Shown here piece after piece: positions 1-64,000 of a DNA stretch of 64,000 nucleotides. The position numbers and the translations under genes are program-made. Origin of the DNA: an uncultured SAR86 cluster bacterium. GTDB taxonomy: Bacteria > Pseudomonadota > Gammaproteobacteria > Magnimaribacterales > D2472. The DNA lies in NCBI GenBank assembly GCA_902517505.1, contig CABYCL010000001.1, positions 29,006-93,005 on the forward strand, written 5' to 3'. How positions within the stretch are numbered: position 1 is the first letter of the stretch; every line of letters starts with the position of its first letter. Below the pieces are notes generated by a model, which was not told the DNA's origin, ran no database searches, and saw nothing but the letters and a program-made list of their open reading frames with translations.

Positions 1-1
1 T

Positions 2-466
2 AGGGCAATGCCTAATACATCTTCAAAACATGGCCTTGGAATTACTGCTGTATTCAATTCAAGTTTTACAAAAAATAATCTTAAAAAAGTACTTATTTTT
101 TTGAATAAAGTAGGTATCGTCATAACAGTTGATAAAGAATCAAATATAGATACTTTTACAGGAATAATTGGCAGTGGTCCTGCCTACTTCTTTCACCTTC
201 TTAAATCATATGAAAGAAAACTTTTAACCATATCTAATGGTGATAAAAAAATGGTAAATGAAGTCATGTCTAATTTAATGAAAGGGGTTGGAATGTCTAT
301 TGAAAAGAATACCAATCTAGATAATTTAATTACAGCTGTTGCATCAAAAAAAGGAACAACTGAAGCGGGTTTAAAATACTTTAAATCAAATAAGCTAGGT
401 AATATTTTTGAGAAAGGTCTAAATACTGCTATTAAAAGATCAAAGGAAATTTCAAATGAGTTCTAA
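2..466 (+). CDS. proC: Pyrroline-5-carboxylate reductase, 3' part (partial at window edge)
   Basis: This is the C-terminal part of the NADPH-dependent enzyme that reduces pyrroline-5-carboxylate to proline, the last step of proline synthesis. The frame is open to the window edge, reading R-A-M-P-N-T, which is the conserved ProC motif just after the Rossmann domain. The track ATG at base 8 is therefore internal. The dimerisation domain follows, with the signature GSGPAYFF and the segment SKKGTTEAGL. The gene overlaps yggT by 11 bases. The order proC-yggT-metX-metW matches that of other gammaproteobacteria. The family assignment is firm; the N-terminal NADP-binding half lies outside the window. 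Confidence 0.93.
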   Translation, partial: RAMPNTSSKHGLGITAVFNSSFTKNNLKKVLIFLNKVGIVITVDKESNIDTFTGIIGSGPAYFFHLLKSYERKLLTISNGDKKMVNEVMSNLMKGVGMSIEKNTNLDNLITAVASKKGTTEAGLKYFKSNKLGNIFEKGLNTAIKRSKEISNEF

Positions 467-980
467 TATAGAGATACTAGGCTTAATATTCAATATACTA
501 AATTATGCATTTGTATTTTTGTTAATCTTTAACCTTCTAAAGGTTAATTACTTCAATCCAATAGTATCTACATTTGTTAAAGTATATAAACCAATATCAA
601 AGGTTTTTGGAATTTTTCCAATACAAGCTATCAATATTCTTGTTATTGCCATCGTTCTAAAGCTTTTATCATTAATCATATACTTCGGGAGTCAGTATGA
701 GACTTTAAATCTTTTTGGTGTTGCCATAATACAAACTTTGATGGTTACATTAAGAATTATTTTCTTTGCCGTTATTGGTGGTGTAATTTTAAGTTGGGTA
801 TCGCCTGAGAAATCTAACGCGTTTCTAGAGTTAGTAGAAGAAATTTCTCATAAATGTTTAGCGCCAATAAGAAAATATATACCCTCAGCTGGTGGATTAG
901 ATTTTTCTCCTTTATTTGTTTTAATATTATTAAATCTACTTGAATCCTTCTTATCAGATATTCTTAAATCAATAGTATGA
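456..980 (+). CDS. yggT: YggT family integral membrane protein
   Basis: This 174-residue inner-membrane protein has four hydrophobic segments arranged as two YggT repeats, near residues 8-28, 58-78, 88-112 and 150-172. The second repeat carries the typical ILSWVSP turn and the CLAPIRKYIP motif followed by DFSPLFVLILL. The family is widespread; roles in osmotic or cation tolerance and division have been suggested, but no activity is established. The gene starts inside the end of proC, and its stop overlaps the metX start in an ATGA arrangement, so translation of the three is probably coupled. Confidence 0.9.
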   Translation: MSSNIEILGLIFNILNYAFVFLLIFNLLKVNYFNPIVSTFVKVYKPISKVFGIFPIQAINILVIAIVLKLLSLIIYFGSQYETLNLFGVAIIQTLMVTLRIIFFAVIGGVILSWVSPEKSNAFLELVEEISHKCLAPIRKYIPSAGGLDFSPLFVLILLNLLESFLSDILKSIV

Positions 981-2062
981 AGATAAAAACTGAACAAATA
1001 CATTTTTCTGAAGGATTGTCTTTAGAATCTGGTGAAAAGTTAGATTCATTTGATTTAATAATTGAGTCCTATGGTGAACTTAATGAATCAAAATCAAATG
1101 CAATTCTCTTATGTCATGCGTTTTCAGGAAATCATCATGCAGCTGGAGAAGATGAAGAATTAGGTATTGGATGGTGGGATCAAATAGTTGGTCCAAATAA
1201 AGCAATAGATACAGAAAAATATTATGTGGTTTGCTGCAATAATTTAGGTGGATGTGCTGGTTCCTCTGGCCCCACAACAATAAACGCAGCAACAAATAAA
1301 GTCTTTGGTAAAGATTTTCCTTTGGTTACTGTTGATGATTGGGTAAATTCTCAAAAAATGCTTATGGATAAATTAGATATACCTTACTGGCATTTAGTTG
1401 CTGGGGGCAGCTTGGGAGGAATGCAAGCCTTGCAATGGTCTATTGCTTATCCAGATAACATAAAAAAAGCTGGAATTTTTGCTGCAGCGGCAAAATCTAG
1501 CACACAAAATATTGCTATGAATGAAGTTGCTCGAGAATCAATAAGGAAAGATAAAAATTTTCATAATGGAGATTATTATGATCATAATGTTACACCAAAA
1601 AATGGGATAAAAACTGCTCGTATGCTTGGACATATAACTTATTTATCAGAAGAACTAATGGATTCAAGGTTTGGAAGAAAATTTCAAGATGAAGCTTCAA
1701 AAGTTGATCAGGATGTTGATTTTGAAGTTGAGAATTACTTGCAATATAAAGGCGAGAAATTTTCAGAATTTTTTGATGCCAATTCCTATATCCTTATGAC
1801 AAAAGCTATGGATGGATACGATGCTGGCAAAGATAGAAATTTAGAAGAAGCGATGGAAAATATAAAAGCTGAATTGCTAATAGTTGGATTTTATTCTGAT
1901 TGGCTTTATCCAGCAGAAAGAGGCAAAGAAATACAAATTGCAGGCATGAATAATAATATCAAATCATCCTTTGTTGTCTTTGATGGCGAGCATGGTCATG
2001 ATAGTTTCTTGTTTCACTCCACAGAATATTCAAATGTAATTAAAAAATTTATTGAATCATAA
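977..2062 (+). CDS. metX: Homoserine O-acyltransferase MetX
   Basis: MetX transfers an acyl group (acetyl or succinyl) to the hydroxyl of homoserine, activating it for methionine synthesis in the cytoplasm. The protein has 361 residues and an alpha/beta-hydrolase fold. The nucleophile Ser145 lies in GGSLGGMQ. Asp308 (SDWLYP) and His341 (EHGHDSF) complete the triad, with spacing like that of characterised MetX proteins. The oxyanion/substrate segment CHAFSGNHH is present. Acetyl versus succinyl specificity cannot be decided here; proteobacterial MetX paired with MetW can use succinyl-CoA. The ATG sits in the yggT stop, and the stop overlaps metW by one base. Confidence 0.95.
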   Translation: MKIKTEQIHFSEGLSLESGEKLDSFDLIIESYGELNESKSNAILLCHAFSGNHHAAGEDEELGIGWWDQIVGPNKAIDTEKYYVVCCNNLGGCAGSSGPTTINAATNKVFGKDFPLVTVDDWVNSQKMLMDKLDIPYWHLVAGGSLGGMQALQWSIAYPDNIKKAGIFAAAAKSSTQNIAMNEVARESIRKDKNFHNGDYYDHNVTPKNGIKTARMLGHITYLSEELMDSRFGRKFQDEASKVDQDVDFEVENYLQYKGEKFSEFFDANSYILMTKAMDGYDAGKDRNLEEAMENIKAELLIVGFYSDWLYPAERGKEIQIAGMNNNIKSSFVVFDGEHGHDSFLFHSTEYSNVIKKFIES

Positions 2063-2652
2063 TGGCTACAAAACTTTCAAAAATTATTAATCATTGGGTA
2101 CCTGAAAATAGCAAAGTTATTGACTTTGGTTGTGGGGATGGCTCTTTGCTAAAAGAATTAATCGAGACCAAAAATATTCTTGGGTATGGTATAGAAATAA
2201 ATAATCTAAAGATCGAAAAATGCATTGAAAAAGGTGTGCCTGTTATAAAACAAGATATCGATGAAGGCATGAATGAATTTAAATCTTCAAATTTTGATTT
2301 ATCTATTATGGCAAGGTCAATTCAATGTCTGAAAAATCCAAACTTAGCATTAAACAGAATGCTTGAACTTTCAAGAAGATGCGTTGTAACTCTTCCCAAT
2401 CTTGGTTATTGGAGATGCAGAATTAATCTTGCATCTGGAAAGATGCCTGTAACGCCTGAACTTCCATCAAGTTGGTATGAAACAGAGAATATTCATCTAT
2501 GTACGATCAAAGATTTTGAAGATCTTTGTAAAAAAGAAAATATCGAAATTAAAGATAAAGTCTTCTTAAACAAAGATGGTAGTCGTGGAGGGCTTGCTTC
2601 AATTAAACCAAATTTATTGGCGGTTGAAGGAGTATATTTGCTTGAAAAGTAA
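2062..2652 (+). CDS. metW: Methionine biosynthesis protein MetW
   Basis: This 196-residue protein belongs to the SAM-methyltransferase-like MetW family, normally encoded directly after metX. The glycine-rich motif VIDFGCGDGSLL lies near residues 19-30, and the family motif LPNLGYWRCRINLASGKMPVT is clearly seen. MetW is needed with MetX for methionine synthesis in several proteobacteria, and a role in activating or partnering MetX has been proposed. The start codon overlaps the metX stop by one base. The 3' end overlaps rdgB by 11 bases when rdgB is started at its TTG. Confidence 0.94.
   Translation: MATKLSKIINHWVPENSKVIDFGCGDGSLLKELIETKNILGYGIEINNLKIEKCIEKGVPVIKQDIDEGMNEFKSSNFDLSIMARSIQCLKNPNLALNRMLELSRRCVVTLPNLGYWRCRINLASGKMPVTPELPSSWYETENIHLCTIKDFEDLCKKENIEIKDKVFLNKDGSRGGLASIKPNLLAVEGVYLLEK
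2627..2632 (+). promoter_or_regulatory. Shine-Dalgarno site that fixes the rdgB TTG start
   Basis: AAGGAG lies nine bases upstream of an in-frame TTG at 2642, inside the end of metW. It selects this TTG over the upstream track start at 2576, which would add 22 residues with no counterpart in RdgB. Confidence 0.7.
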
Positions 2653-3241
2653 TGATGAAATTCTTATTGCTACATCTAATAAGGGTAAAGTAAAAGAGTT
2701 TAAGAAATTATTTCAAAATCATAATATATTTTCATTAACTGATCTAAATATCACTGACGCTATAGAGGATGGCAGTTCTTTTCTTGAGAATGCGCTCATA
2801 AAAGCTAAGCATGGTGCTAAAGAATCAAAAAAATATTCCATAGCAGATGATTCTGGACTTGTTGTTCCTGGTCTTGATTTTGAACCTGGTATCTTTTCAG
2901 CAAGATATGCCGGTGAGAATGCGACTGATAAAGAAAATAGAGATAAAGTAATAAAGAAACTAAATGAAAAAAATGTAAAAAACCTTGATGCTTACTATAT
3001 TTGTGTTCTAGTTGGAGTGAGAGATGAGAATGATTCTATTCCCATAATCGCTCAAGGTAAAATTCATGGGAAAATTTCTGTGGAAAGCTCGGGCGAAGGT
3101 GGGTTTGGATATGACAAGATCTTTTATCCGAACGATTATTCATGTTCTATGGCATCAATAGAACAAGATGTAAAAAATAAAATAAGCCATAGAGCCATTG
3201 CTACTTCAAAGTTTATAGAGATATTTAATAATCAACTATGA
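2642..3241 (+). CDS. rdgB: XTP/dITP pyrophosphatase (RdgB/HAM1), TTG start
   Basis: RdgB hydrolyses non-canonical purine triphosphates (dITP, XTP) to monophosphates and pyrophosphate, keeping them out of DNA and RNA. From the TTG the protein has 199 residues, the usual family length, and begins a few residues before the substrate motif TSNKGK. Other family motifs follow in order: FLENALIKAKHG, ADDSGLVV with the metal-binding acids, GIFSARYAG and GEGGFGYDKIF. The ORF-track start adds residues read from metW in another frame and is rejected. The stop overlaps the convergent trmB gene by six bases. Confidence 0.93.
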   Translation: MKSNDEILIATSNKGKVKEFKKLFQNHNIFSLTDLNITDAIEDGSSFLENALIKAKHGAKESKKYSIADDSGLVVPGLDFEPGIFSARYAGENATDKENRDKVIKKLNEKNVKNLDAYYICVLVGVRDENDSIPIIAQGKIHGKISVESSGEGGFGYDKIFYPNDYSCSMASIEQDVKNKISHRAIATSKFIEIFNNQL

Positions 3242-3883
3242 AGATCTCTCATAGTTAAATTTAAAAACTCTTCTTCCTTCAAACTCCCCTCTTTGTTCAA
3301 ATTTTGTAAGGTTATTCTTTTCTAAATATATTTTTTCAGACTTGATAAATAAGCCCTCTGATTCTAATAAATTCTTAATACTTTCAGCATAATTTTCCCA
3401 ATCGGTTGAAATGTATAAATTTCCACTCTCTTTAATGAAGCCATGAATCATATTTAAAAAATCTTTATTAATTAGTCTTCTTTTGTGATGTCTGTCTTTT
3501 GGCCAAGGATCTGGACAAATAATCTTTACTGAATCAAATGTCTTTGTAGGATCTGCATCAAGAAGCAATCGAATATCATCTGAAAATATTCTTATATTTT
3601 TTATATCATTTTCCTTAATCTTTGAAACAAGCATTCCTATGCCTGACTTATAAACCTCAGAACCTATAAATAAAATTTCAGGATTTTTTATGGCTTGTTG
3701 AACCAAGTGTCCAGCGTTTCCAAATCCTATTTCTAAGCAACATTCATTGAAATTTTTTAACTCGTATTGGACTTCATTGATTGTGTGTACTGAAAAGTCA
3801 GGTAAGTATTTTAAGCTTTGTTCTTGTTTCTTAGTGATTCTGCCTCTTCTTTTTACAAAAGATGGAAGAAATTTTAACCGCAT
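3236..3883 (-). CDS. trmB: tRNA (guanine-N7-)-methyltransferase TrmB
   Basis: TrmB methylates N7 of G46 in the variable loop of many tRNAs using SAM. The 215-residue protein has the SAM-binding loop EIGFGNAGHL and the catalytic/tRNA-binding signature CPDPWPKDRHHKRRL with its conserved Asp, which is diagnostic of the family. The N-terminus VKRRGRITKKQ is also typical. The gene lies 15 bases downstream of rpoH on the same strand and converges on rdgB with a six-base overlap. Confidence 0.95.
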   Translation of the reverse strand: MRLKFLPSFVKRRGRITKKQEQSLKYLPDFSVHTINEVQYELKNFNECCLEIGFGNAGHLVQQAIKNPEILFIGSEVYKSGIGMLVSKIKENDIKNIRIFSDDIRLLLDADPTKTFDSVKIICPDPWPKDRHHKRRLINKDFLNMIHGFIKESGNLYISTDWENYAESIKNLLESEGLFIKSEKIYLEKNNLTKFEQRGEFEGRRVFKFNYERSS

Positions 3884-3898
3884 TTTTTAACGATAGAT

Positions 3899-4759
3899 TT
3901 ATGCAAAATCTACCATTAATGATTTTAATTTTTTAAGAGCACTATTTTCTATTTGTCTTATTCTCTCAGCAGAAACTTCATATTCGTCTGCTAGATCGTG
4001 AAGCGTTGCTTTCTTATCAGATAAATATCTTCTTTGCAGGATGTCTTTGCTTCTGTCATCAAGCATTTTTAATGCAGCAATAAGCTCCTGTTTATTTACT
4101 TGATCAGCTTGTTCGGAAGCAACAATAACTTCTGGGTCATATCTTTTATCTTCCAAGTACTGAGCTGGTGCCATAATTTCATCATCATCTCCAGTTGAAG
4201 TTGGAGCATCAAAAGAAGAATCATTTGAAGACAGTCTGTTCTCCATATGAAGAACATCTTTAACTTCTACATTTAAATCTTTTGCAATTTTTTCAGCTTC
4301 TTCCTTTGTAAGCCAATCTAAAGATTTCTTTTTACTTCTCAAATTAAAAAAGAGTTTTCTTTGAGCTTTAGTGGTCGCTATCTTTACTTGTCTCCAATTT
4401 CTAAGAATATATTCATGAATCTCTGCTTTAATCCAATGAACAGCAAATGAAACTAATTTTACGCCTCTATGAGGATCATATTTGTCTACAGCTTTCATGA
4501 GCCCAACATTTCCCTCTTGAACAATATCGCCTAGTGGTAATCCATAGCCTTGATAAGATCTTGCAATATGAACAACAAATCTCAGATGATGAATAACTAA
4601 TTGTCTTGCAGCATCAAGGTCATCTTCTTCATAAAGCTTTAATGCAAGCTCTTGCTCCTCTTCTTTTGTAAGAATAGGTATTGAATGAACAGATGAAAGA
4701 TACGATTCTATATCCTTACCTGGACTATTAAGTTGTGAAGGTTGTAACTGTGTGCCCAT
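3899..4759 (-). CDS. rpoH: RNA polymerase heat-shock sigma factor RpoH (sigma-32)
   Basis: RpoH directs RNA polymerase to heat-shock promoters. This 286-residue protein has sigma-70 region 2 (GLPLGDIVQEGNVGLMKAV, about residues 73-91) and the RpoH-specific box QRKLFFNLR at residues 133-141, which separates it from RpoD and RpoS. Region 4 has the helix-turn-helix near residues 250-275 (TLHDLADEYEVSAERIRQIE). The upstream gap to cysQ is short and AT-rich with two TATAAT-like hexamers on this strand, but no convincing -35. In many gammaproteobacteria rpoH follows ftsYEX; that set is not present here. Confidence 0.96.
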   Translation of the reverse strand: MGTQLQPSQLNSPGKDIESYLSSVHSIPILTKEEEQELALKLYEEDDLDAARQLVIHHLRFVVHIARSYQGYGLPLGDIVQEGNVGLMKAVDKYDPHRGVKLVSFAVHWIKAEIHEYILRNWRQVKIATTKAQRKLFFNLRSKKKSLDWLTKEEAEKIAKDLNVEVKDVLHMENRLSSNDSSFDAPTSTGDDDEIMAPAQYLEDKRYDPEVIVASEQADQVNKQELIAALKMLDDRSKDILQRRYLSDKKATLHDLADEYEVSAERIRQIENSALKKLKSLMVDFA

Positions 4760-4813
4760 AATATAAAATTTAATTATAATACATTATATCAATTTATTAT
4801 GATTAATTAGAAA

Positions 4814-5626
4814 TTATACCAATTTTTTAAAAAAATCTCCTAAAAGTGGTAAAAAATCATCTTTTATTGAATTATTTCTAAATGCAATGAAGTATGGATT
4901 AAGTATGGATGTCTGTTTTGCATAATCTAATTCACTGTAATCCTCAATCTTAATAACACTTCCGCCATAACTTGATAGAACTGCTTGTGCTGCTGCTATA
5001 TCCCATTCAGAAGTTGGGCCAAATCTTGGATAAATATCAGCCTCATTATCAGCCAGACTACATAATTTCAATGAACTACCCTTTTCAATAATCTCATAGT
5101 CAATATTATTACCACTTAGATATTCAAGAAACGCTTTATCATTATCACTTTTATGACTTTTGCTCGTAACTATTCTGGGTTTTTCAACAGATTTAGAATC
5201 ATATTCATTATTATCAAAAATAGAGCCATGCCAAATTTTTCCAGTCACTGGTTCACCGACAATTCCAAATACCGCTTTCTTGTCGTTAATCAATGCGATA
5301 TTCACTGTAAATTCATCTGTTTTATTTATAAATTCTTTTGTTCCATCTAAAGGATCAATTAGCCAGTATGTTTCGTCTAAACTTTTTATTTGATCTTCAT
5401 TGAAGGTTTCCTCTGAGATAATTGAAATATCATTTGATATTTTTTTTAATGAGTCCAAAATTATTTCATTAGATTTTTTATCCGCTTTTGTTAAGGGTGA
5501 ACCATCTGATTTTTCTTCTTGACCAAAGCTATCAGAATTATAAATCTGCATAATTTCGTTTGAAGCAGAATTGATACATTCTTCTAGAGTGTCTAAATGA
5601 TTATCAAAAAAAGTTTTATTTATCAT
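4814..5626 (-). CDS. cysQ: 3'(2'),5'-bisphosphate nucleotidase CysQ
   Basis: CysQ removes the 3' phosphate from PAP/PAPS, a by-product of sulfate assimilation. The FIG/inositol-monophosphatase superfamily metal motif is clear in WLIDPLDGTKEF. A second motif, EWDIAAAQAVL, lies near the C-terminus, and an upstream acid in SEETF contributes to the site. The track start at 5656 is a TTG inside the phosphatase gene. The ATG at 5626 (MINKTFF) gives 270 residues and a four-base gap after that gene, so it is preferred. Location behind two exported phosphatases suggests a phosphate/nucleotide salvage theme. Confidence 0.9.
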   Translation of the reverse strand: MINKTFFDNHLDTLEECINSASNEIMQIYNSDSFGQEEKSDGSPLTKADKKSNEIILDSLKKISNDISIISEETFNEDQIKSLDETYWLIDPLDGTKEFINKTDEFTVNIALINDKKAVFGIVGEPVTGKIWHGSIFDNNEYDSKSVEKPRIVTSKSHKSDNDKAFLEYLSGNNIDYEIIEKGSSLKLCSLADNEADIYPRFGPTSEWDIAAAQAVLSSYGGSVIKIEDYSELDYAKQTSILNPYFIAFRNNSIKDDFLPLLGDFFKKLV

Positions 5627-5630
5627 TTTT

Positions 5631-6758
5631 TCAAATATCACAAGTTTGGTTCTCAAGATTTATATAATCGATTGCTTCTAGCATTTTATAATGAATATCT
5701 GTGTTATCCATCAGCCCTTGAAATAATTCTGCTCCGGGCCCATAGGCTTGCACTCCTACAGGAATAGAAGTATGTCTACCTGTGCCCCATTGAATAATAA
5801 CTTTATCACCGTCTTGCTTAAGAATTTGCAAGCCTCCAGTTTCGTGATCTGATGTTACTATCAATAATGTATTGCTATTTTTATTTACAAATTTAATCAA
5901 ATCTTTAATTGTTAAATCAAAATCTCTAAACTCTTCTACCATTTTATTTGCGTCATTATCGTGTCCAGCCCAATCTATTTGACTTCCCTCAGTCATCAAA
6001 AAAAAGCCATTACACTGGTTGTTCAAATGCTGTAATGCAAAGCTTGTCATTTGTCTCTGAGTTGGTTTTTGATTTGATCGTTCAATACCATCATCATCAA
6101 AAAGGCCAATAAGCTTTTTAGAATAATCAAAATTTAATTGCAAAGATTCTTTTGCTGTTAGCAAATGATGAGTATCATTAATTTTATTCAAATCAAATAA
6201 TTCTTTACCTCCTCCCAGCGCAATATCGATTGGAGAATTAATAAGTTGATTGGCAATATTCTTATATTCATACCTGCTGTCAGTATGAGCATATAAAGCT
6301 GCCGGCGTTGCATGAGTTACTGAAGATGTGGCAACTATGCCTGAGGCATAACCCTTTTTATGAAGCATTTCTACAATGGTCTCTAATACTTCCTTATCTG
6401 GATCTAATGACAAATATCTATTTTTTGTTTTATGTCCGGTTGACCAACTTGTTGCTGCAGCAGCTGAGTCTGTATATGCATTATTATGAGAATGGGTTAA
6501 AGAGGTGCCATGATATGGCATTTGATCAATGAAAAGTCTATGGTCTAAGCCACCAATAGCAATTCTAGATAAAGTTATTTGATTAGGTCCAACTCCATCT
6601 CCAATAGCAAGAATTATATTTTTAGCTTTTAAATTATCAGAAAAATTCTTTATTTCAATAACTTCTGTTTCTTTTTTGCCAATTGAAATCGATTCAGTCT
6701 TCTTAGATGTATCACATGATGAGATTACTAAGATTACTATAAGAAAAATATATTTCAT
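5631..6758 (-). CDS. phoA: Alkaline phosphatase, PhoA family lipoprotein
   Basis: This is a secreted phosphomonoesterase of the PhoA superfamily, 375 residues. A lipobox ending at Cys15 (ISSC) points to an outer-membrane or periplasmic lipoprotein. The nucleophile Ser98 is in TDSAAAATSW, matching the TDSAASATAW of E. coli PhoA. Metal ligands are visible in GDGVG (Asp54), EGSQIDWAGHDND, TSDHETGG and the C-terminal RHTSIPVGVQ segment. It starts six bases after the acid phosphatase gene, so the two and cysQ probably form an operon. Expression under phosphate limitation is likely, but I see no clear Pho box. Confidence 0.93.
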   Translation of the reverse strand: MKYIFLIVILVISSCDTSKKTESISIGKKETEVIEIKNFSDNLKAKNIILAIGDGVGPNQITLSRIAIGGLDHRLFIDQMPYHGTSLTHSHNNAYTDSAAAATSWSTGHKTKNRYLSLDPDKEVLETIVEMLHKKGYASGIVATSSVTHATPAALYAHTDSRYEYKNIANQLINSPIDIALGGGKELFDLNKINDTHHLLTAKESLQLNFDYSKKLIGLFDDDGIERSNQKPTQRQMTSFALQHLNNQCNGFFLMTEGSQIDWAGHDNDANKMVEEFRDFDLTIKDLIKFVNKNSNTLLIVTSDHETGGLQILKQDGDKVIIQWGTGRHTSIPVGVQAYGPGAELFQGLMDNTDIHYKMLEAIDYINLENQTCDI

Positions 6759-6764
6759 TAAATT

Positions 6765-7601
6765 TTAATCGAGTGCTTTTAATCTTTGATTTACTCTATC
6801 GCTCTGCTCAGGAAAACAACTCCAGCAATGCTCATATAAAGCTTCTTCCCACTCACCATACATAGGATTAATTAGCATATACCATTTTTCTCCCCACATG
6901 CTTGCATATATATCTATGAGTGCCTTTCTACTATCTATACTTGTTGCAGTCTCCTCCATAGGTATAAAGTCATCTAGTTGGTCTCCAAAAATTTGAATAA
7001 CTCGAAAATCTTTCTTTATTAAATCTCTGCGACTTGTTTTATCAGAAGCCCAACCTTTTTCATTCTTCATAAGCAGTACATCTCTATCATTATCTAAAGG
7101 TAGTCCTAAAGCTTTAATATTATTCCTAGTATATTCTTCTAAATCATGAGTTCTGTTTGTAACATAGAAAATTTTGACGCCTTTAGAATCTGCATAACTA
7201 AGATATTCTTTTACGCCAGGAAGTGCGCCTGCAGATTCTTCATAAACCCATTCTTTCCAACCAACTGGATAATTTGTTCCATTTTTAATACTTCTTACTT
7301 GGTGCTCTGAATTATCAAGAACAGTTTCATCAATATCTAAAATGACTGCAGGTGGTAAACTTTGATAACCATTCTTTTGATTTAATAGAGCAGTCCAAGA
7401 TTTGTCTGCTAATGCCTTATCAATATTCCTTTGAGCAGATGCATAGGCTTGAAAAGTATTCGCCTTGTATTCAGCAGATGTTCTTTTAAATAAGACTGCA
7501 AGAAGTGATTGTTTTTGATAAGAGTTATCAATTTCACTTGCAAAAGGTGCATGATTGAAAAAAATTATGCAGTATAAAAAAATGTGTCTTAGTGATTTCA
7601 T
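6765..7601 (-). CDS. Secreted acid phosphatase / 5'-nucleotidase of the e(P4) type (HAD class B)
   Basis: This 278-residue HAD-superfamily phosphatase resembles the e(P4) outer-membrane acid phosphatases that release phosphate from nucleotides such as NMN and 5'-AMP. The catalytic motif AVILDIDETVLDN gives nucleophile Asp89 and acid/base Asp91; later motifs include FYVTNR and FGDQLDDF. The N-terminus (to about residue 22) is a Sec signal peptide. No lipobox cysteine is visible, unlike classical e(P4). It is the first gene of the phosphatase operon, and its ATG is about ten bases from a palindromic TATAAT element. Confidence 0.88.
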   Translation of the reverse strand: MKSLRHIFLYCIIFFNHAPFASEIDNSYQKQSLLAVLFKRTSAEYKANTFQAYASAQRNIDKALADKSWTALLNQKNGYQSLPPAVILDIDETVLDNSEHQVRSIKNGTNYPVGWKEWVYEESAGALPGVKEYLSYADSKGVKIFYVTNRTHDLEEYTRNNIKALGLPLDNDRDVLLMKNEKGWASDKTSRRDLIKKDFRVIQIFGDQLDDFIPMEETATSIDSRKALIDIYASMWGEKWYMLINPMYGEWEEALYEHCWSCFPEQSDRVNQRLKALD

Positions 7602-7609
7602 GGTTCAAG

Positions 7610-7623
7610 AGCATTATAATGCT
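7610..7623. promoter_or_regulatory. Perfect 14-base palindrome containing TATAAT on both strands
   Basis: AGCATTATAATGCT is a perfect palindrome in the 51-base gap between the leftward phosphatase operon and the rightward small gene at 7653. It offers a -10-like TATAAT in both directions. It could be a shared divergent promoter core or an operator. No strong -35 hexamer is visible on either side. Confidence 0.4.
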
Positions 7624-7652
7624 TAATTAAATTAAGTTACAAAAGCATATTT

Positions 7653-7811
7653 ATGGATAACAAAATTATAGAGAATTTAGAAAAATTAAAAAAAATGTTG
7701 GTTCTTCTGAGTGAAGATAGAAAAGTAGTATTATCTCACCATAAAACGTTTGAACATGTTGAAAAAATGAGATCAATCGTCAATGAATCAATAGATATAG
7801 CGAGGGAATAA
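7653..7811 (+). CDS. Small charged hypothetical protein (52 aa), missed by the ORF track
   Basis: The ORF reads MDNKIIENLEKLKKMLVLLS and continues to RE before TAA, 52 residues in all. The sequence is rich in Lys, Glu and Leu with heptad-like spacing in the first half, suggesting a short amphipathic or coiled-coil helix. No family is recognised. Its TAA overlaps the ATG of the next gene by one base (TAATG), a coupling seen throughout this window. That is the main reason to regard it as a real gene. It lies downstream of the palindromic promoter element. Confidence 0.6.
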   Translation: MDNKIIENLEKLKKMLVLLSEDRKVVLSHHKTFEHVEKMRSIVNESIDIARE

Positions 7812-8677
7812 TGGCTGACAAAAAATATAAATGTTTTGATATAAGTGTTTCAGATCATGTAGCAAATTTAGTTTTATCTCGACCAGATGAATTAAATACA
7901 ATGTCTAGAGACTTTTGGGTTGAGCTCGGAGATGTTTGTGAAGAAATAAATAGAAATTCAGAGATTAGAGTAGTTGTTATGTCTTCAACTGGTAAACATT
8001 TTTGTGCAGGAATGGATTTAAGCGCTTTCTCTAATGGTGTAGATAATATCCCAGATGATAAAAAGCCAGATAATTCAAGAATTGGTGAGGCTGTTTATAG
8101 AGTGGCAAAAGAACTTCAGGGATATATAAGTTCTTTAGAAAAAATTAGAGTGCCTGTCATTGCGGCAATTCAAGGTGGATGCGTTGGTGGAGCTGTGGAT
8201 TTAGTTACTGCATGCGATATTAGAATGGCCTCTAATGATGCATTTTTCTGTATTCAAGAAATAAATATTGGTATGGCAGCTGATGTGGGAACTCTTCAAA
8301 GACTACCTAAACTTATTCCAGATTCTAAAATGCGTGAGATGGCATATACAGGCAGAAGGATGTATGCAGAAGAAGCTAAGGATGCTGGTTTAGTAAGTGA
8401 TGTCTTTGAATCACAAGAAAAACTTCTTGAGGGAGCAAATAAAATAGCAAATGAAATTGCTTCAAAGTCTCCAGTTGCAATATATGGACTCAAAGCAGTT
8501 ATGAACTATTCAAGAGATCATAATGTAAATGATAGTTTGGAATATAACGCATTGTGGAGTGGAGCGATGCTAAGTCAAAAAGATATGACTGAAGCCATGA
8601 CAGCTAATATGGAAAAAAGAGAAGCATCATTTGATAAATTAGTTGATGTAAAGAAATTTAACGAATCAGATTCTTAG
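7811..8677 (+). CDS. Delta3,5-delta2,4-dienoyl-CoA isomerase (ECH1-like crotonase)
   Basis: This crotonase-fold enzyme (288 residues) probably shifts double bonds in 3,5-dienoyl-CoA during oxidation of odd-position unsaturated fatty acids. The CoA/oxyanion segments KHFCAGMDL and QGGCVGGAVD are present. Acidic residues Asp130, Glu150 and Asp158 have exactly the spacing (20 and 8) of catalytic Asp176, Glu196 and Asp204 in rat ECH1. The flanking text AADVGTLQRLPK is also shared. A plain enoyl-CoA hydratase would have a different acid pair. The gene converges on yaaA with a four-base overlap. Confidence 0.87.
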   Translation: MADKKYKCFDISVSDHVANLVLSRPDELNTMSRDFWVELGDVCEEINRNSEIRVVVMSSTGKHFCAGMDLSAFSNGVDNIPDDKKPDNSRIGEAVYRVAKELQGYISSLEKIRVPVIAAIQGGCVGGAVDLVTACDIRMASNDAFFCIQEINIGMAADVGTLQRLPKLIPDSKMREMAYTGRRMYAEEAKDAGLVSDVFESQEKLLEGANKIANEIASKSPVAIYGLKAVMNYSRDHNVNDSLEYNALWSGAMLSQKDMTEAMTANMEKREASFDKLVDVKKFNESDS

Positions 8678-9444
8678 GGTTTTCTTAAGAAGACAGGCAC
8701 GGTCGCTGTGGATTCAGCTTTAGAATATTTATAACCGTCTAAATTAAAACTAGATAGTGCTTCAAAATCAGTTACTTTGTTTTGAATAATCCATCTTGCC
8801 ATTAAACCTCTTGCTTTTTTTGCATAGAAGCTAATGATTTTATATTTACCATTCTTATAATCTTTGAATGTTGGAGTAACTATATTTACTTCTTCAGGTA
8901 ATTTTCCTAAAACTGTAAAGTATTCTTTAGAAGCTAAATTAATTAAAAGATCAGACTTTTGATTTGTTAATTCCTCTAATACATTTTTTTGTACTTTATT
9001 ACCCCAAAATTCATACAGATTCTTTCCTTGTGAAGTTTCTAACTTAGTTCCCATTTCTAATCTATATGGCTTCATTACATCTAATGGTCTTAAAATTCCG
9101 TATAACCCAGATAAGATTCTTATATGTTTTTGAGCAAACTTCATTTCAGATTTACTTAAATCTTCTGCTTGAAGTCCTTGATAAACGTCACCTTTAAAAA
9201 CTAACATTGATGGCTTTGAATCAGCAGAAACTTTTTTAGATGGTGACCATGATTGATATCTATCATAGTTAAGGGTTGCAAGTTTATCACTAAGCCCCAT
9301 AAGTGATGCAATATCCTTGGGTTCTTTCTCTTTTAATTCACCAATTAGTTTTGATGACTGATTTAAAAATGCAGGCACAGAATATTCATTTGATGCATCA
9401 AATTCGTAATCAAGTGTTTTTGCTGGAGAAAGTACTATAATCAT
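8674..9444 (-). CDS. yaaA: Peroxide stress protein YaaA (DUF328)
   Basis: YaaA lowers free intracellular iron and protects against peroxide damage in E. coli; a DNA-binding fold has been reported for the family. The 256-residue length and the opening MIIVLSPAKTLDYE are diagnostic, as are the segments LSGLYGILRPLDVMKPYRLEMG and IISFYAKKARGLMARWII. The gene is convergent with the isomerase gene, and its start lies close to the divergent dctQ start, so both promoters must fit in a very small space. Confidence 0.95.
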   Translation of the reverse strand: MIIVLSPAKTLDYEFDASNEYSVPAFLNQSSKLIGELKEKEPKDIASLMGLSDKLATLNYDRYQSWSPSKKVSADSKPSMLVFKGDVYQGLQAEDLSKSEMKFAQKHIRILSGLYGILRPLDVMKPYRLEMGTKLETSQGKNLYEFWGNKVQKNVLEELTNQKSDLLINLASKEYFTVLGKLPEEVNIVTPTFKDYKNGKYKIISFYAKKARGLMARWIIQNKVTDFEALSSFNLDGYKYSKAESTATVPVFLRKP

Positions 9445-9482
9445 TGCTGTATTCTAACGAATATCATGAGGCTTATTCAATA

Positions 9483-9953
9483 ATGTATATAGAAAAAATG
9501 ATAAATTCTTTTGGAAAATTCATATCATTGATGATTCCTATCATGACAATATTAATGATAGTGATAATAGTGGCTAGATATTTCTTTGGTATTGGTTTAA
9601 CTGGCCTCCAAGAGTTGGTGCTTTATATGCATGCTTTAATTTTTCTTGGTTGTGCCGGTTACGTTCATTACAGGGATGAGCACGTTAGGGTAGATATTTT
9701 TTATAGAGAATCCTCAGATTTATATAAAAGAAATATTAATTATTTCTTAAGTCTAGTTTTTCTAATTCCAGTTTGTTTTGTTATCGGTTACTACTCGATA
9801 GAATTAATTGAGATGTCTTGGAAGATAAAAGAGGTTTCAACAGAGGCAGGTGGTTTAAATTATGTGTACCTTCAAAAAACACTAATTATTCTTTTTCCAA
9901 TGACCCTACTTTTGACTTATTTGTATCAACTAATGGGTGGCAAATGGAAATAA
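9483..9953 (+). CDS. dctQ: TRAP transporter small membrane subunit DctQ
   Basis: This 156-residue protein has four membrane segments and the DctQ family layout, including the conserved turn around YVHYRDEHVRVD between segments two and three. The track start at 9444 is a TTG inside the yaaA start region. The ATG at 9483, with GAGG eleven bases upstream, is preferred. DctQ pairs with DctM to form the membrane part of a sodium-driven TRAP transporter. The matching binding protein is likely the dctP gene at 12932-14017. Confidence 0.85.
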   Translation: MYIEKMINSFGKFISLMIPIMTILMIVIIVARYFFGIGLTGLQELVLYMHALIFLGCAGYVHYRDEHVRVDIFYRESSDLYKRNINYFLSLVFLIPVCFVIGYYSIELIEMSWKIKEVSTEAGGLNYVYLQKTLIILFPMTLLLTYLYQLMGGKWK

Positions 9954-11281
9954 TACCTCTTCTGCTTATTATATTAATCTGTACAGCATTGTTAGTAGGA
10001 TATCCTGTAGCTTTTACTCTGGCCGGAGTATCAATTTTATTTGCATTAATTTGTGTTCCTTTTGGAATATTTGATCCTACTATTTTTAAAAGCATCCCTA
10101 TTAGAATCTTTGGAATTATGAATAATGTGACACTTCTAGCAGTCCCATTATTTATTTTTATGGGAACTATTCTTGAAAGATCTGGAATTGCAGCAAAGAT
10201 GCTTGAAAATATGGCAGCAGCCTTCAGAAATACTAAAGGCGGTCTTTCAATATCAATTATTATAGTTGGAGCCCTGCTTGCAGCAAGCACCGGAATTGTT
10301 GGAGCAACAGTTGTAACAATGGGTCTAATGTCTTTGCCAATTTTAATTAATCAAGGATATGAAAAAAGCTTTTCTACTGGATTGGTGGCTTCGACAGGAA
10401 CCTTAGGGCAAATTATACCTCCATCGATTGCTCTGGTTTTGCTTGGAGATGTTATGTCCAATGCTTATCAAAGAGCTCAAAATGATATGGGTATATTTTC
10501 ACAACAAACTGTAACTGTAGGAGATCTTTTTATTGGTGCTATTGTTCCTGGAATAATGATATGCATTGGATATCTTATATATACAATTTATAAAAATAAT
10601 AACAATAAAAACATAAAGGCTAATTCAAATGGATTATCTATTGAGAAGATTGAATTATTTAAAACTCTTGTTCTTCCAATAATTTTAATTTTTCTCGTAC
10701 TTGGATCAATATTTGCAGGTATTGCAACACCAACAGAGGCAGCAGCTATTGGAGCTTTTGGTGCCTTAGTAATTGCATTAATAAATAGAAAAATAAATTT
10801 CAATTTTTTAAAGGAAACTTCAGAAAAAACTGCTGTTGTATCAACTATGATTTTTACTATTCTTATAGGAGCTTCAATTTTTTCGTTAATCTTTAGAGGA
10901 GTCGGTGGGGATGAGTTAATAAATCTTATTTTTAACTCGCTTCCTGGTGGTTCATATACTGCCCTTATCTTTGTCTTGCTAGTAATATTTTTTTTAGGGT
11001 TCATCTTAGACTTTATAGAGATTTGTTATGTAATAGTTCCTTTAATTGCACCGCCTCTTTTGATGATGGGCTTTGATCCAGTTTGGTTGGCTATACTTTT
11101 TGCTATTAACTTACAAACCTCATTTTTAACACCGCCATTTGGGTTCTCATTGTTTTATTTGAGAGGAGTTGCAGATGAAAGTATTCAAACTTCAGAAATC
11201 TATAGTGGCGTAATACCTTTTATCATAATTCAGCTATTAATACTTTTAATAGTAATAATTTTTCCTATTTTAGTTTTATAA
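9944..11281 (+). CDS. dctM: TRAP transporter large permease subunit DctM
   Basis: This is the 445-residue large subunit of the TRAP transporter, the channel-forming part that couples sodium entry to solute uptake. About twelve hydrophobic segments are visible. Family motifs include AVPLFIFMGTILERSGIA, STGTLGQIIPPSIALVLLGD and TPTEAAAIGAFGALV. The track start at 9818 lies deep inside dctQ; the ATG at 9944 (MEIIPLLL) overlaps the dctQ stop by ten bases and fits the family N-terminus. The 80 bases after it show no gene and no clear terminator. Confidence 0.93.
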   Translation: MEIIPLLLIILICTALLVGYPVAFTLAGVSILFALICVPFGIFDPTIFKSIPIRIFGIMNNVTLLAVPLFIFMGTILERSGIAAKMLENMAAAFRNTKGGLSISIIIVGALLAASTGIVGATVVTMGLMSLPILINQGYEKSFSTGLVASTGTLGQIIPPSIALVLLGDVMSNAYQRAQNDMGIFSQQTVTVGDLFIGAIVPGIMICIGYLIYTIYKNNNNKNIKANSNGLSIEKIELFKTLVLPIILIFLVLGSIFAGIATPTEAAAIGAFGALVIALINRKINFNFLKETSEKTAVVSTMIFTILIGASIFSLIFRGVGGDELINLIFNSLPGGSYTALIFVLLVIFFLGFILDFIEICYVIVPLIAPPLLMMGFDPVWLAILFAINLQTSFLTPPFGFSLFYLRGVADESIQTSEIYSGVIPFIIIQLLILLIVIIFPILVL

Positions 11282-11361
11282 ATTTAAGCAATTTTCCAAA
11301 ATTCTAGCGTGGTTTTATTAATATTGCTTTCCAAACATAGTTCCACCTCAGATTGATAGAA

Positions 11362-12327
11362 TTATCCTAAACCAGCATTATTTTTTTCAAGTGCCCTCTC
11401 AGCTCTGTAGCTAGAACGAACCATGGGACCTGAAACAACTTCAAGAAATCCTTTTTGTAATCCAATCTTTCTGTATTTCTCAAATTCCTCCGGAGTTACC
11501 CATCTTTCTATTGGATGGTGATTCCTTGTTGGTCTTAAATATTGCCCAATAGTTAATATATCGACCTTGTTTTCTATAAGATCATCCATTGTCTGTTCTA
11601 TTTCATCATCTGTCTCACCAAGACCAAGAATAATACTTGTTTTGGTAAGTACTGATGGATTAATGCGTTTTGATTCTGAAAGAACATCTAGTGTTTGTTG
11701 ATAACCTGCTCTGATATCTCTAACTTGGTGCGTAAGTCTCTTAACTGTTTCAATATTTTGGGCAAAAACTTCTAGTCCACAATTTACTAAAGTATCGATA
11801 GATGAAGATAAACCTTTAAAATCTGGAGTTAAGGCTTCTACTGCAGTATTTGGATTTAATTCTTTAATTAATTTTACAGTATCAGCAAAATGTTGAGCTC
11901 CACCATCAGGAAGATCATCTCTATTAACAGAAGTAAGCACAACATATTTTAATTTCATTATCTGAACTGCTTTTGCAGTATTCATTGGTTCATCTTTATC
12001 TAACCATCCATTTGGGTTGCCAGTATCAACAGAACAAAACTTACACGCTCTTGTACAAACAGATCCCATCAACATAAAAGTCGCTGTTCCTGCAGACCAA
12101 CATTCACTTATATTTGGGCAATGTGCCTCCTCGCAAACTGTATAAAGCTGCTTGGTTTGAACCTGTTCTTTTACTTTATGAAAGTTTGGATTAAATTCAG
12201 CTTTTACTTTGAGCCAGCTAGGTTTCTTAGGTGTTGGAATATCAGCATACTTGTTAAATTTTTGACCGTTTTTGATAGCCTTGATGCCATCTCTATTGGT
12301 TATCTTTGTTGTAGTAATTATTTCCAT
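11362..12327 (-). CDS. lipA: Lipoyl synthase LipA
   Basis: LipA is a radical-SAM enzyme that inserts two sulfurs into protein-bound octanoyl groups to make lipoate. The auxiliary cluster motif CX4CX5C is at Cys65, Cys70 and Cys76. The radical-SAM CX3CX2C motif is at Cys91, Cys95 and Cys98. The C-terminal RSSYRAE segment contributes the unusual serine ligand. Length is 321 residues, as usual. The gene starts two bases after lipB, and the two complete the de novo lipoylation route. Confidence 0.97.
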
Positions 12328-12329
12328 TA

Positions 12330-12932
12330 TTAAAAAATATTTCTTAGTAAATCTATTACTAATTTCTCTAATTGTAATTTAGATATATCTTTATTTAAAT
12401 CTTTTATCTGTGTGACCTCAAGTCCTTCATAGCCACATGGATTTATTTGTTTGAATGGTGATAAGTCCATATCAAAATTTATACTAATGCCATGGTAGGT
12501 TTTTCCTTTTGAAATTCTTAAACCAATAGAGGCAATTTTCTTTTTATCTACATACACTCCTGGCGCACCCTCAACAAAATTACAATTAATTGAAACTTGT
12601 TTAAGCAAATCTTTTACAAAATTTTGAATGGTTAAAACCAATTTCTTTGGGCTAAAGTCTAATTTTTTTATATCAAGTAAGAAATATATAACTAGTTGAC
12701 CAGGCCCATGATAGGTTACCTCTCCTCCTCTATCTGATTGAACAACTGGAATCTCTTTTGCATTTAAGATGTGACTTCTGTCTGCTGCTGTTCCTAGGGT
12801 GAATATAGGCGGGTGTTCAAGCAACCAAATTTCATTAGTGAAATTCTCACTTTGTATATGAGATTTCATTAAATCTAATGTTTCATGGTAATTAACAACA
12901 CCAAAAGATTTGAAAGTTAAGTCTTCAAGCAC
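12330..12932 (-). CDS. lipB: Octanoyltransferase LipB (GTG start)
   Basis: LipB moves octanoate from acyl carrier protein to the lipoyl domains of 2-oxo-acid dehydrogenases and the glycine cleavage system. The 200-residue protein has [15 protein letters not shown] (substrate pocket), Lys132 in [10 protein letters not shown] and catalytic Cys166 in [10 protein letters not shown]. The start is GTG, which overlaps the TAG stop of the TRAP binding-protein gene by one base (TAGTG). lipB is therefore probably co-translated from the uvrD-dctP-lipB-lipA transcript. Confidence 0.95.
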
Positions 12933-14017
12933 TATTTGTTTCTTGATTCAATGAATGCATCTTCAGAGATTTGATGATAGGCGGATACATTATTCTTAAA
13001 TTTTAGATATGAATCATATACCTTCTCAATAGATTCATCTTCTTTAGCTAAATCATCGAGAATCTTATTAGAAATCTTTCTAAATTCTTCTATTACATCA
13101 TCTGGCAATCTTCTTAGTTCTACACCATGCACTTCTACTAACTCAGTTAATGCTTGATTGTTTTTTGCTAAGTATTCATCAAGCATATCTTGATTGACTG
13201 CTTTGGAAGCAGTTTCAATAATAACTTGAAGGTGTTTTGGTAAAGAATTCCAAGCATCCATATTAATCAATAGTTCTAACATTGGGCCAGGCTCATGCCA
13301 TCCTGGATAATAATAATATTTTGCAGCTTGATGAAAGCCAAAGGTAAGGTCATTATAAGGCCCAACCCACTCCGTTGCGTCAATAACACCTGTTTGAAGT
13401 GCTGTGAAAAGTTCTCCACCAGGAAGTGTAACCGGAATGCCTCCAGCTTCTTTTAGAACCTCTCCGCCTATTCCAGGTATTCTCATTTTGAGTCCTTTTA
13501 TGTCTTCGAGAGAATTAATTTCTTTATTAAACCAACCAAACATTTGGGTCCCTGTATTTCCTGCAGGAATTGGATAAATATTAAAGGGAGCATATATTTC
13601 TCTCCATAATTCTAGGCCTCCACCCCTATTGACCCATGCATTAATTTCATCAGCTGTTAACCCAAATGGAACACTAGTAAAAAATTGAGCTGCGGGAACT
13701 TTGCCCTTCCAAAAATATCCTCCACTGTGTCCCATCTGATGAGATCCGCTAGATACAGCATCAAATACACCAAATGCGGGAACTTGCTCTTCTGCACCAT
13801 AAACAGTGATCTTCATTTGTCCATCACTCATCTCTTCAACTAAATCTGCAATTCTTTCAGGAGCCATTCCTAGACCAGGATAGTTTTTAGGCCAAGATGT
13901 AACTAAGCGCCAATTGAATGTTTCTTCTATATCAGTTGATGTCTCTATTGTGCTGTCCATATCATTTGAACAACCAGCTATTAAAATTATTAGAGGCAAT
14001 AAAATAAATTTCTTCAT
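12932..14017 (-). CDS. dctP: TRAP transporter substrate-binding lipoprotein (DctP family, TakP-like)
   Basis: This is a periplasmic solute-binding protein, 361 residues, with a lipobox at Cys16 (LIAGC). The segments GLKMRIPGIGGEV and TALQTGVIDATEWVGPYND resemble the TakP subgroup that binds 2-oxo acids or related monocarboxylates. That specificity is inference from remembered family sequence. The track start reads through the uvrD end; the ATG at 14017 overlaps the uvrD stop by one base and gives a proper signal peptide. It is the likely partner of dctQM, which lies beyond lipAB on the opposite strand. Confidence 0.9.
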   Translation of the reverse strand: MKKFILLPLIILIAGCSNDMDSTIETSTDIEETFNWRLVTSWPKNYPGLGMAPERIADLVEEMSDGQMKITVYGAEEQVPAFGVFDAVSSGSHQMGHSGGYFWKGKVPAAQFFTSVPFGLTADEINAWVNRGGGLELWREIYAPFNIYPIPAGNTGTQMFGWFNKEINSLEDIKGLKMRIPGIGGEVLKEAGGIPVTLPGGELFTALQTGVIDATEWVGPYNDLTFGFHQAAKYYYYPGWHEPGPMLELLINMDAWNSLPKHLQVIIETASKAVNQDMLDEYLAKNNQALTELVEVHGVELRRLPDDVIEEFRKISNKILDDLAKEDESIEKVYDSYLKFKNNVSAYHQISEDAFIESRNK

Positions 14018-16191
14018 TATAATTTTTCCAGATTTGCGTATGCCATCACCAACCATTTTGTTCCTGAATTATCAAAGTTTACTTGAACCCTTGCAGACTC
14101 CCCTGAACCTTCATAATTTAAAACAATGCCTTCTCCAAATTTTTTATGCTGGACTTTTTGGCCAAGTGCTATTCCAATCTCCTCCTCAAATTCGATTTTT
14201 GTATCTCTAAAGTCCTTTCTATTATAAGGAATATTGGTTTGTGCTCTAGGTCTTATTTCATTTATAAGGTCTTTAGGTATTTCCCTTAAAAATCTTGAGG
14301 GCGGGTTAAAAGTGTCTGTCCCATGGAGTCTTCTTGATTCTGCATGAGTTATGTATAGCTTTTCCATAGCTCTTGTTACTGCAACATAACAAAGCCTTCT
14401 TTCTTCTTCTAATTGTGAAGCGCTCTCCATTGATCTCCCATGAGGAAATAAGCTTTCTTCAAGACCTGTGATAAGAACCAATTTAAATTCTAATCCCTTA
14501 GCTGAATGCATTGTCATTAGCTGTGCTGCATCATCATGCTCTGAGGCCTGCCTATCTCCTGAGTCTAAGGAAATAATATCTAAGTAATTTTCAGCTATCT
14601 CAAAATTAGTTTTATCTTCTTTAATACTTTGTTCAAAGTTCTTAGTTGCGGTTATTAACTCTTCTAAGTTTTCTGTTCTAGTCTTACCCTTTTCACCTGG
14701 TTCTTTAGCATGATATGCATATAACCCTGATTCCTTAATAATTAATTCCATTAGTTCTGATAAAAGATTTTCTTCAATAAATGATTTGCATCCGGCAATA
14801 AATTCTAAATAGTCTCTTAGCCCAGCACCACCTCTTCCGGATATTGATCCCTCGTCTATTAATTTTGCTGATGCTTTAATATACGAAATATTATATTGCT
14901 TGGCTGTATATCTTATTTTTGCAAGGGTTTTTTCTCCTGCTCCTCTGGTAGGATTAGAGATTGACCTTTCAAAAGATGGATTATCATTATTATTAAAAAT
15001 AACTCTCAAATAAGCTATAGCATTCTTAATTTCCAATCTTTCATAAAAGCGAAGGCCTCCATATATTCTATAAGGGATACTAACCCTCAATAATGCCTCT
15101 TCTATTGCTCTTGATTGTGCATTTGATCTGTAAAGAACTGCTGTTTCTTGGTATGCACCTCCGCCATTCATCCATTCATTTAGAACATCAGCAACAAATC
15201 TAGCTTCATCTTGTTCGTTATATGCCTGGTATAAAACTATCTGCTCACCTTCTTTCTTTTCTGTCCAAAGATTTTTACCAAGCCTATCTTTGTTATTGTC
15301 TATGAGAGCATTTGCAGCATTAAGGATAATATCTGTTGATCTGTAGTTTTGTTCCAGCCTTACTACTTCTGTAGCCTTAAAGTCTTCAGTAAATGAATTA
15401 ACATGCTCAACTTTTGCTCCTCTCCATCCATATATTGACTGATCATCATCTCCAACCGCAGTAATGTTAGTTTTATCAGAGGTTATTTCTTGAAGCCATT
15501 TATACTGAATAGTATTTGTATCTTGAAACTCGTCTATTAATATAGATTGAAACCTCGTTTGGAAAAAAGTTTTTACAGAAGGTGAAGTTTTAATTGTTTC
15601 ATAAGATTTTAGAAGAAGTTCTCCAAAATCTACTAAGTGATCTCTTTGGCATACCTCCTGATACTCTTTATATATTTTGCTAACCGTTTCAGTATAAAAA
15701 TCGCCTTTATCATCAATATCTTTAAATCTTAAGCCATCATCTTTCCATGTATTTATTTGCCATTGTGTTTGTCTGGATGGCCATGTTGATTCATCTAAAT
15801 TCAACTCTTTGGAAATCCTTTTGATTATTCTTAGTTGGTCATCCGAGTCTATGATGGTGAATCCACTAGATAAACCAGCCTCTTTATAAAATCTTTTTAG
15901 CAATTTATGAGACAGTCCATGAAAAGTTCCAACCCATGAATCCAAAATAGGAGCTTTTAATAAAGATTCAATTCTAGAACGCATTTCGTTTGCAGCCTTA
16001 TTAGTAAAAGTTACAGCCATAACTGAGGATGGGCTTCTTCCAAGAGCTTCCACTTCCCAAGCAATTTTATGAACTAGAACTCTTGTTTTTCCAGAACCTG
16101 CTCCAGCTAAAACTAGAAGATGCTGCTTTTCAGAAGTAACAGCCTTTCTTTGTTCTTCGTTTAAATTATCTAAAATATGAGATACATCCAT
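14017..16191 (-). CDS. uvrD: DNA helicase II (UvrD/PcrA family)
   Basis: This superfamily 1A 3'-5' helicase acts in nucleotide excision and mismatch repair. The 724-residue length and the opening MDVSHILDNLNEEQRKAV closely match E. coli UvrD. Walker A is AGAGSGKT (residues 29-36), motif II is LIDEFQDT, motif III DDDQSIYGWRGA and motif V MTMHSAKGLEF. The C-terminal tail with KKFGEGIVLNYEG is the Tudor-like domain that contacts RNA polymerase in UvrD/PcrA. The gene faces away from the divergent hexR-like gene with a 42-base gap and leads the dctP-lipB-lipA run. Confidence 0.97.
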   Translation of the reverse strand: MDVSHILDNLNEEQRKAVTSEKQHLLVLAGAGSGKTRVLVHKIAWEVEALGRSPSSVMAVTFTNKAANEMRSRIESLLKAPILDSWVGTFHGLSHKLLKRFYKEAGLSSGFTIIDSDDQLRIIKRISKELNLDESTWPSRQTQWQINTWKDDGLRFKDIDDKGDFYTETVSKIYKEYQEVCQRDHLVDFGELLLKSYETIKTSPSVKTFFQTRFQSILIDEFQDTNTIQYKWLQEITSDKTNITAVGDDDQSIYGWRGAKVEHVNSFTEDFKATEVVRLEQNYRSTDIILNAANALIDNNKDRLGKNLWTEKKEGEQIVLYQAYNEQDEARFVADVLNEWMNGGGAYQETAVLYRSNAQSRAIEEALLRVSIPYRIYGGLRFYERLEIKNAIAYLRVIFNNNDNPSFERSISNPTRGAGEKTLAKIRYTAKQYNISYIKASAKLIDEGSISGRGGAGLRDYLEFIAGCKSFIEENLLSELMELIIKESGLYAYHAKEPGEKGKTRTENLEELITATKNFEQSIKEDKTNFEIAENYLDIISLDSGDRQASEHDDAAQLMTMHSAKGLEFKLVLITGLEESLFPHGRSMESASQLEEERRLCYVAVTRAMEKLYITHAESRRLHGTDTFNPPSRFLREIPKDLINEIRPRAQTNIPYNRKDFRDTKIEFEEEIGIALGQKVQHKKFGEGIVLNYEGSGESARVQVNFDNSGTKWLVMAYANLEKL

Positions 16192-16233
16192 TTAGGGATT
16201 CATTTTTTTGTTTAAGTTAGATATTCTAACCTT

Positions 16234-17079
16234 ATGTCGACAAAATTATTGAGACAAATTAAAAATTCACTTCCTGATTTAAGAAAATCTGAAAAAACTG
16301 TTGGGGAGTTCATCTTAAAAGATCCAAAGTCAGTTATTACAATGAAAACTGCTGAAGCATCTGAGGCTATGGGTATAAGTGAACCGACTTTGATAAGATT
16401 TTGTAAAGCAATTGGATTTTCAGGCTTTCAGGAACTAAAAATAAATCTTTCTCAACAGCTCGCTGCTGACGATTATTTCGTTATGTATGAAATAAATGAA
16501 GATGACTCAATTCACGAACTTTGTGAAAAAGTCTTTGATACAACTATTAGTGAAATTTTGAATGTTCGTTCTCAAATTGATCAAGCAGTCCTTGAAAATG
16601 CAATTGAATTATTGGTTAATGCAGAAAGAGTAGAATTTTATGCGTTTGGAGGTTCTGCTCCCGTTGCAATGGATGGGCAACACAAATTTTTTAGACTTAA
16701 AATTCCTTCATCTTATATATCTGATCCACATCTTCAATTTATGTCAGCTAACTCACTAGAGAAAAATGATGTAGTTGTTGCTATTTCACAGTCGGGAACT
16801 ACTTCTGCATTAATAGATAGTGTAAAAATTGTTCGTAAAAATGGAGTTAAAGTTATTGGAATAATGCCAGGAGATACGCCGCTAGCAAATATCTGTGATT
16901 TTCCATTAACAATTAACGTAGGGATAAATAACAGAATATCTAAGCCTTTAACTTCAAGAATTGCCTATACAGCAATCATTGATGTCCTAACAATGGGAGT
17001 TGCTCAGTTAAAACCAGAAGCACAAGATCATCTATACAATATCGCTGATAGTCAGAGATCGTTAAAAGTGGACAATTAA
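16234..17079 (+). CDS. HexR/RpiR family transcriptional regulator
   Basis: The 281-residue protein has an N-terminal RpiR-type helix-turn-helix (about residues 35-60, MGISEPTLIRFCKAIGF) and a C-terminal SIS sugar-phosphate-binding domain with the SQSGTT loop. The overall layout follows HexR, which senses 2-keto-3-deoxy-6-phosphogluconate and controls central sugar metabolism. No zwf, edd or other Entner-Doudoroff gene is adjacent, so the HexR identity is a family-level suggestion. It is divergent from uvrD and followed by the MazG-like gene after 45 bases. Confidence 0.8.
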   Translation: MSTKLLRQIKNSLPDLRKSEKTVGEFILKDPKSVITMKTAEASEAMGISEPTLIRFCKAIGFSGFQELKINLSQQLAADDYFVMYEINEDDSIHELCEKVFDTTISEILNVRSQIDQAVLENAIELLVNAERVEFYAFGGSAPVAMDGQHKFFRLKIPSSYISDPHLQFMSANSLEKNDVVVAISQSGTTSALIDSVKIVRKNGVKVIGIMPGDTPLANICDFPLTINVGINNRISKPLTSRIAYTAIIDVLTMGVAQLKPEAQDHLYNIADSQRSLKVDN

Positions 17080-17124
17080 AGGCGCTATGAATGATAAAAT
17101 TTAAATATTAATTCCGGAGAAAAA

Positions 17125-17541
17125 ATGAGTGAAGAAATCAAGAAATTTTTTACAACCTATACCGACTTTGTAACTAAAGTAACTAGTGATCCAAGTATTA
17201 ATTTAGAGGACCTTAAAAAAAGTTTTGAAGAAATTGAAAAAAATTCAGATATAAAAACACCTCGGCTTCTTACTGCGGCACTGGGTCTTGGAAGTGAAAC
17301 TGGTGAATTTGTAGAAATCGTAAAAAAAATGTTTTTACAAGGAAAGCCTCCCTCAGAAGACAATATATTTCATATGAAAAGAGAACTTGGAGATATCATG
17401 TGGTACTGGGTTACAGCATGTGCTGCTCTAAACCTAGATCCATATGAAGTAATAAGTGAGAATCAAGAAAAGCTAGCTGCTAGGTATGGAGAAAAATTTG
17501 AAGTTGGAAGAAGTGAGGTTAGAAAAGAAGGAGATTTATAA
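17125..17541 (+). CDS. MazG-like nucleotide pyrophosphohydrolase
   Basis: This 138-residue all-alpha NTP pyrophosphatase domain carries the acidic metal-binding pattern of the family: GSETGEFVE in one helix and KRELGDIMWYW in the next. Single-domain MazG-like enzymes hydrolyse nucleoside triphosphates, often non-canonical ones. A Shine-Dalgarno GGAG precedes the ATG by about six bases. Substrate cannot be assigned. With rdgB in the same window, the strain has at least two nucleotide-cleaning enzymes. Confidence 0.82.
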   Translation: MSEEIKKFFTTYTDFVTKVTSDPSINLEDLKKSFEEIEKNSDIKTPRLLTAALGLGSETGEFVEIVKKMFLQGKPPSEDNIFHMKRELGDIMWYWVTACAALNLDPYEVISENQEKLAARYGEKFEVGRSEVRKEGDL

Positions 17542-17551
17542 TTAAATAAAT

Positions 17552-17914
17552 ATGTTAATCCTGCTATCAACTTTATATTTCATTTATGGTTTTATTCTTT
17601 TTTATACTTACCTAAAAGGATACAGCCTATTAAGGTATCTTCTAAAGAGAAAAAATATCAATGTGCAATTGTCGATAGAACTTATCTTTATTATTCTTTG
17701 TTCGTTAATTGTTTTTACATCTCAACCACTAAACTGGGCAGTTACTGTAATAATGATAATTCATATTTTTGGCGTTATTTGGATTATTACAAACCCAGAC
17801 AATTACTATGCTATGGCTGAAGATTCTTCCATCGATATAGACTCAATGGAAGTAGCTACGTCAATGATTGTCATTGGGATGGGAGTTTTCGTTTATTTCT
17901 CAAGAATAATTTAA
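17552..17914 (+). CDS. Hypothetical four-helix membrane protein
   Basis: The 120-residue protein is strongly hydrophobic with about four predicted membrane segments (near residues 2-20, 40-58, 62-80 and 100-118). A short acidic loop, AEDSSIDIDS, precedes the last helix. No family is recognised. It starts ten bases after the MazG-like gene and is probably co-transcribed. Its stop overlaps the convergent dehydrogenase gene by four bases. Confidence 0.65.
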   Translation: MLILLSTLYFIYGFILFYTYLKGYSLLRYLLKRKNINVQLSIELIFIILCSLIVFTSQPLNWAVTVIMIIHIFGVIWIITNPDNYYAMAEDSSIDIDSMEVATSMIVIGMGVFVYFSRII

Positions 17915-18783
17915 ATAATTTCTTTTAATCTCTTATATAGGCTTGATGTATCCCACCTTCCCCCTCCAGCTTCTTGAATATCTTTGTAGTATTCGTTAAC
18001 AATTTTTGTTACATCTAAGTTAATGTTTGAGCCTTTGGCTTTATTAATAACTATATCTAAGTCTTTTCTCATTAAATCAACTGCAAAACCATGATTAAAT
18101 TCATCGTTTATCATTGTTTCCCACCTGTTTTCCATCTGCCATGATTGGGCAGCACCCTTAGAAATGACTTCAATAACTTCATCCGTTTTTAATCCAACTT
18201 TATCTGAAAAATTCATTGCCTCAGCAAGGCCTTGTAATAAGCCTGCTATACATATTTGATTAACCATTTTAGTTAACTGTCCTGCCCCACTTGAGCCCAT
18301 TAATTTTATAAACTTTGAATAGAGCTTAATAATATCTTTTATTTCTTTAAATGCTTTTTCATTACCTCCTGCCATAATTGAGAGCTGTCCTGATTTTGCA
18401 CCAGCCTCTCCACCTGATATAGGAGCGTCTATAAAATCTACTTCTTTTACATTTAGTAATTTATTTAATTCTAATGGAAGCTCTGAAGAGGTTGTTGTAT
18501 GGTCAATTACTATCATTCCAGGATTTATATGTTCAAGAATTCCATCTTTCCCACAAATAATATTTCTGACATCATTATCCTTTCCTACACAGAGAATTAA
18601 AACATCAGACCTATAAGTAATGTCTTTAAGTGAACTGCTTATATTGCCTTTATATTTCTTTACCCAGTCTTCAGACTTTTCAATTGAGCGATTAAATACT
18701 GAAACTTGATATTTCTTTGACAGATGTCCGGCCATAGGAAATCCCATTACGCCTAATCCAATAAAGCCAATGGCTTTGTTCAT
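17911..18783 (-). CDS. 3-hydroxyisobutyrate dehydrogenase family oxidoreductase
   Basis: This beta-hydroxyacid dehydrogenase (290 residues) oxidises a small 3-hydroxy acid with NAD(P). The N-terminal Rossmann motif is GFIGLGVMGFPMAG. The substrate-binding signature is DAPISGGEAGAKSG, and the catalytic lysine lies in GQLTKMVNQ. Candidates are 3-hydroxyisobutyrate (valine degradation), tartronate semialdehyde or succinic semialdehyde; the sequence alone does not decide. The ATG overlaps the stop of the small membrane gene upstream in an ATGA arrangement. Confidence 0.88.
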   Translation of the reverse strand: MNKAIGFIGLGVMGFPMAGHLSKKYQVSVFNRSIEKSEDWVKKYKGNISSSLKDITYRSDVLILCVGKDNDVRNIICGKDGILEHINPGMIVIDHTTTSSELPLELNKLLNVKEVDFIDAPISGGEAGAKSGQLSIMAGGNEKAFKEIKDIIKLYSKFIKLMGSSGAGQLTKMVNQICIAGLLQGLAEAMNFSDKVGLKTDEVIEVISKGAAQSWQMENRWETMINDEFNHGFAVDLMRKDLDIVINKAKGSNINLDVTKIVNEYYKDIQEAGGGRWDTSSLYKRLKEII

Positions 18784-18947
18784 ACGATAAAATCTTCTCT
18801 ATCTTTCTTAGCTGTTCTTTTGACACCGTCTTTTGTTTGATACTCAGATGTAATTCCTTTTGTGCCTTCAACATTTTTTAACAACAACATATATATTGCA
18901 GACATTACAATCCACATTATTGGAACTAATATTATGATCTCAAACAT
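18780..18947 (-). CDS. Small single-span membrane protein (55 aa), missed by the ORF track
   Basis: The ORF starts MFEIIILVPIMWIVMSAIYM and continues as a charged tail ending in DFIV. It has one N-terminal transmembrane helix and about 30 basic/acidic cytoplasmic residues. It fits between the nitronate monooxygenase-like gene (11-base gap) and the dehydrogenase gene (ATGA overlap), which supports reality. The track ORF at 18692-18874 is a shadow in another frame. No family is recognised. Confidence 0.65.
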   Translation of the reverse strand: MFEIIILVPIMWIVMSAIYMLLLKNVEGTKGITSEYQTKDGVKRTAKKDREDFIV

Positions 18948-18958
18948 TTTTGTTAAGT

Positions 18959-19933
18959 TTAATTATCAATTTTAGTTTTAAATTCGCTATAAGCTTCTTC
19001 GTATTCGGATTTAATTCTTCCGACAAGATCGGCTACTGAAGGAGAATCTTTTATTCCACCTATGCCCTGACCAGATCCCCATATATCTTTCCATGCTTTT
19101 GAGTCTGTATTACCGCCTGAGCCAAAATTCATTGAAGATTTGTCAGCATCTGGAAGATCGTCTGGGTCTAAACCAGCATTTTTTATGGAGGGTTTTAGAT
19201 AGTTTCCTAAAACACCAGTAAACAATGAAGAATATACAATATCTTGAGCAGCACTTTCCTCTAACATTTTCTTATATTCAGGTTCAGCATTTGCTTCTTC
19301 AGTAGCAATAAATCTTGTTCCTAAATATGCAAAGTCAGCTCCTAATGCGATTGCAGATGCAACAGAGTGCCCATCACCAATTGATCCTGAAAGTATTACG
19401 GTTCCATCAAACCATTGTTTTACTTCTCTTACTAATGCAAATGGTGACAAAGTTCCAGCATGTCCGCCAGCACCTGCACAAACCAATATTAGACCATCAA
19501 CACCCTGCTCAGCTGCTTTTTGAGCGTGTCTTACACTAATAACATCGTGAAAAACTAATCCTCCATAACTATGAGCGGCTTCAACAACTTCAGAAGGCGG
19601 TCTTAATGAAGTAATAATTATTGGGACTTCATGCTTTACGCAGATTTCCATATCTTGCATTAATCTATCGTTTGAACCATGGCAGATTTGATTTACTGCA
19701 AATGGAGCCACCTTAGCTTCAGGATTTTGTTCTTGGAATTCTGCTAACTCTGTCTTAATTCTTATAATCCATTCCTCTAAGACATGTTGTGGTCTAGCAT
19801 TTAAAGCTGGGAAAGAGCCTATAATTCCTGCCTTACACTGAGCAATTACAAGATCTGGCCCCGAAACCAGGAAAAGAGGTGCGCCAATTACGGGCATAGA
19901 AATGTTATCTTTAATATGTTTTGGTATTGCCAA
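18959..19933 (-). CDS. Nitronate monooxygenase (2-nitropropane dioxygenase family)
   Basis: This FMN-dependent TIM-barrel enzyme (324 residues) of the NMO family oxidises alkyl nitronates such as propionate-3-nitronate; some members act instead as quinone or enoyl reductases. The N-terminal MPVIGAPLFLVSGP segment, the catalytic-region motif CAGAGGHAGTLSPFALV and the flavin-phosphate loop GADFAYLGTRF are all present. The C-terminal GSGQGIGGI loop fits class I enzymes. It heads the short operon with the 55-aa protein and the dehydrogenase. Confidence 0.87.
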   Translation of the reverse strand: MAIPKHIKDNISMPVIGAPLFLVSGPDLVIAQCKAGIIGSFPALNARPQHVLEEWIIRIKTELAEFQEQNPEAKVAPFAVNQICHGSNDRLMQDMEICVKHEVPIIITSLRPPSEVVEAAHSYGGLVFHDVISVRHAQKAAEQGVDGLILVCAGAGGHAGTLSPFALVREVKQWFDGTVILSGSIGDGHSVASAIALGADFAYLGTRFIATEEANAEPEYKKMLEESAAQDIVYSSLFTGVLGNYLKPSIKNAGLDPDDLPDADKSSMNFGSGGNTDSKAWKDIWGSGQGIGGIKDSPSVADLVGRIKSEYEEAYSEFKTKIDN

Positions 19934-19961
19934 TTTTATAACTCCTTTTAATTTTTATTAC

Positions 19962-21278
19962 TTATTTAAATTTGTCTGGATAATCATCAACCAGATGAAC
20001 AAAAGCCCTCAAACCTTCGTCTAATGCAGAGTCATCAACATAAAAATATGGCGAATGATTTCCAGCAACATCTGTTCTTTCACCAAAATTGGTTGAATCA
20101 AGCCCTACGCCTGGCTTATTTACGCCCAGCCAAAAATAAAACCCTGGAATTTCTTTTGAAAAATATGAAAAGTCTTCAGCTCCAGTGACTGGGATATTAG
20201 ATTCAACAAACCTTCCAGGAGATGCTTTCATTAGAGATTCTTTCATTGCTTCAACTAGTTTTGGATCATTATATGTTTCAGGATAGAAACCTCCAACGTC
20301 AAACTCAACACTTATCTTAGTTCCTGTTCCTAATGCAACTCCTTTTGCAACTTGCTCAATTTCAGAATAAATTTCTTTTCTTAATTCTGGATCAAATGTT
20401 CTTATAGTCCCCATAATTTCAGCATCTTCCGGGATGATATTATTTCTTGTACCTGCTTTAACCATCCCAACTGAAATAACAGCAGGATTATTTATTATAT
20501 TTATTCGTCTGCTTACAATTGTATTTAAAGATTGGATTAGTTCTGCTGTTGCCATAACTGGGTCTATCCCAGCCCATGGTGTTGAACCGTGAGTTTGCGT
20601 TCCTTTAATCTTGATTCTATATGCCGAGGCTGCAGCAAGTGCAGGTCCAGACTTGACTACCAAAACCCCATTTGGAATATTTGTCACATGCAAACCAAAA
20701 ATAACTTCAGGTTGATATCGATCAAAAATTCCCTCTTCTAGCATCATTATAGCTCCGCCACCCTCATCCTCAGGCGGACCTTCTTCGGCTGGTTGAAAGA
20801 TAAACATAACTTTACCTTTAAGCTGTGATTTATTTTTAGCTAAATACTCAGCAACTCCCATTAATATGGCCACATGCGCATCATGCCCACACGCATGCAT
20901 TACCCCAACATCATTGCCGAGATATGTTGTTCTAACTTTTGAAGCAAATGGAAGTCCTGTCTTTTCTTCAACTGGAAGCGCATCCATATCTGCTCTTAAA
21001 GCAATGGTTGGTCCGGGCAAATCACCTTCAAGCATTCCCACCAAACCTGTATAAGCAATTTTTGTTTCAACTTGCATCCCAAGTGATCTGAGATGTTCTT
21101 CAATTTTCTTTGAGGTTCTAAATTCTCTATTTCCTAACTCAGGATGTTCGTGAATATCGTGTCTCCACTCAATTACTTTCTCCATTAAAGAATCTAAATT
21201 ATTGTTAAGATTTGAAGTTAAGTCAGCTTTAAGGTTAACTGATGAAAGTAAAAAAACATAAAATAATATTCTTTTCAT
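19962..21278 (-). CDS. Secreted M20-family amidohydrolase
   Basis: This metal-dependent amidohydrolase (438 residues) of the M20D group resembles N-acyl-amino-acid and IAA-amino-acid hydrolases. A Sec signal peptide covers about residues 1-18. Metal ligands are in HACGHDAH (Cys130, His132) and QPAEEGP, with the dimerisation/lid domain in the middle and a final ligand in TGAEDFSYF. Export implies hydrolysis of N-acylated amino acids or short peptides in the periplasm. Exact substrate is unknown. Confidence 0.88.
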   Translation of the reverse strand: MKRILFYVFLLSSVNLKADLTSNLNNNLDSLMEKVIEWRHDIHEHPELGNREFRTSKKIEEHLRSLGMQVETKIAYTGLVGMLEGDLPGPTIALRADMDALPVEEKTGLPFASKVRTTYLGNDVGVMHACGHDAHVAILMGVAEYLAKNKSQLKGKVMFIFQPAEEGPPEDEGGGAIMMLEEGIFDRYQPEVIFGLHVTNIPNGVLVVKSGPALAAASAYRIKIKGTQTHGSTPWAGIDPVMATAELIQSLNTIVSRRINIINNPAVISVGMVKAGTRNNIIPEDAEIMGTIRTFDPELRKEIYSEIEQVAKGVALGTGTKISVEFDVGGFYPETYNDPKLVEAMKESLMKASPGRFVESNIPVTGAEDFSYFSKEIPGFYFWLGVNKPGVGLDSTNFGERTDVAGNHSPYFYVDDSALDEGLRAFVHLVDDYPDKFK

Positions 21279-21327
21279 ATTGAGATTATAAATATAAATC
21301 TATTTTTATAAAGGGTAGTTTGTATTG

Positions 21328-22197
21328 TTATGAATTACCCATAGCATCTAATATTTCAAGAAGTAGATTAATGATATCTAGGTATAAAATAAAAGCCATT
21401 TCAACCGCTGTGTTCCAATCATTTATTGCATAAAAGTCTGCCTGTATTTTTATGTAGTTAAAATCGTATATTAAAAATAAAGAAAATAGTATTGAGCCAA
21501 AAATTGCAACTATTCTGGTTGTATTTCTACTGAATTCCATAAAAAACCTTACAAAGTTAAATATTAATAATCCAAACAGCGAAAACATAAGCATTGCTCC
21601 AAAGAGCGGATCTTCAGAGAAAGAGTAAAAGTCACTGTATCCAATAAATCCTGTCAAAATAGTTACTACCAAGACAATTTTTAGAGCAGTAAATCCATCA
21701 TTTTCGTCCATTTCAAGCATTATTAGTCCAAGAAGAGGACCAAATAAAATGCTTGTTGCAGAAAATATACTTAAAAGAATCCATGTATTAATACCGCTAT
21801 TAAGAGTGACAAATGCCGCTGTAAGAAATAAAGTGATACACCATGTTATGAATAATGCAAAAATCCTACCATCTTCTTCTGGTGAGTGCCTATATCCATC
21901 CTTCATGAATGCTATTACTTCGTCTTGATCTTTTGCAGCTACAAATTCTGTCGTATCTTTATCTATAACCTTTGCCATCTTCTTGGGAAAAGTGTCTTTT
22001 TGTTTTAGATATGGAATTAAATCTAATTTTCTTTTCATATTTACAGAGCCTTTAAAAGACAGTCCCATAAACGTTGAATTTTTTTCATATGCCTCTCTAG
22101 CCATTCTCAAAGAAAAAAAGCATCCAGCTAGCACAATAGCCAATTGTGATGAGAGAACTATGATGGTTTTAAACAATAAAGACGTTTCAATAAACAT
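21328..22197 (-). CDS. BI-1/YccA-like multi-span membrane protein (divergent)
   Basis: The 289-residue protein has an N-terminal helix, a soluble loop of about 80 residues (with KDQDEVIAFMKDGY) and six or seven C-terminal helices. The C-terminal pattern, a helix ending in LIYDFNYIK followed by AFILYLDIINLLLEIL, strongly recalls Bax-inhibitor-1/YccA proteins, which leak calcium or inhibit FtsH in known cases. The inserted soluble domain after helix one is unlike YccA. The family call is from pattern memory. Confidence 0.6.
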   Translation of the reverse strand: MFIETSLLFKTIIVLSSQLAIVLAGCFFSLRMAREAYEKNSTFMGLSFKGSVNMKRKLDLIPYLKQKDTFPKKMAKVIDKDTTEFVAAKDQDEVIAFMKDGYRHSPEEDGRIFALFITWCITLFLTAAFVTLNSGINTWILLSIFSATSILFGPLLGLIMLEMDENDGFTALKIVLVVTILTGFIGYSDFYSFSEDPLFGAMLMFSLFGLLIFNFVRFFMEFSRNTTRIVAIFGSILFSLFLIYDFNYIKIQADFYAINDWNTAVEMAFILYLDIINLLLEILDAMGNS

Positions 22198-22249
22198 TGA
22201 ATTAACCTTAGCATAGTGATTTAAATTATGTTCATTTTTTACATATAGA

Positions 22250-22762
22250 TTATGAATAATCTTTCATAAAATATGCAACCGAATGGTCAGCAAATGAATG
22301 TTCACCAACTTTATAAAACCCAAAATTCTCATGAAAATAGATTGAAGCTTGATTTAAAGGAACAGTATTCACTTCACAGCATAAAGGAATTTTCTTATCT
22401 TCAGCTATAACACTTATTAGACTATATAAGTTTCTTCCAATTCCTTTTCTTCTAAACTCTTCTTTTACTGCAATTCGATCTATGTATAAAAATTTAGATT
22501 GATTTTTAGAAAAAAAATTATAATTTTTTGAGTTATATTCTGACCCCTCTCTAAAGCAAATCATAAATCCAATAATATTGCCGTCACAAGAAATATAAAA
22601 ATTATTTGAGCTGAGTTTAATTAATTGCTTAAGGTACTCAACAGAAGAAAGGCTTCCAACCTCAGGAGTATGTTCTTGATTAAACTTATATATTTCATTA
22701 AAAAAACTATTGGGTATTTGGGATGGAAACTCTGAAACCTTAAATTTAGAATTTAAGCTCAT
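22250..22762 (-). CDS. GNAT family N-acetyltransferase
   Basis: The 170-residue protein has a GCN5-type acetyl-CoA fold. The CoA pyrophosphate loop is RRKGIGRNLYSL, preceded by strand IDRIAVKEEF. The C-terminal pattern NQASIYFHENFGFYKVGE matches motif B. The substrate is unknown. It sits 12 bases downstream of the crotonase-family gene on the same strand, so co-transcription is likely. Confidence 0.82.
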   Translation of the reverse strand: MSLNSKFKVSEFPSQIPNSFFNEIYKFNQEHTPEVGSLSSVEYLKQLIKLSSNNFYISCDGNIIGFMICFREGSEYNSKNYNFFSKNQSKFLYIDRIAVKEEFRRKGIGRNLYSLISVIAEDKKIPLCCEVNTVPLNQASIYFHENFGFYKVGEHSFADHSVAYFMKDYS

Positions 22763-22774
22763 CTATTTCTGTTT

Positions 22775-23467
22775 CTATGAATTGGAATGCAAATCAACTA
22801 TGGCTTGATTAATCTTCTTTAGAGGTTCGGCAATAAATAATTCTTTTGTCATAGTATAACTAGGGTGTCCCATTGTGGCCAAGTCTTTGGCTTTTTCATT
22901 TACAGTTTTTGCTAGGTCATCAGGTGAAACAATTTCATCAAGAAGCCCGGCCTCTAAGGCTTTATCAATACTATACATTTCAGCACCAAGAATAGCTCTA
23001 TACTTATGAGATTGGGCCACTCTAAATTTAATCAATTCTAATATAGGATCTGGAATTACCATATTGGTTCTCATCTCATTGGCTCCAATCATAAAATCAC
23101 CCTTAACGCCTACCCTATAATCACAACAGCACAATAAAAAAGTTCCCAAAGCAATTCCATGTCCTGAGCACGCAGCAATTACAGGCCTTGGAAATGAAAA
23201 AATTCTTGCTAGCAATTTAAAAGCAGCCGTGGACATTTCTATGATTTTATCTGCATCACCGCTTTGAATAGTTTTTAAGTCCAATCCAGCTGAAAACATT
23301 CCTTCTTTGCCAGTAATTATTAAGCAGCCTTCCTCTGTCGCCACTTCATCTAAGCATTGATTAATATCTTGCGACATCTTTGAAGAAAAAACGTTTGCTT
23401 TTCCGTCATCAAGTGTAATTGTTGATATATTTCCGTCTTTATTAAGGGTTGCTAATTTTTCTGCCAT
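22775..23467 (-). CDS. Short enoyl-CoA hydratase/isomerase family protein
   Basis: This 230-residue crotonase-fold protein is shorter than typical enoyl-CoA hydratases (about 260). The first oxyanion segment MFSAGLDLK and the second ACSGHGIALGTFLLCCCDYR are present. The usual catalytic glutamates of hydratases are not obvious: the helix reads ALGTFLLCC and the next segment GANEMRTNM. It may be an isomerase or a non-hydratase crotonase. It is divergent from the DUF885 gene. Confidence 0.78.
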   Translation of the reverse strand: MAEKLATLNKDGNISTITLDDGKANVFSSKMSQDINQCLDEVATEEGCLIITGKEGMFSAGLDLKTIQSGDADKIIEMSTAAFKLLARIFSFPRPVIAACSGHGIALGTFLLCCCDYRVGVKGDFMIGANEMRTNMVIPDPILELIKFRVAQSHKYRAILGAEMYSIDKALEAGLLDEIVSPDDLAKTVNEKAKDLATMGHPSYTMTKELFIAEPLKKINQAIVDLHSNS

Positions 23468-23499
23468 AATATATTAATAATTTAAAAAGAAATTCTAAC

Positions 23500-25326
23500 A
23501 TGATTAAAAAAATTCTTAAGCACACTCAAAGATTAGTATTAATTGCTTTAGGCATAGCATCTTTATATTTAATAAATTTATTTTTTATGAAGCCTTTCTC
23601 AATTGATCATTATTTAGGCAAAGAGCTGGTATTCGATTTAACCGGGTCTCCAGAAGAGCTTACATATTTTGGGGTTTTAGACAGCTTTAATTGGTTAACT
23701 AGGCACAATTCTAAGTTGTCCATTCCACAAGATGATGATATTGAGAATGAGATTAAACATATAGAAAAAGTTATCAAAACTCTATATAAATTCGATGATT
23801 CAAGACTATCAGATATACAAAAAAATACTAAAAAAATAGCAATATTTGATTATGAAAACCAATTAAAGGAACTCCAATATTTCCCTTATTTGGATTATCC
23901 CCTGAATCAAATTGGTGGCATTCATCTAAATTTGATTGAATTTATGAATAGCGTTCATCCAATAAGATCAAAGTCTGAAGCTAATGACTTTATAAAACGA
24001 ACAGATTTAGTAAAAGAGGTTTATCAAGGAACCTTAAATCATTTAGAAGATCAAGCTGAAAATGGAATCTACCCACCAGAATTTGTTTATGGTCACGTAA
24101 TAAGTCAACTGGATGAATTTATAAACGTTTCAATTAGTGAGCATCCTTTATACAAACAATTTATGTTAAAAATTGAGGAATTAAACTTAAGCAATGATGA
24201 GTTTGATTATCTAGAAGCAGAAATAAAAAGATCAATAAATGATAGTGTCACTCCAGGATTTAAGCTTCTTAGAAATTTTATGGCAAGCACTCAAAAAAAT
24301 GCTAATAAGAATCATGGGATATGGTCTCAACCAGGTGGAGAAGAATACTATAAATTAAAAATTAGAACCTTTACTACTTCAGATTACTCACCAGAAGAAA
24401 TACATCAAATGGGTTTAAATGAAGTAGAAAGAATTTCTTCAAGAATGAGAGAGATTCTTACTTCACTTGGTTATGACGAAAATAAAAGTGTTGGTGAATT
24501 AATGAATGAATTAAATGAGAATTCAGATTTTCTTTATGCAGATACTCCAAATAGAAAAGAAATTGTGGTTAATGATTATATGGAGATGGTTAATGAAGCT
24601 ATAAGAGTTATGGCTAACTATTTTCATACGATGCCAAAATCTGAAGTCATAGTTAAGGCTGTACCAGAATATTCGGAACAAAATGCAGCTGGAGGATATT
24701 ATCAATCTCCTGCTCTTGATGGAAGTAGGCCTGGAGTATTTTATGCAAATTTATATGATATAAAACAAACTCCAACTTATAGCATGAGAACATTGGCATA
24801 TCATGAGGCTACACCAGGCCATCATCATCAAATAGCTCATTCATTAGAAAACGAAGAATTAACCTTATACAGAAGATTTGGTTATTTCACATCGGCCTTT
24901 GCAGAAGGATGGGCCTTATATTCTGAAATACTTGCTCTCGAAGTTGGCTTAGCAGAAAATCCATATGATGAGCTTGGAATTTTACAGAGCGAATTATTTC
25001 GTGCTAACAGATTGGTTGTTGACACGGGTATGCACTATAAAAGATGGACTAGAGAAGAAGCAATGGACTATATGAAGTCTGTTACTGGCATGTCTGATAC
25101 TGAAGTAAGGGTTGAAATTGAAAGATATATTGTTTGGCCTGGACAAGCTCTTAGTTACAAGGTTGGAATGATAAAAATTCTTGCGCTTAGAGAAAGAGCA
25201 ATGAAGGAACTAGGGGATAAATTTAATATTAAAGACTTCCATTCTGCAGTATTAGATCATGGAAATCCTCCTCTATTTATCGTTGAAGAAATGGTAGATA
25301 AAATGATAAAGGAAAATCTTAATTAA
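23500..25326 (+). CDS. DUF885 family metallopeptidase-like protein, membrane anchored
   Basis: This 608-residue protein belongs to the DUF885 family. An N-terminal hydrophobic segment (about residues 12-32) anchors or exports it. The C-terminal half carries HEATPGHHH (His435 onward), a gluzincin-like zinc motif typical of DUF885, followed by the glutamate-containing segment TSAFAEGWALYSE. Members are thought to be carboxypeptidase- or oligopeptidase-like, but function is largely untested. Surrounding segments such as GGYYQSPALDGSRPGVFY are also family-typical. Confidence 0.85.
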   Translation: MIKKILKHTQRLVLIALGIASLYLINLFFMKPFSIDHYLGKELVFDLTGSPEELTYFGVLDSFNWLTRHNSKLSIPQDDDIENEIKHIEKVIKTLYKFDDSRLSDIQKNTKKIAIFDYENQLKELQYFPYLDYPLNQIGGIHLNLIEFMNSVHPIRSKSEANDFIKRTDLVKEVYQGTLNHLEDQAENGIYPPEFVYGHVISQLDEFINVSISEHPLYKQFMLKIEELNLSNDEFDYLEAEIKRSINDSVTPGFKLLRNFMASTQKNANKNHGIWSQPGGEEYYKLKIRTFTTSDYSPEEIHQMGLNEVERISSRMREILTSLGYDENKSVGELMNELNENSDFLYADTPNRKEIVVNDYMEMVNEAIRVMANYFHTMPKSEVIVKAVPEYSEQNAAGGYYQSPALDGSRPGVFYANLYDIKQTPTYSMRTLAYHEATPGHHHQIAHSLENEELTLYRRFGYFTSAFAEGWALYSEILALEVGLAENPYDELGILQSELFRANRLVVDTGMHYKRWTREEAMDYMKSVTGMSDTEVRVEIERYIVWPGQALSYKVGMIKILALRERAMKELGDKFNIKDFHSAVLDHGNPPLFIVEEMVDKMIKENLN

Positions 25327-25925
25327 TATTTATCAGGGTGTTTGGGAGTGAAAACACTATAGTAATCTTTTAGATACCTAATATCTTTCTCGTTATTGCC
25401 TGAAGGAGCAAAAGCCTTACCAAGGAGTATCTCTTTTTTAGCAAAATCTAAAGAAGCTAGAATAATTTTAGAATTTAATTCTTTCGAAATTCGTAAAAAC
25501 CCTGTCTTCCATTCTTTAACCTTTGATCTAGTTCCTTCTGGTGACATCGCAATTAGGGATCCATCGATTTCTTTTATCTGATTTATAGCATCTTGAATAA
25601 TGCCTCCTGGCTTTGATCTATCAACAGGAATGCCTCCCATGTAACGCAGAAAAGCACCTAGGCCATATTTAAAAACGGTGTGTTTTCCAATGAAAGTAAT
25701 CTTTGCATCTAATCCAGCTACAGTAGCAACTCCAAGAATTCCATCCCAATTAGAAGTATGTGGTGCGACAATAACAACAAGTTTTTGTCCACTTAATTCC
25801 TCAGATATTTTCCCACACACTTTCCAGCCAAAAAATGAAAGCACAGTCCTACCAAGCCATTGAAGAGCTTTTGGTCTATGTGCTCGAAAACTTAGAGGAA
25901 TCTGTTTGTTTGATACGCTCTTCAT
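25323..25925 (-). CDS. PlsC-like 1-acylglycerol-3-phosphate acyltransferase family protein
   Basis: This 200-residue acyltransferase has the HX4D catalytic motif in APHTSNWDG and the glycerol-phosphate-binding GGIPVDRS and SPEGTRS motifs. It is short and lacks a long N-terminal membrane domain, like the lipid-A/ornithine-lipid-type side branch of the family. The acceptor is unknown. The stop overlaps the end of the DUF885 gene by four bases in convergent orientation. It is two bases from the YwaF-like gene upstream. Confidence 0.82.
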   Translation of the reverse strand: MKSVSNKQIPLSFRAHRPKALQWLGRTVLSFFGWKVCGKISEELSGQKLVVIVAPHTSNWDGILGVATVAGLDAKITFIGKHTVFKYGLGAFLRYMGGIPVDRSKPGGIIQDAINQIKEIDGSLIAMSPEGTRSKVKEWKTGFLRISKELNSKIILASLDFAKKEILLGKAFAPSGNNEKDIRYLKDYYSVFTPKHPDKY

Positions 25926-25927
25926 GA

Positions 25928-26623
25928 CTACAAATTATTTTTACTCAACTTATCCTTTATAAAGTAAGGCAAATATATTGAATAACAGACTATGACTGCA
26001 AGTATGTATATGTCTATCATATGGAAAGGTGCCTCTCTCATAAACCCTGTAACATTAAGTCCAGGTGGTTTTTCAATCACATACCAGTAGTTTGCTGGAG
26101 CGCCAAGCAAATAATTTACTGGATACATTAAAAATAATAATATTGATAAAACAAATAATACTCTATGAACATCCTTTAATTCAGGTCTTAGATTATCAAT
26201 AATCATCGCATAAGTAACACCAAGCAATATCATCGAATGCCCAATCATATGTCGAACATAATCAATATGTGGAAAATTATATAGGACATCTGGAGTTAAT
26301 ATCGCCATTCCTGCTCCTGAAATACCAGCAAAAAAGGCAAACAAAAAGAATTCTCTCCTTTGAGTTAATAGGTAAATAATAATTGAGGCAGAAGAGAAAT
26401 CACAAAGATGCAATGGCAAACCTAATTTCCACTCTTGCATATAGCCCTCTCTATATAAATCCATTCCCTGATTAACTAATATGAGAGATATAATTATAAA
26501 TATAAGAATCTTTTTTGAAGAGCTTGTTTTGTCAACAAAGACCCTTGGTAAATAAATTATGATCGCAATACACAATATTGCAAAAAATATATGGGATGGA
26601 CTTAAGATATTAAAATCAGTCAT
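25928..26623 (-). CDS. YwaF-like integral membrane protein (TIGR02206-type)
   Basis: The 231-residue protein has six or seven membrane helices. The pattern LPLHLCDFSS, HMIGHSMILLG and the PANYWYVIEKPPG loop match the TIGR02206/YwaF family, whose function is unknown. Conserved histidines within helices hint at a metal or proton role. It lies between the saccharopine-dehydrogenase-like gene (10-base gap) and the PlsC-like gene. Confidence 0.75.
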   Translation of the reverse strand: MTDFNILSPSHIFFAILCIAIIIYLPRVFVDKTSSSKKILIFIIISLILVNQGMDLYREGYMQEWKLGLPLHLCDFSSASIIIYLLTQRREFFLFAFFAGISGAGMAILTPDVLYNFPHIDYVRHMIGHSMILLGVTYAMIIDNLRPELKDVHRVLFVLSILLFLMYPVNYLLGAPANYWYVIEKPPGLNVTGFMREAPFHMIDIYILAVIVCYSIYLPYFIKDKLSKNNL

Positions 26624-26633
26624 TTTTTACAAT

Positions 26634-27644
26634 CTATGAATAAACTTTTCCAAAGTCATTATCAAGAAAATTATCCCAAGATAAAGATTCTTGCTTTGTA
26701 AAACCTTTGCTATGTATTTTTCCATCTAAGTACATTTTTAAAACACTGCAAACACCAGATGCCGTGGTTATTTGTATAGCACTAAATTTTTCATCTCCAT
26801 AGATTTTTCTTAAATATGTTTTCTCTTGAAGAACTCCATCAATAAATCCAATAACTTTTACAAAAAATATTATTACGTCATTCTTTGTCCTTGGAACTTC
26901 TTTATCAAATAATTTTTCAAGGACATCTTTATTCTTTTTAAGGTGTAAATCATTAAATAAAAACTTCATGTGATTTAAATGCCCTGGGTATCTTATAGTC
27001 TTGTAAGAAAGATTCTGAACCTCATTTTCATAAGTCTCACACATTGTTGCGCATCCTCCACTGGTATTAAAAGCTTCAAAGCTTTCTCCTTCGATAACGA
27101 TTTTCTCCGCTCCTTCTAATGGCATTAATTTAATAGACTTTCCTTCATAAATTGCATCTGCCTCATTACAATATTCATTTATTAAACCATTTGTTGACCA
27201 ACTTAAATAATAACTCATCTCATTTGTTGTGAATCTTGGTAATGCCCCAACTCTCATTAATACCTCATTTACACTATCAAATTGTTCCATCATGCCTGCT
27301 GCACAAATATTGATAGCACCTGGTGCAAGTCCACATTGTGGCATTAAAATATTTTCTGACTTGAGCGACCTTATGAACTCAGTTGTTTCAACATCTTCTG
27401 TTAAATCAAAATATCCTATGCCCTCTTCGGCGGACACGCTAGCAATGTTTTTATTTACCGCGAATGGGCCAGCTGATATTACTGCATCAGCCCCTTTAAG
27501 AAAATCATTAACTTGAGAAATGTCATTTGCATCAAATCCGTCCTCTATATCACCTTGTCTAATATCATAATCATCTTTTAAAAGTTGTTTTAAAGCCCAG
27601 CCAATATTCCCGCTTCCAACGATTGCTATCTTAGCTTTCATCAA
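26634..27644 (-). CDS. Saccharopine dehydrogenase-like protein
   Basis: This 336-residue protein has the N-terminal Rossmann motif AIVGSGNIGWALKQLL and the central fold of saccharopine/lysine-6-semialdehyde dehydrogenases (GLAPGAINICAAG and the SGGCATMCETY region). It is shorter than typical bacterial saccharopine dehydrogenases. It overlaps the ALDH7-like gene by 14 bases. Together they would turn saccharopine, or lysine semialdehyde, into 2-aminoadipate. The start offers two adjacent Met codons; the first is used. Confidence 0.8.
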   Translation of the reverse strand: MMKAKIAIVGSGNIGWALKQLLKDDYDIRQGDIEDGFDANDISQVNDFLKGADAVISAGPFAVNKNIASVSAEEGIGYFDLTEDVETTEFIRSLKSENILMPQCGLAPGAINICAAGMMEQFDSVNEVLMRVGALPRFTTNEMSYYLSWSTNGLINEYCNEADAIYEGKSIKLMPLEGAEKIVIEGESFEAFNTSGGCATMCETYENEVQNLSYKTIRYPGHLNHMKFLFNDLHLKKNKDVLEKLFDKEVPRTKNDVIIFFVKVIGFIDGVLQEKTYLRKIYGDEKFSAIQITTASGVCSVLKMYLDGKIHSKGFTKQESLSWDNFLDNDFGKVYS

Positions 27645-29004
27645 ATTCTACTCCTTGTGCCAGAGGCAGCTCTTCACCATAGTTAACTGTCGCTGTTACT
27701 CTTCTCATATAATTCTTCCAAGCATCTGAACCAGATTCTCTTCCGCCACCAGTATCCTTCTCTCCTCCAAAAGCACCACCAATTTCAGCCCCACTTGTAC
27801 CAATATTTACATTTGCAATGCCGCAATCACTTCCAGACTCACTTAAGAATAATTCAGATTCTCTAATATCATTTGTAAATATAGAACTGCTTAATCCCTG
27901 TTTCACATTATTTTGCATATGAATGGCATCTTTTATATCTTCGTAACTCTTTACATATAAAATTGGTGCAAAAGTTTCAGAAAGCATTTCTTCTTCTATT
28001 TCTTTAACTAATACCAGTGCAGGTTTAACATAGTATTCATTTGGATCTTCAATTTCTATTCTATCGCCACCAATAACTGATACATTTTTATTTTTTAATG
28101 AATTGAGAGTTTTTTGCATTGTTTTAAAGCTATCTTCTGAAATTAGGGGTCCTATCTGAGAAGAATCTTTTGAAGGACAACCTATATTTAATTCATCAAA
28201 ACATTGCTTAAGTCTACTAACACAATCATCATAAATATCTTTATGAACAAATAGCCTTCTTAATGATGTACACCTTTGGCCTGTTGTTCCACATGCAGAA
28301 AATGCAATTCCTTTAATCGTTAAATCAAGATCTGCGGAAGGGCATACAATAGCAGCATTATTACCGCCCAACTCTAGCAAAAGTTTGCCAAGTCTTGCTG
28401 AAACAATCGGAGCTAACTCCTTTCCCATTTGTGTGCTTCCAGTAGCAGAAATTAAGTTAATTCTTGCATCCTTGCATATAGAAACTGCTTCTTCATTTCC
28501 TCCCTCTAATATCTGAATTAAATCAGAAAATTCTCCACTCACTTTATCCCATGCTTCTTTAATGCCTTTTGCGCATTCATTTGAATGAGGGCTTGGTTTC
28601 CATATAATACTATTTCCACATACTGCAGCTAAGCAAAAATTCCAAGCAAATACTGCCATTGGGAAATTAAAAGCAGTAATACATCCAACCACACCCAAAG
28701 GATGCCATAGTTCCTGTAATCTATGATTTGGTCTTTCACTTGGCATTGTCAAACCATATAGCTGTCTGCTTAGGCCAACTGCAAAATCACACATATCAAT
28801 AGCTTCTTGCACTTCACCAAGTGATTCTGTTTTTATTTTCCTAGCTTCTTTGGTGATAGTTTCTGCTAATTCTTTTTTCTTTTGTCTTAGTTCTTCTCCA
28901 AATAACCTAATATATTCACCTCTTTGAGGGGCTGGAACTTGTTTCCATTTATTTGAAATATCTTGTGAATCTTTGATTATCTCATCGAAGTTTTTCTTGG
29001 TCAT
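27631..29004 (-). CDS. Alpha-aminoadipic semialdehyde dehydrogenase (ALDH7/antiquitin-like)
   Basis: This aldehyde dehydrogenase (457 residues) strongly resembles ALDH7A1, which oxidises 2-aminoadipate 6-semialdehyde in lysine breakdown. The motif ELGGNNAAI and the catalytic cysteine in GTTGQRCTSLRRL are present. The ALDH7-specific C-terminus NVNIGTSGAEIGGAFGGEKDTGGGRESGSDAWK is nearly unmistakable (quoted here in part as SGAEIGGAFGGEKDTGGG). Compared with ALDH7 it lacks about 45 N-terminal residues, and an in-frame stop lies just upstream of the ATG, so the short form is real. It partners the overlapping saccharopine dehydrogenase-like gene. Confidence 0.88.
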   Translation of the reverse strand: MTKKNFDEIIKDSQDISNKWKQVPAPQRGEYIRLFGEELRQKKKELAETITKEARKIKTESLGEVQEAIDMCDFAVGLSRQLYGLTMPSERPNHRLQELWHPLGVVGCITAFNFPMAVFAWNFCLAAVCGNSIIWKPSPHSNECAKGIKEAWDKVSGEFSDLIQILEGGNEEAVSICKDARINLISATGSTQMGKELAPIVSARLGKLLLELGGNNAAIVCPSADLDLTIKGIAFSACGTTGQRCTSLRRLFVHKDIYDDCVSRLKQCFDELNIGCPSKDSSQIGPLISEDSFKTMQKTLNSLKNKNVSVIGGDRIEIEDPNEYYVKPALVLVKEIEEEMLSETFAPILYVKSYEDIKDAIHMQNNVKQGLSSSIFTNDIRESELFLSESGSDCGIANVNIGTSGAEIGGAFGGEKDTGGGRESGSDAWKNYMRRVTATVNYGEELPLAQGVEFDES

Positions 29005-29060
29005 CGAAATTCATGGCAATTTTGATTTGCTTCCCCCCAGTAAAATATATTTTACTATAG

Positions 29061-29843
29061 TTAAGCTTTTAGGTATTCCAATAAAGTATTTATTTTGTCT
29101 GTGCCGCCAAAATATATTGCCTCATCTTCATCAAATGATTTTATGCTTCTTATCAATCCTTTTTGAATTTCTGGATAGTTAAAAATTTTATTTAAAGGCT
29201 CGAATAAGACGTTTATTGTAAAAAGAGAGTAATCTTCATGGAATCTGCATAAAGTTTCCTTTTCTGATCTTATAAACCAGGTTGAAGGATCTGACATTAA
29301 AAGCTTTTCTTCTTCTAAATGAAATCTTTTTGTATCGCCATGAATTAACCAGTTCTGTCTTGCAAAAGGTTTCATTAAGGGTGATTGTCTTATAAAAGTC
29401 GAAATCCTATCCCCTATTTTTTCTTCAAGAGTTGTAACTGGATCGTGGATTTCTTTTAAAGGCTTTCCAATCTTTGTTCTTACATCCCAGTAACTAGGCG
29501 AACAAATGCTTGCTGCTAAAAGCCTTTGTTCTCCATGTGATTCTATTAAACATAAGTCATCCTGAATATTTAGGCTCATTTCTGCAATTAAATCTGGATA
29601 ATTTGTACCTTGTATCTCAAAGATCTTTGCTAAGCATTTTTGAGCCTCAGTTGAATCTGTTGTTGCAGCAACAACCTGATTATATTTTGATTTAAATAAG
29701 CCTAGTTTATGTTTTAATAAATCCTTACCTATAGCTCTATCGAGCCATTTATCTATTTCAATAGGTTTTAGTCCTAGTCGATATTTTCTATCACCATTAC
29801 CCCATGGTGGATTTTGCCAAAAGTAATTATTTATAGCTCCCAT
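29061..29843 (-). CDS. DUF3445 haem-dependent oxidative N-demethylase-like protein
   Basis: The 260-residue protein matches the DUF3445 family (haem-binding subunit of dimethylamine monooxygenase in methylotrophs and related demethylases). Family-like text includes QDDLCLIES, AASICSPSYWDVRTKIGKPL, IHDPV and RQNWLIHGDTKRF. The family binds haem through a PAS-like fold; the substrate here could be a small N-methylated amine. The partner reductase subunits seen with DmmA are not adjacent. It lies 57 bases upstream of the ALDH gene on the same strand. Confidence 0.72.
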   Translation of the reverse strand: MGAINNYFWQNPPWGNGDRKYRLGLKPIEIDKWLDRAIGKDLLKHKLGLFKSKYNQVVAATTDSTEAQKCLAKIFEIQGTNYPDLIAEMSLNIQDDLCLIESHGEQRLLAASICSPSYWDVRTKIGKPLKEIHDPVTTLEEKIGDRISTFIRQSPLMKPFARQNWLIHGDTKRFHLEEEKLLMSDPSTWFIRSEKETLCRFHEDYSLFTINVLFEPLNKIFNYPEIQKGLIRSIKSFDEDEAIYFGGTDKINTLLEYLKA

Positions 29844-29873
29844 TCAAGTATGAACAATTTGTATTTAAAAGAA

Positions 29874-30179
29874 TTAAAATATCTTATGCTTGCCTTGGAG
29901 AATCTCTAAGTACATTTTGTAATCACCTATAAAACTATAAAAAGGATATGTAAATGTAGCAGGTTTATTCTTCTCAATAAAAAAATGTCCTATCCAGGCA
30001 AATCCATATCCAGATAAAAGAGCATAAAGAATAAATAAAATATTAAATGATAAGAAAAACTTAATTAAGAAAAATATGCTTATGCTGGTACCAATAAAAT
30101 GCGTAAGCTTAGTATATTTATTGTCATGCTCTGATATGTAGTAAGGATAAAACTCATTAAAACTATTATATTTTTTCAT
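29874..30179 (-). CDS. Mpo1-like DUF962 membrane protein
   Basis: This 101-residue protein has the DUF962/YGL010w pattern: FYPYYISEHDNKYTKLTHFIGT, then two hydrophobic helices and GFAWIGHFFIEKNKPATF. In yeast the homologue Mpo1 is an iron-dependent dioxygenase that alpha-oxidises 2-hydroxy fatty acids. The histidines in SEHDN, THFIGT and IGHFF are the likely metal ligands. It is three bases from the secreted-protein gene and in the same direction. Confidence 0.85.
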   Translation of the reverse strand: MKKYNSFNEFYPYYISEHDNKYTKLTHFIGTSISIFFLIKFFLSFNILFILYALLSGYGFAWIGHFFIEKNKPATFTYPFYSFIGDYKMYLEILQGKHKIF

Positions 30180-30181
30180 CT

Positions 30182-30793
30182 TTACTTTGGCGCCGACTCA
30201 GGTTGGTAATCGTAGTAACCTTCAAGTGGAATCATTAAATGTACGAAAGGAGTTCCTTTCATCATTACGTAAGGAGCTCCAGTTGTAAAATCTGTCGATA
30301 CTCCTTCAAGTGATGCAGGATCTTTTGGCATTAACATTAAATGAGAGCCTGAATATATCCAATCTTCTGGATCAGTGTTTTCTTTATCGCCTTCAGAATA
30401 AGGTCTGAAGTTATCAACGCCTGTATCACCGTGGATCATCCAAATCCATCCATCGTTTGGTATTTCTGGCTTTGATTGACTGATATATGCATCTGCCCAA
30501 GCAACTGCATTTGCATCTGCACATGCTGGAGCTGCCTCATTTGCAGTTTTAAATCCCATTTTGGGCATTGCTATAAATGGAAGACAGGTCCATCCGTTTG
30601 TACCCTCTCTTAGAATATCTCCGCTAGCACTTACAACAGTTGCAAAGTCCCCAATAAAATCAGGTGCAGAAGAAGTATATGTTTCTATCTCCCATTCAGC
30701 AGAGTTACCGTGCATCTTTCCACCCTCATGATGACCAGCAGAAATATTAATTACAAATAAAAAAGCTATAAAGCCTAATAGTTTAGAATTCAT
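30182..30793 (-). CDS. Secreted hypothetical protein with paired cysteines
   Basis: The 203-residue protein has a Sec signal peptide (to about residue 19, INISAG). A His/Gly/Met-rich patch (HHEGGKMHG) follows at the mature N-terminus and could bind metal. The body contains NGWTCLPFIAMPKMG and AAPACADANA, two cysteines that may pair. The end reads TPFVHLMIPLEGYYDYQ. No family is named with confidence. GAGG lies about ten bases upstream of the ATG. It appears to head the operon running to Mpo1 and perhaps the lysine genes. Confidence 0.7.
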   Translation of the reverse strand: MNSKLLGFIAFLFVINISAGHHEGGKMHGNSAEWEIETYTSSAPDFIGDFATVVSASGDILREGTNGWTCLPFIAMPKMGFKTANEAAPACADANAVAWADAYISQSKPEIPNDGWIWMIHGDTGVDNFRPYSEGDKENTDPEDWIYSGSHLMLMPKDPASLEGVSTDFTTGAPYVMMKGTPFVHLMIPLEGYYDYQPESAPK

Positions 30794-30856
30794 TTTTTTT
30801 TCCTCTAAAAATCGTTTAACTAATTCTAAAAAAGAATTTGAATGAATACAAATATA

Positions 30857-32062
30857 TTAATTAAATGTATTTTGAATATGTTTAGTAATACTCCTAAACA
30901 TTGCTATATGAGCAGCTTTTGAATATTCTTTTTCAGACCTAAATCTATGGTTAGAAGATGTTTTTGCAATTACAACATTTGATACTGGATCAACATAAAT
31001 AAACTGATTAAATATTCCGTGAGCTGTGTAGTCAGTTAGTGGATCTCCTGGAATCCACCACTGATAGCCATACCCCCATTCACTTGAAGAGAGATCTCCA
31101 GCATTTGGCATCAAATGAGGTGCATCTGGTGTATGAGATTTAAGAACCCATGATTTAGGAACAATTTGTTCGCCATCCCAGCTGCCTTCATTTAAATATA
31201 ATTGTCCGAATTTAGAAAAGTCCCTTAATGTAGCGTTTAGGCCTCCAAGTGCCATATCTGTACCAGTTTTATCAGCTATATAATAAGCATCACTTTCTGT
31301 TCCGATCTTGCTCCAAATTCTTTTATATAAATATTCTCTTAAGGGCATATCGGTAACTGATTCAAGAATCATTCCCAATACTTGAGTATCAAGACTTACA
31401 TAATGATTATAGGTTCCTTGTTTTTTTCCATTTTTAAGGGTTTTTGCAAAATCTCTAAATGAGGATCCTTTTGCTGTAGCTCTAGCAAATCTATTTATAT
31501 CTGAATTTGGATCTGCATAATCCTCATTGAATTCTATACCAGATGACATTTGAAGAAGATTTTTAATCTTAACATCCTCATATCCAGTTCCTTCAAAGTC
31601 ATCCAGATATATAGAGACACTATCATCAATGCTTTTTATTAATCCTTCCTCGATAGCTATTCCAAATAGTGCTGACAAATATGATTTTGAAACAGAAAAA
31701 GCAATGTGTTTGCTATCTTTTGTATTGCCGTTCCAATATTTCTCGAATAACATTTTTCCATCATGCAAAATTATGAGCCCATCAGTATGAAAATGGTCAA
31801 GTCCCTCTATCAAATTTAATTGTTCTCCTTCAAACTCATAAGAATTTGGTAATTCAAAATCTTCTTTTTCAAATACAAAAGTTTTTTCAGATGCTGATAT
31901 TGGATTAGAGGTGTCAAAAACTTTATTAATACTTATAAAATTTTTTGCAATTGATTTTTCGTTATATAGAGTTGCTAGCTTATAAAGTTTATAAATATTA
32001 GGACTATACATAACAATTGCCAAAACAAGTATTGCTAAAATAACAATTAAAAATTTACTCAT
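30857..32062 (-). CDS. Membrane-anchored serine hydrolase (class C beta-lactamase/esterase family)
   Basis: This 401-residue protein has the penicillin-binding-protein-like fold of AmpC, EstB and 6-aminohexanoate-dimer hydrolases. An N-terminal signal anchor is visible (KFLIVILAILVLAIVMY). The SXXK catalytic motif is SVSK, and the second motif is near GTYNHYVSLDTQVLG. The last motif near TAHGIFNQF replaces the canonical KTG with HG. The ATG at 32062, preceded by GGGGGA, is preferred to the track ATG at 32089, which overlaps the cupin gene. Substrate is unknown. Confidence 0.82.
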   Translation of the reverse strand: MSKFLIVILAILVLAIVMYSPNIYKLYKLATLYNEKSIAKNFISINKVFDTSNPISASEKTFVFEKEDFELPNSYEFEGEQLNLIEGLDHFHTDGLIILHDGKMLFEKYWNGNTKDSKHIAFSVSKSYLSALFGIAIEEGLIKSIDDSVSIYLDDFEGTGYEDVKIKNLLQMSSGIEFNEDYADPNSDINRFARATAKGSSFRDFAKTLKNGKKQGTYNHYVSLDTQVLGMILESVTDMPLREYLYKRIWSKIGTESDAYYIADKTGTDMALGGLNATLRDFSKFGQLYLNEGSWDGEQIVPKSWVLKSHTPDAPHLMPNAGDLSSSEWGYGYQWWIPGDPLTDYTAHGIFNQFIYVDPVSNVVIAKTSSNHRFRSEKEYSKAAHIAMFRSITKHIQNTFN

Positions 32063-32079
32063 TAAAAATGTTTCCCCCA

Positions 32080-32439
32080 CTAAATCCATTGATCATTTGG
32101 CGCTGTTAATTCATCAACTTTATCGCCAGTATTTAGAACCCCCCTAGGCTCAACCAACATTATACTTGCTTCTTCTTCAGAATATGGTCTATGCCTTACT
32201 CCTTTAGGAACTACTATCATTTCACCTTCATTTAACTCGATTAATTCGGTTTCAAATTCAATAAACATCTTGCCCTTTATTACAATAAATACTTCATCTG
32301 TATCATTGTGCTGATGCCATATAAAATCATTTTGAATCTTTACAAGTTTAAATTGATAGTCATTTAGCTCTGCAATAACTTTTGGGGACCATTGATCTGA
32401 AAATTTTTTAAATTTATTTTTGAAATTAATTTTTTTCAT
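32080..32439 (-). CDS. Small cupin-domain protein
   Basis: This 119-residue single-domain cupin has the metal-binding motif HQHNDTDEVFIVIKGKMFIEF and the second motif VPKGVRHRPYS. Such proteins are usually sugar-phosphate isomerases, dioxygenases or ligand sensors; no function can be assigned. It overlaps the DUF2147-like gene upstream by 14 bases and is followed by the serine hydrolase gene, suggesting one operon. Confidence 0.84.
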   Translation of the reverse strand: MKKINFKNKFKKFSDQWSPKVIAELNDYQFKLVKIQNDFIWHQHNDTDEVFIVIKGKMFIEFETELIELNEGEMIVVPKGVRHRPYSEEEASIMLVEPRGVLNTGDKVDELTAPNDQWI

Positions 32440-32935
32440 ATAGTTGAATTACCTCCTCAAGTTCAGCTGACTTTGTGCCATCATCATTAAAGCTGACCAT
32501 TAGAGGCTTCCATTCTTCATGACCGCAAAGTCTCATCAAACACCCTTCTACCTTTAAGTTTCCATTTTCTAACAGATATAAACTAGATTTAAAAGATCTT
32601 CCTCGACCTGGATCATATATTTTTCCACCAGATAATTCTTTTGCTCCACTGGTATAGGAAAAATTATCTATCAAATTAATTCCTATTAAACTTCTTTCTC
32701 TCATTGATTTATCTTTATTATTTTTATCAAGGATTGATTCTGGATCTATTCCGTTTTCAACAAATATATGTTCGATTACCGCGCATAATGACTTTTCACA
32801 TTCCTTAACATGAACTATGGATTGAGAGGTTAGCCAATATCCAGTCATTGGAAAGTCTTTATTGCTAGCGTTAATAGAGACACATAAACCAGCAACTGCT
32901 AATAAGTAAAATATCTTGATAGTGGTCTTATTCAT
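32426..32935 (-). CDS. Secreted DUF2147-like protein
   Basis: The 169-residue protein has a signal peptide (to about residue 23). The pattern after it, GYWLTSQSIVHVKECEKSLCAVIEH and later GGKIYDPGRGRSFKSSLYL then VEGCLMRLCGHEEWKP, matches the DUF2147 beta-barrel-like family. Four cysteines could form two disulfides. Function is unknown. It overlaps the lipoprotein gene upstream by eight bases and the cupin gene downstream by 14. Confidence 0.74.
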   Translation of the reverse strand: MNKTTIKIFYLLAVAGLCVSINASNKDFPMTGYWLTSQSIVHVKECEKSLCAVIEHIFVENGIDPESILDKNNKDKSMRERSLIGINLIDNFSYTSGAKELSGGKIYDPGRGRSFKSSLYLLENGNLKVEGCLMRLCGHEEWKPLMVSFNDDGTKSAELEEVIQLYEKN

Positions 32936-33485
32936 TTTTTATATTATTAAATATATTAACGATTTTACTCTCTAGTTTATTTTTTGATAAACATATTCTA
33001 TAAGGATTGTCGTCATATACTGGGTTTCCAACAAGCAATTCTTTAGGGCTATTTGTTCTAAATCTCCAACGTGTACCTGTTTCCTTTGATGTAAAGATGT
33101 ATTCAATGGGCTTGTTTGTAATTAAATAATTACCTTCATTAAATATATTTTCAAACTGGATGGTTATATCTAATTTAGACCCAAATATTCTATCAATGTA
33201 TTCAACATAGACCTCATTGTTCATATAGCCGCAATCTATAAGACTTGAGATAGTCTTATCTTCAAGGTTAATAACTATTTCTTTATTTAGATCAACTTCA
33301 ATATTTAAAATGTTTGAAAGTTTTTTTATGATCCTGTCTAGCTCTTGCTTTGAAAAACTATTGGAATTAAATTGATTGTTAAAATCCGCAGGAACGTTAG
33401 GTCCTTTATAAATATTGTTTGATTCTTGAACTTCACATGAAGAAATTATGAAAATAATTGCTACTATTGCAAATATCTTGGGCAT
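32928..33485 (-). CDS. Hypothetical lipoprotein
   Basis: The 185-residue protein has a lipobox (ISSC, Cys17) after a hydrophobic signal. The mature part is Asn-, Ile- and Lys-rich, with two cysteines (SLIDCGYM and PYRICLSKN) that could pair. No family is recognised. It overlaps the DUF2147-like gene by eight bases and follows the cytochrome gene by 13 bases, so it probably belongs to the same transcript. Confidence 0.65.
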   Translation of the reverse strand: MPKIFAIVAIIFIISSCEVQESNNIYKGPNVPADFNNQFNSNSFSKQELDRIIKKLSNILNIEVDLNKEIVINLEDKTISSLIDCGYMNNEVYVEYIDRIFGSKLDITIQFENIFNEGNYLITNKPIEYIFTSKETGTRWRFRTNSPKELLVGNPVYDDNPYRICLSKNKLESKIVNIFNNIKNE

Positions 33486-33498
33486 GAACGGATTTATA

Positions 33499-34536
33499 TT
33501 AGTCTTCCATTAAAAGAATCCAATCTCTTACCATTTCAACTGCTTCTGTATGAGTAAGAGCTCGTCCGGATTCTGGCATCATCACACCAGGATCCATTGA
33601 AATCATGCGATGCAATAAAATCGATTCTTCTGGTTCTCCAGGAACAATAGAATATTTTAAGCCTCCACTTCCTCTTCCGGTTGCAACCGGTTTTTTAAAT
33701 ACTCCTAAATTTATGTTTCTCGTTTCATTCAAATGAAGATATAGTCCTGTCGAATTTGCATTGCCGGTCGGGGAGTGACAGTGTCCACAGTTTATATCTA
33801 GGTATGATCTTACTCTGTCATTAATATCTTTACTTTCATCTGTCCAATCTACTGGTGAAACTAGGTCTAACGGATATTCATCAATAATTTGTCTGTTCAT
33901 CCAATATGTAAGTTGATTAAAGGTGTCTTCTTTGAAAGCAAAGTCTTTGTTTATATTTCTTGCTTTTGGTCCTATGGGGCTAATTTTATCGTCTGCATCA
34001 TGGCATTCCTTACATTGATTGACATTAGGTACTCTATATCTAACATCTCTTTCTTCACCCATAAAGTCCGTCCAGGAAACGTTAATAGTTTTTCCAGCAA
34101 TTTTTTTAAATGCCTCATTCTGTTCTTTGTTCCATGCATAAGAAACCGCTTCCCACCCTTGATCCTTTTTTAAGAGAAGTCTTGTTTCTAAAAGATTTTT
34201 TCCTAACTCTGGATTTCTTTCATCAATTGGATAGTAAAAAGTTTTTATTAAAGCAGAGCCTGTTGGAAAATTAAAAACCCAGTCTTCTTGATACTTTGCT
34301 TTTTTTTCATTTGGAACATATACCCATCTTTGTTTATACGAATAATCTGAGAATAAAGTGGAAATTAATTCATAAGGTATAACTTTGTCGTGAGGGACTT
34401 GTGCAGAGGCATCCTTAAAAAATCTAAAATCTGAAAGCTTATCTGGAAATTCTTGAGATAAAATTAATTCTTCATCTACACTATAAATATAAGTGCATAT
34501 GAAAAGCACAAAAAAGTGTTTAAGTATTTTTTTCAT
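33499..34536 (-). CDS. SO_2930-type dihaem c-type cytochrome
   Basis: This 345-residue exported protein carries two haem-binding CXXCH motifs, CKECH and CGHCH, and the flanking patterns of the SO_2930 family (TIGR03806): PYELISTLFSDYSYKQRWVYVP and VPGEPEESILLHRM. A signal peptide covers the first ~20 residues. The gene is directly beside the SO_2929-type beta-helix gene, two bases apart, which reproduces the pair known from Shewanella and many marine gammaproteobacteria. The electron partner and substrate are unknown; covalent haem attachment would need a Ccm system elsewhere. Confidence 0.85.
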   Translation of the reverse strand: MKKILKHFFVLFICTYIYSVDEELILSQEFPDKLSDFRFFKDASAQVPHDKVIPYELISTLFSDYSYKQRWVYVPNEKKAKYQEDWVFNFPTGSALIKTFYYPIDERNPELGKNLLETRLLLKKDQGWEAVSYAWNKEQNEAFKKIAGKTINVSWTDFMGEERDVRYRVPNVNQCKECHDADDKISPIGPKARNINKDFAFKEDTFNQLTYWMNRQIIDEYPLDLVSPVDWTDESKDINDRVRSYLDINCGHCHSPTGNANSTGLYLHLNETRNINLGVFKKPVATGRGSGGLKYSIVPGEPEESILLHRMISMDPGVMMPESGRALTHTEAVEMVRDWILLMED

Positions 34537-34538
34537 TA

Positions 34539-35747
34539 CTACTTAATGCCATCAATAGTTATTGACTCTAGAGGATTGATAATGCCTTGAAAATCTTCTT
34601 TTTCTATCTTAATTGGATTAGAAAATCCAAGCATATACTTAATAGGGCTAATTGTAAGAAAGTTTACTTGGCTATCTTCTGAAATAATTAACTTTTCGTT
34701 ATCTGGTTGGCCAAATAACATTTGAGATAACGGAACAACCCCATCCCAAAATATATCAGGCATTTTTCCGCTGCTTATTTCAAAAAGAGCTTTGGCCAAC
34801 TCTCCAGTTTCAATGTCTGGATCAAAACCACTTGGGCCATAAGTATTATTATGAACCTGAATTCTTTTTGGATGTGGGTAGTAGTTAGGATCATCAGTTT
34901 CGTCTGAGTAAGAAACTATTGAAAGATTTACAGTTCCATTGCCACTCATTAAGTTATTGAAAACTTCTACATCTGAGTTGGCCATAATAATAATGCCTGT
35001 TCCTCTTGGAACCTCCCCAACAATGTTTCCTTCTGGAGCAAAATTATCTGTGTCATTGTTAATAGATTTATTATCAAAAACCCTTATGTGATGTCCTCCT
35101 TGTTGCGGAAGGTCTGGTAAGTCAAAAATAAGTATGCCTCCAGTATTATGTGAAGCCAAATTATTATAGACATCTGCATAGTAAGAGTTCTCAATTTCAA
35201 TGCCAGCTACGTTATATTGAGCAATGCTATTTCTTACAATAATATTCTTAGACTGTCCTACGTATATTCCGGCATCAGATGCTCCAATAGCCACACAACC
35301 ATCAATCAAAACATCCTCAGATTCGACTGGATAAAAACCATAAGCCCCATTGCTGCTCTTAGGCCCGCCTGTCCATTCTGTTCTTAAATTAATCATGTTG
35401 ATGCCTTTCGTACCGATGACTTTTAAAGCATCTCCTTTAGCATCTAAAATTGCAAAATCTTTTAAAGTTACTTTATCTGAAGTTACTAATAGTCCTTGTG
35501 CGCCTGACTTTTGATCTTTAAAGTCTAAAATAGTTTTATCCATTCCTTCGCCAGTAATGATTACATTATCAACATCTAATGAAAGGCCATCTTCAAATGA
35601 ATAATAACCTGATTTAATAACAAGAGTATCTCCTTCAGACATTAGTATCATTGCCTCTTGAAGTCTTTCTTGTGAGTCATCTCCTGGGCTAATCACAATT
35701 TCTTTGGAATAAGAAAATGTTGAAAAAGCAAGACATGCTATGAACAA
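34539..35747 (-). CDS. SO_2929-type right-handed parallel beta-helix protein (start uncertain)
   Basis: The protein (402 residues from the track TTG) is a secreted parallel beta-helix with repeated turns such as VDNVIITGEGMDKTI, YNVAGIEIENSYYADVYNN and HNTGGILIFDLPDLPQQGGHHI, matching the SO_2929 family (TIGR03805). It pairs with the adjacent dihaem cytochrome. The start is unclear. TTG at 35747 has AGGA six bases upstream but gives a weak signal without basic residues. An in-frame ATT at 35792 has AGGAG six bases upstream and gives a better signal peptide beginning MFFKINTN. No ATG is available in frame before the upstream stop. Confidence 0.8.
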   Translation of the reverse strand: MFIACLAFSTFSYSKEIVISPGDDSQERLQEAMILMSEGDTLVIKSGYYSFEDGLSLDVDNVIITGEGMDKTILDFKDQKSGAQGLLVTSDKVTLKDFAILDAKGDALKVIGTKGINMINLRTEWTGGPKSSNGAYGFYPVESEDVLIDGCVAIGASDAGIYVGQSKNIIVRNSIAQYNVAGIEIENSYYADVYNNLASHNTGGILIFDLPDLPQQGGHHIRVFDNKSINNDTDNFAPEGNIVGEVPRGTGIIIMANSDVEVFNNLMSGNGTVNLSIVSYSDETDDPNYYPHPKRIQVHNNTYGPSGFDPDIETGELAKALFEISSGKMPDIFWDGVVPLSQMLFGQPDNEKLIISEDSQVNFLTISPIKYMLGFSNPIKIEKEDFQGIINPLESITIDGIK

Positions 35748-35862
35748 GCTTGATCCTAGCAGAGATAAATTTGTATTAATCTTAAAAAAAATTTTTTTCT
35801 CCTGGGTTAAATAACATAATTATTGTATTAGAAATGTGCAATAAGAAAAAGCTATGCTTGCT

Positions 35863-36318
35863 TTAAGGCAAAATCTCTATATTTATTTTATCTGAAACAA
35901 TTGGATTTTGTCCTAAAGGCATTATTGGCATGTGTTCATAATCTCCAATTACAAGCTGAAGAGTATATTTGCCGGAAGGTAGTGAGAGAACTGCCTCTGT
36001 CTGCCCTCCACCAAAATGCAAAACGTTTCTTTCAAATGGAATTGGTATATTTTTATTATCATCAACATCATATGAATCATTAATTACTAAATGATGGTGT
36101 CCGCTAATATGACAATCTTTGATATTTTCTACCTCTATTCCTGCGGGACTGATAATAATATTTTTAGTTCCAAACTCAACTTTGAACTCTTTATCACTCG
36201 ATTGAAAACCATCCATTGGACTTAGAAAAAACAACTCAATATCATCACAGCTTTTATCGACACTCTCAAGGGACATCACTAAGGGAGATAAAAATAATAT
36301 AAATAAAACTTTCTTCAT
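35863..36318 (-). CDS. Secreted DUF4399 protein
   Basis: The 151-residue protein has a signal peptide (about residues 1-16) and the DUF4399 signature: FGTKNIIISPAG, then ISGHHHLVIND, HFGGGQTEAVLSL and YTLQLVIGDYEHMP. The clustered histidines (GHHH) suggest a metal site. Function is not established. It lies three bases after the sterol-desaturase-like gene and 115 bases upstream of the beta-helix gene start on the same strand. Confidence 0.84.
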   Translation of the reverse strand: MKKVLFILFLSPLVMSLESVDKSCDDIELFFLSPMDGFQSSDKEFKVEFGTKNIIISPAGIEVENIKDCHISGHHHLVINDSYDVDDNKNIPIPFERNVLHFGGGQTEAVLSLPSGKYTLQLVIGDYEHMPIMPLGQNPIVSDKINIEILP

Positions 36319-36320
36319 GA

Positions 36321-37154
36321 TTAATTCTTTGTTTTTGGTGGTCCAAACAGGAAATATAATACTTCATTTACATTAGAAGCATTTCTAATATTTCTATATA
36401 TATCCTGCCATCCCATAAAAGTTATTTTTGTTGGGTTATAGGTGTTTACATTATTGACCAAGCCATATTTCACCGGTTCTATTTCTGGTTCAAAAGTTCC
36501 AAACATTCTGTCCCATATGATTAGTAAGTTTCCATAATTTTTATCTATATACTGGCTGTTTGATCCATGATGAACTCTGTGATGAGATGGAGTGTTAAAA
36601 ATCCATTCTAAAGGGCCAAGTTTCCCAACAATTTGAGTATGTCCAACTATGCCCCATAAAGTGCTTATTACTCCTGCGACTGCTATTATTGTTGGGTCAA
36701 AACCTATAAGAGGCATCATCATAAAAAAAGGAATTTTAGAAACAGGCCCGAACCAGGCTTGTCTAAATGACACAGCAAAATTCATTTCCTCACTTGAGTG
36801 GTGACTCATGTGAATAGCCCATAAAAAATTAACTCTATGAGAAATACGATGATATATATAAAAAACAAAATCTATCATTACAAAAGTTAATATCCATAAT
36901 GCCCAAATTGGCATTAGTTCAGATAAATTAATCAACTTAAATTGAAAAAGATAAAAATGCAGCGCTAGGGTTGCTCCCTTTAAAGCAAAGACCATTAAAA
37001 CATTTCCTGTTAACAGTCCTACTGTGCAGAGAGTATCATCTTTTTTATAAAGATTTTTATTATAAGCACTAGAGAATAAAGCCTCAAAGAGAATCATCGC
37101 CAATACTATTGGGGCGCCTATTGCGTATATTTCTGTGATTGATAAGTCTGTCAT
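36321..37154 (-). CDS. Fatty acid hydroxylase / sterol desaturase family membrane enzyme
   Basis: This 277-residue di-iron membrane oxygenase has the characteristic histidine boxes HRISHR, HMSHHS and HRVHHGSN, with four or five membrane helices around them. Members hydroxylate or desaturate lipids, including sterols, carotenoids and fatty acids. The particular substrate cannot be inferred. It is just upstream of the DUF4399 gene and 15 bases after the DUF952 gene. Confidence 0.87.
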   Translation of the reverse strand: MTDLSITEIYAIGAPIVLAMILFEALFSSAYNKNLYKKDDTLCTVGLLTGNVLMVFALKGATLALHFYLFQFKLINLSELMPIWALWILTFVMIDFVFYIYHRISHRVNFLWAIHMSHHSSEEMNFAVSFRQAWFGPVSKIPFFMMMPLIGFDPTIIAVAGVISTLWGIVGHTQIVGKLGPLEWIFNTPSHHRVHHGSNSQYIDKNYGNLLIIWDRMFGTFEPEIEPVKYGLVNNVNTYNPTKITFMGWQDIYRNIRNASNVNEVLYFLFGPPKTKN

Positions 37155-37169
37155 AGTTTAAGTTATATT

Positions 37170-37535
37170 CTAATTAAAATTCTTCTCAGCTTCTATTAAA
37201 ATCTTTTTTGGTAAACTAAATGCCTCTCTTGTTATATTCCATTTATTTAAAACAGCATCGATATTAAATTTGTCATATAGATGAGGGAATTTTCCTGCCC
37301 TGTCATTTGAATTAGATCTCTCATATATTATTTTATCTTTTATTTTTTCTTCGTCGACTTGTAATAGAATTAATTTTTTAGAATCCTTAAAGTATAGTTC
37401 AAGCGTTAAAGGAAGTTGCTTAGATGTTGAAAAATGAATAAATCCATCTTCTTTATCTAGAGCTGTTTCGATATAACCAATCGTAAAGGCTTGGTTCCAT
37501 TCATCTTCCGTCAAAATTTTATAAATGTCATTCAT
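37170..37535 (-). CDS. DUF952 family protein
   Basis: From the ATG at 37535 the protein has 121 residues and starts MNDIYKIL, matching DUF952, with the later DGFIHFSTSKQLPLTL motif. The family is unassigned in function and resembles ADP-ribosyl-transfer-type folds in some members. The track start at 37625 adds 30 residues that would overlap the divergent MAPEG gene start, so it is rejected. The remaining 68-base gap leaves room for divergent promoters. Confidence 0.78.
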   Translation of the reverse strand: MNDIYKILTEDEWNQAFTIGYIETALDKEDGFIHFSTSKQLPLTLELYFKDSKKLILLQVDEEKIKDKIIYERSNSNDRAGKFPHLYDKFNIDAVLNKWNITREAFSLPKKILIEAEKNFN

Positions 37536-37603
37536 CACATATCTTTGAAAGAATGTATTATGTCTATAATTAGGCATACTAATCAAATTTTGGGGGATCA
37601 AAT

Positions 37604-38029
37604 ATGTTTGATGTTTATAATTCATCGCTGCTGGGTATATGGTTGATATTAGCTACGATTATTATTCAAGCTATGGTTGCGGTTAGGGTTCATCGAAGGC
37701 AAAGTGGTGGATATAGTCCTGGGGTGATTAAATCAGAACTTGGACAATCATCGATAGTTTTTAGGGCTCATAGAACTTACCAAAATTCTTTAGAAAACAT
37801 TATTCCTTTACTTGGTATGGCAATTATTGCAATGCTATCAGGCTATGGTGCTTTTAAGCTTTCAATCATCATATGGACATATGCTATAAGTAGGATTATT
37901 CATATGATTTTGTATTACAAAATTGCTACTAACAAGAATCCAAGTCCAAGAAGTATTTTTTGGGCAATTGGTTTTTTGGCTAGTTTTTATTTACTGATTG
38001 ATTTGGGAATATTCTTATTAATTAACTAA
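37604..38029 (+). CDS. MAPEG family membrane protein
   Basis: This 141-residue protein has four membrane helices and the MAPEG signature FRAHRTYQNSLENIIPLL. The superfamily includes glutathione transferases and leukotriene enzymes; bacterial members are mostly of unknown substrate. GGGGGAT precedes the ATG by about five bases. The stop overlaps the convergent GFA-type gene by four bases. Confidence 0.85.
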   Translation: MFDVYNSSLLGIWLILATIIIQAMVAVRVHRRQSGGYSPGVIKSELGQSSIVFRAHRTYQNSLENIIPLLGMAIIAMLSGYGAFKLSIIIWTYAISRIIHMILYYKIATNKNPSPRSIFWAIGFLASFYLLIDLGIFLLIN

Positions 38030-38475
38030 AAAGATTTTAATAAAGTCTTTATACCAGCCATAATACTTGGATTGCCTTCAAAACATTTAATAGAAGTATC
38101 TGGTCTATTCCAATCATTAGCGGATTTTGTAAAAAAATTTGAGTCTATTGTTACCCAGCTTGAATCATCTAAAGTTCCAGCCTTTACATAAACTATATGT
38201 GGTATCTCTTTTGCATAGCTTAATACCCCTGAACCACAATTATCACAGAAGCCCCTCCTTACAGTTGAGCCAGAAGAACCTTTACTTTCAAAATATTTAA
38301 GATCGCCTTTTATATCAATATATTTCCTTGCGATGAATAATATTGTTGCTTTGCCAGAGCCGGTTGCTCTTTGGCAATCTTTGCAGTGACAATGATGTCC
38401 TGAGATAACTTTATCTTGATTCAAAGAGTAAGAAATTTTCCCGCACTGGCATTTGCCAGTCGCTTTATTGTTCAT
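38026..38475 (-). CDS. GFA family protein (zinc, CENP-V/GFA domain)
   Basis: This 149-residue zinc-domain protein has CQCGKISYSL and HHCHCKDCQRATG, then FCDNCGSGV, the cysteine pattern of glutathione-dependent formaldehyde-activating enzyme homologues. The true formaldehyde reaction is doubted for many family members. A second, different GFA protein lies at 42780. It converges on the MAPEG gene and is divergent from the esterase gene. Confidence 0.85.
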   Translation of the reverse strand: MNNKATGKCQCGKISYSLNQDKVISGHHCHCKDCQRATGSGKATILFIARKYIDIKGDLKYFESKGSSGSTVRRGFCDNCGSGVLSYAKEIPHIVYVKAGTLDDSSWVTIDSNFFTKSANDWNRPDTSIKCFEGNPSIMAGIKTLLKSF

Positions 38476-38497
38476 AAATTTATTCTACAGTAAACTC

Positions 38498-39457
38498 ATG
38501 TCTAAGATGTTTTATTCAAGAAAAATACTTTGTTTGTTCTTATTCTTTAGTTTTGCAAAAGCAGAACTTTCAACAGGCTTTATTGAAAAGGCATATATTT
38601 CTAATGGCAATAATGAAAGAGTTATTCAAATATATTATCCTGCAAGCAAAAAAATTAATGCTGAAACTAAATTTATTATTATAAATGATGGTGAAGAGCT
38701 GTTCTCAGAAGAAGACTCATGGCATGGAGGAGCTTGGAATATAGACAATAGTTTTCTTGAGCTAAAAAAACAAGGCATTGAATTAAACCTTGTTGTAATT
38801 GCAATTCATAGTGCTAAAAGATTTAAAGGAAAAATTATTGATGAAACAAGACGGTACTCAGAATATTTTCCAAAACAAGCAATAGAATTCTTTGATAAAG
38901 GTTTTAAGAAAAGCACATATTCTTTTTTAATAGATAAAGAGTCATTAAATTACCCAGAATTTCTAGTAAATGAAGTTATTCCCTTCATAGAAGGAAAGTT
39001 TGATGTAAAGCTAAGTAGCTCTAATTTGGGTGTTATTGGTGCAAGTATGGGTGGATTGTCTGCAATAAATACTGTCTTAGAATATCCAGAATATTTTGGT
39101 TTTGCTGGATGTATATCAACTCACTGGGTTGGAATAAAGCCAACTGAATATATATCTCTTCCTTTTAGTAAAGATCCATTTATAACTGGAGATGAGGATA
39201 CTGCCGAAGCGATAAAAAAATATATAGCTAGTAAAATTGATAATCTTAATGATAAAAGAATTTACTTTGACCACGGAACAGTTGGACTTGATTCTCTTTA
39301 TGGGAATCCTCAAACAGAAATTAACGAATTATTTAAAATTAATGGTATTGAGTTTCAGAGCAAAGTCTTTGAAGGCCATGATCATGGAACAAACTTTTTT
39401 GGAGAAAGGTTTGGTCCTATGATTCTTTACTTACTTTATAGCAAGGAGAGCGCATAG
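38498..39457 (+). CDS. Secreted alpha/beta-hydrolase (esterase D/Fes-like)
   Basis: From the ATG at 38498 (or 38507) the protein has 319 residues with a signal peptide ending near KAELS. The nucleophile elbow is GASMGG, and the segment PAS...FIIINDGEELF matches the putative-esterase family that includes Fes-type siderophore esterases and S-formylglutathione hydrolase relatives. A C-terminal His in GHDHGTNFF is the likely base. The track start at 38453 would overlap the GFA start and lacks a signal peptide. It converges on a VOC gene with a 27-base overlap. Confidence 0.8.
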   Translation: MSKMFYSRKILCLFLFFSFAKAELSTGFIEKAYISNGNNERVIQIYYPASKKINAETKFIIINDGEELFSEEDSWHGGAWNIDNSFLELKKQGIELNLVVIAIHSAKRFKGKIIDETRRYSEYFPKQAIEFFDKGFKKSTYSFLIDKESLNYPEFLVNEVIPFIEGKFDVKLSSSNLGVIGASMGGLSAINTVLEYPEYFGFAGCISTHWVGIKPTEYISLPFSKDPFITGDEDTAEAIKKYIASKIDNLNDKRIYFDHGTVGLDSLYGNPQTEINELFKINGIEFQSKVFEGHDHGTNFFGERFGPMILYLLYSKESA

Positions 39458-39823
39458 TTTATGCCCAGTTGGATCTCTTAAATATGCTAAATACATTTTA
39501 AACTTACCATAGTCTCTGATACCAGGCGCTTCTTCAATAGAAGTTCCGCCATTTTCAATCCCAGCTTTGTGCCAGGCATCTCCTTGTTCAATGCTCTCTA
39601 CATTGAATCCAATTGTTCCTCCGTTTGCTACTGTTGCTGGATTGCCATCTATTGGTTCTGAAATAGCAAAACTAGTATCTTTAAAGTTATAGAAATACCT
39701 TTTCTCTCCGGTTCGACTTGGATACATTCGCCCAGGGCGGGCTCCAAGCACATCAAATAACTCATCATAAAACTTTCTAGATTCTTCTATATCGTTTGTT
39801 CCTAACATTACATGACTAAACAT
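39431..39823 (-). CDS. VOC family (glyoxalase-like) protein
   Basis: This 130-residue vicinal-oxygen-chelate domain reads MFSHVMLGTNDIEESRKFYDELF at the start and DPTGHKLCALL at the end, both typical of short glyoxalase-family proteins. The metal ligands of true glyoxalase I cannot be fully traced. Its stop lies inside the convergent esterase gene. It is the last gene of the run from 43773. Confidence 0.82.
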   Translation of the reverse strand: MFSHVMLGTNDIEESRKFYDELFDVLGARPGRMYPSRTGEKRYFYNFKDTSFAISEPIDGNPATVANGGTIGFNVESIEQGDAWHKAGIENGGTSIEEAPGIRDYGKFKMYLAYLRDPTGHKLCALLAIK

Positions 39824-39846
39824 TATTTATTCTCACATTCATAATC

Positions 39847-40761
39847 TTATATTAATAAATCAATTATGAGGTATGCAACTACTGATGCAAAAATCCATAA
39901 AATAAGCGCTATTGAAAGGGTCTTGATTTCTATTCCTTTCATTGATTCATAGTTGATTTGTGTTCCAATGCAGAAAAGTGCAGCTATCAAAAATATCTTA
40001 CTTATTGACTCTAATAGCGACAATGTGTTTTGAGCTAGATTTAGATAAGACCCTAGCAAAAGAGCTATAACAAAAATGAAAATAAAAATTGGGAATTTTA
40101 TTTTTGAGTTGCTTTTATCTTTATAAAGCAATCCAATTAATAATATCAGTGGTATCAACCATATGGTTCTTCCTAGCTTTAGTGTCGTCGCAATTTCAAT
40201 GGTGCTTCCGCCATAGGCCATTGCAGCACCAAGAACAGAGCTTGTGTCATGAATTGCCATTGCAACCCATGCTCCAAAAGCCTCATTAGTCATCCCTATA
40301 ATATTTCCAACAACAGGAAATATTCCAATAGATATAGCATTAAAAATAAACACCATCCCAAAAGCAACCAATAAGTCTTTTGGTTTCGCTTTTATTAGTG
40401 GTGCGATTGCTGCCATTGCGGTTGCGCCGCATATAGCTGTTCCTGAGGCAATCAATAATCCTAAGCTTTTATCAACTTTAAGGAGGTTGGCTAAAAATAT
40501 TCCAACTATAAAAATTGTAATTACAAAAATTGAGATATAAGGGAAATATTTGGCAGTAACCTCTAAAGCATTGGATGCTGACATTGTAAGGCCAATAATA
40601 ATAATTCCAATTTGTAAGAAATTAGTCCCAAGTGATTGATTTATTTGGTTGCTTGGAAATTTAAAAATTATAACTAAGGCCGACCCAAGCAGTAACGCCA
40701 ACAAAGGAGATCCTATCAATATTGCTGTAAACGCTAACAAGACTCCTATAAATAATGTCAC
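39847..40761 (-). CDS. YeiH-family (UPF0324) putative sulfate exporter
   Basis: This 304-residue membrane protein has about nine or ten helices and the UPF0324/YeiH signature SGTAICGATAMAAIAPLI, followed later by VAMAIHDTSSVLGAAMAYG. Members are annotated as sulfate exporters, with uncertain experimental support. It is shorter than E. coli YeiH at the N-terminus. The ATG overlaps the VOC gene upstream by four bases. Confidence 0.85.
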   Translation of the reverse strand: MTLFIGVLLAFTAILIGSPLLALLLGSALVIIFKFPSNQINQSLGTNFLQIGIIIIGLTMSASNALEVTAKYFPYISIFVITIFIVGIFLANLLKVDKSLGLLIASGTAICGATAMAAIAPLIKAKPKDLLVAFGMVFIFNAISIGIFPVVGNIIGMTNEAFGAWVAMAIHDTSSVLGAAMAYGGSTIEIATTLKLGRTIWLIPLILLIGLLYKDKSNSKIKFPIFIFIFVIALLLGSYLNLAQNTLSLLESISKIFLIAALFCIGTQINYESMKGIEIKTLSIALILWIFASVVAYLIIDLLI

Positions 40762-41600
40762 TTTTTGTGCTCAATTAATAATGTTGGGACATTATGTATA
40801 TGAGATTTAATTGTTGTAACTAAAGTGTTTTCTTTTAAACCTTTTTTAATCGGTGTTAAATCGATGCCTTGATCAGAAAGTCTTTTATGAGCCTCTTCAA
40901 TTGAATCAACTTCCCATGCTAAGCCCCATAAGGTATCTAATGAGTCTTTCTCATTTTTTTCTTCGATAACCTCTATGGTTGTTTCGTTTAATCTAAAAAA
41001 TAGTATTCTTCTTCCCCAATGTTCAATTACCTTATCCAATGCCAACCGAATATTAAAAACATCTTTGTAAATGCTAATAAAACCGTCTGCATCATTTGTG
41101 TTAATAACAACATGGTCTAATTTATTTAAAACAGCTTTTGAATATTTATCTACTGCTGGGAGCTCTCCATTGGTATGTTCGATAATGAAAGAAAAAAGCC
41201 CTCGTGTTAATTCATGCGGAAGTAATAGGTTTTTCCAATTTCTAATTTGATTTGTCTTGCCATCAATACCCTCTCCATCAGATATTTCAGAAATTGAATA
41301 CCCCATCTCTTTTAACTGGCTAGAGCACAGATTAATATCTTTAGTTCCAAAAACTATTCCAATTAATCCTTCTCCTTTTTCTTTTATCATATTTTTAACT
41401 AGTTCTGCGCCAAGGCCTTTTCCTTTGGCGGCCAAAAGTTCAAAATATGTATTTTTAAAATTGAATATTACATTAGAAGTTCCCAGTGCTTTGTGTTCAC
41501 CTTTCCATACAGACTCTATTCCAAATACTTTAGTATAGTTTGCCTCTGCTTCCTTTAAATCATTAACAGCAACTATTAGGTGGTCTAATCTTGAAAACAT
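40758..41600 (-). CDS. Two-domain VOC (glyoxalase-like) protein
   Basis: The 280-residue protein has two VOC modules, beginning with LDHLIVAVNDLKEAEANYTKVF and LDHVVINTNDADGFISIYKDVF (residues about 5 and 160). The layout resembles the PF13468-type/4-hydroxyphenylpyruvate dioxygenase-like group, but full catalytic ligands are not clear. It starts two bases after the SDR gene ends and overlaps yeiH by four bases. Confidence 0.82.
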   Translation of the reverse strand: MFSRLDHLIVAVNDLKEAEANYTKVFGIESVWKGEHKALGTSNVIFNFKNTYFELLAAKGKGLGAELVKNMIKEKGEGLIGIVFGTKDINLCSSQLKEMGYSISEISDGEGIDGKTNQIRNWKNLLLPHELTRGLFSFIIEHTNGELPAVDKYSKAVLNKLDHVVINTNDADGFISIYKDVFNIRLALDKVIEHWGRRILFFRLNETTIEVIEEKNEKDSLDTLWGLAWEVDSIEEAHKRLSDQGIDLTPIKKGLKENTLVTTIKSHIHNVPTLLIEHKK

Positions 41601-41602
41601 AT

Positions 41603-42466
41603 TTAATTTTTTTTAAATTTAAAAAGACTTCTAATAAATGGCAATATCCATATTATCTTTAAGAAATGATTTGGAAATAGTCTGCTGGTAATATCATAAA
41701 AATGGGCATCAAAACCAATAAGGATTCTATTATTCTTCTTTTTTATATTTTTTAGAATAACTTTTGCAGCTTTTTCAGGACTAGTTGGTGCATTGTCTTT
41801 GAAAGCTACTATTGCCTCTTCTTTTGTAGGCGCTTGACCAAAAAAGGTTTCAGGCTGAAAGCTTTTAAACCTTGAAGAATGATATATATTTGTCCCTATA
41901 TGTCCTGGAAAAACACAATAAGCCTCAACAGGAGAGTCTGACACTTTTAATTCAAGCGATAGAGATTCAGTGAAGGCTTTCACTCCAAACTTACCGACGT
42001 TATAAATCGATTGTCTTGGGACACTAAACAAGCCAAAAATTGATGACACATTAACAATTGCTGCTTCAGGTCTTTTTTCTAAATGGGGAAGAAAAGTTGT
42101 GGTCATCTTAATAACAGAGTGTAAAAGAATGTCTAGTCCCCAATCCCAATCTTCCTGGTCAACTTCATCTATAGTTCCAACTACTGAGACACCAGCATTA
42201 TTAAATACCATATCTATTTGCTTGTGAGCCTCTAAAACTTCAATAGGCAAAGACTCTATTTTTTCTCTATCTCTTATATCAAATGCGTGCGTGGATACTG
42301 AAATATTTTTCTTTCTAGCAAGCTGTTTTGTTTCTTGAAGTGATTCCGCATTCCAGTCAACCAGTGCTAGGCTGCAACCCAAATCAGCCAACTCCAAGGC
42401 AAGTGCTCTTCCTATTCCAGAGGCAGCACCAGTAATTAGGGCAACTTTATTCTCAAAGTTTTTCAT
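41603..42466 (-). CDS. Short-chain dehydrogenase/reductase (SDR)
   Basis: This 287-residue classical SDR has the cofactor motif GAASGIGRAL, NNAG, the catalytic serine in VNVSSIFG and YNVGK (YXXXK). The C-terminus extends beyond the common 250 residues with a hydrophobic tail, as in acyl or lipid-linked SDRs. The substrate is unknown. The start overlaps the SMR efflux gene stop by four bases. Confidence 0.87.
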   Translation of the reverse strand: MKNFENKVALITGAASGIGRALALELADLGCSLALVDWNAESLQETKQLARKKNISVSTHAFDIRDREKIESLPIEVLEAHKQIDMVFNNAGVSVVGTIDEVDQEDWDWGLDILLHSVIKMTTTFLPHLEKRPEAAIVNVSSIFGLFSVPRQSIYNVGKFGVKAFTESLSLELKVSDSPVEAYCVFPGHIGTNIYHSSRFKSFQPETFFGQAPTKEEAIVAFKDNAPTSPEKAAKVILKNIKKKNNRILIGFDAHFYDITSRLFPNHFLKIIWILPFIRSLFKFKKN

Positions 42467-42783
42467 GGTTTAAATATGTTCACAATTGTTACACCTATGA
42501 CAATAAAGAAAAGACCTAAAATTATTTGCCAATTTAGAGTTTGCTTATAAAAAATATAGCTCAAAATTGCTATTGAAAATATTCCTACCCCCGACCAAGA
42601 GGCATAGACAATTGATAAAGGTAGCTTTTGAGAAACAATTGCCAAAAAATAAAAAGATATTGCATATGAAATTAATAAAACAATTGTGGGAAAAATTTTT
42701 GTAAAGTTTTGTGATGCTGGCAAAAGCATTGTTCCAAGAATCTCAAAAAATATTGCAGTAAACAGCATTACATAAACATTCAT
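42463..42783 (-). CDS. Small multidrug resistance (SMR/EmrE-like) transporter
   Basis: This 106-residue four-helix transporter has the conserved membrane glutamate in FFEILGTMLLP near residue 14 and the SIVYASWSGVG motif of helix three. SMR proteins export quaternary amines or guanidinium in exchange for protons. It overlaps the GFA gene upstream by four bases and the SDR gene downstream by four. Confidence 0.9.
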   Translation of the reverse strand: MNVYVMLFTAIFFEILGTMLLPASQNFTKIFPTIVLLISYAISFYFLAIVSQKLPLSIVYASWSGVGIFSIAILSYIFYKQTLNWQIILGLFFIVIGVTIVNIFKP

Positions 42784-43145
42784 ATTTTTTTTATGCTTTC
42801 TTCAAAATTTATCCCATCAAAATGAATTACCTCTATTACCTCAGGAGGATCTTCAACACATCTTAGGTTTATACTAAACATTTCGGGATGAGATCTGGGT
42901 TGATAAAAAGACTTAATTCCACATTTTTTGCAAAAATAATGTTTTGCCGACCCGCTTTCAAAATTATATTCTGAAATTAATTCTTTTCCTGAGATTAGCT
43001 CAAACAAATCATGTTTTACAAAAAGGTGTTGATAGTTAAGCATGTCACAAATTGAACAATTACAATTCCATATTTGAACTAATTCATCAGATTTAAATTT
43101 AAATTTAACTCCCCCACAGTGACAGCTTCCAGTATATTCCTTCAT
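42780..43145 (-). CDS. GFA family zinc protein (second copy type)
   Basis: The 121-residue protein has CHCGGVKFKF, WNCNCSICDML and FCKKCGIKSFYQPRSHP, the GFA/CENP-V zinc-binding cysteines. It is distinct from the 38026 copy in length and sequence. It lies between a small membrane-protein gene and the SMR gene in a tight operon. Confidence 0.84.
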   Translation of the reverse strand: MKEYTGSCHCGGVKFKFKSDELVQIWNCNCSICDMLNYQHLFVKHDLFELISGKELISEYNFESGSAKHYFCKKCGIKSFYQPRSHPEMFSINLRCVEDPPEVIEVIHFDGINFEESIKKI

Positions 43146-43151
43146 TAAAAC

Positions 43152-43322
43152 TTATAATAAATATCCTGTAGCTACAAACATCCAAAAAGCCATCATTCCT
43201 ATGGTTAAAAATAAAAATATTTGTGCTTGTTTGACCTTATTCATTTGATATAAGGATATACAAAAAATTGTTCCAATAAATCCAATTGTTAATGCTACAA
43301 ATAAATGGGCTTGATACGACAT
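43152..43322 (-). CDS. Small two-helix membrane protein (56 aa)
   Basis: The ATG at 43322 (MSYQAHLFVALTIG) gives 56 residues with two hydrophobic segments, four bases after the upstream methyltransferase gene. The track start at 43376 overlaps that gene and adds charged residues, so it is rejected. No family is recognised. Tight packing in the operon supports the gene. Confidence 0.65.
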   Translation of the reverse strand: MSYQAHLFVALTIGFIGTIFCISLYQMNKVKQAQIFLFLTIGMMAFWMFVATGYLL

Positions 43323-43326
43323 AATA

Positions 43327-43773
43327 TTAAATCCACATTCTTGTTTTGCTCTTGTATTTTTGAAAATCTTCACCAAATAATTTTTCCATTACAGCCTCTT
43401 CTGGAATAATCTGAAATCTTGTTATGTAAATAGCAAAAAGCAAAGTAAAAAAAATTCCTCCTATAAGATTGAATTTAAATGATATTGAAAGAAGAATTAA
43501 TGCCATCCCTAAATACATTGGGTTTCTTGAATATTTAAAAGTTCCTGATTGAACCAATGAGGTTGCCTTATCAATATTAATTGGATTAATTGTGGTTTGG
43601 TGAGCTTTAAATGATCTTACTGCAGATATAAGAATAAACGGTCCCGATATTATCAGCAGCATGCTGATAATATTAAATATTGCATTGCTAAGATCAGGGA
43701 ATATAGATCTAGAAAAATAGATTGCTAATCCAAAAACTAAAGTAACTATAGGCGGCGGTATTTTATTATTCAT
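43327..43773 (-). CDS. Isoprenylcysteine carboxyl methyltransferase (ICMT/PEMT)-family protein
   Basis: This 148-residue membrane methyltransferase-like protein has the family signature GTFKYSRNPMYLGM and the C-terminal segment RFQIIPEEAVMEKLFGEDFQKYK. Four helices are visible. Bacterial members methylate lipids or unknown isoprenoid thiols. It heads the run of eight co-oriented genes ending at 39431. Confidence 0.84.
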   Translation of the reverse strand: MNNKIPPPIVTLVFGLAIYFSRSIFPDLSNAIFNIISMLLIISGPFILISAVRSFKAHQTTINPINIDKATSLVQSGTFKYSRNPMYLGMALILLSISFKFNLIGGIFFTLLFAIYITRFQIIPEEAVMEKLFGEDFQKYKSKTRMWI

Positions 43774-43858
43774 GAACCAATTAAATCATATTTTTTTGTT
43801 ACCTTAAATATATTCATTATTGTGATTATAATAATGTTGAGGGCTATAGGAGGTCGAA

Positions 43859-44797
43859 ATGCGTAATTCAATTTTTTGTATTTTATTTATTTCTTTTTTT
43901 GCAATCTCAGATGATGGGTGCGAAATTTCTAAATGGGGCGAAGATGACGAGATTGGGTCTGCAAATTTAATATCAAATGAAAATACATTAGAAGCAATAA
44001 AGCTTGTTAAAAAAGGAATGTCACATGGTCTTGGTATTGTTATCGAACCCGGTATGCCAGCTTTTCCACCAAGGTATACAGAGCTTCAGGTTGTTCAACC
44101 CAATCAACATTTTGGAAGAGATACAACAGCAGATTTTGGATATGACATTACCTATAACGACGATATTCTCCAGATGTGGATTGGAACAGGTCCTCAGCTT
44201 GATGGCTTGGGACATATAGGTGACGATGATATCTTTTATAACTGTCAAAAAGGTGCTGACTTTTCTTTTATAACTGGATTGACAAAATTTGGTATTGAGA
44301 AAGTACCTCCACTTGTAGGTAGAGGTATTGTTATCAATATGGCGAAATATTATGGAATTGATTCAATGGAGGGTGGTCAAGGAATTACAAGAGAAGATAT
44401 TAAGAATGCAGCTAAACAACAAAATATTAAATTTGAAGAAGGAGATATCATTCTTTTTCATACAGGTTGGACAGATGCATACTTAAAAAGCTCTCCTGAG
44501 TTGTGGGGAAGCACAATACCTGGAATTACAAATGATGCAGCTGTTTATTTGGCATCATTAAGTCCAATGGCTATTGGAGCGGATACCTGGGGCTTGGGTG
44601 CAGTTCCTCCAATTGAAGGTGATTTAGTCTATTACGATCACGTTACCCTGATTAAAGAAAATGGTATTTATATTTTAGAGACAATGAATACAGGCAAGCT
44701 CGCTGAAGATAACGTTACAGAGTTTTTATTTGTTTTAGGCCAACCAAAACTTAAAGGAGCTGTTCAAATGATCATTAACCCAGTTGCTCTTTGGTAG
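43859..44797 (+). CDS. Secreted cyclase family protein (kynurenine formamidase-like)
   Basis: This 312-residue protein has a short signal peptide (to about residue 16) and the cyclase/PF04199 fold. The zinc-binding region is QLDGLGHIG, and the later segment reads GDIILFHTGWTD, typical of metal-dependent cyclase-type hydrolases. The family includes bacterial kynurenine formamidase and isatin hydrolase. An exported version implies an environmental lactone, amide or isatin-like substrate. AGGAGGT lies about five bases upstream of the ATG, one of the strongest ribosome sites here. Confidence 0.83.
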   Translation: MRNSIFCILFISFFAISDDGCEISKWGEDDEIGSANLISNENTLEAIKLVKKGMSHGLGIVIEPGMPAFPPRYTELQVVQPNQHFGRDTTADFGYDITYNDDILQMWIGTGPQLDGLGHIGDDDIFYNCQKGADFSFITGLTKFGIEKVPPLVGRGIVINMAKYYGIDSMEGGQGITREDIKNAAKQQNIKFEEGDIILFHTGWTDAYLKSSPELWGSTIPGITNDAAVYLASLSPMAIGADTWGLGAVPPIEGDLVYYDHVTLIKENGIYILETMNTGKLAEDNVTEFLFVLGQPKLKGAVQMIINPVALW

Positions 44798-44829
44798 AGC
44801 TTATTTAAATTTATGGATATAAAATTTTA

Positions 44830-44877
44830 CTATTTAGAGCAGCAAGAACACTCGCAGCAATCACAACAATCACACAT
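44830..44877 (-). CDS. Tiny cysteine-rich peptide (15 aa, 8 Cys), missed by the ORF track
   Basis: The minus strand reads ATG to TAG as MCDCCDCCECSCCSK. Eight of 15 residues are cysteine, separated by Asp, Glu and Ser. Both TGT and TGC are used, and Asp/Glu codons intervene, so this is not a simple triplet repeat. It may be a metallothionein-like metal binder or leader peptide. A TATAAT lies six bases upstream of the ATG, but a clear Shine-Dalgarno site is not seen. It lies in the gap between the cyclase gene and the MORN-type gene. Reality as a translated gene is unproven. Confidence 0.45.
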   Translation of the reverse strand: MCDCCDCCECSCCSK

Positions 44878-44921
44878 AAATTTATTATACCTTATTTCCT
44901 TTTAAATTTTTTTTGGATTTT

Positions 44922-45572
44922 CTAGTTAATCTGGTTTCCATTAAAGTCATACTCCTCAATCACTCTAACTAGAGCTCCATTTTGATATTCTATTTTTGAT
45001 TTTAATTGTCCGTTTTGATGATATGCCTCGGTGATACCATGCAATTCTGCATCATTGTTATATATTTCCTTTGATGCTATTTGGCCATTATCATAATATG
45101 AAAATTCTGCAAGACTAACAGTGACACCATTTTTAACATTTTCTGTCCAGGTTATTTGACCATATTCATAGCCAATCCATTCGCCCTCATCTACACCATT
45201 AACTCTATTTCCTTCCATTGATAAAAAGCCTTCCATGAACTCAACATATTTTCCGTGCTCTAGTCCATTTTTATATCCAGTCTTATATGAAAATAAGGTG
45301 CCACAGCCCTCATATCCTTCAAAAGGCCCATGAAGAAGCCCCCTTTTATATGATCCTGCCTCTATTGCACAAAACCCATATTCATCTTCATAAGTTACGA
45401 ATCTTCCAGAAAATGGAGTATTAGTATTTACCTGATATTTCAAACCCTGTCTTTCAACAAGAGATGATGAATTTATAGATTGATCCGCATATTTGATATA
45501 TAACGCCTCGTTAGCTTCTATATTTAGAGTAAAAAAAGCAATTAAAAATATGTTTCTTAAGGCTATATTCAT
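44922..45572 (-). CDS. Secreted MORN-repeat (YwqK-type) protein
   Basis: The 216-residue protein has a signal peptide (to about residue 20) and repeated MORN_2-type units such as HGPFEGYEG, HGKYVEFMEG, EGEWIGYEYGQ, YYDNGQIASKEIY and YHQNGQLKSKIEYQNG. Such repeats form beta-meanders that bind partners; they are common in YwqK-type antitoxin-like or envelope proteins. No toxin is adjacent. The specific role is unknown. Confidence 0.78.
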   Translation of the reverse strand: MNIALRNIFLIAFFTLNIEANEALYIKYADQSINSSSLVERQGLKYQVNTNTPFSGRFVTYEDEYGFCAIEAGSYKRGLLHGPFEGYEGCGTLFSYKTGYKNGLEHGKYVEFMEGFLSMEGNRVNGVDEGEWIGYEYGQITWTENVKNGVTVSLAEFSYYDNGQIASKEIYNNDAELHGITEAYHQNGQLKSKIEYQNGALVRVIEEYDFNGNQIN

Positions 45573-45640
45573 ATTTTCCTCATACGATTTAATAAAAGTT
45601 ATTTTTATTCTAACGCAATCTTAGGGCGGTTTTAAAATTT

Positions 45641-46051
45641 TTATGACTCTTTATTTGGATTCCATATAACCAAGTTTTTGGTTTTCAGCCTATTTACTAC
45701 TAGCTTGTATCTTGATTGCTCTTCTTTCCATTCCTTTAACCAATTCGCGCCATCTCTCTCTGCATCAACAAATATCGCGTTTGTGAATGCAAGTGGTAAC
45801 AATACTCCAATATGTATAATGATGCTTGCAACGGTATTATATCCAAACCATCCAAGATAGTTTGCTGCCAAGAATCCAAAGAATGCACTCCATATTGTGA
45901 ATAACACTAACATAAAGTAAGTTTGTAAACTCGGGTCAGGTATATACTTAAGCGGGTTATATCTGACATCCATTACTCTTCTCCAACCACTTACGAATTT
46001 CAATACGCTTCTTCTAAAGAGGCTAGGTTTTTTTATATTTGGTTCAATCAT
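45641..46051 (-). CDS. Hypothetical two-helix membrane protein
   Basis: The 136-residue protein has a basic N-terminus, two membrane helices (about residues 46-66 and 76-94) and a charged C-terminal tail (DAERDGANWLKEWKEEQ). No family is recognised. An AGGAG site lies five bases before the ATG, inside the end of the small upstream gene, and the two genes overlap by eight bases. Confidence 0.65.
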   Translation of the reverse strand: MIEPNIKKPSLFRRSVLKFVSGWRRVMDVRYNPLKYIPDPSLQTYFMLVLFTIWSAFFGFLAANYLGWFGYNTVASIIIHIGVLLPLAFTNAIFVDAERDGANWLKEWKEEQSRYKLVVNRLKTKNLVIWNPNKES

Positions 46052-46148
46052 CTGTTCTCCTATTGAATCTTATAAACTCTTTAATTACATGCATACCAAC
46101 AGCAATCCATGTCACTGCAACTAAGCTCCAAAATAATATCTCAATCAT
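46044..46148 (-). CDS. Small single-span membrane protein (34 aa), missed by the ORF track
   Basis: The ORF begins MIEILFWSLVAVTWIAVGMH and ends RRTDD, a single transmembrane helix with a basic end. It overlaps the next gene by eight bases and contains that gene's AGGAG site, an arrangement typical of coupled genes. No family is recognised. Confidence 0.5.
   Translation of the reverse strand: MIEILFWSLVAVTWIAVGMHVIKEFIRFNRRTDD
46053..46061 (-). promoter_or_regulatory. Shine-Dalgarno site of the 136-aa membrane protein
   Basis: AGGAG (46057-46061) lies five bases before the ATG at 46051, within the 34-aa ORF. Confidence 0.6.
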
Positions 46149-46199
46149 ATGAATTTACAATCTTGATGTACAAAAAATTATACAATGATTTATACCAGC

Positions 46200-46445
46200 T
46201 TATAATAGGTTTCTTCTAAGAAAAAACCAGCCAATCAACCATGCGACAATAAATAATGATGGCAAAATTATTATTGAAAAAATGTCACTCATAGGCAAAA
46301 AAATGGATGCGGCATATGGACCAAGAATACAAAAAGGCGATAAACCATTGTAATGGTTTAGCCTAGGATGCTTCTTAAGAATCATTTTATCATTATCAAG
46401 ATAGACTTTGACCTGGTACCCAAAAATTTTTATATTGTTAATCAT
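46200..46445 (-). CDS. Hypothetical small membrane protein (81 aa)
   Basis: The 81-residue protein has a short soluble N-terminus (VKVYLDNDKMILKKHPRLNHYNG), two hydrophobic segments and a basic C-terminus (FFLRRNLL). No family is recognised. It lies 27 bases downstream of the zinc peptidase gene and could be co-transcribed. Confidence 0.55.
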   Translation of the reverse strand: MINNIKIFGYQVKVYLDNDKMILKKHPRLNHYNGLSPFCILGPYAASIFLPMSDIFSIIILPSLFIVAWLIGWFFLRRNLL

Positions 46446-46472
46446 ATTAAAATTTTGTCATGCCATCTTTTT

Positions 46473-47159
46473 TCATCGTCTTAATAGTATAACAATCCAA
46501 CGACCAAGGTTTAAAATGTCGGCCAACGCAGCCGCCACATAAGTGAGAGCTGCTGCCTTCAGAATACGACTAGCGGCTTTTTCGTCCGACTGCGATACGT
46601 AATTCCCTTCCCTTAATATAGGGAGGGCTTTAGAAAAACTTGCATCAAATTCAATTGGCAGAGTCACTGCATGAACCATCATGCGAGCGATAAAACCAGA
46701 TAGCCCTAGGAAAAGCAATAAAGAAAATGGCATTGGATGCCGAGTAATAATGCCTATCACAGGTGATAAATAGATAATGGCAACGCTCCAACGGGCCACC
46801 TTATCAACAACAGGAGCCATCTTTGTTCTAGTAGCCAAACGTTTATCACCTTGCTGATCTTGAATCGCATGCCCAACCTCATGAGCCGCAATAGCGATTG
46901 CCGTTAACGATTTAGATTCATAGTGTTCTCGCAAAAGCCTAACTTTTTTTTCAATTGGATCATAATGATCTCCTAGCTCAGTTACTTCGACCTTCACATC
47001 TTTTAATGAAAATCTCTCAATCAAATGCTTTGCGAGCTCTCCCCCAGTACCTGGCATTTCAGTTTTTTCGGATGAATATCTCCTCATAACAAACTTCACC
47101 CACAAAGATGGTCCAAATATCAATACCAGAACTATGAGCGTACCCACCGCTAAAACCAT
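46473..47159 (-). CDS. YugP-like neutral zinc metallopeptidase (GC-rich)
   Basis: This 228-residue membrane zinc protease of the PF04298/YugP family has HEVGHAIQ (HEXXH) after a first helix, and further helices downstream. Two motifs fit the family: VTELGDHYDPIEKKVRLL before the zinc site and ALTYVAAALADIL near the end. Base composition is clearly higher in GC than neighbours (about 55% in its last 60 bases on the plus strand), suggesting horizontal acquisition. AGGAG lies eight bases before the ATG. Confidence 0.87.
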   Translation of the reverse strand: MVLAVGTLIVLVLIFGPSLWVKFVMRRYSSEKTEMPGTGGELAKHLIERFSLKDVKVEVTELGDHYDPIEKKVRLLREHYESKSLTAIAIAAHEVGHAIQDQQGDKRLATRTKMAPVVDKVARWSVAIIYLSPVIGIITRHPMPFSLLLFLGLSGFIARMMVHAVTLPIEFDASFSKALPILREGNYVSQSDEKAASRILKAAALTYVAAALADILNLGRWIVILLRR

Positions 47160-47306
47160 ATTTTATTCTCCTAAAAATTATTCAGGTTTTGAATAACAAA
47201 TCATTGTATAATTTTTTAATAAATCAAGATTATAAATTCCTTATCTAGAAGAATTCAAGTAATAAAAAATGAGCTTAAAGTTAAATAAAATCTAATAATA
47301 AATATT

Positions 47307-48479
47307 ATGGGCATAAAAATTTCTATAGTTGGAATGGGCTACGTTGGTTGCGGAAATGCTCTAATGCTTGCAAGAGATAATGAAGTTTCAATTGTTGATA
47401 TTGATAATGAGAAAGTTAAAAATTTTAATAATAAGAAATTGCCTATTCAAGATAATTTTGCACAAGATTTTTTTGAGTCTGAAAATTTAAATTTATCTGC
47501 AACTTGTGATTTATTTGAATCAATTGTCGATGCTTCATATATCATCCTCTCGCTTCCTACAAACTTTGATGAAGAAACTAAAAAATTCGATACTTCTATA
47601 ATAGAAAAAGTAATAGCTGATATATTGCATAAAAATTCAAAAGCATTAATTATCATAAAATCAACAGTTAATATTGGCTTTACAAAGTCTTTAAGAAAAA
47701 AGTTTGAAACTACGAGAATTATTTTTAGCCCTGAATTTTTAAGGGAGGGTCATGCTCTTGAAGATAATCTTTATCCTTCCAGAGTTATAGTTGGTGGATT
47801 AAGTGCTGATGCTAAATTATTCGGAAATATTCTAATTAATTCTTCGGAAGATAAGAAAGTGCCATTATTATTCATGGAGTCCACTGAGGCGGAATCAGTA
47901 AAGTTGTTTTCAAATACATATTTAGCAATGCGTGTAGCATACTTTAATGAGCTTGATGGGTTTTGCATGGATAACAACATTAATCCAAGCGATGTCATTA
48001 CAGGGGTTTCTTTAGATAAAAGAATTGGAAATTTTTATAATAATCCTTCGTTTGGCTTTGGTGGATATTGTCTTCCAAAAGACTCAAAACAGCTTTTGAA
48101 TCAATTTACAAATGCCCCTCATAACATTATCCATGCTATTCAAGATTCAAATAAAGCAAGATCAGAATTTCTAATTAATAAAATTATAAATTTCCAGCCA
48201 AAAATAGTTGGAATTTATAGACTTGCAATGAAACAAGGAGCAGATAATTCTAGAGAATCGTCAATTTTTAGTATTATAGAAGGTCTTGTTTCTAAAAATA
48301 TTAAAGTAGTGGTATTTGATGCGTCTATTCAGGAATCAGATTTTGATATAGAATTTATTGATAATTTCTCCAATTTTGCCGAAATGTCAGATTTAATTAT
48401 TGTTAATAGAATGGATGATATGATTAAGCCTTACGCTAATAAAGTTTTCTCTAGAGATGTTTTTTCTTCAGATGAATAA
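47307..48479 (+). CDS. ugd: UDP-glucose 6-dehydrogenase
   Basis: Ugd oxidises UDP-glucose to UDP-glucuronate with two NAD+. The 390-residue protein has the N-terminal Rossmann motif ISIVGMGYVGCGNA, the central SPEFLREGHALEDNLYPSRVIVGG and the catalytic-cysteine motif GFGGYCLPKDSKQL. The form is the shorter bacterial one. The 147-base upstream gap holds no gene; it includes a TATAAT but no clear -35. It opens the sugar-nucleotide and glycan cluster. Confidence 0.94.
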   Translation: MGIKISIVGMGYVGCGNALMLARDNEVSIVDIDNEKVKNFNNKKLPIQDNFAQDFFESENLNLSATCDLFESIVDASYIILSLPTNFDEETKKFDTSIIEKVIADILHKNSKALIIIKSTVNIGFTKSLRKKFETTRIIFSPEFLREGHALEDNLYPSRVIVGGLSADAKLFGNILINSSEDKKVPLLFMESTEAESVKLFSNTYLAMRVAYFNELDGFCMDNNINPSDVITGVSLDKRIGNFYNNPSFGFGGYCLPKDSKQLLNQFTNAPHNIIHAIQDSNKARSEFLINKIINFQPKIVGIYRLAMKQGADNSRESSIFSIIEGLVSKNIKVVVFDASIQESDFDIEFIDNFSNFAEMSDLIIVNRMDDMIKPYANKVFSRDVFSSDE

Positions 48480-48494
48480 ACTATATATATTGCA

Positions 48495-49430
48495 ATGAAT
48501 ATTTTGATTACAGGTGGAGCTGGCTTTGTAGGCATAAATTTAGTAAAGACATTGATAGATGAAGGACATAGTGTTATATGTCTAGATAATTTTCATAGCG
48601 GAAGAAAAGAAAATTTTTCCTTCATTCAAGAAACATCAAATTTTAAGAGCATTACACACGACATAAGAAAACCTCTAGATATTTCTGAAAATATTGATCA
48701 AATTTATCATCTTGCATGTCCAGCATCTCCAAAGTTTTATCAAGCTGATCCTATTTATACTACAGAGACATGCGTACTTGGCTCTCTAAATGTTTTAAAT
48801 TTTGCGATTAAGAAAAACGCAAGTGTGCTTTTTACATCCACCAGTGAGGTCTATGGTGATCCAGAAGTACACCCTCAACCAGAATCATATCGCGGATCGG
48901 TTAATTCCACTGGGATAAGAGCCTGTTATGACGAAGGTAAAAGATGTGCCGAAAGTTTATTTTATGATTTTCATCGTATTTATAATTTGGATGTAAAAGT
49001 TGCTAGATTGTTTAATACATATGGTCCAATGATGAGACCAGATGATGGAAGAGTTATTTCAAATTTTATTTGCCAAAGTATCTTAAATAAGCCTATTACT
49101 ATTTATGGAGATGGTCTCCAAACTCGAAGTTTTTGTCATGTAAATGATTTAATCCTTGGCTTAAAGAATCTTATGAATTGTAATGAAGAAATCTCTCATC
49201 CTATAAATTTGGGCAATCCAGATGAATTTACCTTATTGGAATTAGTTGACCTAATAGAGAAATTAATTAATACAAAGCTGAAGCTTAAATTTTTACCACT
49301 CCCTTTAGATGATCCCAAAATGAGAAAGCCAGATATATCTATGGCTAAGAAAATTCTTGGATGGGAGCCAAAAATTTTGCTAGAGAAGGGACTAAAAGAT
49401 ACTTATAATTATTTTCAATCAGAATTATAG
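48495..49430 (+). CDS. UDP-glucuronate decarboxylase (UDP-xylose synthase)
   Basis: This 311-residue extended SDR converts UDP-glucuronate to UDP-xylose. The NAD motif is GGAGFVGINL. The UXS signature HLACPASPKFYQADP and SEVYGDPEVHPQPESYRGSVN are nearly diagnostic, and YDEGK contains the catalytic tyrosine and lysine. UDP-arabinose 4-epimerase is not adjacent, so UDP-xylose is the likely product used. It begins 15 bases after ugd. Confidence 0.9.
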   Translation: MNILITGGAGFVGINLVKTLIDEGHSVICLDNFHSGRKENFSFIQETSNFKSITHDIRKPLDISENIDQIYHLACPASPKFYQADPIYTTETCVLGSLNVLNFAIKKNASVLFTSTSEVYGDPEVHPQPESYRGSVNSTGIRACYDEGKRCAESLFYDFHRIYNLDVKVARLFNTYGPMMRPDDGRVISNFICQSILNKPITIYGDGLQTRSFCHVNDLILGLKNLMNCNEEISHPINLGNPDEFTLLELVDLIEKLINTKLKLKFLPLPLDDPKMRKPDISMAKKILGWEPKILLEKGLKDTYNYFQSEL

Positions 49431-49436
49431 AATTAA

Positions 49437-50378
49437 TTAAATACTTTTTGAGCTTATAACTTTTTTAATAAATTCAGCATAAGAGATATTTTCTGTAGAG
49501 TTATTCTTTACTACACCAGTAAGCAATAAAGTCATGAGAGTAAGGGTTCCGGTTTGAAGGAATACAAGAACAAAGACACCTAATGCAATTGAGAACCACC
49601 CTGGAGTTGCTACTCCATAAAATTTAAGCATTATTGCTGTCACACCGCCCAAAATAGATAAAAAAGCTATGAAGGCACAAAAAATACCTACCCTAACCAA
49701 TACTTCTTCAGAAAAAATCATTAATGCTTTAAAACCATGCAGGGCAAAGGCAACAAAATTCATTTTTGATCTTCCATAGTATCTTTCACTTCTATCAATG
49801 GAGCATTCCCCGATCCTAAGTTTTGATGATAGAAGAGACGCAGCAAAATGGGTCCATATTTCTGGCATTTTGACAATCCTTTGAAGGCTTCTAGGTTTTA
49901 AAGCAACAAAATTGCCAAAAGCAATTGTTCTTCCAGTTAATGTTTTGAATATAAATTTATAAATTCTATAAAATATTTGAAAATACATTACTTCTGATCT
50001 ATTTTTTCTTTTACCCACAGCGATATCAATATCTTCGTTATCCAAAACTTCTAATAAATTCTTTACTGTGGTTGGATTATCCTCGCCATCAGAGTCCATC
50101 ACAATTATTTTTTCACAAAAATTTATTTTATTTGCAACATAATTCAGCCCAACAGCAATTGCTGCCTGATGGCCAATATTTTTAGTTAATCGCAAAATCA
50201 CACCGTTGGTATTATTGTCATCTAACAACTTAATATTAACTGGTTCGTTTACAGAGCCATCATCAACAGCAACAATATATAGCTTATCTCTAAAAATTTT
50301 TTGTAATTCCAAGATCAGCTTTTTTGCTGATTTTGTATCTTCATATATTGGTGTAACTATGACTAATTTTCTTTCCAT
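49437..50378 (-). CDS. Family 2 glycosyltransferase (GtrB/DPM1-like)
   Basis: This 313-residue GT2 enzyme has a GT-A fold with VTPIYEDT, VAVDDGS, VMDSDGEDNP (DXD) and two C-terminal membrane helices, the layout of undecaprenyl-phosphate glycosyltransferases such as GtrB and ArnC. It would load a sugar, plausibly xylose, onto undecaprenyl phosphate. The track start is TTG at 50399; the ATG at 50378 is preferred. It is the only leftward gene in the cluster. Confidence 0.85.
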   Translation of the reverse strand: MERKLVIVTPIYEDTKSAKKLILELQKIFRDKLYIVAVDDGSVNEPVNIKLLDDNNTNGVILRLTKNIGHQAAIAVGLNYVANKINFCEKIIVMDSDGEDNPTTVKNLLEVLDNEDIDIAVGKRKNRSEVMYFQIFYRIYKFIFKTLTGRTIAFGNFVALKPRSLQRIVKMPEIWTHFAASLLSSKLRIGECSIDRSERYYGRSKMNFVAFALHGFKALMIFSEEVLVRVGIFCAFIAFLSILGGVTAIMLKFYGVATPGWFSIALGVFVLVFLQTGTLTLMTLLLTGVVKNNSTENISYAEFIKKVISSKSI

Positions 50379-50489
50379 TTGAATATTTATTATAAGCAAA
50401 TTTAATGGATTACCTAATTTTATAGTAAACTGTGATCTACATTTATTAAAACTTAACTGAAATTAAAAAGCCTTCATCATTAACCAGGA

Positions 50490-50894
50490 ATGAAAAAAAA
50501 ATTTTCTGTAGATGAAACATATAAATTCATCATCAATGGCTTATTTGCGACTTTAGTGCATTTTTTAGTTTTGCTCATATTAATAAGCTTTAGCCCATTA
50601 AATTACGGATTTTCAAATTTTATTGGGTATATATTTAGTATAACTTCCTCTTTTTTAGGCAATAAATTCTTTGTATTCAAAGATTCAAATAATAAGCATG
50701 CTTTTACCCAAGTAATAAAATTTATTTTTTTATATATATTTCTTGCCATAAATAGTGGCTTCGCTTTATATATATGGACTGATATAAATAAATATAATTT
50801 TGTTATAGGCTTTTTGGGTATTACAGCTTTGAATACTATCATAAGCTTTTTGGTGAATAAATTTTTAATATATAATCCAACACATGAAAAATAA
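50490..50894 (+). CDS. gtrA: GtrA family membrane protein (flippase-like)
   Basis: This 134-residue four-helix protein matches GtrA, the proposed flippase for undecaprenyl-phosphate-linked sugars. Conserved features are FIINGLFATLVHF, the GNKFFVFK motif and NTIISFLVNKFLIY near the end. It overlaps the next gene by 11 bases. With the GT2 and GT-C genes it forms a Gtr-like glycan-modification module. Confidence 0.84.
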   Translation: MKKKFSVDETYKFIINGLFATLVHFLVLLILISFSPLNYGFSNFIGYIFSITSSFLGNKFFVFKDSNNKHAFTQVIKFIFLYIFLAINSGFALYIWTDINKYNFVIGFLGITALNTIISFLVNKFLIYNPTHEK

Positions 50895-51492
50895 ATTTCT
50901 ATTACTTACATTTTCAATATTTCTATATTTATTTATTTTCATATGTATCTATCTCATTCATATAAATTTTTTTAAAGTAGGCGTTATATTCTATTCATCA
51001 TTGATTGATTCAGTAATAGCACTTATTATCTTTTTCGGTTTATATAATTCGATTAATTTTTTTAAACATATTACAAATTTTGAATCAAGCCTGATCATTT
51101 TATTGTTACTTTTTATTGGCTATTCTTTTTCAATAAGCCTTCCTACTGTCATAGATAGGTCGCTTTCTTTTTATTTCCTTGAAAAAATTCGACAGCACGA
51201 TGGAGCTATTAAAAAGACAGCAATGAAGCAAATGTTCATTGATGATTATATGGATGAATATAAGCTCGTAGAAATGAGATTAACAGAACAACTTAAATCT
51301 GGAACTATTGAGTTAAAAGGCAACTGTATTGTATTAACAAAAAGAGGCTATTTAGTCACAACATTTAGTGATTTTTTCAGGAAGAATTTCTTAGCCAACA
51401 AAAGATTAATTTTAGATAGTTACTCTGATCAATTAACAGATCCATTAAAAGACAGCGAGATTAACAATGAATACCTTTGTAAAAAAGAGTAG
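50884..51492 (+). CDS. Hypothetical membrane protein of the glycan cluster
   Basis: The 202-residue protein has four N-terminal hydrophobic helices (to about residue 95) and a soluble C-terminal domain (from RQHDGAIKKTA). No family is recognised. Its position between gtrA and the GT-C gene, with an overlap of 11 bases and a 14-base gap, suggests a role in the same glycan pathway. Confidence 0.6.
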   Translation: MKNKFLLLTFSIFLYLFIFICIYLIHINFFKVGVIFYSSLIDSVIALIIFFGLYNSINFFKHITNFESSLIILLLLFIGYSFSISLPTVIDRSLSFYFLEKIRQHDGAIKKTAMKQMFIDDYMDEYKLVEMRLTEQLKSGTIELKGNCIVLTKRGYLVTTFSDFFRKNFLANKRLILDSYSDQLTDPLKDSEINNEYLCKKE

Positions 51493-51506
51493 TATAAAGA
51501 TTCAAT

Positions 51507-52787
51507 ATGTTTAATATCCGTGTTTCAGAAAGATCTCAAATTATATTAATATTTTGTATAGCATTTATATTTAGGTATTTATTTTCTTTATTCTCTGGTA
51601 TTGGTAATTTTGAAATCCCTGACATTGTTAGGTATATGGCTCAAAGTGATAGTATTCTTGAAGGTAGCTTTAACCTTGAAGAAAAACTCTTCATTACTGC
51701 CCCCTTATTTCCCTATATTTTAGCTTTCTTTAAGTTTGTATTCGGAGCTAGTTATATTTCTGCTTTAGAAATATTTCAAATTACTTTAAGCTCAATTTCC
51801 GTAGTAATGCTAATGCAAACAGCTTATGTAATTTTTAAAGATCAAAGAATAAGACTTTTAGTTGGTATAGCAATGTCTATTTATCCAGTCACGCTTTATT
51901 ATGTCCATCAGTTCTCTCAAGAATCAATCTTTCAGTCACTTTTTATAATCAGTATCTATTATTACTCTGTTTTTTTTACAAAAGAACAAATTAAAGATTT
52001 GATATTATTTTCAGTCTTTTTTGCATTAGCCTTGCTTACAAAATCAATAATATTGTTAATGTTTCCATTTTTAATGATTTCATTATTATTTAAATTTCAA
52101 ATTACTAGAAAAAAAATTTTTCAAATATGTTGCTCAATATCAATAATTCTTTTGATGACGGCACCATATGGAATATATAACAAAGTAGTAAATAACACTT
52201 ACGTCATTGCATCTAGCGGTCAAGGCGGACTTTTCTTAACTGGCCATAATGACGATTTTTACACAAATGTTGTTAATCCTCCGCCCAAGGATTCATCTGA
52301 ATATAAGAGACTCCGGAACATGGATTTCAAAATTTTTGAAGAATTAGAATCTCAAATTGCTAATAAAGAACATAAAATTAAACAAGCCACCTACCTTAAT
52401 GCAGGGATTGAATGGAGCCTCCAAAATCCTGATAAATTCTTTCATCTTTTATGGGTAAATATAAGAAATTTTCTTCAACCAGGTTTTAACATTTTTCATC
52501 ATCCCTTTAACCTCTGGCTATTAACTTTTTTAATGAGCGCTCCGGTCTATGTTTTAGCTTATATCGAAATAATTAGAAGACTTCTTATAGCTCCTCGCGA
52601 TCATTTGGCAATTGCTTCAATATTTCTTGGAATGATTTCTGTAGCAATTATCTTCTATCATCAAAGCAGGTTCAGAGCAATTACAGTTGAGCCATTTTAT
52701 TTGATATATGCATGTTCTTGTTTTATATATATACTTCAAACTAAGTTAAAACTGCTCAAAAAAACAGAACCTTCAAGCCATCATTAG
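51507..52787 (+). CDS. GT-C fold membrane glycosyltransferase (ArnT/PMT-like)
   Basis: This 426-residue protein has about nine to ten membrane helices with a large periplasmic loop. The N-terminal IFRYLFSLFSG...EIPDIVRY region places an acidic residue where GT-C enzymes use undecaprenyl-phosphate sugars. Similarity to GT39-type dolichol/undecaprenyl mannosyltransferases is by layout only. It would transfer the flipped sugar to lipopolysaccharide or a protein. The 145 bases after it carry no gene but include the first tail repeat of the array (52889). Confidence 0.75.
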   Translation: MFNIRVSERSQIILIFCIAFIFRYLFSLFSGIGNFEIPDIVRYMAQSDSILEGSFNLEEKLFITAPLFPYILAFFKFVFGASYISALEIFQITLSSISVVMLMQTAYVIFKDQRIRLLVGIAMSIYPVTLYYVHQFSQESIFQSLFIISIYYYSVFFTKEQIKDLILFSVFFALALLTKSIILLMFPFLMISLLFKFQITRKKIFQICCSISIILLMTAPYGIYNKVVNNTYVIASSGQGGLFLTGHNDDFYTNVVNPPPKDSSEYKRLRNMDFKIFEELESQIANKEHKIKQATYLNAGIEWSLQNPDKFFHLLWVNIRNFLQPGFNIFHHPFNLWLLTFLMSAPVYVLAYIEIIRRLLIAPRDHLAIASIFLGMISVAIIFYHQSRFRAITVEPFYLIYACSCFIYILQTKLKLLKKTEPSSHH

Positions 52788-52888
52788 CCTGGTGAGCGAA
52801 TTTTCATTAATTAGTTTGATAAAGTCTTTTGGTAATTTTTTCTTTAAGATTGCTTTTTTCAAGACTATTCATAAATCACTGTTTCCTT
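52788..52888. other. Intergenic stretch between the glycan cluster and the cassette array
   Basis: No gene is seen here. A short T-rich run near 52839-52860 could end transcripts arriving from the left. The distal arm of the array (ATAAATCACTGTTT, 52871-52884) marks its edge. Confidence 0.4.
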
Positions 52889-52906
52889 CATCTCCACCGT
52901 CACTGA
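52889..52906 (-). repeat. glmS-tail repeat A (most distal, stop lost)
   Basis: Reads TCA GTG ACG GTG GAG ATG on the minus strand: Ser-Val-Thr-Val-Glu with the stop changed to ATG. It is followed by the AAACAGTGATTTAT arm (52871-52884). Confidence 0.75.
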
Positions 52907-52932
52907 TTGGTTTTAAACTTTGATTTAATTCT

Positions 52933-53376
52933 TTATTTTCCAGTTGAAATATTTATTGGAATTATAGCGATCTTTAATTTCCAATAATCTCCTCTTTTTA
53001 TTAAAGTTAAATTTGTATCTGTAGATATAAGTTCAACATCTTGGTTGTTAAATCTAGTGAAGTTAGTTTTATATATTGCAAAATCTTCTTGTGAAACTAT
53101 TGGATCTATCGAATTGATTTTTGAATATGCCCAACCTTCTTTTTTTAAGTTTTCATAATTAACAATTTCACTGTAACTTTTTGCAACTACTATTTCATCA
53201 CCAACAAAATAAGTAATTGGTAAATCCCATAGTTCATTAATTTTATTTATATCCATCTCATTGAAATGATAGAAAAAATCTTCGATCACTTTCTCTGGGT
53301 TGTTGTTTGCGTCTTTTGCAAATAACAAAGAAGAAAATAAAAATAAAGTTAATAAAATATTTCTAATATAAATCAC
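52933..53376 (-). CDS. Secreted NTF2-like (SnoaL/DUF4440-type) protein in cassette B-A, GTG start
   Basis: The 147-residue protein starts with GTG inside the repeat arm (AACAGTGATTTATA), so its first codons (Met-Ile-Tyr-Ile) come from the arm. A signal peptide ends near LLFAKDA. The mature part, VIEDFFYHFNEMDINKINELW, resembles the NTF2-like fold (DUF4440/SnoaL-type). Function is unknown. It is in the glmS direction. Confidence 0.7.
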   Translation of the reverse strand: MIYIRNILLTLFLFSSLLFAKDANNNPEKVIEDFFYHFNEMDINKINELWDLPITYFVGDEIVVAKSYSEIVNYENLKKEGWAYSKINSIDPIVSQEDFAIYKTNFTRFNNQDVELISTDTNLTLIKRGDYWKLKIAIIPINISTGK

Positions 53377-53385
53377 TGTTTTCTT

Positions 53386-53403
53386 CTATTCCACAGTAAC
53401 GGA
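53386..53403 (-). repeat. glmS-tail repeat B (fused to the end of the DUF6607-like gene)
   Basis: Reads TCC GTT ACT GTG GAA TAG, and forms the actual last codons of the 53386-54483 gene. The arm AAAACAGTGATTTATA follows (53367-53382) and contains the GTG start of the next gene. Confidence 0.85.
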
Positions 53404-54483
53404 GTAGCCATAACCAGATTCTCTTTTTTCAATATGTTCATCAATTGTGGTTTCTATCTTATCAATTGCATCTAAATTGCCGTTCTTATAATCATCTGCT
53501 AATCCAAACAATCGTGCGAATAAAATATTACCGTCGACATCTGAATTAACTTTAATTTTTTTTGATTTTTCTGTCTTTTCTCCCCAAACTACTCTTACTT
53601 TTTTCCAAAAGTCTGAAGTTTCATCCCAATAGGTATATCCTGCCGACCAATCGAAGTTTTCTATTCTTTGATATCTTGCTAAACCAATTTCTTTTGCAAT
53701 AACTTTGTTGTCTAGTGTTGCTTTATTGTTGTTTTGTTCATGAACCCATCCATTCGGGGTAATTGTGTGTATATTTGTTCCAATAACAATATCGTAATCA
53801 TCTCTTATGGTCGCCTCCCTTCTTGGAAGAGGTCTTTTTGTTTCATTACTTGTCCATGATGATGAGTTTGAAAAATGTTTCCATTCCCCAAAACCCTCGT
53901 ATCTTGGTGAATCATCAACTTGATAAACCGTTTGTGACCAAGTTCCCTTTCTATCACTGTAGGATAGATTTTTTCTTTCCCATGTATTTTCTCCAACAAA
54001 CTCATTAATTGAATTATCTTGGTATTTCCAATCTTGTCTCCAGTGTTTAACAACAATAGGATCTGAGGTCGTCCCATCATCTTGTTCAAAGAACATGACC
54101 ATTATGTGTTGCAGACTTATGAAATCCTTTTCATCTTCAACCGCGATTACAAATTCTGTTCCCCATGACTGATAAGGTTTTGGCGGTATATAGTCCTTAG
54201 TGAAACCCATTGTCTCCATGAAATCAAAATTAATTTTATGTTCGCCTTGCATTGCAAGAATTGCTAACCTATCTTTTTCAAATTTGGTCAATTCATCATT
54301 TTGTATTTCCTTCCATAAAGGGTTGGGAGTTTTATCTAAGTCAACATCTGGACCTGAGGAAGTTCCTCCTCTTGGTGTCATCAAGTCTGGATTATCTAAT
54401 TGGGTCCATCCAAATACATAATTGCTATCAGAACTTAAAATTAGTTGACTAAAGAAAATTGCTATAAAGAAAAATATTCTCAT
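53386..54483 (-). CDS. Secreted DUF6607-like protein whose last codons are a glmS tail
   Basis: The 365-residue protein has a signal peptide (to about residue 17) and text I recognise as DUF6607-like: WGTEFVIAVEDEKDFISLQHIMVM, VKHWRQDWKYQD, TWSQTVYQVDDSPRYEGFGEW and PLPRREATIRDDYDIV. The final residues YSVTVE and stop coincide with the repeat core, so the gene end appears to have been replaced by, or fused to, a glmS tail. The original C-terminus may be missing. It starts seven bases downstream of repeat C. Confidence 0.75.
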   Translation of the reverse strand: MRIFFFIAIFFSQLILSSDSNYVFGWTQLDNPDLMTPRGGTSSGPDVDLDKTPNPLWKEIQNDELTKFEKDRLAILAMQGEHKINFDFMETMGFTKDYIPPKPYQSWGTEFVIAVEDEKDFISLQHIMVMFFEQDDGTTSDPIVVKHWRQDWKYQDNSINEFVGENTWERKNLSYSDRKGTWSQTVYQVDDSPRYEGFGEWKHFSNSSSWTSNETKRPLPRREATIRDDYDIVIGTNIHTITPNGWVHEQNNNKATLDNKVIAKEIGLARYQRIENFDWSAGYTYWDETSDFWKKVRVVWGEKTEKSKKIKVNSDVDGNILFARLFGLADDYKNGNLDAIDKIETTIDEHIEKRESGYGYSVTVE

Positions 54484-54489
54484 TGGAAG

Positions 54490-54507
54490 CTATTCTACAG
54501 TGACTGA
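54490..54507 (-). repeat. glmS-tail repeat C
   Basis: Reads TCA GTC ACT GTA GAA TAG, preceded by Leu-Phe-Lys codons shared with copy G. The inverted arm lies at 54515-54530. Confidence 0.85.
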
Positions 54508-54525
54508 CTTGAACAAAACAGTGAT

Positions 54526-54900
54526 TTATATATCTAGCAGTGGATTTCTTCCCCATTTATTTTCATCTTCTTTTGCTGGAAGCATTACTAAAATTAAAAT
54601 TACGAATATCCCAATAATTGTGATGTAGGATAGTTGCCACCATCCAGAAATGCCTCTGTCTTGCAATCTTCTTGATGTGACTGACACGCTAGGAATAAAA
54701 GTTATGATTTGAAATAGTGCTGAAAATGGTCCATAACCAATTTCTTCATTAAATATTCCTAAAAACACTTCTACAAATCCTAATACGAATGCAATTAGAG
54801 ACACTGAAAGAACAAAATACCAATACTCGCTTCTGCATGCTCTTCCATGAAAATTTTTCCAATTAGTAAAAACTGAAATAAATGATTCTTTAATATTCAT
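54526..54900 (-). CDS. DUF805 family membrane protein in cassette D-C
   Basis: The 124-residue protein has the DUF805 signature WKNFHGRACRSEYWYF, then PSVSVTSRRLQDRGISGWWQL and the end NKWGRNPLLDI. Four membrane helices are visible. DUF805 proteins are often found in mobile or phage-linked settings. It is bounded by perfect 13-base inverted arms and has its own start after GAGAAG. Confidence 0.85.
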   Translation of the reverse strand: MNIKESFISVFTNWKNFHGRACRSEYWYFVLSVSLIAFVLGFVEVFLGIFNEEIGYGPFSALFQIITFIPSVSVTSRRLQDRGISGWWQLSYITIIGIFVILILVMLPAKEDENKWGRNPLLDI

Positions 54901-54931
54901 AATTATCTTCTCTGTAAATCACTGTTTAAAA

Positions 54932-54949
54932 TTACTCCACCGTAACAGA
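54932..54949 (-). repeat. glmS-tail repeat D
   Basis: Reads TCT GTT ACG GTG GAG TAA. The arm at 54915-54927 is the perfect inverted partner (13 bases) of the copy-C arm at 54516-54528. Confidence 0.85.
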
Positions 54950-54979
54950 GTTGTCGTAGCAAGGTTTCTCATTGTTCAT
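54932..54979 (-). CDS. Very short ORF ending in the glmS-tail codons (15 aa, doubtful)
   Basis: The ORF reads MNNEKPCYDNSVTVE, starting four bases after the lipoprotein stop and using repeat D as its last five codons. It may be a chance ORF or a remnant; there is no sign of function. Confidence 0.25.
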   Translation of the reverse strand: MNNEKPCYDNSVTVE

Positions 54980-54983
54980 TGTT

Positions 54984-55274
54984 TTATTCAACGGTTTCTA
55001 CTATATCAACTATCCAGATAGTTCTATCCACACCGTCATTATACTTACGCATTTTTCTTACCTCTACTTGTTCTTCGTGTTTAGTGCAGAACTTAGTAAT
55101 TCTTTCGCCATTTTTTAAGTTAAAAATATCTAGATAATCGTCATCACTAAAATGATATATCTTGAAATCGTGACTTATAATTTTTCCTCCAGTTATTCCT
55201 AATGCAGTGCTAGCACATCCTGTAGTTAAGAAAACAATTAAAGATAAAAAGATTGTTTTTTTAAAGAATTTCAT
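54984..55274 (-). CDS. Small lipoprotein in cassette E-D
   Basis: The 96-residue protein has a clear lipobox (LTTGC, Cys20). The mature part is short and charged (DDDYLDIFNLKNGERITKFC) and ends IVETVE. The end (GTTGAATAAAACA) resembles the bases after the glmS stop, possibly a degenerate ninth tail. No family is recognised. Its ATG overlaps the preceding small ORF in an ATGA arrangement. Confidence 0.65.
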   Translation of the reverse strand: MKFFKKTIFLSLIVFLTTGCASTALGITGGKIISHDFKIYHFSDDDYLDIFNLKNGERITKFCTKHEEQVEVRKMRKYNDGVDRTIWIVDIVETVE

Positions 55275-55399
55275 CTTAACAAATCACTGTTTAAGATTAC
55301 TCCACCGTTACTGAGTGTATTTGAACAGAGAATAATATTTTTGTCATTTTTGAACTTTTTATGAAACGTTTTATAAAACTTAATATATTTTTCTTCCAT
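55271..55399 (-). CDS. Small basic ORF reading through repeat E (42 aa, doubtful)
   Basis: The ORF begins MEEKYIKFYKTFHKKFKND and passes through the repeat E core in a frame other than the glmS one before ending at the ATGA start of the lipoprotein gene. It starts six bases after the 31-aa gene. Tight spacing at both ends suggests coupling, but the passage through a repeat in the wrong frame argues that its tail is not original. Real translation is uncertain. Confidence 0.3.
   Translation of the reverse strand: MEEKYIKFYKTFHKKFKNDKNIILCSNTLSNGGVILNSDLLR
55297..55314 (-). repeat. glmS-tail repeat E
   Basis: Reads TCA GTA ACG GTG GAG TAA. Arms are present on both sides (55281-55292 and 55323-55335). 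Confidence 0.85.
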
Positions 55400-55405
55400 T
55401 AAAAA

Positions 55406-55501
55406 CTATCCAATCATAAGAAGCATAAATATCAATCCAAGGTTAAAACCTATCAATGTCCAAAAGAGTGCTTTTCTATCAAAATTTATTTTTTTACTCA
55501 T
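55406..55501 (-). CDS. Small membrane peptide (31 aa) in cassette F-E
   Basis: The ORF reads MSKKINFDRKALFWTLIGFN then a hydrophobic stretch ending LLMIG, one transmembrane helix with a basic N-terminus. It starts directly in the arm of repeat F and has an ATGA overlap with the ORF upstream. No family is recognised. It is too short for the track. Confidence 0.5.
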   Translation of the reverse strand: MSKKINFDRKALFWTLIGFNLGLIFMLLMIG

Positions 55502-55617
55502 TTAATTATCTGTTCAAATCTACTCGACAGTAACGGACTAAGTTTAGTCGGTCTTTTATTCTCCACTATTTCTGTGATGTTTGAAAGGTCTGAAATTTGC
55601 TTGTATAGAGTATACAT
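55498..55617 (-). CDS. Small ORF reading through repeat F (39 aa, doubtful)
   Basis: The ORF begins MYTLYKQISDLSNITEIVEN, three bases after the preceding gene's stop, and reads through the repeat F core in a non-glmS frame. It ends in an ATGA overlap with the 31-aa gene. As with the ORF across repeat E, the spacing suggests coupling but the C-terminal part derives from the repeat. Confidence 0.3.
   Translation of the reverse strand: MYTLYKQISDLSNITEIVENKRPTKLSPLLSSRFEQIIK
55520..55537 (-). repeat. glmS-tail repeat F
   Basis: Reads TCC GTT ACT GTC GAG TAG. The arm at 55505-55515 pairs with the arm at 55323-55335 of copy E (10 of 11). Confidence 0.8.
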
Positions 55618-55620
55618 AAT

Positions 55621-56001
55621 TTAACTTGAGTCCTTTATGAATTCTGCTTTTGTTACCCCAATAGACCTCTTCCAATGCTGGGTTCCGCCCCACAGAAAAC
55701 CTTTTATCTTAATTTTAGTTCTCTTTTTAAGAAGATTATTAAGATCGTTTAGTTGGTCATCATTAAGTATGACGTGAATTTGATCGGTATTTATTGGTCC
55801 AACTCCATCATCAAAGCAGGTTTCTTCATCTAAATGAAAAATATAATATGTTATTTCCTCGCCATGATCCCAAAACATAGTACCTCTAACTTCGAATAGT
55901 TCTCCATTTAAAGGTGAGGAACTCATATTTTGGTGGGTTACACAGTTGTCTGCAAAAAGTGGTATGTTAAAAATCAAAATTAAGAAAAGTAATTTATTCA
56001 T
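55621..56001 (-). CDS. Secreted DUF4431-like protein in cassette G-F
   Basis: The 126-residue protein has a signal peptide (to about residue 17). The body, FEVRGTMFWDHGEEITYYIFHLDEETCFDD then KIKIKGFLWGGTQHWKRSIGV, recalls the DUF4431 pattern, with a possible disulfide between two cysteines. The call is from memory and moderate. It overlaps the lipoprotein gene upstream by four bases. Confidence 0.65.
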   Translation of the reverse strand: MNKLLFLILIFNIPLFADNCVTHQNMSSSPLNGELFEVRGTMFWDHGEEITYYIFHLDEETCFDDGVGPINTDQIHVILNDDQLNDLNNLLKKRTKIKIKGFLWGGTQHWKRSIGVTKAEFIKDSS

Positions 56002-56312
56002 TTTTTATCACAATTAAAATTATGAAGTCCTGCTGATGTAGAAAGTTTTTCGCCATCCTCATACCAAGCAAATGAAGTCTCACCGTTTGTAAAGAGGGTC
56101 ATTCCATATGATGTTGTTAAATGTGGATGAAGGTAGATTTTATTTCCTGAATTACCTATTTCAATAGAAATAGATGTTCTATCTGCGCTTACTGTTGCAT
56201 CAATACTTCCACCACAAGTATATTTGATTTCTTTCTCTGCCTTGCTACAAGAAAGTACGATAAAAAATACAAATATTAAAGGTAAATTCTTTAACTTAAT
56301 TATTTTTTTCAT
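55998..56312 (-). CDS. Lipoprotein, possibly MliC-like, in cassette G-F
   Basis: The 104-residue protein has a lipobox (VLSC, Cys22). The mature part has cysteines in YTCGGS and FNCDKK at its two ends. A strand-rich middle with SAFAWYEDG-like text (SFAWYEDGEKL) resembles MliC/PliC lysozyme inhibitors. That similarity is weak and only suggestive. The gene is co-oriented with glmS. Confidence 0.6.
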   Translation of the reverse strand: MKKIIKLKNLPLIFVFFIVLSCSKAEKEIKYTCGGSIDATVSADRTSISIEIGNSGNKIYLHPHLTTSYGMTLFTNGETSFAWYEDGEKLSTSAGLHNFNCDKK

Positions 56313-56511
56313 TCTTAAATTCTGCCATAACTCCCTATAAATGTCTTATGAATACACATAAGAGACCGCAACAAGTCATGGCAACACCTTGTGACTTCCG
56401 CTAACACGAAAAAATAGGTGGAATTTTTAGTATAGTTTTTAACCGGATATATTTTTAGCGATTTTTAAACCCCCCGCAGAATGCGGGATTAAAATGAAAG
56501 ACGGGTTAAAC
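56313..56511. other. Intergenic stretch in cassette G-F
   Basis: No gene is seen in these 199 bases. They contain a GC-rich hairpin at 56473-56487, a separate AAGTCA/TGACTT inverted pair near 56371-56395, and a TATACT-like hexamer on the minus strand near 56425. This is the longest non-coding stretch in the array and may hold a terminator and the promoter of the 56312 gene. Confidence 0.4.
56473..56487 (-). terminator. Hairpin, possible terminator after cassette H-G
   Basis: CCCGCA-GAA-TGCGGG forms a perfect six-pair stem with a three-base loop. In the minus direction it is followed by only three T then A-rich sequence, so a strong intrinsic terminator is not assured. Confidence 0.35.
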
Positions 56512-56529
56512 TTACTCCACCGTGACTGA
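56512..56529 (-). repeat. glmS-tail repeat G
   Basis: Reads TCA GTC ACG GTG GAG TAA, preceded by the same Leu-Phe-Lys codons as copy C; 22 bases are identical between the two. The arm AAAACAGAGAAT lies at 56537-56548. Confidence 0.88.
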
Positions 56530-56555
56530 CTTGAACAAAACAGAGAATAAGATTC

Positions 56556-57053
56556 TCAATTATCTTCAACCCGTTCAAAAACAACAGAACATCCCCGGTA
56601 CCACTCACCTGATTGTCGATTATTTCCTAGATTGCAAAACATATTAATATCATGACCTCCTTTAGTATTGTTGTCACTGATAAAAAAGAATGGTCTTATA
56701 TCTTTGCTTCTTTGAACTATGTCCTTTGATTCAACAATACCTGAACATACTTTTCCTTGTGATTCAATGTAAGACCCTATCTTATCTGACCACTCTACAC
56801 CAGGGTCTAACCAAATTTGTTTCATTACACTATCTGTGTCTAATTTAACTCTATAGTCTTCATATGATTTATGAGTTCTTACCAAAATCGCCTTGAAGCA
56901 GGCATCCCCTTTTACTTTTCCAGTATTTCTGAAGTCACAAGAGGCAATCCCTCGCCCGTTAAGGGTACAATCATTTTCAATATTAGGTTCTCCACAACTG
57001 GTAAGAAATAGGGTTAATAAAAAGGTAAGATATATCTTATATTTTCTTTTCAT
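56556..57053 (-). CDS. Hypothetical lipoprotein, first gene of the cassette array
   Basis: The 165-residue protein has a lipobox (LTSC, Cys20). Five further cysteines occur (NDCTL, SCDFR, ACFK, VCSG, FCNL and RGCS region), suggesting disulfides. No family is recognised. AAGGAG lies six bases before the ATG and overlaps the region just after the arm, so translation does not need glmS. It lies between perfect 12-base inverted arms, the clearest cassette. Confidence 0.7.
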   Translation of the reverse strand: MKRKYKIYLTFLLTLFLTSCGEPNIENDCTLNGRGIASCDFRNTGKVKGDACFKAILVRTHKSYEDYRVKLDTDSVMKQIWLDPGVEWSDKIGSYIESQGKVCSGIVESKDIVQRSKDIRPFFFISDNNTKGGHDINMFCNLGNNRQSGEWYRGCSVVFERVEDN

Positions 57054-57081
57054 AACTTCTCCTTCAATTCTCTGTTTTATT

Positions 57082-57099
57082 CTATTCCACCGTGACTGA
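57082..57099 (-). repeat. glmS-tail repeat H (current glmS 3' end)
   Basis: Reads TCA GTC ACG GTG GAA TAG, the real end of glmS. The arm ATTCTCTGTTTT at 57067-57078 is a perfect 12-base inverted partner of the copy-G arm at 56537-56548. Confidence 0.9.
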
Positions 57100-58908
57100 T
57101 TTCGCTAAGTTTCTTGGTTGATCAATATCAGTTCCTCTTAACAAAGCAACTTCATATGAAAGTATCTGAAGAGGAATAGTATAAATAATTGGCGTGAGAA
57201 TAAAATCACATTTTGGCATATTGATTAGTTTTCCTGATTGTAAATCCATTGTTATTGATGGATCAGCAAACACATAAATGGTTCCACCTCTTGCTTTAAC
57301 TTCCTCTAAATTAGAAACAAGCTTTTCTGCGATTTCACTCTCTGGCGCTAATGCAATTACTGGCATTTCCTCATCAATTAATGCTAATGGTCCATGTTTT
57401 AACTCGCCTGCGGGGTATGCTTCAGCATGAATATATGAAATTTCTTTTAATTTTAAGGCTCCTTCTTTTGCGATCGGATAAAAAATCCCTCTACCCAAGA
57501 ATAATGCATTGTCTTTGTTAGCTATTTCTGGAGCAATTTCTATAATGGTATCTTTTAATTTTAGAGTTTCTTCAACCGTATCTGGCAAAGATCTTAAGGC
57601 TGTAATAACTCTTGTTCTTAATTTCGGATTTATTTTTCTACTTTTTGCTAAAGATAAGGCTAATAGCATTAAGGCCGCAAGTTGCGTTGTAAAAGCCTTT
57701 GTTGATGCAACTCCAATTTCTGGACCAGCATTTGTAAAAATTGAATAGTCAGATTCTCTTGCAAGTGAGCTCGTTGGGACATTGCATATGCATAAAGTTG
57801 AAAGATAGTTTTTTTCTTTTGCATATCTTAGTGCAGCTAAGGTATCAGCGGTTTCTCCAGATTGAGAAATTGTTACTAATAAGGAATCTTCATCAACATG
57901 TGGGTTTCTATATCTGTATTCTGAGGCATAATCAGTTTGTGTTGGTAATCCTGAAATCGATGAAAACCAATTAGCGCCTACTCTTCCAGCATGCAAGCTA
58001 GTTCCACAAGCAACAATTTGTATTCTCTTAACTTTTTCAAATAATTCAGATGATCCAAGTCCAAATATATTATCCAAAACATCTTCTCCGCCAACTCTTC
58101 CATCAATGGTATTCAAGATAGCGTCTGGTTGCTCATAAATTTCTTTTTCCATGAAATGTTTATAGTCACCCTTTGAAGTTGATTGGCTAGAAATATCAAT
58201 CTGTGTAACTTCTCTTTGAACCTCTTTCTTTTCTGCGTCATAAATCGTATAGCTTTCAGAAGAGAGCTCAGCAACATCTCCATCCTCAAGAAAAATAAAT
58301 TCATTAGTTAATTGTCCAATTGCTAATGGATCTGAGGCTGCCAAAAATTCATCAACTCCCACTCCTATTAAAAGAGGAGACTTGCTTCTTGCTATCGTTA
58401 CATTTGTATCATCTTCTTTGTCTATTGCTGCAATTGCATATGCCCCTTCAATTTTTTCTTTTGTTAGGTACATTGAATCAAGCATTGAATTCCCTTTGTT
58501 AAGAAAATATTCAAGCATATGTGCAATGAGTTCAGAATCAGTTTGTGATGAGAACGTATAGCCTTCTTTTTTAAGAAATTCTTTTAAATCTAAATAATTC
58601 TCAATAATTCCGTTATGAACTATGTATACCCTTTCATTAGACTTATGTGGGTGAGCATTTTCTTCAGAAGGCTCTCCATGTGTTGCCCATCTGGTGTGAG
58701 CAATGCCTAGTTTGCTTTTTGGTTTTTCAGTAATCATCTTTTCTTCTAGCAAATTAACTTTTCCTAGAGTTCTTAAATGAGCAATCTTGTCAATTTGATG
58801 GAGGGCTATTCCTGCAGAATCATAGCCTCGATATTCCATTTTGTGCAAGCCTTGGACTAACAGTTTTCCTACATTACGGTTTGAAGCAGCCGCTATTATT
58901 CCACACAT
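57082..58908 (-). CDS. glmS: Glutamine-fructose-6-phosphate transaminase GlmS
   Basis: GlmS makes glucosamine 6-phosphate from fructose 6-phosphate and glutamine, the first step towards UDP-GlcNAc, peptidoglycan and LPS. The 608-residue protein begins MCGI with the amidotransferase cysteine and has HTRWATHG, the two SIS domains (ACGTSLHAG, SQSGETADT) and the conserved end RNLAKSVTVE. It starts three bases after glmU. Its 3' end is the Tn7 attachment site in other bacteria, and here is followed by the cassette array. Confidence 0.97.
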   Translation of the reverse strand: MCGIIAAASNRNVGKLLVQGLHKMEYRGYDSAGIALHQIDKIAHLRTLGKVNLLEEKMITEKPKSKLGIAHTRWATHGEPSEENAHPHKSNERVYIVHNGIIENYLDLKEFLKKEGYTFSSQTDSELIAHMLEYFLNKGNSMLDSMYLTKEKIEGAYAIAAIDKEDDTNVTIARSKSPLLIGVGVDEFLAASDPLAIGQLTNEFIFLEDGDVAELSSESYTIYDAEKKEVQREVTQIDISSQSTSKGDYKHFMEKEIYEQPDAILNTIDGRVGGEDVLDNIFGLGSSELFEKVKRIQIVACGTSLHAGRVGANWFSSISGLPTQTDYASEYRYRNPHVDEDSLLVTISQSGETADTLAALRYAKEKNYLSTLCICNVPTSSLARESDYSIFTNAGPEIGVASTKAFTTQLAALMLLALSLAKSRKINPKLRTRVITALRSLPDTVEETLKLKDTIIEIAPEIANKDNALFLGRGIFYPIAKEGALKLKEISYIHAEAYPAGELKHGPLALIDEEMPVIALAPESEIAEKLVSNLEEVKARGGTIYVFADPSITMDLQSGKLINMPKCDFILTPIIYTIPLQILSYEVALLRGTDIDQPRNLAKSVTVE

Positions 58909-58911
58909 ATA

Positions 58912-60267
58912 CTAGTCCTTCTTTTTAGACCAATTCTCTTTATTATCTTGTTTTGATCTTCCAACTCCAAGAGCATTATCTGGCACATCTTTTGTTATCA
59001 CAGAGCCTGCTGCAACGTATGCATTTGATCCTATTGTAACTGGAGCAACTAAAGAAGAATTTGTTCCTATAAAACTATTGTCTCCTATTTTGGTTTTATG
59101 TTTATCTTTACCATCATAATTACAAGTAATTGTGCCTGCACCAATATTTGATTCTGCTCCAATCTCAGCATCTCCTAAATAAGCAAAATGATTAGCTTTA
59201 GAATCCTTACCGATTTTTGTTTTTTTGGTTTCAACAAAATTACCAATCCTTGCCGCATCGTCTATATGACTTCCCTCTCTAAGTCTTGCATATGGTCCAA
59301 TTGAGCAGTTTTTACCTACTTTAGAGGATACGAGGTGTGAAAAAGCTTCTATAGAGGTGTTATCGCCAATCTCTACATCTTTTAAAATTGTATTAGGTCC
59401 AATAGAAACATTATTTCCAAGAGTTATATTTCCATCAAGTATTACATTTATATCAATTTCGCAGTCTTTTCCAACAGAAACTTCTCCCCTGATATCGATT
59501 CTAGAGGGATCAGAAATTGTTACCCCCATATTCATTAAATCTTCCGCTTTCATTTTTCTATATATGCTTTCTAACTCTGATAACTCTTTTTTAGTATTTG
59601 CGCCTTTAACTTCCTCATTTGGCACAATACATGTATTAATTTTAAACCCTTTCTTGCAAATTATAGAGACTATATCAGTTAAGTAAAACTCGCTCGCTGC
59701 ATTTTTATTATTAACATCATTAATGGCCTCTGCTAGAAGCTTTTTATTACAACAAAGAATCCCTGTAAAAATCTCTGTTATTTTCTTTTCATTTTCTGAA
59801 GCATCTTTTTCTTCAACTATTGCCTGAGCTGAGCCCGATAAGTCTTTTTTAACTCGGCCATAACCAAAAGGATCTTCTAACACGGTGGTTAATATAGTTA
59901 GGCTGTCTTCAGTCAAAGATAATAAGTTTTTGAGAGTTGATTCCTTGATTAATGGTACATCACCGTATAAAACTAAAACTTTAGAGCCGTCTGAAATAGA
60001 ATCAAATGATGATTTAACAGCATCAGCAGTTCCGATTGGTTTTTTTTGTTCGCTAATGTGCAAGATTCCGTTAAAGTTTTCTGTTTCTTTGATTATTGAT
60101 TCTTTTTCATATCCTACAACAAAAGTAGTTTCATCAGTGATGTCAACAACAGTTTCATAAATCCTTTTAAGCATTGAGTAGCCGCCAATAGTTTGAAGAG
60201 ATTTTGCTTTATTTGAAATCATCCTAGAGCCCTCTCCGGCAGCTAGAATTACAGTATGAATCTTCAC
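58912..60267 (-). CDS. glmU: Bifunctional UDP-GlcNAc pyrophosphorylase / GlcN-1-P acetyltransferase GlmU
   Basis: GlmU acetylates glucosamine 1-phosphate and joins it to UTP to give UDP-GlcNAc. The N-terminal nucleotidyltransferase domain has LAAGEGSRM and the GDVPL motif. The C-terminal left-handed beta-helix begins near residue 250, with hexapeptide turns such as IGDNTSIEAF, and the acetyl-CoA region GAGTITCNYDGKDKHKT. The length of 451 is normal. The order atpC-glmU-glmS is the usual gammaproteobacterial one. Confidence 0.96.
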   Translation of the reverse strand: MKIHTVILAAGEGSRMISNKAKSLQTIGGYSMLKRIYETVVDITDETTFVVGYEKESIIKETENFNGILHISEQKKPIGTADAVKSSFDSISDGSKVLVLYGDVPLIKESTLKNLLSLTEDSLTILTTVLEDPFGYGRVKKDLSGSAQAIVEEKDASENEKKITEIFTGILCCNKKLLAEAINDVNNKNAASEFYLTDIVSIICKKGFKINTCIVPNEEVKGANTKKELSELESIYRKMKAEDLMNMGVTISDPSRIDIRGEVSVGKDCEIDINVILDGNITLGNNVSIGPNTILKDVEIGDNTSIEAFSHLVSSKVGKNCSIGPYARLREGSHIDDAARIGNFVETKKTKIGKDSKANHFAYLGDAEIGAESNIGAGTITCNYDGKDKHKTKIGDNSFIGTNSSLVAPVTIGSNAYVAAGSVITKDVPDNALGVGRSKQDNKENWSKKKD

Positions 60268-60289
60268 AATATAAGGTTAAATATATACC

Positions 60290-60703
60290 TTACTGTTTTT
60301 TACGAAGTTTTTGAATAGTTTTAAGTCTGGCAACTGCCTCAGCTAATTGCGCTGAAGCTTTTGCATAGTCAAGCGTTGCATCTTTATTTGCCAATTCTTG
60401 CTCTGCTATTTCTTTCGCTTTTATAGCCTCAGACTCATCTAAGCTATCAGCCCTCTCTGCGGTATCAGATAACACTGTTACCAGGTCTGGCTGTACCTCT
60501 AAAAAACCTCCAGAGCAAAAAAAGGCTTCTTCTTCAGAGCCGTTTTGAACTCTAACAGGCCCTGGCGCTAAACCAGTTAAAAGAGGAGTATGTCCTGGAG
60601 CTATACCAAGCTCACCTAAGGTGCCTGTTGCAAAAACCATAGTAGCTTCACCTGAATATATTTCTTCACTTGATGACACTATATTTATTTTGATTGTATT
60701 CAT
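60290..60703 (-). CDS. atpC: ATP synthase F1 subunit epsilon
   Basis: Epsilon forms the rotor stalk with gamma and modulates ATPase activity. The 137-residue protein starts with KINIVSSSEEIYSGEA and has the beta-sandwich motif GELGIAPGHTPLLT, then the C-terminal two-helix part. It starts two bases after atpD ends. Confidence 0.96.
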   Translation of the reverse strand: MNTIKINIVSSSEEIYSGEATMVFATGTLGELGIAPGHTPLLTGLAPGPVRVQNGSEEEAFFCSGGFLEVQPDLVTVLSDTAERADSLDESEAIKAKEIAEQELANKDATLDYAKASAQLAEAVARLKTIQKLRKKQ

Positions 60704-60705
60704 TT

Positions 60706-62977
<2,272 letters not shown>

Positions 62978-62983
62978 TATTTA

Positions 62984-64000
62984 TTAAAAAGTCTGTGTCT
63001 TTTTGAAGTCTTCAACAAGAGATGTGAATTGACTCTCAATATCATCATTCCAGTCACCTGTTGAGTTTATTTGTTTTTCCAATTCACTTTTTTCTGCAGA
63101 TAAATAACCATGAAGGGCTTCTTCAAAATCTAAAATCTTATCAACTTCAACATCTGCCATATAACCTCTGTCAGCAGCAAACAAACTTAATGCTTGTTGT
63201 GCAACACTCATTGGAGCATATTGCTTTTGCTTTAATAGCTCAGTAAAGGCTTTACCATTGGCAAGTTGTTGTTTTGTTGCATCATCTAAATCAGAAGCAA
63301 ATTGAGAAAAAGCTGCCAGCTCACGATATTGAGCTAATGCTGTTCTTACACCACCAGCCAGTTTTTTCATTATTTTTGTTTGTGCTGATCCGCCTACCCT
63401 TGAAACTGAGAGTCCTGGGTTGATAGCTGGTCTTACTCCTGAATTAAATAATTCAGTCTCTAAATATATTTGTCCGTCTGTGATTGAGATTACATTGGTT
63501 GGAACAAAAGCTGAAACATCGCCTGCAAGGGTTTCAATAATTGGCAGGGCTGTTAATGAGCCTGTTTTACCCTTAACTTTTCCGCCTGTGACTTGCTCAA
63601 CATAGTCAGCATTTACTCTTGCTGCTCTCTCGAGCAATCTTGAGTGAAGATAAAAAACATCTCCAGGATATGCCTCTCTACCTGGAGGCCTTTTTAATAA
63701 TAATGATACCTGTCTATAAGCAACCGCTTGTTTTGAAAGGTCATCATAAACAATTAATGCATCCTCTCCTTTGTCTCTAAAATATTCTCCCATTGTGCAT
63801 CCTGCATATGCTGAAAGATATTGCATTGGTGCAGGATCAGCAGCTGTCGCTGATACAACAATCGTATGCTCCATCGCCCCATACTCTTCTAATTTTCTGA
63901 CAACATTTGCAACTGTTGACTGTTTTTGACCGATAGCAACATAAATACATTTAATGCCAGTTCCTTTTTGGTTAATAATTGCATCAATTGCAACAGCTGT
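62984..64000 (-). CDS. atpA: ATP synthase F1 subunit alpha, C-terminal part (partial at window edge)
   Basis: This is the regulatory nucleotide-binding subunit; only the last 338 residues are in the window. The frame is open to the window edge and reads [12 protein letters not shown] before the track Met. Motifs include [42 protein letters not shown] and [18 protein letters not shown]. The N-terminal part and Walker A are outside the window. Confidence 0.96.

Follow-up and report, generated by a model that had tools for sequence, protein, structure and literature searches.

The window, a 64,000-nucleotide stretch of a SAR86 genome, carries on its reverse strand a glmS gene (57082..58908) with SIS and GATase domains; named relatives of this gene place the genome in SAR86. 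An array of gene cassettes has its insertion target at the 3′ end of glmS (...AKSVTVE*). SAR86 bacteria are among the most abundant in the ocean and have small genomes, and nearly all that is known of them comes from single-cell and metagenome assemblies. The glmS tail, TCAGTCACGGTGGAATAG, codes for SVTVE* and holds the first core (57082..57099, reverse strand); an 18-bp copy of this tail (TCNGTNACNGTNGARTAR) recurs at each junction of the array. Seven further copies lie 3′ of glmS on the same strand, at 56512..56529, 55520..55537, 55297..55314, 54932..54949, 54490..54507, 53386..53403 and 52889..52906, the last being slightly off consensus and followed by a further AACAGTGATTT at 52873-52883. 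These cores split the region into seven cassettes of 223–1104 bp.

The cassette adjoining glmS encodes a 165-aa predicted lipoprotein with no Pfam match (56556..57053, reverse strand), set between a left arm at 57067..57078 (reverse strand) and a right arm at 56537..56548 (forward strand). The perfect 12-base inverted pair that the first-pass annotation described here was recovered exactly, with AAAACAGAGAAT at 56537-56548 and its inverse ATTCTCTGTTTT at 57067-57078 (12/12). The second cassette (55538-56511) contains two small secreted or lipoprotein ORFs of 104 and 126 aa (55621..56312, reverse strand) and is apparently the unit G-F that had been said to lack inverted ends; it does have them, in a different arm type (AAGTTTAACCCGTCTTTC at 56496..56513 on the reverse strand versus AAGTTTAGTCGGTCTTTT at 55540..55557 on the forward strand). 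The 223-bp third cassette, unit F-E, has a near match between its arms at 55505..55519 (reverse) and 55319..55333 (forward), in agreement with the near-perfect ends claimed for it. A 96-aa predicted lipoprotein (54984..55274, reverse strand) occupies the fourth cassette, and a DUF805 membrane protein (54526..54900, reverse strand) the 442-bp fifth (54508-54949), where the 13/13 pair reported for unit D-C is present as AAACAGTGATTTA at 54915..54927 (reverse) and its inverse at 54516..54528 (forward). The sixth cassette encodes a DUF6607 protein (53386..54483, reverse strand) whose frame continues into the next core (...GYGYSVTVE*). In the last (52907-53403, unit B-A), a 147-aa protein with a GTG start (52933..53376, reverse strand) lies between a left arm at 53369..53381 (reverse) and a degenerate right arm at 52915..52927 (forward), as degenerate as first described. 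Clear matched arms are found in four of the seven cassettes, with a degenerate pair in the last; 54950-55296 and 53404-54489 truly have no matched pair, and the earlier statement that unit G-F lacks ends falls for the second cassette. We also asked whether cassettes without inverted ends are, as a rule, fused in frame to the core; this proved true of the DUF6607 family only.

The motif AACAGWGAWTT occurs seven times in the window against 0.53 expected, a count reached by 0 of 100 shuffles. Six copies are inside the array, and the single copy outside is near chance level, giving no sign of arms placed around nonvariable genes. The search for arm pairs adjoining glmS tails that had been proposed was run and was positive across the order. 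There are about a dozen arm types, of which AAACAGWGAWTWA is one, and a search restricted to it would overlook most cassettes.

Wherever the locus includes glmS, the SAR86 arrays examined all begin at its tail. In the window's own genus, the tail is the first core in each of the 26 genomes with a glmS 3′ end (the window's included), and in nearly all of these loci one or more additional cores follow, with differing cassettes, a few contigs ending first; a reversed-pattern control for the core returned zero matches in this genus. An order-wide search located the exact core in 153 of 203 SAR86 genomes, representing 20 of 22 genera and four families. Other Gammaproteobacteria (n = 271) normally have the core once, occasionally twice and never three times; within this sample, arrays are therefore specific to SAR86. 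Variation in the core is concentrated at codon third positions, with the other bases nearly fixed even at internal, mostly noncoding junctions, which suggests that synonymous glmS changes are tolerated by the enzyme that recombines the core. At one locus, L036, a core 247 bp past glmS is inverted while the flanking cassettes keep their orientation, and both adjacent arms take the opposite role there. A GC-rich non-SAR86 gammaproteobacterium (G224, locus L229) has a second in-frame glmS tail (DVDQPRNLAKSVTVE) 1.9 kb past the first, with a 448-aa ORF between the two, and may represent an independent element at the same target.

Cassettes have a median length of 0.68 kb and are mostly 0.1–2 kb. 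Among representative proteins, nucleases and methylases comprise restriction-modification proteins, MvaI/BcnI, N6/N4 and C5 methylases, HsdR, Mrr, DpnI, ResIII and YhcG; the remaining cargo includes HNH proteins, lipoproteins, DUF805, MerC, SMR and sulfotransferase-like proteins, and many unknowns. One 1.55-kb sulfotransferase-like cassette is nearly identical across several SAR86 genera (L142, L145, L146, L149, L156, L164, L166, L171 and L175).

We compared 104 pairs of cassettes of about equal length from different genomes, and many were 96–99% identical where glmS was only 65–78% identical. The pair L170/L199, from two families, shares 1391 bp at 99.2% identity with glmS at 65%, and window cassettes 4 and 6 are 96.5% and 97.1% identical to cassettes of L051, with glmS at 77%. 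Homology usually sets in no more than a few bp from where the first core starts and stops about 17 bp into the second. Near-identical cassettes across diverged glmS genes, with homology bounded by cores, indicate that cassette boundaries are real recombination points. Identical single cassettes are also found in entirely different contexts, and the array of a sister genome (G021), whose GlmS protein is 98% identical, is entirely different.

The position of the exchange was mapped by linkage analysis of nearly identical cassette ends in new contexts, each site being counted once. The bases at core positions 3 and 6 stay with the cassette upstream (18/18 and 17/18, against 5/16 and 6/16 for the one downstream), and those at positions 12 and 15 stay with the cassette downstream (15/16 each, against 7/18 upstream for position 12), placing the exchange between core positions 6 and 12. 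A conserved AC dinucleotide at positions 7-8 is within this interval. Position 9 is partly linked downstream (9/16) and unlinked upstream (1/18), and changes more often than its neighbors when a cassette changes context. This behavior is not predicted by a clean 2-bp exchange and counts against the explanation favored below.

Arms were scored in 232 cassettes (149 nucleotide clusters) with an arm-match cut-off of at least 8. This score was reached at one register in 112 cassettes (48%) and at other registers in 0–3, compared with 8.4% for mismatched left-right pairs. The symmetry center falls between core positions 7 and 8; matching is 0.82–0.93 at 15.5–25.5 bp from the center and drops to background past about 28 bp. 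Two matched inverted arms, symmetric about the core AC, are thus present in about half of the cassettes and absent from about half. Arms match within cassettes (47%) and only at chance level across junctions (5% vs. a null of 6.5%), ruling out homotypic neighbor insertion. The arms are part of the cassette and lie symmetrically around the crossover as mapped, and the first-pass suggestion of recombinase arm sites is accordingly well supported. About a dozen arm sequence types were distinguished, the common ones on unrelated cargo. Mismatches of the G.T wobble kind show no strand bias (23 vs. 22), so pairing in RNA or in one DNA strand is not an evident constraint. Intact arms are commonest in the glmS-proximal cassette (0.71) and rarer further in (p = 1.4e-5, a value that, like the other arm statistics, is only indicative as it comes from related genomes), a gradient that entry of new cassettes beside glmS would produce.

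A search for PF00589 in 34 genomes of the genus gave two matches of ~300 aa in nearly all, which we take to be XerC and XerD, and a third, weaker match in two genomes. Y1/HUH transposases, absent from the same 34 genomes, were ruled out as the enzyme. Serine recombinases (PF00239) were matched in only 6 of 203 SAR86 genomes, in one of them at glmS. This gene lies in a 6047-bp cassette of genome G031 (L039) with arms AGTCGGTCTTTC, where the last gene, ending 25 bp before the core, encodes a 551-aa large serine recombinase (PF00239, PF07508 and a weak PF13408 match) related to SPbeta YokA and the TP901-1 integrase; its phage relatives are only <60% identical. The element also has a match to a replication-associated protein (PF23343). 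Arms of the AGTCGGTCTTTC type are found on recombinase-less cassettes of other species as well, at L043, at L048 and on the right side of window cassette 2. A single genome in 203 with a serine recombinase at glmS leaves the identity of the enzyme unproven. The other two large serine recombinases of the family, at L137 (G026) and L138 (G088), have no convincing core at their ends; their C-termini read like a translated tRNA 3′ end and they are probably tRNA-integrated elements. Viral carriers of cassettes were set aside after scans of IMG/VR, where no relative of the G031 recombinase was found and type-A attP and core patterns gave zero matches or apparent chance matches in phage genes, with no carrier contig. 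A protein of 64–114 aa with the motif 'GYRKIskfLNrsGIkThtgk' recurs in cassettes with differing arms and cargo (L194, L155, L167, L170, L175, L148, L168, L043 and L189), and by eye only resembles the helical part of serine-recombinase DNA-binding domains.

These results are best explained by an additive, integron-like gene-cassette array anchored at the SAR86 glmS 3′ end. The data show each cassette to be a mobile unit bounded by a crossover within the 18-bp core, and we favor, with a probability of about 0.55, this explanation as a whole, including a large serine recombinase acting in trans. A circular cassette would present arm, core and arm as an attP-like site of about 54 bp and would insert into the core in the glmS tail, thereby regenerating glmS (...SVTVE*) and leaving the cassette with an arm on either side. 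In this scheme the catalytic and recombinase domains would read the conserved core and the zinc domain the variable arms; the recombinase would come from rare driver elements, of which the 6-kb one of G031 is an example, and most cassettes would be nonautonomous. In serine integrases, contacts made by a dimer cover about 50 bp of attP, the zinc-domain motif being at positions 16-24 (PMC3783163), and attP and attB are functionally symmetric around an asymmetric central dinucleotide (PMC3642061); the SAR86 arm geometry matches these published sites. A mobile array with half-sites is very probable. The serine recombinase itself we rate at an even chance or slightly better, given one genome in 203 with the gene at glmS and about a dozen arm types on one target, a diversity that zinc-domain recognition alone hardly accounts for. 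Such an enzyme would also need a glmS motif for each zinc-domain specificity, and such motifs could not be shown. The cassettes that lack matched arms, about half of the total, and the absence of a carrier contig from IMG/VR likewise weigh against the favored explanation.

Alternatively, a resident or other recombinase might read the paired arms by structure, as a folded single strand or cruciform, like IntI with attC, the arms drifting while continuing to match. We regard this as unlikely, although it would accommodate many arm types on one target, high-turnover arrays with almost no recombinase genes, and the concerted change of arms on homologous cargo seen in the L049/L149/L050 family. Contrary to this reading, there is no wobble strand bias and transversion mismatches are many, arm types are discrete and common to unrelated cargo, each genome has XerC and XerD with rare extras and no integron integrase, and the genus has no Y1 transposase.

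Movement of cassettes only by homologous recombination, through repeated cores or identical neighbors after DNA uptake, would make the arms leftovers of old mobile elements. Some neighboring cassette pairs are indeed shared as blocks, and intact arms decay away from glmS, but the core is only 18 bp and has wobble variation, breakpoints map to a few bases within it, and identical single cassettes occupy entirely different contexts. The 34 genomes of the genus have no match to ComEC (PF03772) despite extensive DNA exchange, and natural transformation was accordingly set aside; we consider homologous recombination alone improbable.

It is very doubtful that the inverted repeats are the termini of DDE-type or Tn7-like transposons, as the first-pass annotation had allowed. 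Terminal inverted repeats and a glmS target, which is that of Tn7, would fit; however, the glmS-derived core common to the cassettes is regenerated and partitioned at the crossover rather than duplicated as a short target downstream of the stop, all arm types are at one site, and no transposase is present among the Pfam families shown for cassette proteins; this origin was rejected. That the arms are RNA processing stems isolating each cassette transcript is likewise very improbable and was dismissed: cassette genes run mostly in the glmS direction with an arm on each flank, but the sense strand has no G.U bias, Rfam gave no match and the center of symmetry coincides with the DNA crossover.

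The glmS site would be a main entry port for new genes in SAR86, including many restriction-modification and other defense genes, and the array accounts, to the base pair, for a hypervariable segment. Should serine recombinases be its drivers, it also offers naturally diversified att half-sites on one common core. It is possible, though we propose this tentatively, that the order as a whole possesses a cassette-capture platform separate from integrons. Its universal docking site would be a conserved protein-coding tail, and each cassette would bring its own matched pair of recombinase half-sites, diversified in specificity, with rare serine-recombinase elements or another enzyme acting in trans.

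Among known systems, tycheposons target tRNA genes and span 4–200 kb according to PMC10872708, and carry a tyrosine recombinase of their own, compared with a glmS target, a median cassette of 0.68 kb and no extra tyrosine recombinase in nearly all genomes here. Tn7-like transposons likewise use the glmS 3′ end, but insert downstream of the stop with TnsABC/TnsD-type genes, whereas the SAR86 crossover is inside the tail, which is regenerated, and no Tns proteins were seen among the cassette proteins. Integrons and CALINs share with the SAR86 array mostly single-gene cassettes, defense cargo, polarity towards the anchor and a cassette-borne site. An integron was ruled out by the absence of IntI from the PF00589 search of the 34 genus genomes; the conserved part is the glmS tail, and an attC site has R''-L''-L'-R' entirely at the 3′ end of the cassette. 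The SAR86 arms instead sit at both cassette ends, symmetric around the crossover, and a circle would hold the core between them.

Serine-integrase elements (phiC31, Bxb1, A118/LI) are similar in half-site geometry, asymmetric central dinucleotide and regeneration of the target, and set against the geometry in PMC3783163 the SAR86 arms and core form a symmetric attP-like site of ~50 bp around such a dinucleotide. A bona fide large serine recombinase adjoins this site in one array, in the 6-kb G031 cassette and not in other cassettes. Unlike these elements, SAR86 cassettes are mostly 0.1–2 kb, tandem and mostly without a recombinase, with about a dozen arm types for one target.

The closest known kind, to which we assign the SAR86 glmS array, is the additive flexible genomic island with tRNA-tail repeats described for Ca. 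Methylopumilus (PMC10872708) and Ca. Actinomarinales (PMC7771536). Stepwise insertions at one site and direct repeats of the target 3′ end between cassettes were found here, and the two also have in common small variable cassettes, streamlined aquatic hosts and intergeneric gene transfer. In contrast, the SAR86 target is protein-coding, its repeat varies at codon third positions, and it has a mapped crossover and cassette-specific matched arms, which go unmentioned in the available portions of both papers. Additive islands have so far been without a mapped mechanism, and the crossover and candidate recombinase sites mapped here make the mechanism directly testable. We found no paper describing the SAR86 glmS array in a literature search that excluded preprints and subscription papers. 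The array is real and mobile, and looks like an undescribed integron-like gene-swapping site.
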